Source: an uncultured Phycisphaerae bacterium
GTDB taxonomy: Bacteria; Planctomycetota; Phycisphaerae; Sedimentisphaerales; Anaerohalosphaeraceae
Direction of reading: 5' to 3'
NCBI GenBank assembly: GCA_937949545.1
Contig: CALEDR010000011.1
Location: 1 to 45,642, forward strand
Length of the DNA: 45,642 nt
The position numbers and the translations under genes are program-made. A model generated the notes under the pieces. The model worked only from the letters and a program-made list of their open reading frames with translations. It had not been told where the DNA came from and ran no database searches. Shown here piece by piece: positions 1 through 45,642 of this stretch (its first letter is position 1; every line of letters begins with the position of its first letter).

Positions 1-659
1 AGACGAACCCCGCGGCGGATATAAAGAACACCGATCCCTTTGGGGGCGTGGAGTTTATGTCCGGACAGACTGAGCATATCAATCGTGCTGTCCTTCAGAT
101 TCAGCGGAATTTTCCCGACGGCCTGAACCGCATCGGTGTGAAACGGCACCCCCCGAGCCCGGCAAAGAGCCCCGATTTCCTCTATCGGGAAAATCACACC
201 GGTTTCATTATTGGCATACATAATCGTCACCAGGGCCGTGTTGTCATCGAGCACCTCGGCCAGCTCATCCAGACTCAGACACCCCTGTCGGTCAACGGAC
301 AATTCATAAATCTCATATCCGTGCTGTTCAAGATGCCGGCAGGGACTTAAAATCGCCGGATGCTCAACGCGGCTGGTAATAATTTTTCGCTTGCGCGGAT
401 AGGCCGCCAGCGTGCCGTGTATCGCCGTATTGTCGCTTTCGGTGCCGCCGCTGGTAAAGAGAATCTCATCAGGCTGGCAGCCGAGCAGCGCGGCAATCCG
501 TTCACGGGCCTGATGAATCTTCTTGGCCACACAGCCTCCGAAACTGTGCATGCTGGAGGGATTGCCGTACCATTGTTCAAAATACGGCATCATCTCCTCA
601 ACAACAGCCGGGTCCACTTTCGTGGTGGCATTATTATCCATATAAATGACTGGGTCCAT
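1..659 (-). CDS. nifS: Cysteine desulfurase NifS, 3' part outside window
   Basis: PLP-dependent enzyme that removes sulfur from L-cysteine as an enzyme persulfide for Fe-S assembly on NifU. The first 219 residues are present and the reading frame stays open to base 1, so the part with the catalytic cysteine is missing. The N-terminus has YMDNNATT and a GGTESDN stretch typical of the NifS/IscS aminotransferase class V family, and SGHKLHAPKG places the PLP lysine at Lys202. The ATG lies one base after the nifU stop, with a GGAG ribosome site inside the nifU end, suggesting translational coupling. It is the last visible gene of the Rrf2-cysK-cysE-nadA-nifU operon. Family assignment is firm; the choice of NifS over IscS rests on the adjacent three-domain NifU. 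Confidence 0.95.
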   Translation of the reverse strand, partial: MDPVIYMDNNATTKVDPAVVEEMMPYFEQWYGNPSSMHSFGGCVAKKIHQARERIAALLGCQPDEILFTSGGTESDNTAIHGTLAAYPRKRKIITSRVEHPAILSPCRHLEQHGYEIYELSVDRQGCLSLDELAEVLDDNTALVTIMYANNETGVIFPIEEIGALCRARGVPFHTDAVQAVGKIPLNLKDSTIDMLSLSGHKLHAPKGIGVLYIRRGVR

Positions 660-660
660 C

Positions 661-1551
661 TTATTTCTCCTGATGGCTGTGCGGCCGCTGAGCGGAATCC
701 GTCTCTTCTTCGACAATCAAATCCGGGCTGACATATTCGTGAAGTTTGGCCTCGACGATTTCCTTCATCGTATAATCGGCCAGTTTGCAGCTGGCACACA
801 TCCCGCGAAAAGCCACAATCACACGGTTTCCGACCACATCAATTAATTCAATATCGCCGCCATGAGCCCGCATCGCAGGCCGAACCTGCTCCTCAAGCAC
901 TTCCTGAATCAGAGCGATTTTCTGGATATTGGTTAGTTTTCGGGGCGACGGCTCCGGAGCGGTGCGCAGCTGGCGAACCTTATCTCCCTGAACTTCCTCA
1001 ATCAGTTTTTCAATCTGTCCTTTGCAGCCGCCGCAGCCGCCCCCGGCTTTGCAGTAGTTCGTCACCTGTTCCACCGTGGTCAGATTGTTGTTCCGGACGA
1101 CCCGGCGGATTTCCTCATCCGTAACGCCGAAACAGGTGCACACAATCTTTCCGCTTTTGACGGCGGGCGGAGCCCCTTTTCCTTTCGATCGGTAGTAGGC
1201 GATAGCGGCCGTCAGCGCCTCATGGCCCATCACCGAACAGTGCATCTTCTGTTCCGGAAGCCCGCCCAGCCGCTCCACAATATCCCTGTTGGTGATTTTT
1301 TCCGCTTCTTCGAGCGTCAGCCCCTTGACCATTTCCGTCAGAACGGATGAAGAGGCAATCGCACTGGCGCATCCGAACGTCTGAAACTTGGCATCGGCAA
1401 TCCGCCCGTCCGGGCCGAGCTTGAACGTAAACGTCAAAGCATCGCCGCAGGCCAGCGACCCCACCTCGCCGATGCCGTCCGGATTTTCAATCCGGCCGAC
1501 ATTCTTCGGATTCAGAAAGTGTTCCATGACTTTATCTGTATAATCCCACAT
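661..1551 (-). CDS. nifU: Three-domain Fe-S scaffold protein NifU
   Basis: Scaffold on which NifS-derived sulfur and iron are built into Fe-S clusters. The 296 residues show all three classic NifU parts: an IscU-like domain (about 1-125) with Cys35, Cys61 and Cys105; a BFD-like [2Fe-2S] domain (about 135-190) with CTC at 138-140 and CGGC at 173-176; and a C-terminal Nfu domain (about 210-290) with the CASC motif at 252-255. Length is close to the roughly 310 residues of nitrogen-fixer NifU, but no nitrogenase gene is visible, so a general housekeeping role is inferred. It sits 37 bases after nadA and one base before nifS. The start is ATG preceded by GGAG. Confidence 0.96.
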   Translation of the reverse strand: MWDYTDKVMEHFLNPKNVGRIENPDGIGEVGSLACGDALTFTFKLGPDGRIADAKFQTFGCASAIASSSVLTEMVKGLTLEEAEKITNRDIVERLGGLPEQKMHCSVMGHEALTAAIAYYRSKGKGAPPAVKSGKIVCTCFGVTDEEIRRVVRNNNLTTVEQVTNYCKAGGGCGGCKGQIEKLIEEVQGDKVRQLRTAPEPSPRKLTNIQKIALIQEVLEEQVRPAMRAHGGDIELIDVVGNRVIVAFRGMCASCKLADYTMKEIVEAKLHEYVSPDLIVEEETDSAQRPHSHQEK

Positions 1552-1588
1552 GGCTTAAACTCCGGTTCTTGAACGGATTGACCGTCTT

Positions 1589-2503
1589 TCAGCCTTCCGG
1601 AAGAATCTCCATCATCCGCTCGAGGGCACGACGGGCCTTGACGGCCACCGCTTCCGGCACCTCAATGCGGTACTGCATATCCTGCAGCGACCAAAGCAGT
1701 TTTTCTAGTGTAATCTTTTTCATATTCGGACAGACAGCAAACTCGCTGATCGGCACAAATGTTTTCTCCGGATACTTCTTCCGGAGAGTATGCACAATGC
1801 CTTCCTCCGTGGCAATGACAAACACCTGGGCTTTGCTCTGCCCGGCAAACCGAATCATTCCGCCGGTACTGAGCAGTTCGTCAGCCATCCGGCGGATTTC
1901 GGGTCCGCATTCCGGATGGGCCAGCACAAGAGCGCTCGGATACTGCTGCCGGGCCTTTTCAATATCTTCCGGGCTGATTTTCAAATGAGTCGGGCAATAG
2001 CCGGGCCACAAAATCAGCGAACGTCCGGTTCGGTCGGCGACAAATTGTCCCAAATGCCGGTCCGGTATAAAAATGATCGGCCGGTCCTGCGGAAGCCGGC
2101 TGACCAGCTGAACAGCATTGCTGCTGGTGCAGCAGTAATCACTGAGGGCCTTGACATCCGCCGGCGAGTTTACGTAGCAAACCACCAGCGCATCCGGATG
2201 TTTCTGCTTAAGCAGTTCCAGCTGCTGGACCGTAATCATATCCGCCATCGGACAGCCGGCCGTAATATCCGGCAAAAGCACCGTCTTTTTCGGCGACAGA
2301 ATGGCGGCCGTCTCCGCCATAAACAGAACACCGCAGAAGACAATCACATCGGCCTGAGTTTTCGAGGCCTGAATGCTCAGACCCAGGGAATCCCCTACGA
2401 AATCCGCAAGATCCTGAATCGGTCCCGGCTGGTAATTATGAGCCAGAATCACCGCATTCCGCTGCTTTTTAAGAGTACGAATTTGTTCTTCAAATATGTT
2501 CAT
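1589..2503 (-). CDS. nadA: Quinolinate synthase NadA
   Basis: Condenses iminoaspartate with dihydroxyacetone phosphate to quinolinate in de novo NAD synthesis, using an oxygen-sensitive [4Fe-4S] cluster in the cytoplasm. At 304 residues it matches the short NadA form. The three cluster cysteines are visible in their usual contexts: GCPMAD (Cys84), GYCPTH (Cys170) and AVCPNMKK (Cys258). The N-terminal AHNYQ and FVGDSL stretches are also typical. The start overlaps the end of cysE by 14 bases, indicating one transcript. nadB and nadC are not visible in the window. Its placement just before nifU and nifS fits the need to load its cluster. Confidence 0.96.
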   Translation of the reverse strand: MNIFEEQIRTLKKQRNAVILAHNYQPGPIQDLADFVGDSLGLSIQASKTQADVIVFCGVLFMAETAAILSPKKTVLLPDITAGCPMADMITVQQLELLKQKHPDALVVCYVNSPADVKALSDYCCTSSNAVQLVSRLPQDRPIIFIPDRHLGQFVADRTGRSLILWPGYCPTHLKISPEDIEKARQQYPSALVLAHPECGPEIRRMADELLSTGGMIRFAGQSKAQVFVIATEEGIVHTLRKKYPEKTFVPISEFAVCPNMKKITLEKLLWSLQDMQYRIEVPEAVAVKARRALERMMEILPEG

Positions 2504-3455
2504 CTTTTGTATCCGTGTCCGATTTTGGACGGTTCCGGCTTCGCGTTACATACATTGATTCCGGCTTGGAAACCATAACAATGGTTCCCGGCGGAACAGA
2601 CTCACGAATCCAGACATTTCCGCCGATAACAGCGCCTCGTCCGATGGTGATGTCGCCGAGAATGGTGGCCTCTGCATAAACCGTCACATCATCTTCGAGC
2701 GTCGGATGACGCTTGCAGCCTCGAATCAGCCGTCCCCGCTCATCTTTTGGAAAACTCAGCGCTCCGAGCGTAACCCCCTGATACAGTTTGACATTTTCCC
2801 CGATAACCGACGTTTCTCCAATCACAACTCCCGTGCCGTGGTCGATAAAAAAGCGTTTGCCGATCGTAGCACCAGGATGAATATCGATGCCTGTCCGGCT
2901 GTGAGCCCATTCGGAAATAATGCGGGGAATCAGCGGCACCTGCATTCGGTACAGTTCATGCGCAATCCGATGGGCGGCTATCGCCGTAATAAAAGGATAA
3001 CTGATCACAATCTCTTCAAGAGACTGTGCGGCCGGGTCGCCGTCATAGGCAGCCTGAACATCGGTTTTCAAGATGTTCCGGATCTCCGGAAACCGTATCA
3101 AAAGACGGTCCGTGCATTCCAGCGCCAGACGCGGACAATCGCAGGTCGGACAATCCGTCAGACGGCAGTTATGCCGAAGGGCCCGCTCGATCTGTTCCGA
3201 CAGTTCACGCCGAACAGCCAGCAGCAATTCATGCACCACAGAAAAAACCGTGGGACGCTTGACGGTTCGTTTGCCGGTATACCCGGGAAAAAGAATCTCA
3301 AACAGAAGCTCAACCACATGGATAATCCGCTCCCGGACGGGCAGGTTTTTTATGTCGATAAAGTTGATACCGGAATCGTCTTCATACGTCTTGACGATTT
3401 GTTCGGCAACAGCGTCATAATTAAAAAGAGGTTCCGCTTCCATAAGTTCGTTCAC
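2490..3455 (-). CDS. cysE: Serine O-acetyltransferase (CysE/EpsC type)
   Basis: Transfers acetyl from acetyl-CoA to L-serine, giving O-acetylserine for CysK. The 321-residue protein has an alpha-helical N-terminal half and a C-terminal left-handed hexapeptide helix (about 188-295). The catalytic pair is seen as Asp191 in DIHPGA and His206 in [10 protein letters not shown]. The N-terminal half carries an odd cysteine-rich patch (Cys97, Cys102, Cys105, Cys107, Cys114) not required for the known reaction. Its ATG overlaps the cysK stop in an ATGA, and its end overlaps nadA, so all three are probably translationally coupled. The C-terminal tail, where feedback-sensitive family members bind cysteine, is long and polar here. 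Confidence 0.94.
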
Positions 3456-4378
3456 AGTTGAGCATACAAATCGGTGGAAAGGTACCGTTCTCCGGTATCA
3501 CACATGATAAAGACTATCGTTTTGCCGGCATTGTCCTTTTGCTTGGACAGCTCGACGGCCACATGGCACGCCGCACCGGCACTGATACCGCCCAAAATGC
3601 CTTCCATTCGAGCCATCAGCCGCGAAGCGGCAAACGCCTGCTCATTTGTCACCGTAATAACCTGGTCATAGATTTTTGTATTCAGAACATCCGGAACAAA
3701 CCCGGCTCCAATTCCCTGAATTTTATGGGGCCCCGGTTTCCCGCCGGAAAGAACGGGGGAATCGGCCGGTTCTACGGCGATTACCTTCAGATTCGGATTT
3801 CCCTTTTTGAGCACTTCACCGCATCCGGTAATTGTCCCGCCGGTCCCGACACCGGACACCAGAATATCGACTTTGCCGCCGGTATCCTCCCAAATTTCCT
3901 CGGCCGTCGTCCGGCGATGAATTTCCGGATTAGCCGGATTTTGGAACTGCTGGAGAATCAGAGAGTTCGGAATCGTTTCCTTCAGCCGCCTGGCTTCCTG
4001 GATAGCCCCGGACATGCCCAGAGAAGCCGGCGTCAGAACAATCTGGGCCCCCAGCATCGCCAGCAGTTTCCGTCGTTCTATGCTCATCGATTCCGGCATG
4101 GTCAGAATGAGTTTATACCCTCGAGCCGCACAGACAAACGCCAAACCGATACCCGTATTTCCGCTGGTAGGCTCAATCAAAGTCGTATCCTGATTCAGCA
4201 GACCTTTTTCCTCCGCGGCCTGAATCATTGCTACGGCAATCCTGTCTTTGACGCTGTGGCAGGGGTTGAATGATTCCATTTTAGCCAGAACAGTTCCATA
4301 CGGACCAACCATTCGATTTAACCGAACCAGAGGAGTTCGACCGACTGTCTTTGTAATATCTTCATAAATTCGGCCCAT
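3452..4378 (-). CDS. cysK: Cysteine synthase (O-acetylserine sulfhydrylase)
   Basis: PLP enzyme that converts O-acetylserine and sulfide to L-cysteine. The 308-residue length equals that of CysK. HSVKDR places the PLP lysine at Lys44; the substrate loop TSGNTG and the phosphate-binding GTGGTITG are intact. It follows the Rrf2 regulator by 18 bases and overlaps cysE by four bases. The CysK-CysE pair probably forms the cysteine synthase complex known in other bacteria. Downstream nifU and nifS suggest that part of the cysteine made here feeds Fe-S assembly. A cystathionine beta-synthase is excluded by the short length and lack of a CBS domain. Confidence 0.95.
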
Positions 4379-4396
4379 AAAGCACCTCGAAAAGGG

Positions 4397-4834
4397 TTAG
4401 ATTTGGAAGTTTTTTGAGTCCCTGTCCTGATTAGTCTGCTTAATCAAATCTTTCAGCGTACGGGATGATAAAACTTTGCTGATGGCATTTTGAATTTCAT
4501 TCCAGATTTGCCGAGTCGCACAATCCGTACAGTAGGGAGTAAATTGAGAATGTTCCAGACAGTCCACCGAAGAAATCGGGCCTTCGAGTGTGACAAAAAT
4601 ATCCTTCAAAAGAATCTCCTGCGGCGGTTTAGCCAGCATATAACCGCCTCTGGGCCCTCGTACACTCCGTACCAGACCGGCGCTTTTGAGCATCGCAATC
4701 AGCTGCTCGAGATATTTGTTGGAAATGTCCTCTCGATCCGCAATTGACTTAATCTGCAGGGGTCTTTTGCCGTACTCAAGAGCCAATTCAAGCATAGCCC
4801 GAATCCCATATCTTGTACGTGACGACAGTTTCAT
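4397..4834 (-). CDS. Rrf2-family transcriptional regulator (IscR/CymR-like)
   Basis: Winged-helix regulator of 145 residues heading the cysteine/Fe-S/NAD operon. The N-terminal MKLSSRTRYGIRAMLELA and the YLEQLI and RGPRGGYMLAK stretches (recognition helix and wing) are hallmarks of Rrf2 proteins. Three cysteines (Cys92, Cys102, Cys105) sit where IscR binds its [2Fe-2S] cluster, though with different spacing (C-x9-C-x2-C), so cluster sensing is plausible but not shown; CymR-type sensing through CysK is an alternative given the adjacent cysK. The ATG has a strong AGAGGAG ribosome site. The promoter directly upstream overlaps a short inverted repeat, consistent with autoregulation. Confidence 0.93.
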   Translation of the reverse strand: MKLSSRTRYGIRAMLELALEYGKRPLQIKSIADREDISNKYLEQLIAMLKSAGLVRSVRGPRGGYMLAKPPQEILLKDIFVTLEGPISSVDCLEHSQFTPYCTDCATRQIWNEIQNAISKVLSSRTLKDLIKQTNQDRDSKNFQI

Positions 4835-4850
4835 AACATTCTCCTCTATT

Positions 4851-4886
4851 TTACAGTATTATAGTAGTTTTTCTCTATATACTCAA
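4851..4886 (-). promoter_or_regulatory. Promoter of the Rrf2-cys-nad-nif operon
   Basis: Read on the minus strand, TTGAGT (4881-4886) and a perfect TATAAT (4858-4863) are separated by 17 bases. This predicts a start near 4851 and a 17-base leader that includes the AGAGGAG ribosome site. TATAG (4860-4864) and CTATA (4875-4879) form a 5-bp inverted repeat with a 10-base gap across the spacer and -10 box, a possible operator for the regulator encoded directly downstream. Confidence 0.75.
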
Positions 4887-4998
4887 AAACCCTTTATTTG
4901 TGCGGTTAAAAATACAATATTCTGAATTGTATATCAAGAATTAGACCAATAAACAGAATTCTGGACACATTTATGCCTATTTATTCCCCCGATTTTGC

Positions 4999-5027
4999 TT
5001 GACAACTGAACCATTGTTTTGAAGATT
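4999..5027 (+). promoter_or_regulatory. Possible promoter of the exonuclease III gene
   Basis: A perfect TTGACA at 4999-5004 lies about 50 bases before the preferred ATG. The hexamer 17 bases further (AAGATT, 5022-5027) matches the -10 consensus at only three of six positions, so the call is weak. Confidence 0.3.
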
Positions 5028-5057
5028 GAGAAAAAGAAACGCTCCGAAAGACAAATT

Positions 5058-5831
5058 ATGAAAATCGCCACATACAACGTCAATTCCATACGCAGCCGAA
5101 TTGAGTTAGTGAAAGACTGGCTCAGAAAACACAAACCGGATGTTCTCTGCATCCAGGAGACCAAAGTACAGGACGAGGAATTCCCCCTCGAGGAGTTCAA
5201 AGATTGTCGATATGAAGTCGTGATTCGCGGGCAAAAGAAGTACAACGGTGTCGCCGTTTTTAGCCGAATTCCTTTGGAAGACATCGAAACAGAGCTGCCG
5301 AAAGACCCGCTCGGCGAGGCCCGCTTTTTAAAGGCCAGAATCGGCAAAATCGTGATTTTGAATACCTATATCCCTCAAGGTCAGGAAGTCGATTCAGAAA
5401 AGTTTCGCTATAAATTAAAGTATTTTCGTCTCCTGAAATCCTATTTTTCCTCTTATTTTCATCCGAAAAAAGATTTCGTAGTCTGGTGCGGCGATATGAA
5501 TGCCGCCCTTGAACCCATTGATGTTTACGACCCAAAGGGGCTCTGGGGACATGTTTGTTACTGCCGAGAGGTCAAAGAGGTCTTCGAAGAGACCCTTAAA
5601 TGGGGCTTTATAGACCTGTTTCGTCGTTATCATCCGGAACCCGGACATTATACATTTTGGGACTATCGGATACCAAACGCATTCAAAAGGAATTTAGGAT
5701 GGCGGCTCGATTATATTTTGGCTACCGAACCCCTCGCCAAAACCTGCACGGATTGCTGGATTGATTTAGAAGCAAGGCAGGCAGAAAAACCGAGTGATCA
5801 TACGGTCCTGGCTGCGGAATTCGCCTTGTAA
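5058..5831 (+). CDS. xth: Exodeoxyribonuclease III (ExoA/XthA family)
   Basis: AP endonuclease and 3'-5' exonuclease of base excision repair. The 257 residues from the ATG at 5058 begin MKIATYNVNSIRSR, as in the family; a TTG at 5019 would add 13 unmatched residues and is disfavoured. Visible active-site motifs are Asn7, Glu34 in QETK (metal ligand), GDMNAAL (catalytic Asp and Asn), LDYILA and SDHTVL (the terminal Asp-His pair). The length fits ExoIII/ExoA (about 250-270 residues). It is a single gene, divergent from the Rrf2 operon and followed by a terminator-like hairpin. No clear ribosome site is seen. Confidence 0.95.
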   Translation: MKIATYNVNSIRSRIELVKDWLRKHKPDVLCIQETKVQDEEFPLEEFKDCRYEVVIRGQKKYNGVAVFSRIPLEDIETELPKDPLGEARFLKARIGKIVILNTYIPQGQEVDSEKFRYKLKYFRLLKSYFSSYFHPKKDFVVWCGDMNAALEPIDVYDPKGLWGHVCYCREVKEVFEETLKWGFIDLFRRYHPEPGHYTFWDYRIPNAFKRNLGWRLDYILATEPLAKTCTDCWIDLEARQAEKPSDHTVLAAEFAL

Positions 5832-5914
5832 AAATAAACAAAGCCCTTTCTTGAAAAACCGTTAAAAGAGGGTATCTTGTTGATTCCTTGTAAACCTGAA
5901 AGGCAAAAAGACGA

Positions 5915-5920
5915 TATAAT
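5915..5920 (+). promoter_or_regulatory. Possible -10 box upstream of the HPr-like gene
   Basis: A perfect TATAAT occurs in the exonuclease III to HPr-like gap, without a convincing -35 element at 16-18 bases. If used, the transcript would start near 5927 and carry the hairpin at 5931-5990 as a leader. Confidence 0.3.
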
Positions 5921-5930
5921 TATCATTGGG

Positions 5931-5991
5931 AAACCAACAAACCAATGAAACGAGACGTTATTTGTCTTGAATAAGGTTGGTTTTTCTTTTT
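5931..5991 (+). terminator. Hairpin with U-rich tract (terminator or attenuator)
   Basis: AAACCAAC (5931-5938) is exactly complementary to GTTGGTTT (5977-5984), with a smaller GAGAC/GTCTT pairing inside, followed by a run of T interrupted once by C. It could end the exonuclease III transcript. It lies only 17 bases before the next ATG and contains a 9-codon ORF (5945-5974), so an attenuator for the downstream gene is an alternative. The loop is long, which lowers confidence. Confidence 0.5.
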
Positions 5992-6007
5992 GAGAACCTT
6001 GAAAAAT

Positions 6008-7552
6008 ATGATACCTCCCACAATCTCCTATGAAGATTTTCAGCATTTGATTGCTCGTCGGTCCGGAGCATTGTTCCGCGCCTCCGGTTTTTTAGTCGCC
6101 CACGGCCAGCATCCGAAAATTCTCACCCGACCCCTGCTGGGCGAGCTTCTGTTTCAATCGACCCAGCTGGAAGAGCTGCTGGATGCCTACGGGGCTCGAA
6201 ACAATTCCAAATGGGAACGCTTCCGCTCTCTGGTAGCCGCCATCAAATTGTTCTCTTATGTCAGCTACGAACTCCTTCATATCCAGCACAGCATCCCTGC
6301 CTACCGTCTGCTGGACATCGGAGAGGATTTTGAAAAGCATACCGTTGATACCATCGCATTCACGGAATCGATTCTGGTCGAAGCAACCCGCCGGCTTCTT
6401 GATGAAGCCAGAAATCTCCACCTGCCGGTTTCGGAAGTGGATTTGCCGGAAGAATACTACAGCGAGAAACTGCCGCCCGGCCGGCTTCCTCATGATTTAG
6501 GAGCCCGGAAAATCGATGCCGTCTCTCAAACGATTTCTATGCTGGCCACATCCTTTCTGAACCTCTCGGCGGAATGCAAACAGTCTCTGCCGAAGGAATC
6601 CATGAAAGGCGATATGCAGCTGTGCGATTTTATCGGGCCGCTTCGGGAGGACAAGCTCCGCTCTTTTGAACTGCGTTTTCACAATCTTCAATCCCTTTAT
6701 GACACCTACGTTTCCACAACGGAAACAGAAGGCGTGGACCCGGAGATTCCCGTACTGCGGGGCCATATCAGCGTCGTCCTTCATCTGCTTCGAACGGCCC
6801 GGGACTTCGCCCATTACATCGAACGCCATGCCGGTCCCTTCCGCGTTCATCTGCCGCCGGGACGCAAGCGGCTGGTCGAACCGGAAGTACTCCTGCAGGT
6901 GATGCTGAATTATTCAATTCACTTCGTCGTTCAGTACCTCAGCAGTGCCGAGAATCTGTGCCGAATGATGCTTCAGCGTTATACGGAAATCGGCAGCATT
7001 GAAGTACCGGTACCGCCCTACCGCGGTTTTCATGTTCGCCCCTCCACCCTGATCGCCAACATCGTCCTTCATTACGGCAGTGAAGTGACGATGGAGCTGG
7101 ACGGAAAAACCTATGACGCCAAGGCCCCCCTTCATTTGTTCCGCGCCAACGAAGAAATCAACGCACACAAGCGGCGCGATATTGCCAACGAAATCATCCG
7201 CATGAACCTCGTCCCGGAGACGACGGACGAAGATATCCCCACGCTGATCCGCTCCATTCTGATGACCTTGTCGGAATACAATAAACTGATTATCTATGAA
7301 AAACCGCTTCACATTGAAGCGCCGCCCCTCCCCCAGAATATCCCCCTGCTGAAACTGGTTATGGATGAAATTGTCCGGCTACAGGCGGCCGGCAAAATCG
7401 ACATTTTTACGGATACAAAAGTCCGCTTTGTCGGCGACAAACGCGTATTAGCCGACATCGAGCGGCTGGCCCGGCACGGCTACGGAGAGGATTTGTTCGG
7501 CAACAACATTCCCCTTCCGGAAGGGCTGGAATATCTCCGCTACTGCCGATAA
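6008..7552 (+). CDS. Uncharacterised protein with an HPr-like domain
   Basis: A 514-residue cytoplasmic protein without signal peptide or membrane span. The only recognisable part is about residues 330-390, where YRGFHVRPSTLIA resembles the GLHARPA phosphorylation site of PTS phosphocarrier HPr, with His342 in the place of the active histidine, followed by an HPr-like strand pattern (GSEVTMELDGKTYDAKA). The flanking parts are mostly helical and not recognised. No PTS enzyme I or EII is in the window, so sugar transport is not implied; a regulatory HPr-type role is inference. I chose the ATG at 6008 because the TTG at 5990 lies in the T-run of the preceding hairpin. Only three bases separate its stop from the convergent DUF4340 gene. 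Confidence 0.85.
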   Translation: MIPPTISYEDFQHLIARRSGALFRASGFLVAHGQHPKILTRPLLGELLFQSTQLEELLDAYGARNNSKWERFRSLVAAIKLFSYVSYELLHIQHSIPAYRLLDIGEDFEKHTVDTIAFTESILVEATRRLLDEARNLHLPVSEVDLPEEYYSEKLPPGRLPHDLGARKIDAVSQTISMLATSFLNLSAECKQSLPKESMKGDMQLCDFIGPLREDKLRSFELRFHNLQSLYDTYVSTTETEGVDPEIPVLRGHISVVLHLLRTARDFAHYIERHAGPFRVHLPPGRKRLVEPEVLLQVMLNYSIHFVVQYLSSAENLCRMMLQRYTEIGSIEVPVPPYRGFHVRPSTLIANIVLHYGSEVTMELDGKTYDAKAPLHLFRANEEINAHKRRDIANEIIRMNLVPETTDEDIPTLIRSILMTLSEYNKLIIYEKPLHIEAPPLPQNIPLLKLVMDEIVRLQAAGKIDIFTDTKVRFVGDKRVLADIERLARHGYGEDLFGNNIPLPEGLEYLRYCR

Positions 7553-7555
7553 AAA

Positions 7556-8698
7556 CTACACCTCAGACTCCGGAGACGATTCCTTCGGAGCCGTCTCCGC
7601 GGGTGTTTCAGCGGCGGCGGGCTCCTTCGTCTTGTCTTCAATCAGCTCGTCCAGCGAACGGAGCATTTCCTGCGCTTTATAGGAAGGAATGATATAGACC
7701 CAGCCGTCATGCCTGGCGGTAAATGATTCAGCGGTATCGCGCGCCAGAAAAAGAGCTTCCCGCTCTTTGAGTTTCTCTTCAGATTCCGCCTGCTGCTGAA
7801 CCTGCGGTTCCGGGCCTGTATAACGGGCCGACAGCCGAATGTAATATTTGCCGTCCTGTTCCGCCAGACGAACCGTGTACACCAGATAATTTTTCACTTC
7901 ACAAACATAGGTGTTCGGAAACTTCAGCTCCGGCATTTTGGAGGCGGCGGTTACATCATCCGCTCGCAAATAGGTCAGAGCGGAAAAGGTCGTTTTGGCA
8001 TTGACCTGCCGAACCTGTTTGCCTTCCGGCAGCGGCTCCAAGAGCAAATCATAAGAATCCGCCTGGGGTTTCAGGGTATAACTGTGCTGATTGGGGTCAA
8101 TCACAGTCACCCGAACCATCTTCTCCCGCTCCAGCTGAAGAATCTGGGCCTCGATATAATCCATAGCCCGTGTGGGAATATACGGTTCATCCGTCAGCCG
8201 ATAAACATTCGGACTGTTCGTCATTCGAACCGCACTGACGGGACGCGTCTGCTCTCCCTCCGACTTGGACTCCGAAACCAGCAGACCGGTAATCGGCTTC
8301 TCGTCTGCCCCCAGAAATTCCACCCGCCAGCGGGCTGTATCCTCTGTGACTCCAATCTGGGCGTGATTGGCGGGATTGGAGGTAATCAGGGCATCCGACG
8401 TAATCCGAATATCCAGACAGTTTGAAATCAGCGAATTGACCTTGCTCACATGCGCCGGATAGCCGTCCTTTTCCCGAACCGTAAAACCGTTTCCGCTGCG
8501 GTCCAGGTGAATCGGACCGTCTGCACTTTTGGCTACCACAAGAATCGTCTGAATTCGGTCGAGATCCAACCCTTCAATCAGCGGAAAAATCGTGATCTTC
8601 GGCGGCGTGTAATCGCGGCTCAATCGAGAAGAGAGGAACGCACCTGCCACCGCCAAAATCGCTGCTGTCGCCAAGACTGCTACTTTCCGATCGTTCAT
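7556..8698 (-). CDS. DUF4340 protein, membrane-anchored
   Basis: A 380-residue protein with one N-terminal transmembrane segment (about 8-25) and a soluble, strand-rich extracytoplasmic part typical of DUF4340, ending in a Pro/Glu/Ala-rich tail. Function is not established. Such proteins are commonly the last gene after a Gld-type ABC ATPase, permease and GldG-like protein, as here, so it is probably an accessory part of that complex. The ATG at 8698 has an AGGGAG ribosome site nine bases upstream, which decides against a TTG at 8719. It starts 37 bases after the GldG-like gene. Confidence 0.88.
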   Translation of the reverse strand: MNDRKVAVLATAAILAVAGAFLSSRLSRDYTPPKITIFPLIEGLDLDRIQTILVVAKSADGPIHLDRSGNGFTVREKDGYPAHVSKVNSLISNCLDIRITSDALITSNPANHAQIGVTEDTARWRVEFLGADEKPITGLLVSESKSEGEQTRPVSAVRMTNSPNVYRLTDEPYIPTRAMDYIEAQILQLEREKMVRVTVIDPNQHSYTLKPQADSYDLLLEPLPEGKQVRQVNAKTTFSALTYLRADDVTAASKMPELKFPNTYVCEVKNYLVYTVRLAEQDGKYYIRLSARYTGPEPQVQQQAESEEKLKEREALFLARDTAESFTARHDGWVYIIPSYKAQEMLRSLDELIEDKTKEPAAAETPAETAPKESSPESEV

Positions 8699-8735
8699 CG
8701 CCGTTGACTCCCTGTCCAACTGGTTTCAAGAACGG

Positions 8736-10721
8736 TTAGGGTTCTCTCATATGCTGAATGGAATATCTGCGTTTTGCAGCCCGATAGACCGCCAAAATCA
8801 CCGCCGCCGCCAGCACGGCCAGCGGACCGGGCAGCGTGCAGAAATTCCGAATGCGGTTCTTGAGGGCTTCCTTGTCGGCCACCTTCTTCATCTTGACATC
8901 GCGCAGACGCATCTCCGCCTGATGCAGCTTCAGCTCGATTTCCTTCTTCTCTTCGAGAATGGTCTTGTTAATCAGCTCCCGTTCTTTGGATTCAAGCGCC
9001 CGCAGTTTTTCATTCAGCTGGGTCTCAAACCCCTTGATTTCCGCCATAATGCGGGCCTCTTCCTCCGCCGTTTTTTCCTCCGCGGCTCGTTCAATCTGGT
9101 CCACCCGCGTAAAGGGACGCTTATAGCCGCCGCGGGAGCGCAGCCGAATCAAATCGGTCGAACCGGACAGCTCCTCCAAAGCATTCAGCACAAACGCCGC
9201 ATTATTCCCCACGACAGCCAGACCGAAAATCGTCTCCTGATAAGCCAGCACATCACTGAGGAAGTCCACATCCGCTACCACCACAACCGCCGTCGGCTGA
9301 CGGGCTTCGGACAGATGCTCCGAAACCGGTTTGGTCTCTTCAGACGCAGATTCCTGCTTTTCTTCTCCATTTTTCTCTTCTTTGTCTTCCTTCGGAGGCC
9401 CATCCGGAAAAGCCGAGCGGAGGGTACCGGTCACCCGATAGGCCAGAACCTGTTCTTCCAAACCGTCGCGGAACCTCCGGAGAATATCCGCATAGTCCGG
9501 GCTTCGCAGTTCAAACGGATGCGAAATCGTCCAGCTGTTTCCCTGTTTGGTAGTCATCATCAGAGGAACCAGCTCCAAATCCCCCGGCAGATTTGACGAA
9601 TCCGTCTTTTTCTTCAAAACCCCCGGAAACCAGAATGTCACCTCGTTCAGAGACGCCGTCATCGGCACATTCTTGTTAAAACATCCGTAGGCCGCCGTCA
9701 GTTTCTGATACGGAATTATCTTAATCGGGCGTTCATTCGGCGAAGGAGACCCGACTCCGGCCAGCATGCGGTCGCCGGCAAACGTATTGGCAGGCATCTC
9801 CAGCCCCCAGGCCGCCAGCAAATCATCCAGAGAAGAGACGGCTTTGTGCTCCATTCCGTACTGCATCATCGCCGGGTCCGGCCGGTCCACTACGGAAAAC
9901 GGGTCCAGGGCAATCACAGCCCGCCCGCCTTTGAGAATATACTGGTCAATGGCATACCGGGTTTTCGCAGAAAGGTCCTTGGGATGAATCACCAGCAGCA
10001 GGTCCACATCACGAATTTCCTCCGTGTCCGTCGGAATGGACCGCACTTCGGCATACAATTCCCGCAGCTGCCGGACAAGCCCCCAGGGTCCGCGCGGCCG
10101 CTGCCCCTGCATCCGCATCATCGCCGCCATATACCCGGATACATCATCCCCCATCACGGGCAGCGAGCTGAGAACACCCACACGGGTCTTCGGCGGATTG
10201 ACGGCCGTATCGATCAGATAGGTAATATCATATTCGATGAAATTTTCCCGTTCAGGACTGAAAAACGGAATCATCTTGGTCACTCCCAGTTCCGTCTGGG
10301 CTACCAGACCGAAGAAGAAGCTTTCTTCTTCGGTAATCGAAAACCGCTTCAGTCCGTAGCGGATAGCTGCCAGTTCCTCCTGTGAATAGGGACGGGGGTC
10401 AATAATTTCCAGCTTAATCTTCCCGTTGGAATAGCGTACATATTCCTCCAGAAGAGCCCGGACGTATTCATAATAAGCATTGAAAAAGCGAATCTGGTCC
10501 GGAGCACTGAGAGTGGCCGTTTTGGTGTAATAAAGCCGAAGGGTCAGCGGCTGCTGCAGGGCCTGCAGGACATTCTTAGTCCCTTCCGAAAGGGTGTACA
10601 GCCTTTCCTGGGTCACATCAATCCGCCAGCTTCCGAAGAGCCGCTGGACAATCTGAACAGCCGACACCGCAATGACCAGAATCAACGATACGACGACAAT
10701 CAGACGTATGGTTCGATTCAT
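8736..10721 (-). CDS. GldG-like ABC-transporter auxiliary protein
   Basis: A 661-residue membrane protein of the GldG/uncharacterised ABC transport auxiliary family. It has an N-terminal membrane segment (about 7-27), then the family start RIDVTQERLYTLSEGT, a large extracytoplasmic region with a Rossmann-like stretch (VDLLLVIHPKDLSAKTRYAIDQYI), a charged low-complexity insert (about 440-470), a coiled coil (about 560-630) and a C-terminal membrane segment (about 637-657). Homologues in Bacteroidetes are linked to gliding, but the family is wide in non-gliders; no gliding or type IX secretion genes are visible, so the substrate is unknown. Its ATG overlaps the permease stop by one base (TGATG). 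Confidence 0.92.
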   Translation of the reverse strand: MNRTIRLIVVVSLILVIAVSAVQIVQRLFGSWRIDVTQERLYTLSEGTKNVLQALQQPLTLRLYYTKTATLSAPDQIRFFNAYYEYVRALLEEYVRYSNGKIKLEIIDPRPYSQEELAAIRYGLKRFSITEEESFFFGLVAQTELGVTKMIPFFSPERENFIEYDITYLIDTAVNPPKTRVGVLSSLPVMGDDVSGYMAAMMRMQGQRPRGPWGLVRQLRELYAEVRSIPTDTEEIRDVDLLLVIHPKDLSAKTRYAIDQYILKGGRAVIALDPFSVVDRPDPAMMQYGMEHKAVSSLDDLLAAWGLEMPANTFAGDRMLAGVGSPSPNERPIKIIPYQKLTAAYGCFNKNVPMTASLNEVTFWFPGVLKKKTDSSNLPGDLELVPLMMTTKQGNSWTISHPFELRSPDYADILRRFRDGLEEQVLAYRVTGTLRSAFPDGPPKEDKEEKNGEEKQESASEETKPVSEHLSEARQPTAVVVVADVDFLSDVLAYQETIFGLAVVGNNAAFVLNALEELSGSTDLIRLRSRGGYKRPFTRVDQIERAAEEKTAEEEARIMAEIKGFETQLNEKLRALESKERELINKTILEEKKEIELKLHQAEMRLRDVKMKKVADKEALKNRIRNFCTLPGPLAVLAAAVILAVYRAAKRRYSIQHMREP

Positions 10722-11452
10722 CAGTTCGCCTTCCTTTCTTCCAGAACATACATCGAGGCATACACCCAGGCCGCAATCAGAATCACAAAGTAAGCGACAT
10801 CCTTCACGGAAATAATTCCCCGCTGTATGGCATCAAACCGGATTTGAAAACTGAGGGATTCAATCAGAGAAAGCAGCGGCGCCGGCAGAGTTCCCGACAG
10901 ATACTCGAGCGTGGAAGGCATGCCGGCATAGACAAGAATCCCGCAGGCCGCCACGGACAGGATAAAGCTGATGACCTGATTTTTTGTAAGAGCGGAAAAG
11001 AACGCCCCGACGGCCAGAAACCCGCCGGCCATCAAAAAGGCCCCCAGATACCCGGCGGCAATCAGACCCGGGTCCGGCTCCCCCAGATAGAAGACCGCCG
11101 CCGGCATGGGAAACGTCAGCAGCAGCGCAATCGCCAGGAAGGTCCAGGCCGCAAAAAACTTGCCCAAGACCGCCTGCGGGACCGTAATCGGCAGGGTCAA
11201 AAGCAGTTCTATCGAGCCGGTCCGCCGCTCCTCCGCCCACAGCCGCATCGCCGTCGAAGGAACCATGAAAACAAACAGCAGCGGAAGCATCTTGAAAAAG
11301 AGATTTAAATCCGCCTGCCGGACTTCAAAAAAACCTTCCCGAAATGGAAGATAGCCCGCAAAGAACAGAAACACCACCAGAAAAACGTATGCAACGGGAG
11401 TCGAAAAGTATCCTTTTAATTCTCGTTTGAAGACTGCCCAAAAGCCGTTCAT
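10721..11452 (-). CDS. ABC-2 type permease (GldF-like)
   Basis: A 243-residue inner-membrane permease with about six hydrophobic segments. The ABC-2 hallmarks are the amphipathic start FKRELKGYFSTPVAYVFL and the cytoplasmic-loop motif LWAEERRTGSIELLLTLPIT. It pairs with the ATPase encoded 40 bases upstream and overlaps the GldG-like gene. The ATG at 11452 is preceded by AAGGAG; an upstream TTG at 11482 is therefore rejected. The transported substrate cannot be read from sequence. Confidence 0.93.
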   Translation of the reverse strand: MNGFWAVFKRELKGYFSTPVAYVFLVVFLFFAGYLPFREGFFEVRQADLNLFFKMLPLLFVFMVPSTAMRLWAEERRTGSIELLLTLPITVPQAVLGKFFAAWTFLAIALLLTFPMPAAVFYLGEPDPGLIAAGYLGAFLMAGGFLAVGAFFSALTKNQVISFILSVAACGILVYAGMPSTLEYLSGTLPAPLLSLIESLSFQIRFDAIQRGIISVKDVAYFVILIAAWVYASMYVLEERKAN

Positions 11453-11492
11453 GATCAGACTCCTTGCCTGTGCGGTTGACAATCCGCGGCCG

Positions 11493-12215
11493 TTAAGCCG
11501 TCTTTTTTCCCAGCGTAATCTTCCGGAAGACTTCTTCCAGCGTTCCGTGATAATCCGCCTGAAGTTTCTGCGGGGTCGAATTGGCCAAAATCCGTCCTCG
11601 GGCGATAATAATTGCCCGCGTGCAGATTTGTTCGACCTCTTCCAAAATGTGGGTTGAAATGATAATGGCTTTTTCTTTGGCCATTTTTAAAATCAGCTCG
11701 CGCACCTCATGTTTCTGATTGGGGTCCAGACCGTCCGTCGGTTCATCCAGAATTAAAACGGGCGGATTGTGAATCAGGGCCTGCGCCAGACCGACGCGCC
11801 GCTTGTATCCTTTGGAGAGCGTATCAATGGTCTGATGATAAACCGTGCCGATGGAACAAAGCGGGATAATTCGGTCGAGAGCCTCCCGGCGGGCCGCTCC
11901 CTTGAGCCCTCGTGCATCACAGACAAAATTCAGAAAACCGGCCACCGTCATTTCCGGATAGGCCGGCGCATTCTCCGCCAGATATCCTATCGAACGGCGC
12001 ACCTGCAGGGGCTGCTGGACAATATCATATCCGCAGACCTTGGCCGTACCGCTGTCGGGCGGGAGAAAACAGGCCAGCATTTTCATCGCCGTGCTCTTGC
12101 CGGCGCCGTTGGGTCCCAAAAAGCCCAGAATATCCCCTTTTTGAACCTGAAACGAAATGCCGTCAACCGCAACAATCGGTCCGAATCTGCGGGTCAATTG
12201 CTGAACCTCAATCAT
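11493..12215 (-). CDS. ABC transporter ATP-binding protein (GldA-like)
   Basis: A 240-residue ATPase that powers the adjacent ABC-2 permease. Walker A is GPNGAGKST (34-42), the signature is the variant LSKGYKRR, Walker B is VLILDEPTDGLDP and the switch histidine is in STHILEE. The variant signature (SKGYKRR rather than SGGQ) is common in this ABC-2 subfamily. The ATG at 12215 has a GGGAG ribosome site seven bases upstream; the ATG at 12233 has none. First gene of a four-gene transcript with two candidate promoters upstream. Confidence 0.95.
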   Translation of the reverse strand: MIEVQQLTRRFGPIVAVDGISFQVQKGDILGFLGPNGAGKSTAMKMLACFLPPDSGTAKVCGYDIVQQPLQVRRSIGYLAENAPAYPEMTVAGFLNFVCDARGLKGAARREALDRIIPLCSIGTVYHQTIDTLSKGYKRRVGLAQALIHNPPVLILDEPTDGLDPNQKHEVRELILKMAKEKAIIISTHILEEVEQICTRAIIIARGRILANSTPQKLQADYHGTLEEVFRKITLGKKTA

Positions 12216-12246
12216 CCCTATACTCCCATTCATTCAGTTGATACAG

Positions 12247-12343
12247 AGTTTACAAAATGGAGCCCGCCGCAGTCAACCCCTCCAGAAACCGGGCTCTGTT
12301 AACATGAGTTTTTCTCTTTTACACTCTTGGTGAAAAATGTCAA
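12247..12343 (-). promoter_or_regulatory. Tandem candidate promoters of the ABC operon
   Basis: On the minus strand, a distal TTGACA (12338-12343) with TAAAAG (12316-12321) 16 bases on, and a proximal TTGACT (12271-12276) with TAAACT (12247-12252) 18 bases on. Both -10 boxes match at four of six positions. A 7-bp inverted repeat (GAGCCCG/CGGGCTC, 12260-12296) spans the proximal -35. Confidence 0.45.
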
Positions 12344-12395
12344 CCCCGAAGATGTATTTTTAGGCACAAATAACGGACATTGCCAGTCTTATTTA

Positions 12396-12433
12396 AACGA
12401 AAAAGGGCTGCCCGGTTTAACCGGACAGCCCTT
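12396..12433 (-). terminator. Rho-independent terminator of the giant exoprotein gene
   Basis: On the minus strand AAGGGCTG and CAGCCCTT (8 bp) plus an inner CCGG/CCGG pairing close a five-base loop, followed by TTTTT. It lies 24 bases after the stop of the 12-kb gene. Confidence 0.9.
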
Positions 12434-12456
12434 AGGGTGCTCAAATCGGCTATGCC

Positions 12457-15400
12457 TTACTGGATAGGTCTATTGGGGCAAGTAGCCGCATTTGTACCGG
12501 CCCGGCAGGTTGCACTGGGCTGCGTCTGATTCTGATTCGGCGAGCGGTCACGCACGAGAATGTAGTAATCATAGTACGCCGTCGAGACATACACAGGCAC
12601 CCAGTATTCGTTCGGCAGCCGCGGCGTGAAGTCCGGATCCACGATACCGGCCACATTGTCCACATTCTGCCAGCCGCTGCTCAAGCTCGGGAATGTCACA
12701 CAGACAAATCTGTATTCCACTCCGCTCGGGTCTTGAGCTTCTGCCGCCTGCATATAGTGATACCACGTATCATACTGCAGATGGCTCGGCCAGACCGCCC
12801 ACTGTGCCGGATTCGGCGTCGGCGGCGTTAAATCCACTTCAATCGGACCGGCTGCATAGACGGGGGACGGATCTGTGTAAGCCACAACCCGCACAGTGCC
12901 GGTTGCAGTTTCACGGAATACCAGCCGTGTAAAGACTCGGTAGTAATACGTCTGTCCCAAAGTTAAGCCGGTATCTGTAAACCGCCACGGCGTACTTGTA
13001 TAAACTTTGCCGGACAGCTGAGTCGGGTCATAATTCTGCTGAATAATCGGATTTGTTCCAGCCGGCAGATTCAGCGGGTTGCCCGCCGCATCCGTCTTCA
13101 GGAAGCAGTACTCGACATGGAACGTTCCTTTGCCGACCAACGGGGCCGGCACCGCCGGCACACCCGTCGCCTGCACAGCTGTCATCGTAATCGTAGTCAG
13201 ACCGGTTCCGGCCGGCGGTATCTCAAAGTCAGCCGGATTGGGCGCAAGCAGGTTGTAATTGCTGCCCGGTGTGACAGAAGCGACAGTTGAAGGCAGTGTC
13301 ATATTTCCGCTTGGATCGCGAGCATAAACCACAAACTCGTAGGGTTCTCCCGGATACAGTCCGGAAAGGACCTTTGACGGGTCTGTTGTCCAGACCAGCG
13401 GGGTTGTCACAGCGGGATGCGACACACATTCGACCGCATATTCCAGATAGGAATCCGGCCACCAGGCATCGTGGGCCTGAATCGCCTTCATTGCCACCTT
13501 GTCAATCCTGTAATCCGGATTCATCGTAACCCCATCGATTGTCAGCGGCAGCGGTGCAGGCAGTTCCGCCCACTGCATCGGACTGGGCGTCGGCGACTGT
13601 GTATCCTCCGCCAGCCAGCACACCGCCAGAGAAGCTACGTCGGACATATCGACAAGGCGGTCGAAGTTCAGATCAGCACCGCCGCACCAGCTGGGTGAAC
13701 CGCACGGCTGATTGAGCCACTTGGAACCGAGGGCGGCCAAATCACTCAGGTCAATCTGACCGCTCAGGGCCAGCGAGTTATCCACTTTGGCGCATTCGGC
13801 TCGACGGATAACAAAGTAATGATAACCCAAATCCACCTCACCGCGGTCCAATACGCCGCTCAGCTGCGTCGTATAACCATCCAAATCCAGATGGTGGGCC
13901 AAATCGCTGCCCGCATCAATGCACGGACTGGACGGATTCAGGTAGTAGGACTCTTCCGGCAGGACTTCGCGGGTCGGATCAACCGGGCCTTCAAACATCG
14001 GATTGGCACTGAAGACCCCGGTGCCTCTATTCAGCGTGCTGCCGGGCCGCACATAAATGGAATTGCCGGAGGTGATAATATTCAGCACATTGGAGTACGA
14101 CAGATTCATCACCGACGGATACGGCTCTCCGTCAAAGCCGGAACCGACCGTCGCCTGAGCACCCTGGAGAGCATAGTTCAGCCAGAAAATGCTGTCAATG
14201 ACATCGACCGTACTGCCGTAGCCGACATACAAACCGCCGCCGGTGCCCATCAGATAATTCGGCCGTCCGGTCGCCTGGTTATCCGCAAAGGTGCAGTTGC
14301 GGATCATCGGGTTGGCACCCCAGTAAACGGATGCACCGCCGCCGTCACGGCCGGAATTGTTCTGAGCAAACAGACAGTTTTTAATCTTCGAGCCGACAGA
14401 GGATACACCGGTCATGAACAAACCGCCGCCGGAGAAGTCCGCTGCATTCTGCACAAAGACCGTATCCCGCAGACTCAAACCGGTACTGCCGGTATAAACA
14501 CCGCCGCCCTGCCCCATAAAGACGTTCTCTATGGGAGCCGCAAACGACGGACTGGTGGCCAGGTTGCGGCGGAACTGACTGTTCTTCACAACCGCCTCAT
14601 TGTAAATCTGGAAGAAGCCGCCGCCCAGATACGCCACATTGTCAGCCACGTTGCAGTCCTGAATCAGCGTATCGGACGCATTGGCATAGATGGCACCGCC
14701 GTCACTGGCCTCATTTCCAACCAGCGTGCAGTTAACGAACTTGGCAACGCAGTCGTACTGATAAGCCACGGCGCCGCCGAAGGCCACATGGATGGTATGC
14801 GGGTACTGCTGGACGTCCGTATCCGCCCTGTTATTGGCCAGGACGCAGTTTTCAAACTCGAGCGTGCAGTCATACATCGCATACACCGCACCGCCGGCAT
14901 TCGGAATATCCAATGCGCGGCTCGGTTCCGGCACATCCCCGAACGAGTTGGGACCGCCCACCCCGCTTACGCCGCCGTTGCTGCTGTTGCCTTCAAAGAC
15001 ACAGCCGACAAACCGGGCGCTGCTGCCGTAGGCGCAGAACACCGCACCGCCGTATCCGCCGTAGCGCCAATAGGACAAATACGCATCATACGGATCGGGC
15101 TGGTAATAATAGAAGTCTCTCCAGCTCTTGTATTTATTCGTGTCCAGTTCGAACCACTTGGCAAACGTTTCCCAATCGTACCTTTCAAAGTAGAGAAGCG
15201 GATAATCGTATTTCGTCCCATACGTCCAGCCGTCCCAGCCGCGGTAAATCAGCCAACCAATATTAACTTGGTCGGAATAATTCCACCCGCCGCCCAGACC
15301 GCCGTAGCCCGGCCCCGGAGGCGCTTTTCCGGCACCGCCGTTGCCGCCGTTGCCGCCCAGAACAAAGTTGTCGCGGAACGTACAATTCTCAAATACCGCT

Positions 15401-18400
15401 TCACTGCTGAACTGGCAGGATACCGCACCGCCGTAGGCCCAGCCCGGCCAGCCGCCGTCGCCGCCGTCCGGATGAGCATCGCAGCCGGCATTTCCGTTGG
15501 TGCCGTTTCCGCCCGTCATCGAGTTGCCCTCAAACAGACAGCCGATAAAGCGGACGGAACTTTCGATCATATCCACAGCTCCGCCTTCCGCCATTCCGCC
15601 GTCTACTCCATCCTGGGCACAACCCTGTGGGGTAACTCCTGTGCCTCCATTCCAATTGCAGCTGACAAACCGGCAATTCCGAATGGTTAGAGCGGACCGT
15701 TCGATAATCAGATTGCTTTGACGGAAGGTCACACCTTCGATTAATGAACCTTCCTTCAAACCAATCAAAATCAGTCCATGATGGTCAAAAATGGTATTTT
15801 CAACCGTCTCCGGATCATCCGGATTCAACCCGCGTATCGTTAATCTCTTTCCGGCAAAACTGAGCATTGTCTCATAATCCAGGTTGGTATTGCTGGTCGT
15901 CTGATAAAGACCCGGGTTGACAAGAATCACATCGCCGTCTTTGGCATCAAAAACGGCCTGAGAGAGCGAGTTGTAGGCCGCAGAACCGCCTACATACAGG
16001 GTCTGTTGGGCTCGAACCTTGACTTGCACAACCTTATTGCCGTCAATGACCACCCGATTGACTGCTTCGGTGCTTCCGTCGTTGATTGTGCCCGACCAGC
16101 CGGTAATGACGTAACCATTCTGTATCTGGGCCGTCAACTCGACAATCTGACCTTTGTAGTAAGCTCCCAGCGCCGGCTCCACAGAGACAGTGCCTCGGCC
16201 GTCCTGGACAGAGACCGTCAGCGTATAAGTCGGCAGACTCGAAGCAAACGGATAGTGATACCCCAAATCGGCCATCCCCGTATCGGCCGCCGGATTCGAA
16301 ACAGCAGGATCCGTTGTAAACTGATCCAACCCGATGGAGGTGGCCGACAGCAGGCCGGCATTAACCGCCGGACTGGCTGCCTGATTCAAATAGTATCCGC
16401 CCAGCGGTCCCGTCTCAAATCGCGGGTCCACTGTCAAGGTATCCCCCGGCAGAGAACCGGAATAATTCGAACCCAGATTCCCGTAGAACAAAGACCGCTG
16501 AATCGTAGAGTCCACCGGCACATCTTCCGCCATCGCAGTCCCGTTGCTTCCGACAACGATTGAATGACTCAAGACGGCTGCTCCATTCGGACCAACATAA
16601 ATCGCCCCGCCCGTTCCGGACGCCTCCACGAGGTTGCCTGCGAACGTGCAGAACTCGATCGTCGGGCTCGAGCCGACCTTGGCCGCCACAGCACCGCCCG
16701 ATTGCTGAGCCCAGTTGTCCGCAAACAGACAGTTGCTCAGACGGTGCGTAAGAAGCACATCTCCGTTGGTGAAGTTTATAGCACCGCCTTGGCCGGTTCG
16801 ACCTTCCGCACGGTTTTCAATAAAGCGGCTGTTCCAAATGTCGGCTACGGCATTCATACAGGCAATCGCACCGCCTTGGCCTTCTCCGCCGACTGTCTGG
16901 TAGTATCGCCTGATGCCAAAAGCGGTATTCAGCGTAAAGACACTGTTGCCGATATTCATCTCGCCTTCTGTCAGGTAGATGCCGCCGCCGCTGCGGGCTT
17001 CATTGCGGATCAAAACGCCGTCCTCCATCGTCAAATTCACTTTGCGGCCGAATACCGCACCGCCCAGCAGGTAGGCATCGTTGTCGGCAAACGAACAGCC
17101 TGTCATCCGCACAGTCAGCGTCTTGGCTGTTTCGCCCACACTCGGATTGTAATAGACATCTACCGCACCGCCCCGGCTGGCCTCATTGCCGCCAAACGTG
17201 CAGTTCGTGAACGTCAGATGGCTGTCTGAACGAATCGCACCGCCGCTGCCCAGCGTGTAGTTGCTGAAGAAGCGGCTGTCTGTAACAACAACGCTAGGTG
17301 AGTTTTTGCCGATCGTCAGTGCACCGGCCTCTCCGAGAGATTCCATCAAATCAGACAGCAGGGATTCGTCTACCGAATAAAGGTAGGTCAGCTCGTATTC
17401 CGTGTAGAAATCCACCCCGGGCACTTTGTCATAGGTGCCGTTGCGGGTAAATTCACACCCGTCAATCTCCACAGCCGTGTAGTCATCACACCAGACGGCA
17501 CCGCCCATATTTTCCTGGAAGACGCATTCCTCCAGACGCAAAGTACCGTTCTTTCCGATCGCAACGGCCCCGCCGTCGGTATACTGACGGCGATCCAGGA
17601 TCACTAACGGATCTACGGACACCTGCGTGGTATCTTCAAAGGCATAGTTTCCGATGAAGGTGCACCCTACAATGGTCGCTTGGGCATTATCCCCTAACCG
17701 AATCGCACCTCCATCCAACGGCTGACTCGGATAAACAATCACCAATCCGTCCGTACCCGGATAAAACCCATTCCAGGGATCCGGATAAGTCTGACCGTTT
17801 CCGGCCGAACCACCGGTGCCTGCTATCCCATGCTGGGCGATATTGTTTTCGAAAATGCAGTTCTGAATCGTCGGCTGACAACCGGTATCTGCGTAAATCG
17901 CACCGCCGACACCATTGCCGTTGGCATCACCGCCATTACCGCCCCAGCTGCCTTTGCCGTTGGTCTCTCCATTGCTGCCGTTTCCACCGTTGCCGCCGCA
18001 GCCGCCCATCGCCTTATTACTTCGGAAAATGCACCCTTCAATCGTCGGCGAACTGCCGCCCACGCAGGCAATGGCCCCTCCGTAGCCCATTCCATACCCA
18101 TCACCGCCGTGCCCGCCCGACTGGCCGTCATTCAGCGGAGCTTGCGCATTGGGAACAGCAAGCCGTCCATTGTTTCCGTCGCCGCCGTAACCGCCGGTAA
18201 CCGTGCAATTTTCAAAGACACACTTGCGGATGGTCGGCGAACTGCCGTTTTCACACAAAATCGCTCCCCCGTAGCCGTTGCCGAAAGCATCCGTTCCGCT
18301 GTTGGCTCGCGGAGGAGGCAGAGGCGTTTGATCAATCGGCGGGAACGGACCATTCACAATAGCCCCGTTCAATCCCAACGCCCCAACCATAAAGCCGTTG

Positions 18401-21400
18401 CGAATGGTCAAGCCCTGAAGGACCGTGGAAGGCCCTTCGCCGTTCCGGAAGACAAAACCGCGGCTGGGCCGATAGCGCGTTCCGCCACAGTCAATCACAG
18501 TTGAAGCCACAATCAGCGGGTCATCCGGATTTTCAGACGTAATCACTATGCTCTTGCCCTGCAGATCAAGCCCTTCACCGATACCGTCAAAATCCGTATC
18601 CACAAACTCGATCGCATAGGGTGTACCCGGACGCGGAGCCAGAACAATGGTATCGCCGTCGCGAGCCATCGAAATCGCCTCTGACAATGTCGCCACTTGC
18701 GAAGGAACCGTGATAAACTGGGGAATTCCTACCTCAAACTCAACGGTCACGGTCCGGTTCATCATCATGGTGACAGTATTGGTCAGGCCTGTCAGATTAT
18801 CATTGTTTGTTCCCGACCACTTCTTCACGCGATAAAGGGCCGGATCATCCGGAACAGCTTCCAGACGAACGACCGTTCCCTGAGTCACCGGAATCGGCGG
18901 CAGAACCACCGCCGGTCCGACTTCATTGAGAATGCCGCTGCTCGTCCAGGACGCCTTCAGTTTTCCCATGGGATTCAGGTCAGCCACGAAGACAGAAGCA
19001 TTCAGTGTATACGTTTTCACCGACGTGGGGTCGGCATTGTAATGATATCCTATATCAACCCGACCGCCGTCAGGCTCATGGTCAGTCCGAGTCGTTGTCG
19101 GATATCCCAACCGGGAAGCCAGCCAGGCCGCATCGCCCAAACCGGCATTAATGCAGGGACTGTCGGCCAGCTGCTCCGCCGCAAGATGACTCAGATAGGC
19201 CGTTCGAGCCAGCGGCATTTGTGCAGAACCGAAATCGATCAGAAGCGGATCTGACTGAAGATTGTTCGGCCCGTACCACAGCCACGGCTGGATGCCGGGG
19301 GCGATATACGTTCCCTGCAGCCCGCCCTGGACAACACTGTAATCCACCAGAACCGTTGTAAACGGAATATCCCACGTATCAAAAGGATCTCCAACGGAAA
19401 TCTGCGAACCCAGAGCAGCCCTGTTGTTCCAGAAAATCGAATTGGTCACATCCACAAAGCTGTCATAGGCACTCAGAGCACCGCCAACACCATATTGCAG
19501 ATTTTCCGTGCTGTTCTCCACAAACGTACAGTTCACCAGACTCACGTCGCTGGACCAGGCGGCCTGAACGGCACCGCCGCAGCTGAGAGCCGTATTCTGG
19601 AAGAACAGGTTGTTAATTACCTCCTGCGGGCGGTCCCAGTTCAAAGGCGGCCCCATCAAGGCCAGGGCCCCTGCATAACCATCCGACTCATTTGCGAGAA
19701 ACCGGTTGGACGTCAGCAGAGCATCCGAATCAGAGACGAAAAGACCCGCCGCACAAATCAGGGAGGAGAAGCTGCCGCTGTCCTGCTGATGCCGCGGCGT
19801 AATGAAAACGCCGCTGTTGCCGAAGAAAACATTCTCATCCGCCGTCAGATGGCAGCCGTACACGAAACCGCTGGCCCCCAGATGACCGGTATTGCCGGTA
19901 AATTGAGTTCTCCGAATCTCCAGTTGGGAGGCATCTGCATAAAAACCTCCGCCGCTTGGCGAAATGTGATTTTCAAAAAGACCGTCGGTGATTGAGACAG
20001 TATAGCGAGGTGATTGTTCACCGGCCAGAATCCGGTCAAGGTCCGTACGGTTATCCCACAACTCCGTTCGGACAATATAATAGAAGTTGATTCGACCGTG
20101 ATTGATGTATTCGGAAGTAATAAATGTGTTGATCTCACGCTGCCGATCCTCCGGAGAGTCGTCCTGCGGGAAGAAATTGTTGAAATAAGACTCCTCATAA
20201 GGAATCAGTGAGTTGCCCGCATACAAACCGCCGGCAGAGGATTTGACAAAATGGTAGTCCGCCGCATTTCCGCTGAACGTGCAGTTCGTCAGCTGAAGGA
20301 CTCCTGCTTCGTCCTCTGTGGAAGGCGCAAAATTGCAGTACAGAGCACCGCCGCTGAAGGCATCGCTGCTGCGGAACACACAGTTGGTAAAGGTCATGCT
20401 TTCGGGCTGATCGGCAAAGATTCCGCCTCCAAAGCCCTCATACCGATAATCCGTCGGATTGCTGATGTCGGCATACACGCTGTTGCCTTCGAACACGCAG
20501 TTCTCAAAGACAGCCCGGCTACCTTTGTCGTACAGCTCCGCCCCGCCGTGATTGGCAAAAGCCCGACAGTTGGAAATCGTGGTGTTCTTCATCGTGACCA
20601 CGCTGCCGGCCCCGTAGAAATTCGCGCCCGCGCAGGCCCCGGCATTGGGCTTGTCCGGGTCTGTCGCCGACAACTGCTTCAGAAAAACCGTTTCACTTGA
20701 AATTGGTTGTTCCGCCCGAGACCAATACCATGTGGCCGGGTCATCGACATTATTCGGGTCTGACGTCTGGAGCGTTACTTCATACTCTTCCGTTGTTAAA
20801 AGGAAACCATAGAATGGATAATACGGGCTGTAGAAGATAATCGGATTCCTGACAATCAGGGTATCCGTATACCCCTCTTCAAACTCAATCGGAAACGGCG
20901 GATAATTATTCTTCACATCCCAGTCAAACCAAGTCCCCCTCAGATAATCCTCAAGATCTTCTGTGTGTGTATAAGAATTATCGACATTGCCGGTATCCTC
21001 CCAATAATAAGCCATATAGTAGAGGTTAGACGGCCAGATACCGGTGTGATTAGAGAAACTTGGCGAGCCGGTTCCAAACCGGAATCCGCCAGCTCCGCCG
21101 GGGTTGCCGTTGCCGCCGGTCCCGCCGTTGGCCTGCACACCTTCCTGGAGAAGATTTCCAAGTGCATCCCTGACTGTGCCCAGCTCATACAGCTTATCCG
21201 GAACGAAATACGCCGGACCGCCGTTGCCCCCGGGACCATCCGGAGCATTTCCTCCGGGTCCGCCGTTGCCGCCGTTGCCGCCGGAATAATCGCCTCGAAG
21301 CTCCACAATGACTCGGCAGTTCTCAAACGTGCATCTGTCCATCAGGACTTCTGTATTTTCACCAAAGAAGATCGCACCGCCGGCGGAATACGGCTCTCTC

Positions 21401-24400
21401 AAGTCGCCTCCAACCCCGCCGTTGCCGCCGCGGCCGCCCACATCTTCTTTTCCGGCCCCGCCGTTGCCGCCGTTGCCGCCCCGACCGGCTTCTCCGACCT
21501 GAATATAACAGTTGGAAATGGAGACATTATAGAGTTCCGGCTTGCAGTCCGGTTCAAAATAGATCGCCCCACCCCAGGCGCAGCCGCCCTTGCCGGCATC
21601 CCCCCCGCTGCCGCCGTCATAACCGGGGCTTAACTCAACACTATCAGGCACTTCGCCGCCGTCGCTTCCGTTGCCGCCGTTACCGGCATTGCCGCCGACG
21701 GCTGCACAATCTGTAAACCGGCATCCGTAAATCAAAGGCGAAGAACCCTGAACGGCAAAAATGGCTCCGCCGTAAGCATTCCCGCCATAACCGCCGCGGG
21801 CGCCGGGCAAACCATGCCTGCCTGGATCGACCGCCGGTGCATTTCCACCCTGCGAACCATCCTGTCCAATCGCCGTGCAATTCTCAAAAATACAGTTGCG
21901 AATTGTAGGACTGGCCGGATTAATCTCCCGATACACTTTCGGATAGACGGAAAACTCATCGCGGCTACTTGTCGGAGCAGGAATTTTCTGCCCAATATAA
22001 ATGGCTCCGCCGTAGGCATCCCGACCGTCTCGGCCCCTGACATAAATCAGCTCACCATTTTCAAAGAAGCCTTCCCAGACGGACGAGTTCGCATACAAAT
22101 CAGGGTCATCAAACGCCGTAGCATTCCGAATTGTCAGACCGGCAAGAACGGTGTTGCGTCCCACATTCTGGAAGATAAAGGCCCGACGTTCTTCACCAGC
22201 CCAGAAGTTCCAAATATCTTCGCAGTCAATGATTGTCTGACTGACCACATCCGGATTATCCGGATTCAGGCTGCGGATGGTGATGGCCTTGCCGTCCACC
22301 ATAATATTGGTTTCGCGGTACAAGCCCGGATGGACCAACACCGTATCACCGGAACGGGAAGCATTCACGGCGATCTGAATGGTCGGATAGGCCGCAGACG
22401 GGACATGACGCGTAACCGGTTTCGTCGTATAACCGCCTGAAATCGGTTCAGACGGATCAGTCTTTGGAAGTTCGTCGCCTTCACCGACCGCCTGCCGAAC
22501 ATAAATTACGAACCGAAATTCCTTGCCGGCTACACCGCCCGGAACCAAAGGCGTAAAGTAATACGGCACAGTCAGCCAGCCGCTGTCGTAATCATCCGGA
22601 TTGCCTTCGGAGGCCTCGACACAATCGAAGAAGTATTCCACTCCGTTTTCATCGTACGCCGTTACGGCTTCCATGCCGAGCCGCAGATTGCCCAAAGGAC
22701 GCGGAGCGGCTTTCCACCGCGGCGGATTCGGAGCCGGCGGCAGCGTATCAATTCCCGAAGCAGTTGTGGTCTGTTTCGACTCAGACCATTCTGTTTCATT
22801 ATGATTGTCGGATTTATCTCTTGCTTTAAAACGGAATGTATATGTTGTTCCTTCCGCCAGCAGGGCGCGTTCCTCAGCTGTATCGCCGAGAATATACAGG
22901 GGCTCATCCTGCCAGCCGCTGTTTAAATTCGGATTTTCCAGACATTCAAAATAATACTGTACACCGGAAGGATCGGTCGCCGTCTGGGCCTGCATAACGA
23001 TATGAAGCAGACCCGTTGCCGTCGGAACAATATCCCATCGAGCCGGATTTGGAGACGGAGCGATCGTGTCTTCAATCTGCACGGAAGAAAGGGCCTTGTA
23101 CAGATTCAAACGCCCTCCTGTTATACAAAAGCCGTTCAGAGACGACAGCGGATCAACAGAGCCCATCAGGATTTGTTTTACCTCGGCTGCCGTTAATGTG
23201 GGAGAAAGCGACCAAAGCAGCGCCGCAGCTCCGGCCACATGCGGACTGGCCATCGAGGTGCCGCTGTAGGATGCATACCCGTCCGGACTGCCGTCCGTGT
23301 CCAGCGACAAAGGAACGGTACTGAGAATATCCTGACCCGGTGCAGCCAAATCCACCGTGGTTCGGCCCCAGTTGGAGAAATAAGCCATCTGATCAATGCG
23401 GTTTGTCGCCATGACGGATACAATCAAATCCAAATCATACCCGGCAGGATAGAAGGGAACGGTATCATTGTTGCTGGCATCATTCCCGGCCGCCGCCACA
23501 AACAAATGTCCGGCACGCTGAGCCGCCAAAAGGGCGTCGTACATCGCCGGATTAAATCCTCCGCCGCCATAGGAATTACTGCTCACCTTCACGCCTCTCT
23601 GAACCACATAGTTCAGAGCCGCAATCAGCGACGAATCATAAAAGACGCTGTATTCGGTATTGTCTATTACAATCTTTGTGCTGCACTTGAGGGCCATCAG
23701 ACGCACATTCCAGCTAACGCCGACAACCCCCCGGTTGTTATTTCCGACGGCACCGATGATTCCGGCAACATGAGTCCCGTGACTGTCCTCATCCATCGGG
23801 TCAGAATCCCAATCGCCGAAATCGTAGCCGTAAATGTCATCAACATACCCGTTGCCGTCATCATCCACACCCGGTCTTCCGTTCAGCTCTGCCGTGTTCC
23901 TCCACAGATTCGCCTGCAAATCCGGATGCGTATAGTCGATTCCGGTATCGATAACCGCCACAACAACATTCTGATTGCCGACAGACAGGTTCCACGCTTC
24001 AACCGCATCAATATCCGCATCAAAGGTGCCCCCGGACTGACCGGTATTATGCAGTCCCCACAGCTGATTGAAATACGTATCATTCGGGACCAGGGCCTTG
24101 ATTCGAATGTAATCAGGGCTGGCGTACCGCACCCCCGGCGTCGCCTGAAAAGCGATTCGAGCCTTTTGTACATCAACCCCTGCAGGCAGTTTCACCAAAG
24201 CCAATCCCGGGACAAGCTCGCTGTACATCCGAACAATCGTCCCGCCCCCGGCTTGCTGAACGACCGCCGAACGAATGGCAGCCGCAGTGGAAGTGGTGCC
24301 CGTTTCATAAAAGCGCACTAAGAGATACCCCTCTCGATAGAGGGGAAGAGTAGACGTGTTCGAAGGATTTTGATAGAACCCTGCTGTGCCAAAAGAGGAG

Positions 24401-24447
24401 AAAGTAAAAAGAAAAACAAGAATTGCCAAAGATAGTTTACGTGCCAT
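12457..24447 (-). CDS. Giant secreted S8 protease/beta-helix protein
   Basis: A 3996-residue exported protein. A signal peptide (about 1-22, hydrophobic LAILVFLFTF) is followed by a subtilisin-type S8 domain with an intact triad: Asp167 (DTGID), His223 (HGTHVAG) and Ser398 (GTSMASPH). Then come two fibronectin-like domains starting PNPARW and PNPPRW, three right-handed beta-helix modules (about 680-1806, 1910-2733, 2815-3546) with more than thirty GGAI/GGAV-type turns, two InlB-B-like linker domains between modules, a dockerin-like repeat (about 3555-3615) and further fibronectin-like domains to the end. Turns carry Gly/Asn-rich runs. No PEP-CTERM, type IX or LPXTG sorting signal is seen. The ATG at 24447 has a GGAGGG ribosome site; the one at 24480 has none. 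Substrate and whether the protease cleaves its own adhesin part are unknown. Single-gene transcript. Confidence 0.95.
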   Translation of the reverse strand: MARKLSLAILVFLFTFSSFGTAGFYQNPSNTSTLPLYREGYLLVRFYETGTTSTAAAIRSAVVQQAGGGTIVRMYSELVPGLALVKLPAGVDVQKARIAFQATPGVRYASPDYIRIKALVPNDTYFNQLWGLHNTGQSGGTFDADIDAVEAWNLSVGNQNVVVAVIDTGIDYTHPDLQANLWRNTAELNGRPGVDDDGNGYVDDIYGYDFGDWDSDPMDEDSHGTHVAGIIGAVGNNNRGVVGVSWNVRLMALKCSTKIVIDNTEYSVFYDSSLIAALNYVVQRGVKVSSNSYGGGGFNPAMYDALLAAQRAGHLFVAAAGNDASNNDTVPFYPAGYDLDLIVSVMATNRIDQMAYFSNWGRTTVDLAAPGQDILSTVPLSLDTDGSPDGYASYSGTSMASPHVAGAAALLWSLSPTLTAAEVKQILMGSVDPLSSLNGFCITGGRLNLYKALSSVQIEDTIAPSPNPARWDIVPTATGLLHIVMQAQTATDPSGVQYYFECLENPNLNSGWQDEPLYILGDTAEERALLAEGTTYTFRFKARDKSDNHNETEWSESKQTTTASGIDTLPPAPNPPRWKAAPRPLGNLRLGMEAVTAYDENGVEYFFDCVEASEGNPDDYDSGWLTVPYYFTPLVPGGVAGKEFRFVIYVRQAVGEGDELPKTDPSEPISGGYTTKPVTRHVPSAAYPTIQIAVNASRSGDTVLVHPGLYRETNIMVDGKAITIRSLNPDNPDVVSQTIIDCEDIWNFWAGEERRAFIFQNVGRNTVLAGLTIRNATAFDDPDLYANSSVWEGFFENGELIYVRGRDGRDAYGGAIYIGQKIPAPTSSRDEFSVYPKVYREINPASPTIRNCIFENCTAIGQDGSQGGNAPAVDPGRHGLPGARGGYGGNAYGGAIFAVQGSSPLIYGCRFTDCAAVGGNAGNGGNGSDGGEVPDSVELSPGYDGGSGGDAGKGGCAWGGAIYFEPDCKPELYNVSISNCYIQVGEAGRGGNGGNGGAGKEDVGGRGGNGGVGGDLREPYSAGGAIFFGENTEVLMDRCTFENCRVIVELRGDYSGGNGGNGGPGGNAPDGPGGNGGPAYFVPDKLYELGTVRDALGNLLQEGVQANGGTGGNGNPGGAGGFRFGTGSPSFSNHTGIWPSNLYYMAYYWEDTGNVDNSYTHTEDLEDYLRGTWFDWDVKNNYPPFPIEFEEGYTDTLIVRNPIIFYSPYYPFYGFLLTTEEYEVTLQTSDPNNVDDPATWYWSRAEQPISSETVFLKQLSATDPDKPNAGACAGANFYGAGSVVTMKNTTISNCRAFANHGGAELYDKGSRAVFENCVFEGNSVYADISNPTDYRYEGFGGGIFADQPESMTFTNCVFRSSDAFSGGALYCNFAPSTEDEAGVLQLTNCTFSGNAADYHFVKSSAGGLYAGNSLIPYEESYFNNFFPQDDSPEDRQREINTFITSEYINHGRINFYYIVRTELWDNRTDLDRILAGEQSPRYTVSITDGLFENHISPSGGGFYADASQLEIRRTQFTGNTGHLGASGFVYGCHLTADENVFFGNSGVFITPRHQQDSGSFSSLICAAGLFVSDSDALLTSNRFLANESDGYAGALALMGPPLNWDRPQEVINNLFFQNTALSCGGAVQAAWSSDVSLVNCTFVENSTENLQYGVGGALSAYDSFVDVTNSIFWNNRAALGSQISVGDPFDTWDIPFTTVLVDYSVVQGGLQGTYIAPGIQPWLWYGPNNLQSDPLLIDFGSAQMPLARTAYLSHLAAEQLADSPCINAGLGDAAWLASRLGYPTTTRTDHEPDGGRVDIGYHYNADPTSVKTYTLNASVFVADLNPMGKLKASWTSSGILNEVGPAVVLPPIPVTQGTVVRLEAVPDDPALYRVKKWSGTNNDNLTGLTNTVTMMMNRTVTVEFEVGIPQFITVPSQVATLSEAISMARDGDTIVLAPRPGTPYAIEFVDTDFDGIGEGLDLQGKSIVITSENPDDPLIVASTVIDCGGTRYRPSRGFVFRNGEGPSTVLQGLTIRNGFMVGALGLNGAIVNGPFPPIDQTPLPPPRANSGTDAFGNGYGGAILCENGSSPTIRKCVFENCTVTGGYGGDGNNGRLAVPNAQAPLNDGQSGGHGGDGYGMGYGGAIACVGGSSPTIEGCIFRSNKAMGGCGGNGGNGSNGETNGKGSWGGNGGDANGNGVGGAIYADTGCQPTIQNCIFENNIAQHGIAGTGGSAGNGQTYPDPWNGFYPGTDGLVIVYPSQPLDGGAIRLGDNAQATIVGCTFIGNYAFEDTTQVSVDPLVILDRRQYTDGGAVAIGKNGTLRLEECVFQENMGGAVWCDDYTAVEIDGCEFTRNGTYDKVPGVDFYTEYELTYLYSVDESLLSDLMESLGEAGALTIGKNSPSVVVTDSRFFSNYTLGSGGAIRSDSHLTFTNCTFGGNEASRGGAVDVYYNPSVGETAKTLTVRMTGCSFADNDAYLLGGAVFGRKVNLTMEDGVLIRNEARSGGGIYLTEGEMNIGNSVFTLNTAFGIRRYYQTVGGEGQGGAIACMNAVADIWNSRFIENRAEGRTGQGGAINFTNGDVLLTHRLSNCLFADNWAQQSGGAVAAKVGSSPTIEFCTFAGNLVEASGTGGAIYVGPNGAAVLSHSIVVGSNGTAMAEDVPVDSTIQRSLFYGNLGSNYSGSLPGDTLTVDPRFETGPLGGYYLNQAASPAVNAGLLSATSIGLDQFTTDPAVSNPAADTGMADLGYHYPFASSLPTYTLTVSVQDGRGTVSVEPALGAYYKGQIVELTAQIQNGYVITGWSGTINDGSTEAVNRVVIDGNKVVQVKVRAQQTLYVGGSAAYNSLSQAVFDAKDGDVILVNPGLYQTTSNTNLDYETMLSFAGKRLTIRGLNPDDPETVENTIFDHHGLILIGLKEGSLIEGVTFRQSNLIIERSALTIRNCRFVSCNWNGGTGVTPQGCAQDGVDGGMAEGGAVDMIESSVRFIGCLFEGNSMTGGNGTNGNAGCDAHPDGGDGGWPGWAYGGAVSCQFSSEAVFENCTFRDNFVLGGNGGNGGAGKAPPGPGYGGLGGGWNYSDQVNIGWLIYRGWDGWTYGTKYDYPLLYFERYDWETFAKWFELDTNKYKSWRDFYYYQPDPYDAYLSYWRYGGYGGAVFCAYGSSARFVGCVFEGNSSNGGVSGVGGPNSFGDVPEPSRALDIPNAGGAVYAMYDCTLEFENCVLANNRADTDVQQYPHTIHVAFGGAVAYQYDCVAKFVNCTLVGNEASDGGAIYANASDTLIQDCNVADNVAYLGGGFFQIYNEAVVKNSQFRRNLATSPSFAAPIENVFMGQGGGVYTGSTGLSLRDTVFVQNAADFSGGGLFMTGVSSVGSKIKNCLFAQNNSGRDGGGASVYWGANPMIRNCTFADNQATGRPNYLMGTGGGLYVGYGSTVDVIDSIFWLNYALQGAQATVGSGFDGEPYPSVMNLSYSNVLNIITSGNSIYVRPGSTLNRGTGVFSANPMFEGPVDPTREVLPEESYYLNPSSPCIDAGSDLAHHLDLDGYTTQLSGVLDRGEVDLGYHYFVIRRAECAKVDNSLALSGQIDLSDLAALGSKWLNQPCGSPSWCGGADLNFDRLVDMSDVASLAVCWLAEDTQSPTPSPMQWAELPAPLPLTIDGVTMNPDYRIDKVAMKAIQAHDAWWPDSYLEYAVECVSHPAVTTPLVWTTDPSKVLSGLYPGEPYEFVVYARDPSGNMTLPSTVASVTPGSNYNLLAPNPADFEIPPAGTGLTTITMTAVQATGVPAVPAPLVGKGTFHVEYCFLKTDAAGNPLNLPAGTNPIIQQNYDPTQLSGKVYTSTPWRFTDTGLTLGQTYYYRVFTRLVFRETATGTVRVVAYTDPSPVYAAGPIEVDLTPPTPNPAQWAVWPSHLQYDTWYHYMQAAEAQDPSGVEYRFVCVTFPSLSSGWQNVDNVAGIVDPDFTPRLPNEYWVPVYVSTAYYDYYILVRDRSPNQNQTQPSATCRAGTNAATCPNRPIQ
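13600..13803 (-). other. Dockerin-like calcium-binding segment
   Basis: Within the giant protein, two related units (IDLSDLAALGSKWL and ADLNFDRLVDMSDVASLAV) carry Asp/Asn patterns of a type I dockerin F-hand; the second has the full D-x-N-x-D-x3-D-x2-D series. The first is degenerate. Dockerin-like repeats of this kind are frequent in planctomycete exoproteins and need not imply a cellulosome. Confidence 0.7.
13811..16005 (-). repeat. Beta-helix module 3 of the giant protein
   Basis: Starts at TLYVGGSAAYNSLSQAV with the DGDVILVNPGLY strand and ends with SPCIDAG and VDLGYHY, the same opening and closing signatures as modules 1 and 2. Contains a Gly-rich insert near 15280-15360 and about ten GGAV/GGGL turns. 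Confidence 0.85.
16250..18720 (-). repeat. Beta-helix module 2 of the giant protein
   Basis: Opens with FITVPSQVATLSEAISM and DGDTIVLAP, continues with GKSIVITSENPDDP and LQGLTIRNG, and closes with SPAVNAG and ADLGYHY. These landmarks align with modules 1 and 3. Gly/Asn-rich turns lie near 17820-18190. Confidence 0.85.
19036..22410 (-). repeat. Beta-helix module 1 of the giant protein
   Basis: Longest module. It opens with YPTIQIAVNASRSGDTVLVHPGLY, has GKAITIRSLNPDNPD and LAGLTIRNA, and closes with SPCINAG and VDIGYHY. Four Gly/Asn-rich inserts lie between about 21060 and 21850; on the plus strand these appear as repeated CCGCCGTTGCCGCC. Confidence 0.85.
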
Positions 24448-24480
24448 GGCACCCTCCGTAAAGGACCCTTTATTTCCCAT

Positions 24481-24891
24481 TTTGACGGCTTTCCAAATTT
24501 ATTGTTCGTGTATCGTTTTACTCGACTTCAGAAACATCCTTGCGATGTATACCAAATATAGACAACACCACCTTTACCGTATCGGAAAACGCAAAAGGCG
24601 AGTTTATCTTACCTTACCAAAATGCCCATTTTTAGTCAAGGAACTTTGAAAATACACAAACTGAACAACCTGGAGAAAGATGTTCTTATAGGACTTTACA
24701 AACCCCCGATTGAATAAGAACGATTTTTGGTCACTATAATCGCAAAAAGTCTTATAAAAAGCTGAATTATAACACCATAAATGAATGATTTACTATTATA
24801 ATAATTTTTCTTTTCTTTTTCCAGTTTTTTTTGTATTTTTCCATCGACTCTGAAATTGAACCATAGATGGCGACTTTGTATATCTGCTTAT
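24481..24891. other. AT-rich gap between divergent genes
   Basis: No protein-coding gene supported. The stretch must hold the promoters of the giant gene (minus) and aroA (plus). Seen: an 8-bp perfect inverted repeat GTTCTTAT/ATAAGAAC (24682-24689 and 24714-24721); TATAAT boxes on the plus strand at 24735-24740 (TTGAAT 19 bases upstream) and 24797-24802 (no -35); an extended -10-like TGGTATACA on the minus strand near 24550. None is decisive. Confidence 0.4.
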
Positions 24892-26175
24892 ATGAAACTT
24901 TCGGTACAAAAATCAGAACTCCGCGGGACTGTGGTGGTTCCCGGCTCCAAGTCCCATACCATTCGTGCCGTAGCAATTGCCTCCCTGGCCAATGGACGAA
25001 GCCGCATTCGCAGCCCCCTTGTCTCCGGAGACACATTAAGCGCCGTCCACTGCTATCGAACGCTGGGGGCTCAGATAGACACCTCCAGCGATTCTGAATG
25101 GCTTGTGCAAGGCACCAGCGGAAAAATTATGAACGAACAGTGCCGGATCGATGTCGGAAACTCCGGCACAACTTTGCGGCTGGCCATGGGCTCCACATCG
25201 CTGGCGTCCAAAAATTCGTCAATTCTTTTGGACGGAGATGAGCAAACCCGTACTCGGCTGGTTGGAGCCCTTCTGCAGTCCTTAAAAGACCTCGGAGCCG
25301 CCGGCAAAAGCCTGAAAAATAATGGATGTGCTCCGGTTGAAATCCGCGGTACACTCCAAGGCGGACAAACTTCGATTGAATGTTTTACCAGTCAATTTTT
25401 GTCTTCCCTGCTCCTGGCTTGTCCTTTGGCGGAATGTGACTCCTTCATTCGTGTTCCCCTGCTGAACGAGCCGGATTATGCCAAAATGACGCTCGACTGG
25501 CTGGATCATCAGGGAATCCGCTACAAAAGGACTGAAATGAAAGAATTTTTCATCCCAGGCGGGCAAAAATACAGTGCCTTTGATGCTCCTATTCCTGCCG
25601 ATTTTTCCAGTGCTACTTTCTTTTTGTGCGCCGGGGCGTTGGTCGGGAAAGACGTCACTCTGACCGGACTGGACTTCACCGACAGCCAGCCCGATAAAAC
25701 CGTTGTCGATTACCTCAGACAAATGGGAGCCCGTATCGAATGCTCATCCGAAGCGGTCACCCTCTACAAATCTGCCTTAAGAGGAATTGACATTGACATG
25801 AATCGAACCCCGGATGCCCTGCCGGCCATGGCCGTCACGGCCGCCTTCGCAGAAGGCACGACCCGCTTTTTAAACGTGCCGCAGGCCCGCAAAAAAGAAA
25901 CGGACCGCATTGCCTGCATGGCCGAGGAATTAAAAAAACTCGGAGCTGATGTCGAGGAACTGCCGGATGGCCTGATTGTCCACGGCGGCAGCCCCCTCCG
26001 CTCCGCTCATCTGAACGGGCACGGTGACCACCGCATTGTGATGGCCCTCAGTCTGGCGGGGATGATGCTGGACGGTCAAACGGTCATCGATACGGCGGAG
26101 GCAATGAATATCACGTTTCCAACCTATGCTTCTCTGATGCAGTCACTCGGCGGACACATGAGCCTTTTGCCCTGA
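24892..26175 (+). CDS. aroA: 3-phosphoshikimate 1-carboxyvinyltransferase (EPSP synthase)
   Basis: Sixth step of the shikimate pathway: transfers enolpyruvyl from PEP to shikimate-3-phosphate. At 427 residues it matches AroA. Motifs seen: PGSKSHTIRA near the N-terminus (substrate-binding Lys, Ser and Arg), GNSGTTLR (PEP loop), NRTPDALPAMAV (catalytic Asp), RKKETDRI (catalytic Glu and Arg) and GDHRIVMAL. The ATG at 24892 begins MKLSVQKSELRGTVVVPGSK; a TTG at 24856 would add 12 residues unlike the family. No strong ribosome site is seen. It is followed 74 bases later by the DUF4914 gene on the same strand. Confidence 0.96.
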   Translation: MKLSVQKSELRGTVVVPGSKSHTIRAVAIASLANGRSRIRSPLVSGDTLSAVHCYRTLGAQIDTSSDSEWLVQGTSGKIMNEQCRIDVGNSGTTLRLAMGSTSLASKNSSILLDGDEQTRTRLVGALLQSLKDLGAAGKSLKNNGCAPVEIRGTLQGGQTSIECFTSQFLSSLLLACPLAECDSFIRVPLLNEPDYAKMTLDWLDHQGIRYKRTEMKEFFIPGGQKYSAFDAPIPADFSSATFFLCAGALVGKDVTLTGLDFTDSQPDKTVVDYLRQMGARIECSSEAVTLYKSALRGIDIDMNRTPDALPAMAVTAAFAEGTTRFLNVPQARKKETDRIACMAEELKKLGADVEELPDGLIVHGGSPLRSAHLNGHGDHRIVMALSLAGMMLDGQTVIDTAEAMNITFPTYASLMQSLGGHMSLLP

Positions 26176-26190
26176 ATCGTCGAACAAGTA

Positions 26191-26218
26191 TTGTTTTTTC
26201 CTGTAAAGGTTCTATAGC
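26191..26218 (+). promoter_or_regulatory. Possible promoter of the DUF4914 gene
   Basis: TTGTTT (26191-26196) and TATAGC (26213-26218) are 16 bases apart in the aroA-DUF4914 gap. Each deviates from consensus, so co-transcription with aroA is an equal possibility. Confidence 0.3.
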
Positions 26219-26249
26219 AATTTGTCTAGTTTGAACAGAAAGGAAGCCA

Positions 26250-28151
26250 ATGAAAACAATAGACTATCGGAAAGACTGGCAGAAAACCAGCATGCCGGAA
26301 CATATTAAACGGATTTTGGGCAGCTGCTGTTCATTGTATTTTCCGCTCAATCGAAACGAAATTTTGGATATGGCCATGGGAGGCCAAAAAAGCGGAACCT
26401 TTGAAGTCGCTTATGACGTGCCCGACAAAGGCCGTGTGGTGGAGGCCACCGTGGTACGCTGCAAAAACGGCCTTTCCATCAACTATACGGAACCCTACAT
26501 GCGGCGAAGAGACCCAGACTGCATGGTTATTGCGGACAAACGCGAAACAGACAAGGTTCGCTTTGAAGACCGATTCCAAAAACCTTTCGAACCCCTCCGC
26601 GAGGAAACTTTTGCCTGGCTGAGTACACAAGACCTGTCCGTGACTTTTTTCACAATCGGGGCCTTCGAAGTGGAAAGCGGACAGGGGGCTATGCTGATTG
26701 CCCCCAAAAACGCCGGATTCTTCGTCGGCGGTCTGGCAGACCTGCAGGGACTTGTGCCGCCGGATAAAATCCCGGATAACTTTCGAATCAGAAGCGTCAT
26801 TTACCTGGCGCCGCCTTTCCGCCATACTCACTTCAGCGGAAAGCAGGTGGTCGTCCACAACCGGCTGCCGGGTCTTCACGAAATCTTCTCCTTCAATCTC
26901 TATCCGGGTCCCAGCGCCAAGAAAGGCATTTATGGGGTCCTTCTGTCAATCGGGGAAGAAGAAGACTGGCCGACTCTGCACGGCTCCACCGTCCAGGTTG
27001 TCACGCCGTATGACAACGTCACAACCATTATGCACGAAGGGGCCAGCGGCGGCGGAAAAAGCGAGATGCTCGAATACGTCCACCGGCAGAAAGACGGACG
27101 CCTTCTGCTCGGAACCAACATCATCACCGGCGAGCAGCGTCTGCTGGTCCTCAACCAGGGATGCCAGCTTCGTCCGGTTACCGATGATATGGCGATGTGC
27201 ATGCCCAACACCATCAAATCCAACGGATATCTGCTGGCCAAAGACGCCGAACAGGCCTGGTTTGTCCGTCTGAATCATATTCTGCATTACGGCACAGACC
27301 CCCATCTGGAAAGCATTACGATTCACCCTGCAGAACCTCTGATTTTCCTGAGTCTGCAGGGTACAGAAAACGCCACGTGTCTCATTTGGGAGCATACCGA
27401 AGACGCGCCCGGTGTTCGCTGCCCGAATCCCCGGGTCATCCTGCCCAGACGTCTGGTCCCCGGGGTGGTGGACGGTTCAGTGGAAGTGTCCATCCGCAGT
27501 TTCGGCATCCGAACGCCTCCCTGCACCAAAGAGCGTCCGACGTACGGAATTATCGGATACATGCACGTTTTGCCGGCGGCGTTGGCCTGGCTGTGGCGTC
27601 TGGTCGCTCCGCGCGGACATTCCAACCCGAGCATCACGGACACAGTCGGCATGACCAGCGAAGGAGTCGGCTCGTACTGGCCCTTTGCCGCCGGACGAAT
27701 TGTGGACCACGCCAACCTCCTGCTGCGGCAAATTCGTGCCACCCCCAAAGTGCGTTACGTCCTGATGCCGAACCAGCACGTCGGGGCATGGGAAACCAGC
27801 TTTATGCCGCAGTGGATTGGCCGTGAATACCTGGCTCGAAGAGGACTCGCTCGTTTTCAGCCTCATCAGCTGACTCCCTCGCGATGCCCCCTGCTCGGAT
27901 ATGCCTTTACCTCCATGCAGGTGGAAGGAACACCGATTCCAAACATTTTCCTGCAAACCGACAAACAGCCGGAAGTCGGAGAAGATGGATATGACAAGGG
28001 AGCGGAAATCCTTCGCCAGTTCTTTGTGAAGGAACTTCAAAAATTCCGTCATCCGGATTTGGACCCGCTCGGCAAGGACATTATCAACTGCTGTCTGGAC
28101 GGCGGAACGGTTCAGGACTATGAATCGCTGCTGTATGATGTTTTTTCCTGA
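26250..28151 (+). CDS. DUF4914 protein with HprK/PEPCK-like P-loop
   Basis: A 633-residue soluble protein that I assign to the DUF4914 family by overall appearance. The clear motif is GASGGGKSE (264-272), a P-loop of the form found in HPr kinase (GxSGxGKSE) and related PEP carboxykinases, followed 40 residues later by TDDM (Asp312-Asp313), in the place of the kinase-2 metal-binding aspartates of that superfamily. A nucleotide-dependent phosphotransferase or carboxykinase-like activity is therefore inferred; the substrate is unknown. Start: ATG at 26250 with an AAGGAAG ribosome site. Transcription ends at a strong hairpin 36 bases after the stop. No pathway neighbours explain it. Confidence 0.85.
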   Translation: MKTIDYRKDWQKTSMPEHIKRILGSCCSLYFPLNRNEILDMAMGGQKSGTFEVAYDVPDKGRVVEATVVRCKNGLSINYTEPYMRRRDPDCMVIADKRETDKVRFEDRFQKPFEPLREETFAWLSTQDLSVTFFTIGAFEVESGQGAMLIAPKNAGFFVGGLADLQGLVPPDKIPDNFRIRSVIYLAPPFRHTHFSGKQVVVHNRLPGLHEIFSFNLYPGPSAKKGIYGVLLSIGEEEDWPTLHGSTVQVVTPYDNVTTIMHEGASGGGKSEMLEYVHRQKDGRLLLGTNIITGEQRLLVLNQGCQLRPVTDDMAMCMPNTIKSNGYLLAKDAEQAWFVRLNHILHYGTDPHLESITIHPAEPLIFLSLQGTENATCLIWEHTEDAPGVRCPNPRVILPRRLVPGVVDGSVEVSIRSFGIRTPPCTKERPTYGIIGYMHVLPAALAWLWRLVAPRGHSNPSITDTVGMTSEGVGSYWPFAAGRIVDHANLLLRQIRATPKVRYVLMPNQHVGAWETSFMPQWIGREYLARRGLARFQPHQLTPSRCPLLGYAFTSMQVEGTPIPNIFLQTDKQPEVGEDGYDKGAEILRQFFVKELQKFRHPDLDPLGKDIINCCLDGGTVQDYESLLYDVFS

Positions 28152-28183
28152 CAGACAGGATTGCGATTTTCCCGAGCCGCCTA

Positions 28184-28220
28184 AAAACAAAAAAGGTCTG
28201 TACACGACAGACCTTTTTTT
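28184..28220. terminator. Bidirectional terminator (DUF4914 and ncRNA)
   Basis: AGGTCTGT and ACAGACCT close a five-base loop and are flanked by A7 on one side and T7 on the other, so the hairpin can end the plus-strand DUF4914 transcript and the minus-strand ncRNA. Confidence 0.92.
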
Positions 28221-28421
28221 GATGTAGGTACCTCCGCAGATGCCGTGCGGAATCGATTGAAAGCAACCCTGTATAGTAAGGTGGGCGACCGTTGCGGAAG
28301 TCCGGAACGTCCTGTCAAGCAGGCATGTCCGATCCTTGCCGACCTGGTCTCCCCGATAGGGTGCATCGGTTCTTTCAAATTAGCGTTTCCGTCACGCACA
28401 CCGCAGGGGCCAACCTGCATC
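28221..28421 (-). ncRNA. ssrS: Structured ncRNA, candidate 6S RNA
   Basis: About 201 bases without a coding gene. The 5' end (GATGCAGGT) pairs with the 3' end (ACCTACATC) in a nine-position helix with one mismatch; further in, TGC-GTG pairs with CAC-GCA around a G-G mismatch; the centre folds as an irregular rod capped by CCTG-CTTGA-CAGG. A promoter fits exactly upstream and a terminator exactly downstream. The size, rod shape, 5' GGCCCCTGCGGTGTGCGTG and 3' CGGCATCTGCGGAGGT resemble 6S RNA, the regulator that binds the housekeeping RNA polymerase. SRP RNA and RNase P RNA were considered and their conserved cores are absent. That it is an RNA gene is more certain than the 6S name. Confidence 0.65.
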
Positions 28422-28425
28422 TTCA

Positions 28426-28454
28426 ACTATAGCAAAGTATCGGAGAAAAAGCAA
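28426..28454 (-). promoter_or_regulatory. Promoter of the candidate 6S RNA
   Basis: On the minus strand TTGCTT (28449-28454), 17 bases, TATAGT (28426-28431). The predicted start at about 28420 coincides with the first bases of the closing helix of the RNA. Confidence 0.75.
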
Positions 28455-28615
28455 GGTTTCGATTACTCAAAAAGAAAAAATGAACACAACTTCTTTCCAA
28501 CGGAAGAGTTATTTTTGAAGTGTACAAAACTCCGGAACTCCCCCGGCACAAATTTCTGCCCAATTCCGTCCTTTCCCCAGTCCGACAATAAATCCTCCCC
28601 GCCCATTTTCTCCAA

Positions 28616-28688
28616 TACCCCCAAGGGGACTCGAACCCCTGTTACCGGGATGAGAACCCGGCGTCCTAGGCCGCTAGACGATGGGGGC
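28616..28688 (-). tRNA. tRNA-Glu (anticodon CTC)
   Basis: Cloverleaf of 73 bases: acceptor GCCCCCA/TGGGGGT (first pair G-T), anticodon stem CCGGG/CCCGG with loop TTCTCAT, T arm with GGTTCGAGTCC. CCA is not encoded. It lies seven bases after tRNA-Met on the same strand, so the two are probably co-transcribed. Confidence 0.95.
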
Positions 28689-28695
28689 AAAAAAA

Positions 28696-28768
28696 TGGCG
28701 GCGAGTGGATTTGAACCACTGACCCAGGGCTTATGAATCCCTTGCTCTGCCAGCTGAGCTACGCCGCC
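28696..28768 (-). tRNA. tRNA-Met, elongator (anticodon CAT)
   Basis: Acceptor GGCGGCG/CGCCGCC, D stem GCTC/GAGC, anticodon loop TTCATAA, T stem AGTGG/CCACT, discriminator A, no encoded CCA. The paired first base pair and lack of three G-C pairs under the loop exclude the initiator. The anticodon stem AGGGA/GCCCT has an A-G mismatch at its last pair (31-39). A tRNA-Ile2 reading is less likely because a better Ile2 candidate lies at 36694. Confidence 0.9.
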
Positions 28769-28783
28769 ATCAGACAGACCTGT

Positions 28784-28811
28784 AGTATAATCCCCTCAAG
28801 CAATTTGGCAA
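28784..28811 (-). promoter_or_regulatory. Promoter of the tRNA-Met/tRNA-Glu pair
   Basis: Minus strand TTGCCA (28806-28811), 16 bases, TATACT (28784-28789), ending 15 bases before the tRNA-Met 5' end. Confidence 0.65.
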
Positions 28812-28813
28812 GC

Positions 28814-28838
28814 AAAAAACTCCCCGTCTTCCGGGAAG
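28814..28838 (-). terminator. Terminator of the sigma-like membrane protein gene
   Basis: Minus strand CTTCCC and GGGGAG pair (one T-G) around a seven-base loop, followed directly by TTTTTT, six bases after the coding region's stop. Confidence 0.85.
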
Positions 28839-28843
28839 ACATT

Positions 28844-30370
28844 TCAAAAACTCGTTGGACCCTCTGACAGGTCATTCTGGATTTCTTCGGTCTGGTTATC
28901 ATTGGGGTCTTCATTGCCGGTCTGATTGTCTTGATTCAAAATGTCTTGCTCCCTCTCAGACGGAATCCCTTCAGATTGCTCTTTAGAAAAATCGTTTGGT
29001 TCAGGTGTCTCCGGTTCCTTTACAGCAACCACATCCTCTTCTTCGAGAATTGACACCTCTTGTTCTTCTTTTTTCTGAGCATTCGGCATCACTGCCGGTT
29101 CCGGATGTTGTTCCAGAGAAGCCGCTTCTGATTCCCCAGGCCCCCGATTGGGCTCTAACAAGACATATTCTATTTCCGTCTCCTGAGCCGGAACAATTCC
29201 CCGCAGGCGCTGTTCGATTTGCTCGATGGCCAGGAGAAACGGATCCTCGTCTGTTGAAGAGGTAAACCATCTTCTGGAGGCCCTTTCCAGGGGGCCGATA
29301 ACGGAAGCATCTCCAAAACGCCCTAAAAAAACCGCTGCCGCCACCTGGGCCGGATACGGTCCGGACTGGAGAATCCGTAAAAGTTCGGGTACATCGCCCG
29401 CAGATCCCGCTGCAAAAACCTGATTTAACGTTTCCTTGAGCTCTTCAGCCGATTCCTTTTTCTCTCGAGGTTCCAAACGTCGAGAAGAAGCCGGAGCCGG
29501 ATGATTGGAAACGGCGGTCTTCTGAGCAGAGGGCGTAAGTTTCAAAAAAGAAAAGACAAGCACTGCTATTCCCAAACAAAGAACCGCTCCGACCGGCCAT
29601 AATAAATGTTTTCGCAGCAAAATCCGCTCGGCTCGAATACTCGAGCTTTTCAGCTCGGCCTGACGCAAAAGCGTCTCTTCCAGCACACGTCGTTTCTCCG
29701 AAGGCAATTGGAGAAACGGCGGAATCGAGCGAAGAATTTTTTCCAGATTCCTTTCAAAGAGGTCCAATCGAAACTCGGAAGGCATTTCTGCAGGGTCCGT
29801 TTGCACTTTTTTGAGCCAAGAGGATAAAAATCTCCGAAAATAATAACGGGCCTGAGCCAAATCCTCCTCATTCCCTTCCGGCAAAAAATCAGAGAAGCCA
29901 GAAGACACCTCTTCCGGCTCAATCCGGTAGTACCGGGAAAGTAAAACCCGCTGGTACGGCTCATCCAGTTCCGAAAGAACCGCCTGAATCAGATGAACAG
30001 CCAGCGGATTTTCCAGATATTCTTCCGGGAAATCCCTTGTCCCTAGCCGAGCCAGTGAATGCAAAACCTCTGCTGCTTTTGGAACATTCCTGAGATTGTC
30101 CTGCGAAAACGCCGGCAGTGTCAGCACGGCCGTCTGCTCAAGAAGCCAGGAATACATCGAGCCCGCAGATATCTGATATTCTTCAATCTTCGAATAAGCT
30201 GTCTGAAGCAGATGAGCCGTTTTTTCCAGCGCCTCTTCTTGCGGCAAACTCGAATGACGAACAATCCAGGTGTACAGACAGTCTGCGTATGTATAAAACC
30301 ATCGGCGCAGCATACGTATATCCCCGCTCCGCAGCTGTCTGTATTCCGTTTTGGACCAATTCTTCCTCAA
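28844..30370 (-). CDS. ECF-sigma-like protein with membrane anchor and acidic tail
   Basis: A 508-residue protein. Residues about 12-80 follow the pattern of ECF sigma region 2 (LRSGDIRMLRRWFYTYAD, then an AEDL-like EALEKTAHLLQTAYSKI), and 125-188 that of region 4 (LSELDEPYQRVLLSRYY). Both look degenerate: the region-4 recognition helix is replaced by an acidic loop. A transmembrane segment follows (about 255-277), then one HEAT-like unit (about 325-370) and a Glu/Asn/Pro-rich tail (about 400-508). Planctomycetes are known for ECF sigmas with C-terminal extensions; whether this one still binds polymerase or DNA is open. The start is a TTG; the first internal ATG would remove part of region 2. 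The ribosome site is unclear, as AGGAG lies 15 bases away. Confidence 0.85.
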   Translation of the reverse strand: MRKNWSKTEYRQLRSGDIRMLRRWFYTYADCLYTWIVRHSSLPQEEALEKTAHLLQTAYSKIEEYQISAGSMYSWLLEQTAVLTLPAFSQDNLRNVPKAAEVLHSLARLGTRDFPEEYLENPLAVHLIQAVLSELDEPYQRVLLSRYYRIEPEEVSSGFSDFLPEGNEEDLAQARYYFRRFLSSWLKKVQTDPAEMPSEFRLDLFERNLEKILRSIPPFLQLPSEKRRVLEETLLRQAELKSSSIRAERILLRKHLLWPVGAVLCLGIAVLVFSFLKLTPSAQKTAVSNHPAPASSRRLEPREKKESAEELKETLNQVFAAGSAGDVPELLRILQSGPYPAQVAAAVFLGRFGDASVIGPLERASRRWFTSSTDEDPFLLAIEQIEQRLRGIVPAQETEIEYVLLEPNRGPGESEAASLEQHPEPAVMPNAQKKEEQEVSILEEEDVVAVKEPETPEPNDFSKEQSEGIPSEREQDILNQDNQTGNEDPNDNQTEEIQNDLSEGPTSF

Positions 30371-30443
30371 CCTGTCTTTCCCTTTCTCCTGTTAAATCGT
30401 CCAGATTAAGGAGAAAACGTAAATCTTTTATCCAGTTTCAGTG

Positions 30444-30480
30444 TAAAAAAATGACATCCGTTCAAGTAAGGATGTCATTT
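30444..30480 (-). terminator. Terminator of the small exported coiled-coil gene
   Basis: AAATGACATCC and GGATGTCATTT form an 11-bp perfect stem with a 10-base loop, followed on the minus strand by a T-run. Confidence 0.88.
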
Positions 30481-30493
30481 CACGAAATGATTG

Positions 30494-31021
30494 TCAATTC
30501 TTAGTCGGCTGTTCCTTTGAACGGTCCTCTTTTGATTCTGTTGACTGCGTTTGAGCAGAGGAGTCCGCATTTGTCTGCTGACGACGCTCCCGCAGCCGCT
30601 GTTCGATGCGTCTCTGCATTTCCGCCCGTCTTTGCTGCATCAGTTCAAGGTTTTGTTTGTACTCGGCATTGTGTTTATCAATCAGTTTCTGGACGGCCTC
30701 AGCCGTTTTCACAGCATTTTCTTCCTGTGCCAATTTCAAAACAGCCGTCAGCTCCCCAATCAGTTCCTGATGACGGGCCTCAAACGCTGCCAGAGGAGCG
30801 GCATCCGTTTGGACTCTCTCCCGAATAACCGGACGAGGAATGGGGGCATTCGGATCACTCATACTCACGCGAGGTCTGGGCTGAATCGGCTCCCGCAAAC
30901 GAATCGGACGGGCAGGCCGCTGCCCTTCCGCAGATGACGGTGTCTCTGTTTCCGCCGCCAAAGTCCAAATCCCCAATCCAAAAAGCAGTACCGATATTCC
31001 CCAAAACCATCTCTTTCTCAT
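30494..31021 (-). CDS. Hypothetical exported coiled-coil protein
   Basis: A 175-residue protein, not recognised. A signal peptide is visible (MRKRWFWGISVLLFGLGIWTLAA, cleavage after about residue 23). It is followed by a Pro/Arg-rich stretch (30-70), a long charged helix likely to be a coiled coil (about 78-150, rich in Glu, Gln and Arg), and a Ser/Thr/Gln tail. It may act in the periplasm. The ATG has a GAGGAG ribosome site eight bases upstream. It is flanked by its own terminator; the thioesterase gene lies 59 bases upstream on the same strand, so it could be the third gene of the clpC transcript. Confidence 0.85.
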   Translation of the reverse strand: MRKRWFWGISVLLFGLGIWTLAAETETPSSAEGQRPARPIRLREPIQPRPRVSMSDPNAPIPRPVIRERVQTDAAPLAAFEARHQELIGELTAVLKLAQEENAVKTAEAVQKLIDKHNAEYKQNLELMQQRRAEMQRRIEQRLRERRQQTNADSSAQTQSTESKEDRSKEQPTKN

Positions 31022-31080
31022 TTGTCAGTCTCCTCAAAGAAACAGTCAATCTTATCCTCTTCCTGAACGAATCGAAGTCG

Positions 31081-31473
31081 TCAGTTATTTCGAAGCTTCC
31101 GATAGACCAAGCCTTCAAAGACTGCGGCGGTTTGACCCTCCTCATCCGTTATGGTAATCAAATAACTGCCGATTCGGCCTTCCCGATTCCGCTCTTCGGC
31201 CAGCGCATAAAGGACACCTCCGCTGACGGCCTTCAGATAGGAAATGTTGATATTGACGGCCACCGCGACATGGTCATAGGAGTTGGCTGCGGCAGCAAAC
31301 ACCGCATCCGCCAGCGTAAAAATTGCCGCGCCATGAACAATCCCGACGGCATTCATATGCTCCGGGCGAATTACCAGCCGAGCTCGGGCCGTTCCTTCTC
31401 CGGCTTCCAGCAGTTCAATTCCGCATAGGCGGGCAAATGCATCCTTCTGAAAAACCTCCCTGCCTTTTTCCAT
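31081..31473 (-). CDS. PaaI-family acyl-CoA thioesterase (hotdog fold)
   Basis: A 130-residue hotdog-fold enzyme that hydrolyses acyl-CoA thioesters. The family signature is HMNAVGIVHGAAIFTLADA, giving Asn41, His48-Gly49 and Asp56 as the likely active-site group. The length matches PaaI-type enzymes, which act as tetramers. It starts 33 bases after the clpC stop, so the two are probably co-transcribed, an unexplained pairing. The native substrate cannot be told; an aromatic or medium-chain acyl-CoA is typical of the family. Confidence 0.9.
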   Translation of the reverse strand: MEKGREVFQKDAFARLCGIELLEAGEGTARARLVIRPEHMNAVGIVHGAAIFTLADAVFAAAANSYDHVAVAVNINISYLKAVSGGVLYALAEERNREGRIGSYLITITDEEGQTAAVFEGLVYRKLRNN

Positions 31474-31506
31474 ATGCCCGCCTTTCCAAAGCCCCAGGAT
31501 ATCCCC

Positions 31507-34056
31507 TTACTGACCGGCTGCCGGGCCCGGTGTTTCCGAATGCACAACCGCGGTTTCTTCCGCCGGCTTCTCTTCGCCGTCGATGCCTTCGAACCGCAGA
31601 TGCTCCTCATCCTGCACGCTGATGCGGATAACCTTTTTGCCTTTGAATTTCCCGCGCAGCAGGTCTTCCGAAATCGGGTCCTCAATGTATCGCTCGATCG
31701 CCCGTCGCAGCGGACGAGCCCCGAACTCCGGATTGTATCCCTTGTTAATCAGGAACTCTTTGGCGGCCTCATCCAGCTCCAGACGCAGACCGTGCTCAAT
31801 GAGCCGCTTAAAGACCTTGCGGAGTTCATAATCAACAATTGTCTGCAGATTTTCGCGCGTCAGCGGCCTAAAGACAATCACCGCATCCAGACGGTTCAGA
31901 AATTCCGGACGGAAGTGCCGCTCGATTTCCTTATCCAGCAGCTCCTTCATCTTTTCGTAGTTGGCCTGTTCCGTCCGCTTGCCGAAGCCGAATCCGGACT
32001 GGTTCTTAATCAGCTCGGCGCCGATATTGCTGGTCATAATCAAAATCACATTCTTGAAATCGACATGGCGCCCGAAGGAGTCCGTCAGACGGCCTTCCTC
32101 CATAATCTGCAGGAGCATGTTGTACACATCGGAGTGGGCCTTCTCGATTTCATCCAGCAGCAGCACCGCATACGGCCGACGGCGGATTCGCTCGGTCAGC
32201 TGGCCGCCCTCCTCGTAGCCGACGTACCCGGGCGGAGCCCCCACCAGCCGGCTGACGTTGTGCTTTTCCATATACTCGCTCATATCAATCTGGATGAGCG
32301 CATCGGCATCGCCGAACATAAACTCGGCCAACGCGCGGGCCAGAAGCGTCTTGCCCACACCGCTGGGACCGATGAAGATAAAGCTGCCCATCGGGCGGTT
32401 CGGATCTTTCAGACCGCTGCGGCTTCGCCGCACCGCCTTGGCCACCGCACTGATGGCCTCATCCTGAGACACCACCGTCTTGTGCAGCTCAGCTTCCAGT
32501 TCCAGCAGCTTTTCGGCTTCTTCTTTCTCCAGACGCGTCAGCGGCACTCCGGTCATCTTGCTGACCACTTCGGCCACAACATCCACATCCACAACACCGA
32601 CCTTGTCGTTGTTCTGTTCCTGCCACTGCCGCTGCACTTCGGCCTTCTCGTCAAGAATCCGCTGGATATCATCGCGCAAAGCCGCCGCCCGCTCGTAATC
32701 CGCGTTTCGAACGGCTTCATCCTTCTCGGCCTGGAGTTTCTCAATCTTGGCCTCGAATTCCGCCAAATCCGGCGGCGGCGTCATATTCTTCAGACGTACC
32801 CTCGCCCCCGCCTCATCAATCACGTCAATCGCCTTATCCGGCAGGCAGCGGCCGGAAATATACCGGCTGGACAGCTCAACCGCCTGATAGAGGGCCTCGT
32901 CTGTAAATCGAACGCGGTGATGCTGCTCGTACCGATCCCGCAGCCCGCGAAGAATCTGCACGGTTTCCTCCTTGCTCGGAGGTTCCACAATAATCGTCTG
33001 GAAGCGCCGCTCCAGCGCCGCATCCTTTTCCACGTATTTGCGGTATTCATCAAACGTTGTTGCACCAATGCACTGCACCTCGCCGCGTGCCAGAGCGGGT
33101 TTCAAAACGTTGGAAGCGTCAATGGCCCCTTCCGCTCCGCCGGCCCCCACCAGCGTATGAAGCTCATCAATGAACAGAATGACGTTGCCGGCACGGCGCA
33201 CTTCATTAATCACAGCCTTGATGCGCTCCTCAAACTGGCCGCGGTATTTCGTGCCCGCCACCATCATCGCCAGGTCCAGAACAACCAGACGCTTATCCCG
33301 CAGAATCTCCGGCACTTCGTGCGAAACAATCCGCTGTGCCAGCCCTTCCACAATCGCCGTCTTTCCGACGCCGGCCTCGCCCAGCAGAACCGGATTGTTT
33401 TTCGTACGCCGGCAGAGAATCTGCACCAGGCGTTCAATTTCCGTCTGCCGACCAATCACAGGATCCAGTTCATCTTTGGCTGCCAGCTCCGTCAAATCCC
33501 GTCCGAAGCTGTCCAGCGCCGGTGTTTTGCTTTTGGCCTTGACCGACTGAGCAGACGAAGGCGGTATCGATGGATTCATTTTCATCCCCATGGCCGGATA
33601 GCTGCTGTTATCCTCTACTCCGGCTCCCAGCAGATTCAGCACTTCCTGTCGAACATCTTCCAGTTTCAAACCCAGATTCATCAGAACCTGAGCCGCTATC
33701 CCCTCCGTCTCGCGAAGAAGACCCAGGAGGATATGCTCGGTTCCCACATAATTGTGGTTCAGTGCGCGGGCTTCTTCGATTGCATACTCGATGACCTTTT
33801 TGGCTCTCGGAGTCTGCGGCAGCTTGCCCATCGTCACCATATCAGGACCGCTTTTGACCAGCTTCTCGATCCCCAGTCGAAGCTTCTTGAGGTCCACATC
33901 CATGTTCTTCAAAACATTGGCGGCAACCCCGCTGCCTTCCTTGACCAACCCCAACAGAATATGTTCCGTCCCGATATATTCATGATTAAAACGCTGAGCT
34001 TCCTGGTTGGCCAAGGCCATCACCTTTCTGGCTCTGTCCGTAAAACGCTCAAACAT
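31507..34056 (-). CDS. clpC: ATP-dependent Clp protease ATPase subunit ClpC
   Basis: AAA+ unfoldase that feeds proteins to ClpP. The 849 residues show a double Clp N domain (1-145), first AAA+ domain with Walker A GEAGVGKT (226-233), a UVR motif region (about 420-455) that marks ClpC rather than ClpB, and second AAA+ domain with GPSGVGKT. The C-terminal region keeps the arginine finger and the D2-small domain. No ctsR or mcsAB is next to it, so the Firmicute adaptor system is not visible. The ATG has an AGAGGG ribosome site and a promoter 49 bases upstream. The C-terminal tail is Pro/Glu-rich. Confidence 0.96.
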
Positions 34057-34104
34057 ATTTATCCCTCTTGTCTATCGTGTATGTCCGGTTATTGAATAAG
34101 TTCT

Positions 34105-34132
34105 ATTATGCACATTTTTCAACGAAAGTCAA
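34105..34132 (-). promoter_or_regulatory. Promoter of clpC
   Basis: Minus strand TTGACT (34127-34132), 16 bases, CATAAT (34105-34110), giving a leader of about 40 bases. No CIRCE or CtsR-like operator was recognised nearby. The rest of the 34133-34347 gap is AT-rich without a supported gene. Confidence 0.65.
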
Positions 34133-34347
34133 AATGGCTTCTACGCCATTCGGCAGCAACCCCCTTTCTTAGTATATATAATCTCCATTTTGCGGCTTGT
34201 TCAATCAACAAAAAAGACTGTCTCAAACTTAAATTATACACCTTTTCTATCGACAAAAAACTTTGCCTACTTTCGTGAAAAGAGAAAAAGGGTGGAAAAG
34301 CAAAAGAAATCGAAAACTAGGGAAAAAAGAGAATTGTCAGACAAAAA

Positions 34348-34608
34348 CTAATCTTGTTTTTCTTCGAGCAGCTTCTTGAGGTAGGCATTTTCCCGACGTG
34401 TTGCCTCCAGATCAAAAATCAGGTACTTGACACTGATGCGGAGGTAATCAAGAGAATCCTGGAGAGCACAAAGACTGTTTTTCAGCTTCTTCTGATTATC
34501 TTTATGCTGATTGGCGATTTCGAGGAGTTTTTGGTGAGTGGAATCCGGCAAAGCACCCAGCTCACGAACCAATTCCTCGAGTTTTTCTTCAAAAAACTCT
34601 TGGTCCAT
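34348..34608 (-). CDS. Small coiled-coil protein, unknown function
   Basis: An 86-residue acidic, helical protein (MDQEFFEEKLEELVRELG...), likely one long or two antiparallel coiled coils, without signal peptide. It is not recognised. A longer frame begins at 34668, but the promoter predicted just upstream would start transcription near 34664, so that ATG cannot be used; 34638 (96 residues) remains an alternative. GGGG lies five bases and GGAG eleven bases before the chosen ATG. It is a single gene between ygiQ and clpC. Confidence 0.65.
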   Translation of the reverse strand: MDQEFFEEKLEELVRELGALPDSTHQKLLEIANQHKDNQKKLKNSLCALQDSLDYLRISVKYLIFDLEATRRENAYLKKLLEEKQD

Positions 34609-34670
34609 CACGTCCCCATCTCCGAAGCCGTTCTGCATGTTCACCAATTTAACACAACATGCTGACATTC

Positions 34671-34699
34671 ATAATACCCTTTTTTACAGGACGAATCAA
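34671..34699 (-). promoter_or_regulatory. Promoter of the small coiled-coil gene
   Basis: Minus strand TTGATT (34694-34699), 17 bases, TATTAT (34671-34676). Confidence 0.65.
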
Positions 34700-34742
34700 G
34701 ACACCTGTCGGAAAAACCCTCCAGAACACAAACTTTTTCGAA

Positions 34743-34772
34743 ACAAACGTCGGTCTATAGCGTCTATAGGCC
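34743..34772 (-). terminator. Possible terminator of the YgiQ-family gene
   Basis: Minus strand GG-C-CTATAG, loop ACG, CTATAG-A-CC, then GACGTTTGTTT, starting five bases after the stop. Stem is AT-rich with one mismatch and the T tract is broken, so the call is tentative. Confidence 0.4.
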
Positions 34773-34777
34773 TTTTC

Positions 34778-36619
34778 TCATTCGAAGGGGTGCGCTGCCT
34801 TATCGGCCTTGGAGTGGATGCCAAAACGATCCTGAATGTACCCGATTTGCTTTCGGAGCTGTTCCAGCCCTTTTTCTTTGAGAAACGGCTCGAGGATTTT
34901 CCGGTTCGCCTTATCATAATACTGCAGCAAAGCAAACTGGAGTTTCTTTTCCCGAAGCCCTTTGGGAATATGAATCGGCTTGCCCTGCGGTGAACAGCCG
35001 CTTACAAACATCGCCGTAGAAAGGGTCAGCGGAATCGGCACAAAATCCTGGACCTGCCGGGGTTTCCAGTTTCGCCGGATTAGATATTCTGTCAGACGGA
35101 CGGCCTCTTCCGGACTGCAGCCCGGATGGCCGCTGATAAAATAGGGAACCAGATATTGTTTTTTTCCTGCCTTTCTGGATATCTCCGAAAACTTTTTTTC
35201 GAACTGCTCAAAGACCTCAAAAGACGGTTTATTCATCAGCGTCAGGACATTCGGGCAAAAATGCTCCGGAGCCGCTTTTAGATGCCCGCCGACAAACTCC
35301 CGCACAAGCAATTCAAGATATTGATTGTCCCTTAAGGCCAAATCATACCGAATTCCGGAGGCCACGACCATCCGAACCGGCTGTTTTTGTTTTTTTGCCC
35401 ACTCTCGCAGTGCCTCCAGCAAGCGAATCAGCTGCTTGTGGTCCGCCTGCAGATGAGGGCATATCTGCGGACAGATACAGCTGCTTCGCCCGCAAGCCCC
35501 CCCCTTCCTGCCGCACTGCATCCCGTACATATTCGCGGTCGGCCCGCCTATATCCTGAATTGTTCCCTTAAAGTCCGGATGGGCCGCAATGGCCGCTGCC
35601 TCCTGCAAAATCGACTCCACCGAGCGGCTGGAAATAAACTTGCCCTGATGAAAATAAATCGAACAAAAACTGCACCCCCCAAAGCATCCTCGATGGGTGG
35701 CAATACTAAATCGTACCGGCTCCAGGGCCGCAATGCCCCCCCGCTTGTCATATTTGGGATGCCAGCATCGGGTAAACGGAAGGGCATAAACGGCATCCAT
35801 CTCCTCCTCCGTGAGCGGTTCGGCAGGCGGATTGACAGCAATCCTTTCCTGCCCCTGACTTTGAATCACAGGCCGCCCCATCGGATGGGCTTCTTTCTGA
35901 TAAGCCAGATGGGCTTTCATAAAAAGGCCGCTGTCTGTGCGCAGGTCGTCCCACCCCGGCAGTTCGACGGCTTCCGTCGGCCGCGGAAGTCCCCCTATCA
36001 GTCGATAAGCAATCCCGGGAATATCGGTTAATTCCGCCAAAGATTGTCCGGCATCGAGTCGGCGGGCAATCTGAAGAATCTGCCGCTCCGCCATCCCGAA
36101 AACCAGCAAATCTGCCTTGGCCTCAATCAAAATGGAGCGTTTCAGCTGGTCTTCTACATAGTCGTAATGAACCAGCCGTCTCAAACTGGCCTCCAGCCCG
36201 CCTAAAACAATCGGAATACCCTTAAAGGCCTCCCGACAGCGGGCCGTATAAGCCGCTAGGGGTTTGTCCGGACGCAAATCGGTCCGGCCGGACGGACTGT
36301 AGTCGTCCTTCTTCCGCCGATGCCCCATCGAAGCATACATCGCAAGCCGAGAGTCAATGCAGCCGGATGTAATCCCCCAAAACAGACGCGGCGGCCCGAA
36401 TTGGCGAAACGGCTCAACCTGACGCCAGTCCGGCTGGTCCAAAATTGCCACACGATAACCGTGTTTCTGAAGCCATCGGCCTATCAGAGACACCCCAAAA
36501 GCCGGATGGTCCACATAGGCATCCCCGGTAATCAGGATGATGTCCGGCTGTTCCCATCCGAGGGCTCGCATCTCCTGTGGGGAGGCCGGCAATAAGCAAT
36601 TTTCTTTTTTGGGGCTCAT
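34778..36619 (-). CDS. ygiQ: YgiQ-family radical SAM protein
   Basis: A 613-residue protein of the YgiQ family, with a cobalamin-binding-like N-terminal region (about 20-190, including ITGDAYVDHPAFG) and a radical SAM domain whose cluster motif is C-x3-C-x2-C (Cys312, Cys316, Cys319, in HRGCFGGCSFCS). A second cysteine-rich patch of the family (CGRKGGACGRSSCICPQIC) follows near 368-386 and may bind another cluster. The reaction is unknown. Length agrees with the shorter YgiQ forms. It is divergent from tRNA-Ile2, with a weak ribosome site. Only a tentative terminator separates it from the next gene. Confidence 0.92.
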   Translation of the reverse strand: MSPKKENCLLPASPQEMRALGWEQPDIILITGDAYVDHPAFGVSLIGRWLQKHGYRVAILDQPDWRQVEPFRQFGPPRLFWGITSGCIDSRLAMYASMGHRRKKDDYSPSGRTDLRPDKPLAAYTARCREAFKGIPIVLGGLEASLRRLVHYDYVEDQLKRSILIEAKADLLVFGMAERQILQIARRLDAGQSLAELTDIPGIAYRLIGGLPRPTEAVELPGWDDLRTDSGLFMKAHLAYQKEAHPMGRPVIQSQGQERIAVNPPAEPLTEEEMDAVYALPFTRCWHPKYDKRGGIAALEPVRFSIATHRGCFGGCSFCSIYFHQGKFISSRSVESILQEAAAIAAHPDFKGTIQDIGGPTANMYGMQCGRKGGACGRSSCICPQICPHLQADHKQLIRLLEALREWAKKQKQPVRMVVASGIRYDLALRDNQYLELLVREFVGGHLKAAPEHFCPNVLTLMNKPSFEVFEQFEKKFSEISRKAGKKQYLVPYFISGHPGCSPEEAVRLTEYLIRRNWKPRQVQDFVPIPLTLSTAMFVSGCSPQGKPIHIPKGLREKKLQFALLQYYDKANRKILEPFLKEKGLEQLRKQIGYIQDRFGIHSKADKAAHPFE

Positions 36620-36635
36620 TATTTCTGTGCACTCA

Positions 36636-36664
36636 TTGACGATAAGGCCAGTTTACTATACCAT
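36636..36664 (+). promoter_or_regulatory. Promoter of the tRNA-Ile2/tRNA-Cys pair
   Basis: TTGACG (36636-36641) with TACCAT (36659-36664) at 17 bases, or TATACC (36657-36662) at 15. It lies 29 bases before tRNA-Ile2. Confidence 0.5.
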
Positions 36665-36693
36665 ACTGGTTTCGTCGAGTTCGCTCTTTTTTG

Positions 36694-36765
36694 GGGCCCG
36701 TAGCTCAGCGGTAGAGCAGGGGACTCATAATCCCTTGGTCCAAGGTTCGAATCCTTGCGGGCCCA
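36694..36765 (+). tRNA. tRNA-Ile2 (anticodon CAT, probably lysidine-modified)
   Basis: Acceptor GGGCCCG/CGGGCCC, D stem GCTC/GAGC, anticodon arm GGGGA-CTCATAA-TCCCT, T arm CAAGG/CCTTG, discriminator A, no encoded CCA. The anticodon arm and GAGCAG/TTGGTC surroundings resemble known Ile2 genes more than elongator Met, so it probably reads AUA after TilS modification. Met cannot be fully excluded. Confidence 0.88.
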
Positions 36766-36841
36766 TTTTTCGAAAGAAATCAGCGGGAAAACAATTTCTG
36801 CTTGAAACAAAAATCGCCTCAAGATAGGATATAGACTGTCC

Positions 36842-36915
36842 GGCGGCGTACCCAAGCGGCTCAAGGGGACGGTTTGCAAAACCGTTATTCGTCGGTTCGA
36901 ATCCGACCGCCGCCT
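36842..36915 (+). tRNA. tRNA-Cys (anticodon GCA)
   Basis: Acceptor GGCGGCG/CGCCGCC, anticodon arm ACGGT-TTGCAAA-ACCGT, T arm GTCGG/CCGAC, and the T discriminator base that identifies tRNA-Cys. CCA is not encoded. It lies 76 bases after tRNA-Ile2. Confidence 0.95.
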
Positions 36916-36925
36916 TTTGTAGAAA

Positions 36926-36976
36926 CCTATCTGGAAAAATCTCCCTATTTTAGAGATTTTCTTCCCTGCAGATAGG
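36926..36976 (+). repeat. Large imperfect inverted repeat after tRNA-Cys
   Basis: CCTATCTG (36926-36933) pairs with CAGATAGG (36969-36976), and inside it AAATCTC with GAGATTT, leaving a bulge on the 3' side and a 9-base loop. It may be a processing or terminator structure for the tRNA transcript. Confidence 0.6.
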
Positions 36977-36992
36977 ATTTTCCCAAATCTAT

Positions 36993-37017
36993 AAGACATA
37001 GAAAGTCTTGTTTTTTT
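36993..37017 (+). terminator. Probable terminator of the tRNA pair
   Basis: AAGAC and GTCTT around a seven-base loop, followed by GTTTTTTT. The stem is short, so it is a moderate call, but the T-run is long. Confidence 0.5.
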
Positions 37018-37074
37018 GGAATTTGCGCCAAAAAATGCTGGAAAACCGTTCGAATCTTACTACAATTTCTGGGC

Positions 37075-37548
37075 ATGAAATTTGTTCTGATTGATAAAAT
37101 TACGGCTCTGAAACCGCGAGAATCTCTTTCGGCTGTGAAAAATGTCTCACTGGCCGAGGAGTATCTGGCGGACCATTTTCCGATATTCCCGGTCCTGCCC
37201 GGCGTTTTACTGCTGGAAGGTCTGATTGAATCGGCTTCCTGGCTGGTTCGTCAGGCCGAAGATTTTGCGCACAGCATGATTCTGCTCGAATCGGCCCGCA
37301 ATGTCCGGTACAAGAGTTTTGCGGCTCCCGGAATGCAGATTCAGTATCGTGTAGATGCTCACTCCATTGAGCCGAACACCAGCAGTTTCAGCGGCGAGGG
37401 AATCTGCGGGAATGAGTCCATCGTCGAGGCCAAATTCACGCTGCGTCATTTTAACCTCAGCGATGAAAACCCCAAAATGGCTCGTCTGGACGGACAAATC
37501 ATTGAACAGATGAAACAACGCTGGAAGCTTTTATACTCAGAAGCATAA
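37075..37548 (+). CDS. FabZ-like 3-hydroxyacyl-ACP dehydratase, first copy
   Basis: A 157-residue hotdog-fold dehydratase. HFPIFPVLPGVLLLE gives the active-site His34 and Glu48 in FabZ spacing. It is first in a cluster of dehydratase, ACP, dehydratase, ketosynthase and ketosynthase, 67 bases before the ACP gene. Its sequence differs clearly from the second copy, so it is not a recent duplication, and the two may form a heteromer or work on different chain lengths. A TACAAT at 37061-37066 so near the ATG hints at a very short leader. No ribosome site is evident. Confidence 0.9.
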   Translation: MKFVLIDKITALKPRESLSAVKNVSLAEEYLADHFPIFPVLPGVLLLEGLIESASWLVRQAEDFAHSMILLESARNVRYKSFAAPGMQIQYRVDAHSIEPNTSSFSGEGICGNESIVEAKFTLRHFNLSDENPKMARLDGQIIEQMKQRWKLLYSEA

Positions 37549-37615
37549 AGTCAGCCCCGGGCCGGCGGCTTCGGGCAGCAAAATCAGGGATTGAAATCTA
37601 CGGAGAAATCTAATT

Positions 37616-38008
37616 ATGGCAATCAGCCGCGAGGAAATCTTCAAAAAAGTTCAGGACGTTTTGGTGGATGCACTCGGTTTAGATGAAGAGGATGTGACGG
37701 AAGAGGCCACCCTGATGGGCGATCTGGGGGCGGAAAGCATCGACTTTCTCGATATTGTGTTCCGTCTTGAAAAAACGTTCAACATCAAGGTCCCCCGCGA
37801 AGAGCTCTTCCCCGCCGAAAGTGTGCTGAACAACCCGGAATTTGTCAGCGGCGGAAAACTGACGGCCAAAGGGCTGGCGGAACTGAAGGCCCGGATGCCT
37901 CATACCAACCTGAGCGATTTTGCCAAAGACCCCGATGTCAACAAAATCGCCGACCTGTTTACCGTTGGTGCCATTGTCAACTTTCTGGATGCAAAACTGA
38001 ACGGCTGA
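37616..38008 (+). CDS. Acyl carrier protein, long form
   Basis: Carrier for growing acyl chains via a phosphopantetheine arm on Ser41, seen in LGAESIDFLD. At 130 residues it is about 50 longer than ordinary ACP: an insert (about 60-110, AESVLNNPEFVSGGKL and following) lies before the last helix (VGAIVNFLDAKL). Its position between two dehydratases suggests it serves this cluster rather than housekeeping fatty acid synthesis. The ATG has GGAG ten bases upstream. A terminator-like hairpin follows 25 bases after the stop. Confidence 0.93.
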   Translation: MAISREEIFKKVQDVLVDALGLDEEDVTEEATLMGDLGAESIDFLDIVFRLEKTFNIKVPREELFPAESVLNNPEFVSGGKLTAKGLAELKARMPHTNLSDFAKDPDVNKIADLFTVGAIVNFLDAKLNG

Positions 38009-38033
38009 TACCGCAGTTTTGAAGAACCTTTTG

Positions 38034-38066
38034 GGCGGCGGGCTGTGTTCAGCCCGGCCGTTTTTT
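38034..38066 (+). terminator. Internal terminator or attenuator after the ACP gene
   Basis: GGGCTG and CAGCCC close a TGTT loop, extended below by CGG/CCG with small bulges, and followed directly by TTTTTT. It sits between ACP and the second dehydratase inside the gene cluster, so it probably lets only part of the transcripts continue. Confidence 0.8.
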
Positions 38067-38078
38067 CCCCGATAAAAA

Positions 38079-38567
38079 ATGCGCTGGATTTGGATTGACA
38101 AGTTTCTTGAATTCGAAAGCGGCAAACGAGCCGTAGCACTGAAAAATGTCACGCTCGCCGAGGAGCATCTGCACGACCATTTTCCAGGTTTTCCGGTTAT
38201 GCCGGAATGCCTAATGATTGAGGCGATGGCTCAAACCGCCGGTATTTTGGTCGGCCAGGCCCGCAACTTTCAAGAGAAAGTGATTCTGGCTAAAATTAAA
38301 AAAGCCGTCTTTTACCACTATGTCCGGCCTGGTGATACCATCACGCTGCACGCTCAGATTGAAAGCATCTCGCCGGAAGCAGCCAGCACAGAAGGGGAAA
38401 TCCGCCGCGGCCAGGACTTGATCGCGCGGATTAGTCTGATGTTCAGTCATATCGACAAAAATTTGTCCGGCAAACGGTTTCCTGAAGAAAACTTTGTTTT
38501 CACCGATACCTTCTGTTCCCTGCTCGATGGATTTGTGCAGGAAGATTCTCCGGAGGGCTCTTTCTGA
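38079..38567 (+). CDS. FabZ-like 3-hydroxyacyl-ACP dehydratase, second copy
   Basis: A 162-residue hotdog-fold protein with HFPGFPVMPECLMIEAMAQ, giving His34 and Glu48. The usual PG-V after the proline is PEC here. The AMAQTAG stretch is closer to canonical FabZ than in the first copy. It starts 12 bases after the T-run of the internal hairpin, without a clear ribosome site, and its last base overlaps the start of the degenerate ketosynthase, so those two are coupled. Confidence 0.9.
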   Translation: MRWIWIDKFLEFESGKRAVALKNVTLAEEHLHDHFPGFPVMPECLMIEAMAQTAGILVGQARNFQEKVILAKIKKAVFYHYVRPGDTITLHAQIESISPEAASTEGEIRRGQDLIARISLMFSHIDKNLSGKRFPEENFVFTDTFCSLLDGFVQEDSPEGSF

Positions 38568-39889
38568 TGGCAGGACGCCGTGTGGTCATTACAGCCGTCG
38601 GAACCGTAAGCCCCCTCGGATTAACCAGCCGTCAAATGTGGGAAGGCCTCCTCCAGGGTCGTTGCGGCATCGGACGAATTCGTGCTTTTGACCCCGTCAA
38701 AATGCCCTGCCAGATTGCTGGAGAGGTCCCGGAATACAATATTCGCGACTATGTCCCTAAATCCTATCGAAAAGCCGCCAAATTGATGTGTCGCGATATC
38801 GAACTGTCGGTTATTGCGGCCGATGAAGCGGTCCGTTCCGCCGGTTTGGTGACCAAAACAATAAACCCAGAACACCCCACCCTTCCCTCCGAAAGAACCG
38901 GCATTGATTTTGCCTCCGGTATCATCAGCTGTGAACTGCCGGAAATTGCTCCTTCTGTAGCGGTTTCGGCGGAAAACGGACGGTTTGATATGAAAAAATG
39001 GGGTCGGGAAGGCATCCCGACCGTCACCCCTCTCTGGCTGCTCAAATACCTGCCGAATATGCTGGCCTGCCATATCGGAATTATTCATGATATCCAGGGG
39101 CCCAGCAATACCATTACCTGCGGCGAAGTCAGCTCTCACATTGCCGTCAGCGAAGGGGCGGAAATGATTCAGCGCGGAGATGCCGACATTGTCCTGGCCG
39201 GCGGCGGGGAAGCCAAAGTCAACCCGCTTCTGATGGTGCGTCAATGTCTGCTGAAGCGATCCACCTTTTCAGGAAATCACAATCCGGCGGCGGCTTGCCG
39301 ACCCTTTGACGCCAAAGCTGACGGCTCGGTCTTCGGCGAAGGAGCCGGTGTGCTGATTCTCGAAGACCTCCATTGGGCTCGTCAGCGAGGAGCATCGATT
39401 TTGGCTGAATATGCCGGCGGCGCTTCCAGTGCAGCCGCGATTACCGATGACTATATTCATTTACAGGACGGGGAAGGACTTGAAATTGCCATTTGTCAGG
39501 CCCTTGAGGAAGCTAAGGTCCGCCCCGAAGAACTTGACTTGATTATCCCGACCGGAACAGCTATTCCTTCCGACGACCGCATCGAAGCGGCCGTTTTGGA
39601 AAAAATTCTCGGCAGTGCTGTCAGCCGAGTCCCCGTCTGGCCTCTGAAGGGGCAGTTGAGCCACACCGGCTCTGCGTCGGGTGCTTTGGACATCGCTGCC
39701 GCCGTTTTGGCCATCCAAAACCAAACGATCGGCGCCGCTTTCAACCTTGAAACCCCGGTGGACGGCTGCCGCTTGCTATTCCCCCAAAAGCCCGCAACAC
39801 GGTCTGTTCGAACGGTTCTTTGCTGCGGCTATAGTTTTGGGGGCCAGACCGCTGCTGTCGTTTTAAAACGATATGAGGAGCCTAAGTAA
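38567..39889 (+). CDS. Beta-ketoacyl-ACP synthase, degenerate (one His missing)
   Basis: A 440-residue thiolase-fold condensing enzyme. The overall FabF pattern is intact (VVITAVGTVSPLG start, FGEGAG, GYSFGGQ end). Cys185 is kept in an altered context (TITCGEVSS instead of TACA-S/T), and the second histidine is present (LSHTGSASG, His366), but the first catalytic histidine of the HGT motif is replaced: IIPTGTAIP, with Thr329 at that position. It directly precedes a canonical ketosynthase with no gap, an arrangement like KS-alpha with a chain-length-factor partner, though here it is the His and not the Cys that is lost. A decarboxylating or structural partner role is inferred. Confidence 0.9.
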   Translation: MAGRRVVITAVGTVSPLGLTSRQMWEGLLQGRCGIGRIRAFDPVKMPCQIAGEVPEYNIRDYVPKSYRKAAKLMCRDIELSVIAADEAVRSAGLVTKTINPEHPTLPSERTGIDFASGIISCELPEIAPSVAVSAENGRFDMKKWGREGIPTVTPLWLLKYLPNMLACHIGIIHDIQGPSNTITCGEVSSHIAVSEGAEMIQRGDADIVLAGGGEAKVNPLLMVRQCLLKRSTFSGNHNPAAACRPFDAKADGSVFGEGAGVLILEDLHWARQRGASILAEYAGGASSAAAITDDYIHLQDGEGLEIAICQALEEAKVRPEELDLIIPTGTAIPSDDRIEAAVLEKILGSAVSRVPVWPLKGQLSHTGSASGALDIAAAVLAIQNQTIGAAFNLETPVDGCRLLFPQKPATRSVRTVLCCGYSFGGQTAAVVLKRYEEPK

Positions 39890-41197
39890 ATGAAGGAACG
39901 GGTTGTCATCACGGGAATGGGACTTGTTTGTCCGCTGGGCAACGATGTCGCTTCCACTTGGGAGGGACTGATGACAGGCCGAAACGGAATGAACTACACC
40001 ACCCTCTTTGATGCCTCGACTTATCCGACGACCTTTGATGCGGAAGTCAAAAACTTTGACCTAAGCAAGGTTTTGAAAACCCCCGAACGTCACCGTCATT
40101 GCAATCGGGGCAGTTTATTTGCCCTCGGAGCTGCTAAAGAAGCGTGTCGGCAAGCCGGGATCGACACGGAAACCGATACCCCCGTCGATGGGGTAGACCG
40201 TCGACGAATGGGCATCTATCTGGGCGCCGGCGAAGGGGCGATGGACAGCGACGCCTTCTTCACCGCTATCGTCAAGGCCTGGAACAGCCAAACCCAGCAG
40301 ATGGATTGGTCCGTCTGGACAGACACCACCTTTGCGATGATGTCGGCTGAACACGAACTCGAACAGGAAACCAATATGCCGGCGGCTCATTTGGCCGTCT
40401 TAACCGGCGCCCGCGGAATCATCCGCAGCTGCCTGACAGCCTGCGCCGCCAGCACACAAGCCGTCGGCGAAGCCGCTATGCTGATTCGACAGGGCAAGGC
40501 GGATGTTATGATTGCCGGCGGGGCCCATTCCATGATTCATCCGCTCGGTGTAATGGGCTTTAATCGGCTGACCGCCCTGTCCACCCGAAACGACAGCCCG
40601 GGGACGGCCTCACGTCCCTTTACTGCCAGCCGAGACGGTTTTGTTCTCGGCGAGGGCGGAGCGATTGTCATCCTCGAATCTCTGTCCTCCGCCCAAAAAC
40701 GCGGGGCGAAAATCCTGGCGGAAATCATCGGTTTCGGCAGCAGCAGCGACGCCTTTCGGGTCACGGATATGCACGAAGAGGCACGCGGAGCCGTTCAGGC
40801 AATGCGCGCTGCCCTGCAGGATGCGGGTGTCGGCATCGAAGACATCGACTACATCAGCACGCACGGGACCAGTACCGCTGAAAACGACTTTATCGAAACG
40901 CTGGCCATCAAGAAGGTCTTCGGGCCGCGCGCCTATCAAATCCCCTGCAGCAGTCCCAAAAGCCAGTTCGGTCATCTCATCGGCGCCACCGGCTGTGCGG
41001 AACTGATTACCTGTGTAATGGCCATCCAAACCCAAACCCTGCCGCCTACGATGAACCTTCACGACCCGGATCCGGCGCTGGACCTGGACTATGTGCCCAA
41101 TCAGCCGCGAAAAGCCAAAGTGGAAACAGTCCTGAAAGAATCCTTTGGATTCGGCGGCCAAAACAATGTCCTTGTCATTCGCCGCTTTCGACCTTAA
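39890..41197 (+). CDS. Beta-ketoacyl-ACP synthase, canonical (FabF-like)
   Basis: A 435-residue condensing enzyme with the full Cys-His-His set: Cys185 in LTACAAST, His325 in STHGTST, His362 in FGHLIGATG, with Lys357 in SPKSQ. It elongates an acyl chain on ACP by decarboxylating malonyl-ACP. The ATG follows the previous stop at once, suggesting a heterodimer with the degenerate partner. The product of the cluster is unknown; no ketoreductase, enoyl reductase or malonyltransferase gene is in the window. Confidence 0.94.
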   Translation: MKERVVITGMGLVCPLGNDVASTWEGLMTGRNGMNYTTLFDASTYPTTFDAEVKNFDLSKVLKTPERHRHCNRGSLFALGAAKEACRQAGIDTETDTPVDGVDRRRMGIYLGAGEGAMDSDAFFTAIVKAWNSQTQQMDWSVWTDTTFAMMSAEHELEQETNMPAAHLAVLTGARGIIRSCLTACAASTQAVGEAAMLIRQGKADVMIAGGAHSMIHPLGVMGFNRLTALSTRNDSPGTASRPFTASRDGFVLGEGGAIVILESLSSAQKRGAKILAEIIGFGSSSDAFRVTDMHEEARGAVQAMRAALQDAGVGIEDIDYISTHGTSTAENDFIETLAIKKVFGPRAYQIPCSSPKSQFGHLIGATGCAELITCVMAIQTQTLPPTMNLHDPDPALDLDYVPNQPRKAKVETVLKESFGFGGQNNVLVIRRFRP

Positions 41198-41232
41198 ACG
41201 GTTTTGACAGAAGGTTTTAACCGGAGAGAACC

Positions 41233-42507
41233 ATGATCGATATCAAACTGATTCGCCAAAATCCGCAGCTGTTTAAGGACGGCGCCAAAGCCAAGAAGTT
41301 TGATGTAGATATCGATGAACTGCTGGCCATCGACGCGACCCTTCTGGATGTCAAAAAGAAACTGCAGGACATTACCACGGAAAAAAACCGCCTGGGCAAG
41401 GAAATCCCGCGGCTGGATGGCGAAAAAAAACAGGCCTGCCTGAAAACCCTCAGCGAGCTGAAAACCCTCGAAGCCGAGCTGGAGCAAAAAATCAAAGAGC
41501 TTCAGCCCCAGTTCGATGCTCTGCTGCTTCAGGTGCCGCAGCCGCCCGCTCCGGAAGTTCCTTACGGCGAAGATGACACCCAGAATGTTGAGATACGCCG
41601 ATGGGGCACCATTCGACAGTTTGACTTTGAACCCAAAGACCATATCCAGCTCGGACAGATGCTGGACATCATTGATGTCGAACGAGGTGTTAAACTGGCG
41701 GGTACCCGCAATTATTTCCTCAAGGGAGACGGGGCGCTTCTCCATTATGCCGTCCTCCGATTTGCGATGGATTTTATGGTTCAGCGGGGCTACAAACCGA
41801 TGGTCGTACCGCTGCTGATGCGGGATGAGGCCATGCGGGGTACCGGTTATTACCCGGGAGCCGAAGAGCAAACCTATCGAATGGAACGGGATGAATTGAA
41901 TCTGGCCGGCACAGCCGAAGTGCCCTTGACGGCATATTACATGGGCGAGCTGCTTTCCGAAGAAATGCTTCCCGTCAAATTCGTCGCCTTAAGCAGCTGC
42001 TTTCGCCGGGAAGCCGGAGCCGCCGGCAAAGACACTTACGGCCTCTATCGTATCCACCAGTTCGACAAGGTCGAACAGGTCATTATCGGCGAAAACGACG
42101 AGGCCAAGAGCATCGCCTATCATCACGAAATCCTCGCCAATTCCGAGGCGGTACTGCAGGCCCTCAATCTGCCCTATCGAGTCGTGAATGTCTGCACCGG
42201 CGATCTCGGCCGCGGTCAGGTTCAGAAATTCGACATCGAGACCTGGATGCCGTCTCGAAACAGTTTCGGCGAAACACACTCCGCCAGCCGTTTCTATGAA
42301 TTTCAAGCACGCCGAATGAATCTGCGGTACCGCACTTCCAAAAAGCAAAATCTATACTGCCATACTTTAAACAACACGGTTATTGCGTCCCCGCGCGTCC
42401 TGATTCCGATTCTTGAATTGTATCAAAACGCCGACGGCAGCATCACAATTCCGGAAGTGCTTCGACCCTATATGGGCAATCGCGAGCGCATTGAACCGAA
42501 ATCATAA
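41233..42507 (+). CDS. serS: Seryl-tRNA synthetase
   Basis: Class II aminoacyl-tRNA synthetase of 424 residues that charges tRNA-Ser. The N-terminal domain (1-105) is the long antiparallel coiled coil that grips the tRNA; the catalytic domain has motif 2 (SSCFRREAGAAGKDTYGLYRIHQF) and motif 3 near the C-terminus (NNTVIASPRVLIPILE; the usual Gly/Arg-rich motif is GTAVASPRxLIAILE-like). Start ATG with a GGAG ribosome site. It follows the ketosynthase by 35 bases with no terminator, so it may be co-transcribed with the acyl cluster. Confidence 0.96.
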   Translation: MIDIKLIRQNPQLFKDGAKAKKFDVDIDELLAIDATLLDVKKKLQDITTEKNRLGKEIPRLDGEKKQACLKTLSELKTLEAELEQKIKELQPQFDALLLQVPQPPAPEVPYGEDDTQNVEIRRWGTIRQFDFEPKDHIQLGQMLDIIDVERGVKLAGTRNYFLKGDGALLHYAVLRFAMDFMVQRGYKPMVVPLLMRDEAMRGTGYYPGAEEQTYRMERDELNLAGTAEVPLTAYYMGELLSEEMLPVKFVALSSCFRREAGAAGKDTYGLYRIHQFDKVEQVIIGENDEAKSIAYHHEILANSEAVLQALNLPYRVVNVCTGDLGRGQVQKFDIETWMPSRNSFGETHSASRFYEFQARRMNLRYRTSKKQNLYCHTLNNTVIASPRVLIPILELYQNADGSITIPEVLRPYMGNRERIEPKS

Positions 42508-42553
42508 TCCTTGGTTCTGAAAAAAAGAAAAAACGAAGGAGGACGAAAGGGCT

Positions 42554-45115
42554 GTGAAGAACCAAAGGCCTCAGGCCGACCCCATTCGGCTTGAACTGGA
42601 GGCCCTTCAGAACCAGCTGAAAGAAAAACGCCCTTTTGCCGAGCAAATCCTTCAATCCTGTCCGCTCCTTCCGATTGCCGCCGGTTTTCTGACAGGGCTG
42701 GTCCTTCAGAATTATACAAATCTGCCTTTATTCCTTTGGCTTTCTGTTCTGTTTCTCCTTGCAGGGGGTTCTCTGTGTATCGGAAAAATCCGAAGGCCAA
42801 TCCGCCGGCTTCAGGTCGTGCTTCTGTTAACCGGTTTGGCCGCCGCGGCAGCCGGTGCGGTTCGCCTGAAACTTTTTCACACCCCCTCTCCGCTGGACAT
42901 CCGCCGCCAGGCAGGATCCGTCCCCGCCCTGGCGACATTAGGAGGAATGCTCCTGACCGAACCGCAGATAGAAGACCGCACGCGATGGGTGTTTGCCAAA
43001 TATCAGTGGACACCGCCGTCCACATCGTTCCTTTTGGCCGTTGAAGAAGCCCTCACCTTCGACGGCTGGCAGCGGGCGAGCGGCACCCTCGCCGTTTCCA
43101 TCAATCAGCCCATCCGCACACTCTCAGCCGGTCAGCGGATTCGATTTCACTGTACGCTTCAAAAACCGCCGCCACCTGACAATCCCGGAATGTTCCATTA
43201 TGCAGATTCCCTGGCCGCCCGGGGAATTTTCATGACGGCCGTCATTCCCGGCATCGAGGCCGTCGAAATTCTGCCGTGGGACAGAAAAGGACACCGGCTT
43301 TCCGCCATTCAGCGCTTCCGTACCCGCATATCTGAATCTCTCCGCGCCTGGGGAGGGGAATCCGAAGAATTTTCCACTCTGCCCGATGCCCTGCTGCTCG
43401 GAAAACGCTCCGGCCTGGATACAAAAATCCAGGCGGCCTTTCGCAAAACCGGTCTGGCCCACTTTATCAGTCTGTCAGGAATGCATGTAGGAATTCTGGC
43501 CGGTCTTTTCTGGCAGGCGGGACGGCTCTTCGGAATCAGCAAACGTTTTCGTGCCGCGCTGTGTATGCTCCTGCTTCTGGCGTATGCCGTGCTTGTTCCG
43601 CCGCGTGCTCCGACGCTTCGGGCGGTTGTTTTTGCCCAGTTTTTCCTTCTGTCCGTGTTGCTCGGTCAGCATCCGCGCCCGCTGAACACCCTGTCTTTAA
43701 CCACTCTGATGCTGCTGTTGTTCCGACCGATGGACCTTTTTACCGCGGGCTGGCAGCTCTCCTATGCTTCCGTGGCCGGCATTCTCTTTTTCTATGAACC
43801 GATTTTCCTCAACCTGTTTCGTCTGTTTCTGAAAGTCCCCTTCTATCCAGCCCTCTCGGAGTCTCTTGTCGGCTCGTTTGTCTGCATGCTGTCGGAATCC
43901 ATCCTGAAACTTCTGTCCGTCGGCTATGCCGCCTGGCTGGGCGGAGCCGGCATTCTGCTGTACCATTTCGGTTCATTCACACCCCTTTCGGCCCTTTGGA
44001 CGGTTCTGCTGTTTCCGCTGGTTTTTCTGGTTCTGCTGACCGGTTTTCTGAAGATTCTCCTTCTGCCGCTGCTGCCGACAGCAGCAGCTGTTTGCAGCGT
44101 CCTGCTGGACAGGGTCAGTGATGCATTTTGCAGCCTGACCGTAAAAATCGCCGAGGCAAACCTTTTGTCTTTCCAGATAGGCCGCGTCGGCCTCGGCCCC
44201 ATTCTGCTTTCCTACGTGTGGCTTACCTTGGTTCGAGGTCTGCCTGCCGGAGCAAAGGGGAAATCCGCCCTTCTCTGGACAGGCGCAGCCCTGCTCTTGT
44301 TACTCCCCCCAGCGGTGCGTTTCAGCCGGTTTCTCTCAACGGATTTAAAACTGACCTGTCTGTCCGTCGGCCATGGTCTGGCCGTCGCAGGACGATTCCC
44401 CGGCGGCAAAACTTTTTTGTTTGATGCCGGTTCCATCACACGCAAAAACCCCGGCGAACGGATTGTTCTGCCCTATCTGCTCTCCGAGGGAATCGAATCG
44501 CTTGATATCGCCGTCATCAGCCACGGGGATTTGGACCACTACAACGGCCTGCCGGAAGTTCTTTCCTCTGTTCCGACCCAAGCGGTCTATGTCAATTCCG
44601 GATTTTTCGAGCGGGCGGACCGTTCGCGGGCTGCGGCCTTCCTGAAAACGATTCTCACACAAGAAGAGCTTCTGCATTCGTCAATGGAACTTCCGTCCTC
44701 TTTGGGAGCGGTCCGGCTGCACCGCCTTTGGCCGACCCCCTCCGCGGCAGAAGATATTTCTCTGTCAGACAACAACAAATCCGAAGTCCTTCTGCTCGAA
44801 TACGCCGGACGAAAAGTCCTCCTCTGCGGTGATATCGAAGAAACAGCCCAGCGGGCAATCGAAACATTGTACCCGGAATTAAAAGTGGATGTACTGCTGT
44901 TGCCGCATCACGGATCCGGACGAAACAACCTGCCCGGCTGGATTCGTCGGCTTCAGCCGTCCGTACGCCTGGTCAGCTGCGCACCGCAGCGACTGTCCTC
45001 CGTCTTGCCTCTCGATGACCCGGCTGCCGACTTCTATACCCCCCGTCATGGAGCCGTTACCATTACAATAAAAGCCGACGGCACGCTCAGCGCCGTCGGC
45101 TATCTCAGACCTTGA
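42554..45115 (+). CDS. comEC: ComEC/Rec2-family DNA uptake channel
   Basis: An 853-residue inner-membrane protein that moves single-stranded DNA into the cytoplasm during natural transformation. Visible parts: N-terminal membrane hairpin (about 35-110), DUF4131-type OB region (about 120-240), competence domain with multiple membrane segments starting at FRKTGLAHFISLSGMHVG (about 295-312), and a C-terminal metallo-beta-lactamase-like domain with SHGDLDHYNG (about 655-665) and LPHHGSG. The start is GTG, with AGGAGG about 11 bases upstream. Other com or type IV pilus genes are not in the window. The 3' end of its coding region contains the terminator of the opposing gene. Confidence 0.94.
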   Translation: MKNQRPQADPIRLELEALQNQLKEKRPFAEQILQSCPLLPIAAGFLTGLVLQNYTNLPLFLWLSVLFLLAGGSLCIGKIRRPIRRLQVVLLLTGLAAAAAGAVRLKLFHTPSPLDIRRQAGSVPALATLGGMLLTEPQIEDRTRWVFAKYQWTPPSTSFLLAVEEALTFDGWQRASGTLAVSINQPIRTLSAGQRIRFHCTLQKPPPPDNPGMFHYADSLAARGIFMTAVIPGIEAVEILPWDRKGHRLSAIQRFRTRISESLRAWGGESEEFSTLPDALLLGKRSGLDTKIQAAFRKTGLAHFISLSGMHVGILAGLFWQAGRLFGISKRFRAALCMLLLLAYAVLVPPRAPTLRAVVFAQFFLLSVLLGQHPRPLNTLSLTTLMLLLFRPMDLFTAGWQLSYASVAGILFFYEPIFLNLFRLFLKVPFYPALSESLVGSFVCMLSESILKLLSVGYAAWLGGAGILLYHFGSFTPLSALWTVLLFPLVFLVLLTGFLKILLLPLLPTAAAVCSVLLDRVSDAFCSLTVKIAEANLLSFQIGRVGLGPILLSYVWLTLVRGLPAGAKGKSALLWTGAALLLLLPPAVRFSRFLSTDLKLTCLSVGHGLAVAGRFPGGKTFLFDAGSITRKNPGERIVLPYLLSEGIESLDIAVISHGDLDHYNGLPEVLSSVPTQAVYVNSGFFERADRSRAAAFLKTILTQEELLHSSMELPSSLGAVRLHRLWPTPSAAEDISLSDNNKSEVLLLEYAGRKVLLCGDIEETAQRAIETLYPELKVDVLLLPHHGSGRNNLPGWIRRLQPSVRLVSCAPQRLSSVLPLDDPAADFYTPRHGAVTITIKADGTLSAVGYLRP
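45067..45100 (-). terminator. Terminator of the OmpA-like gene, inside comEC
   Basis: GCCGACGGC (45074-45082) and GCCGTCGGC (45092-45100) form a 9-bp perfect stem. On the minus strand it is followed by TTTTATT. It lies 30 bases after the stop of the OmpA-like gene and inside the last codons of comEC. Confidence 0.8.
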
Positions 45116-45129
45116 ATAGATTGTCAGCT

Positions 45130-45642
45130 TTACCGCATATGGACGACAATCTCGACTCGGCGGTTCTTGGCCTTGCCCGCCGCCGTAGCATTGGATGCAA
45201 CCGGTCGGCTTTCTCCGCAGGCCACCGCCCGAATCTGACGCGGCGGAATTCCCTTATTCACCAGATAACGCAAAACCGTCAAAGCACGGCCTGCCGACAA
45301 GTCCCAGTTGTCCTCCCACAGATTTTTCGTCTTGCGAATCGGGTCGGAATCCGTATGGCCTACGACATCAATCTGACGGCCGGAATACCGCTCACGAATG
45401 ACCCGATAAATATGGTCCAGCTCAGAACTGGTCGTCGATTTCAGCTTGGCGCTGCCCGGAGCAAAAAGAATGGTATTCTCCAGGGTAACCGTAATCGTTC
45501 CCGCTTTTTCATCCACCGAGACTTCTCCTACCTGAAAACCGGTGGCTGAAGCCGGAGTCGCTTTTTTCTGTGAAATCTGCTTCTGCAATTCCTCTATGGT
45601 TGTTTGACTCTGGCTAAGCTGCTGACTTAATTCGGCCTGCTT
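45130..45642 (-). CDS. OmpA/MotB-type peptidoglycan-binding protein, 5' end outside window
   Basis: C-terminal 170 residues of an OmpA-family protein; the frame is open through the right edge, so an internal TTG at 45588 is not the start. It begins with a Gln-rich coiled coil (KQAELSQQLSQSQTTIEELQ), then the OmpA-C domain with ENTILFAPGSAKL, VVGHTDSDPI (the peptidoglycan-binding Asp), LSAGRALTVLRYLV and NRRVEIVV. This could be a MotB, OmpA or Pal-like envelope protein; the missing N-terminus (signal peptide, lipobox or membrane span) would decide. The NLWEDNWDLSAGRA form is common in MotB-like, coiled-coil-bearing members. Confidence 0.9.
   Translation of the reverse strand, partial: KQAELSQQLSQSQTTIEELQKQISQKKATPASATGFQVGEVSVDEKAGTITVTLENTILFAPGSAKLKSTTSSELDHIYRVIRERYSGRQIDVVGHTDSDPIRKTKNLWEDNWDLSAGRALTVLRYLVNKGIPPRQIRAVACGESRPVASNATAAGKAKNRRVEIVVHMR

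Follow-up and report, generated by a model that had tools for sequence, protein, structure and literature searches.

A 6S RNA (ssrS) gene with its own promoter and terminator in an uncultured planctomycete of the class Phycisphaerae

In the stretch of planctomycete DNA analysed here (45,642 nucleotides, referred to below as the window), a unit read on the minus strand from 28454 to 28189, which consists of a promoter, a structured RNA and a 13-pair terminator, is almost certainly the ssrS gene, encoding 6S RNA. The gene forms an independent unit with a housekeeping-type promoter and a terminator of its own, and its product probably acts by the mechanism known for the family. The identification is carried by the match to the family, by the architecture and covariation of the RNA, and by the conservation in relatives of the promoter, the terminator and the motif at the predicted start of the product RNA. 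It is an ordinary 6S gene of a known family, of a kind caught by a routine Rfam scan, in a lineage that is sparsely studied.

Results

Architecture of the locus

An earlier reading of the window, made from its letters alone (the sequence-only reading), had described a promoter, a structured RNA with pairing ends and a terminator at 28188-28454. Each of these elements could be located on the minus strand and is conserved in relatives, and the span, from the -35 box to the terminator, is correct. The features are listed below with the evidence for each.

28449..28454, minus strand: -35 box, TTGCTT (sequence; pattern match over 28454-28426; TTG with a 17-base spacer in 42 of 50 relatives)
28426..28431, minus strand: -10 box, TATAGT, separated from the -35 box by a 17-base spacer (sequence; promoters of relatives)
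28222..28420, minus strand: predicted 6S RNA transcript of about 199 nt (fold; encloses the RF00013 match; ends predicted)
28227..28412, minus strand: 6S RNA core, equivalent to RF00013 positions 1-187 (Rfam covariance-model match)
28368..28378, minus strand: inner helix of the closing stem, 5' arm, beside the central bubble; predicted template of the product RNA (pair counts)
28257..28268, minus strand: inner helix of the closing stem, 3' arm (89.6% of cells paired, n = 50)
28354..28367, minus strand: central bubble, 5' side, which partly forms a local CCGAU/AUCGG hairpin in the centroid fold (RF00013 alignment; fold)
28269..28282, minus strand: central bubble, 3' side (RF00013 alignment; inner-helix pair count)
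28283..28353, minus strand: apical arm (terminal stem) with internal loops (RNAalifold and covariation)
28365..28379, plus strand: predicted product RNA, AUCGGUUCUUUCAAA (homology; 6S RNA as template, start opposite U28365)
28189..28219, minus strand: intrinsic terminator, a 13-pair stem and T-rich tail (terminator scan; kept in relatives)

The distance from the -10 box, together with the pairing of AUGCAGGU and ACCUACAU at the two ends, would place the ends of the RNA at approximately 28420 and 28222, and 28420 is more likely to be the RNA start than 28423. The longest open reading frames (40 or more amino acids) that overlap the RNA core have 81 amino acids on the minus strand and 163 on the plus strand, and the latter also crosses the gene for tRNA-Glu and reaches into that for tRNA-Met; a minus-strand frame of 242 amino acids touches the terminator only and runs antisense through a gene for a DUF4914 protein. 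A protein gene at the RNA core is not credible, in agreement with the sequence-only reading. Comparison of the 202-base gene with plasmid records gave no match. The stability of the fold relative to shuffled sequences is modest (z = -2.3 to -2.7; in each of two folds, 3 of 200 shuffled sequences did equally well), and since these single-sequence statistics are modest, the weight of the evidence at the locus lies on conservation, that is, on covariation, promoter and terminator.

Family identity

A 461-base stretch around the locus was compared with Rfam at E <= 10, which returned nine matches. The 6S family, RF00013, aligned over its full model (positions 1-187) to minus-strand positions 28227-28412 with 55.7 bits and an E value of 1.6e-8, above the gathering score of 46.4 bits, and no family competes with it: the runner-up, Thr_leader, reached 17.8 bits (E 0.73; its own cut-off is 55) and sits on the terminator. 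The search of the source genome with RF00013 gave this one match. Membership in the 6S family is thus indicated by a score above gathering, by architecture and covariation, by a product-RNA start site predicted from sequence, and by length and a separate non-coding gene; the core measures 179-189 nt across 50 sequences from the order. The name 6S RNA, put forward from sequence as a candidate, is borne out by the score and by strong covariation in homologous loci.

The RF00013 score is only about 9 bits above the gathering cut-off, which could suggest a new class of structured RNA that merely resembles 6S, for example a polymerase-binding RNA of the Ms1 type. The cited passage of PMC9130861 describes Ms1 of Actinobacteria as structurally related to 6S RNA and as binding RNA polymerase. 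Ms1 binds the core enzyme and is described from Actinobacteria; the source lineage belongs to Planctomycetota. This explanation is very improbable. The RF00013 alignment is full-length, relatives within the order score up to 82.3 bits with the same model, and the motif at the product-RNA start is conserved, which a core-binding RNA would presumably not need. The Ms1 family is absent from the nine Rfam matches at E <= 10, an absence that is informative only if Rfam 15 has an Ms1 model. The new RNA class that the sequence-only reading kept as a fallback is unsupported, given the RF00013 match and the covariation of homologues.

Structure and covariation

Homologous loci were aligned, and in the 50 sequences RNAalifold recovered a closing stem, a wide central bubble and an apical arm, which is the 6S layout. 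Changes on both sides have preserved 29 of the 42 predicted pairs. Overall, 92.3% of cells are paired compared with 80.1% in shuffles, the covariation score is 0.417 compared with 0.194, and on none of five measures did any of 500 shuffles reach the observed value; when the partner columns were slid by 1-3 positions, pairing fell to 38.6-44.0%. The comparison of relatives that the sequence-only reading had proposed thus shows strong covariation.

The inner helix of the closing stem was omitted by RNAalifold and was introduced manually, using the fold of the window's 6S sequence. In the alignment 7 of its 11 pairs have changes on both sides (n = 50), and the 89.6% of cells that are paired is a figure that leans towards the helix, because the helix was derived from one of the 50 sequences. 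Folded singly, 45 of the 50 sequences form at least five of the pairs and the other five form none.

Promoter and terminator

The -35 box of the source is weak, with 3 of 6 consensus bases, and for this reason a simple promoter scan did not list the 6S promoter. Under a rule that requires a TTG -35 box with at least 3 of 6 consensus bases and a -10 box that starts with TA and has at least 4 of 6, the 42 relatives with a 17-base spacer compare with 1.45 in base shuffles; with spacers of 16-18 bases the count is 45 of 50, compared with 3.9 in base shuffles, and five of the 50 have no promoter by this rule. A strict terminator scan was satisfied in 48 of 50 relatives. Between 28100 and 28850 of the window, both strands together, there are 5 terminator-like sites, compared with 1.0 +/- 1.2 in shuffles.

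Upstream of the 6S gene, on its own strand, are the genes for tRNA-Met and tRNA-Glu, approximately 160 bases from the -35 box, and the pair is also found at the 6S locus in G001, G003 and G004. That the RNA is only a 3' tail or attenuator of this tRNA unit, with no gene of its own, is nevertheless the least probable explanation and scarcely credible, given the separate promoter in 42 of 50 relatives and the 50 of 55 distinct 6S loci that have no tRNA gene (same-genus G002 and G005 included; flank lengths vary) while the terminator is kept.

The promoter spacer of the 6S gene (28432-28448, minus strand) was also compared. Of 50 relatives, 28 have the motif CCGA within the picked spacer, 13 of them at the 6th spacer base and 6 at the 14th; these counts use automatic promoter picks that favour a 17-base spacer and that are wrong for some rows, such as G047, G058 and G038. 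Shared ancestry alone could explain the motif. CCGA as the mark of a regulon was considered and rejected: the promoter pattern, searched in the source genome, hits the 6S promoter and, apart from it, a single site that has two mismatches, which gives no sign of a regulon. The pattern TTG-N15-CCGATATAAT, searched in four genomes of family f2, gave 68 matches compared with 16 for a reversed control, which is a crude one; the pattern falls one base short of the spacing of the f2 6S promoters, and 59 of the 68 matches carry a mismatch.

Predicted product-RNA site

The 5' side of the bubble reads ACCGAU or a near variant in the alignment, and all 50 sequences have the same AU at the predicted start of the product RNA, corresponding to A47 and T48 of the first sequence. 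By analogy with studied 6S RNAs, the start site is assigned to U28365, from which the product RNA predicted for the source genome would be AUCGGUUCUUUCAAA, with the opening bases AUCGGUUCUUUC. The predicted product RNA opens with AUCGG or AUAGG in 49 of 50 sequences, and in G043 with AUUAGG. These two openings put GG at product positions 4 and 5, which fits the pattern that the cited part of PMC8414754 gives for E. coli, A. aeolicus and R. sphaeroides.

Gene neighbourhood

The 3' neighbour of the 6S gene is the DUF4914 gene, on the opposite strand at 26250-28151. It was found in 3 of 9 relatives tested, all of the same genus, and is absent from G001 and G005, which also belong to that genus. 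The protein is 83% identical to a Planctomycetota relative, L031. Among its 13 relatives in named genomes, one is from Planctomycetota. Most of the others are labelled as Verrucomicrobiota-like groups, Opitutia-type or other, and there are single relatives in metagenome-assembled genomes labelled Spirochaetes, Psychroflexus and Sumerlaeia; the gene may have passed from one lineage to another.

A tmRNA gene adjoins the 6S gene in divergent orientation in four genomes of family f2, approximately 155-225 bases from the 6S core (L004:978-1329, L007:993-1344, L013:1853-2205 and L057:646-998). No tmRNA neighbour was found in L049, also of f2, or in L003 within 486 bases upstream.

Occurrence in the order, class and phylum

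RF00013 matched 51 of 59 genomes of the order, the source included, at E <= 1, and 46 of these were above the cut-off. A covariance model of the order was built from sequences of 50 of the 51 matching genomes; its alignment left out G027, the weakest RF00013 match at 35.1 bits, and a second weak match of 18 bits in G033. With the order model G027 scores 133.7 bits, and four of the eight genomes missed by RF00013 (G001, G025, G036 and G056, none in the alignment) are recovered with 152-180 bits. Together the two models place a 6S gene in 55 of the 59 order genomes. Neither gave a convincing copy in G014, G030, G032 or G034, of which G014 is 95% complete and the other three 77-88%.

Loss of 6S RNA had been considered for G001, a genome of the same genus that is 99% complete, and was rejected when the order model scored 179.8 bits. 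The copy, at L067:1501-1685, scores 53.5 bits with RF00013 on the locus itself and yet had been missed in the whole-genome search, so calls of absence from filtered genome searches are unsafe.

In the phylum, RF00013 matched at least 129 of 294 genomes at E <= 1e-3, with at least 81 above the cut-off, and the order model matched at least 100 of 294, 18 of them outside the RF00013 list; in the class the order model matched at least 100 of 150. The phylum and class counts are lower bounds because stricter filters were used in these three large searches. At a more sensitive setting, six genomes of family f8 and two of f9 in the class had no RF00013 match, and G285 and G296 had matches below the cut-off only, so within the class 6S RNA either is not universal or escapes detection in these genomes. 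In the phylum search with RF00013 a third f9 genome, G134, had a partial match of 28.7 bits.

Discussion

The function of this RNA would, by analogy with studied 6S RNAs, include transcription of the gene, binding of polymerase, synthesis of a product RNA and control by growth phase. The mechanism given in the cited passage of PMC8876501 is mimicry of an open promoter, synthesis of a product RNA from the 5' side of the bubble, refolding and release. Applied to this locus, the rod-shaped RNA, open at its central bubble, would mimic a melted promoter, and 6S RNA would occupy the housekeeping sigma-RNA polymerase holoenzyme as growth slows. When NTPs return, polymerase would copy the 5' bubble and the inner stem from U28365 into the short product RNA, which would open the inner stem and release the enzyme.

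The identification assigns a gap between genes to 6S RNA and provides, for what appears to be an order of planctomycetes, 50 aligned sequences with product-RNA predictions. It also shows that filtered genome searches with RF00013 overlook real 6S copies in this lineage. General knowledge of 6S RNA is unchanged by this gene. One passage of PMC5673643, which cites Wehner et al., states that 6S RNA was not found in Thermogutta terrifontis. Among the papers listed by literature searches on planctomycetes, including Rhodopirellula, the Phycisphaerae and anammox bacteria, no title or displayed abstract opening was about 6S RNA in this group; this describes titles and abstract openings and is not a claim that it is unreported. 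A broader reading, that 6S RNA is near-universal in the order and common in the phylum, that its reported absence from planctomycetes partly reflects the sensitivity of models and filters, and that CCGA in the spacer sets growth-phase control, seems unlikely as a whole.

Compared with the 6S/SsrS family of RF00013, the RNA described here shares its length, closing stem, central bubble, apical arm, product-RNA start motif and separate gene. It differs in that the order has a consensus of its own: the order model scores 176.1 bits on the source sequence, which is in its alignment, compared with 55.7 bits for RF00013. The predicted product start lies in the 5' side of the bubble, as do U44 of E. 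coli 6S RNA and nucleotide 40 of B. subtilis 6S-1 in the cited passage of PMC8876501. As in the E. coli 6S RNA treated in the cited part of PMC8414754, GG occupies positions 4 and 5 of the product RNA, here as a prediction from sequence. The neighbours of the 6S gene in this lineage are tRNA genes in part of the genus and a tmRNA gene in part of a sister family.
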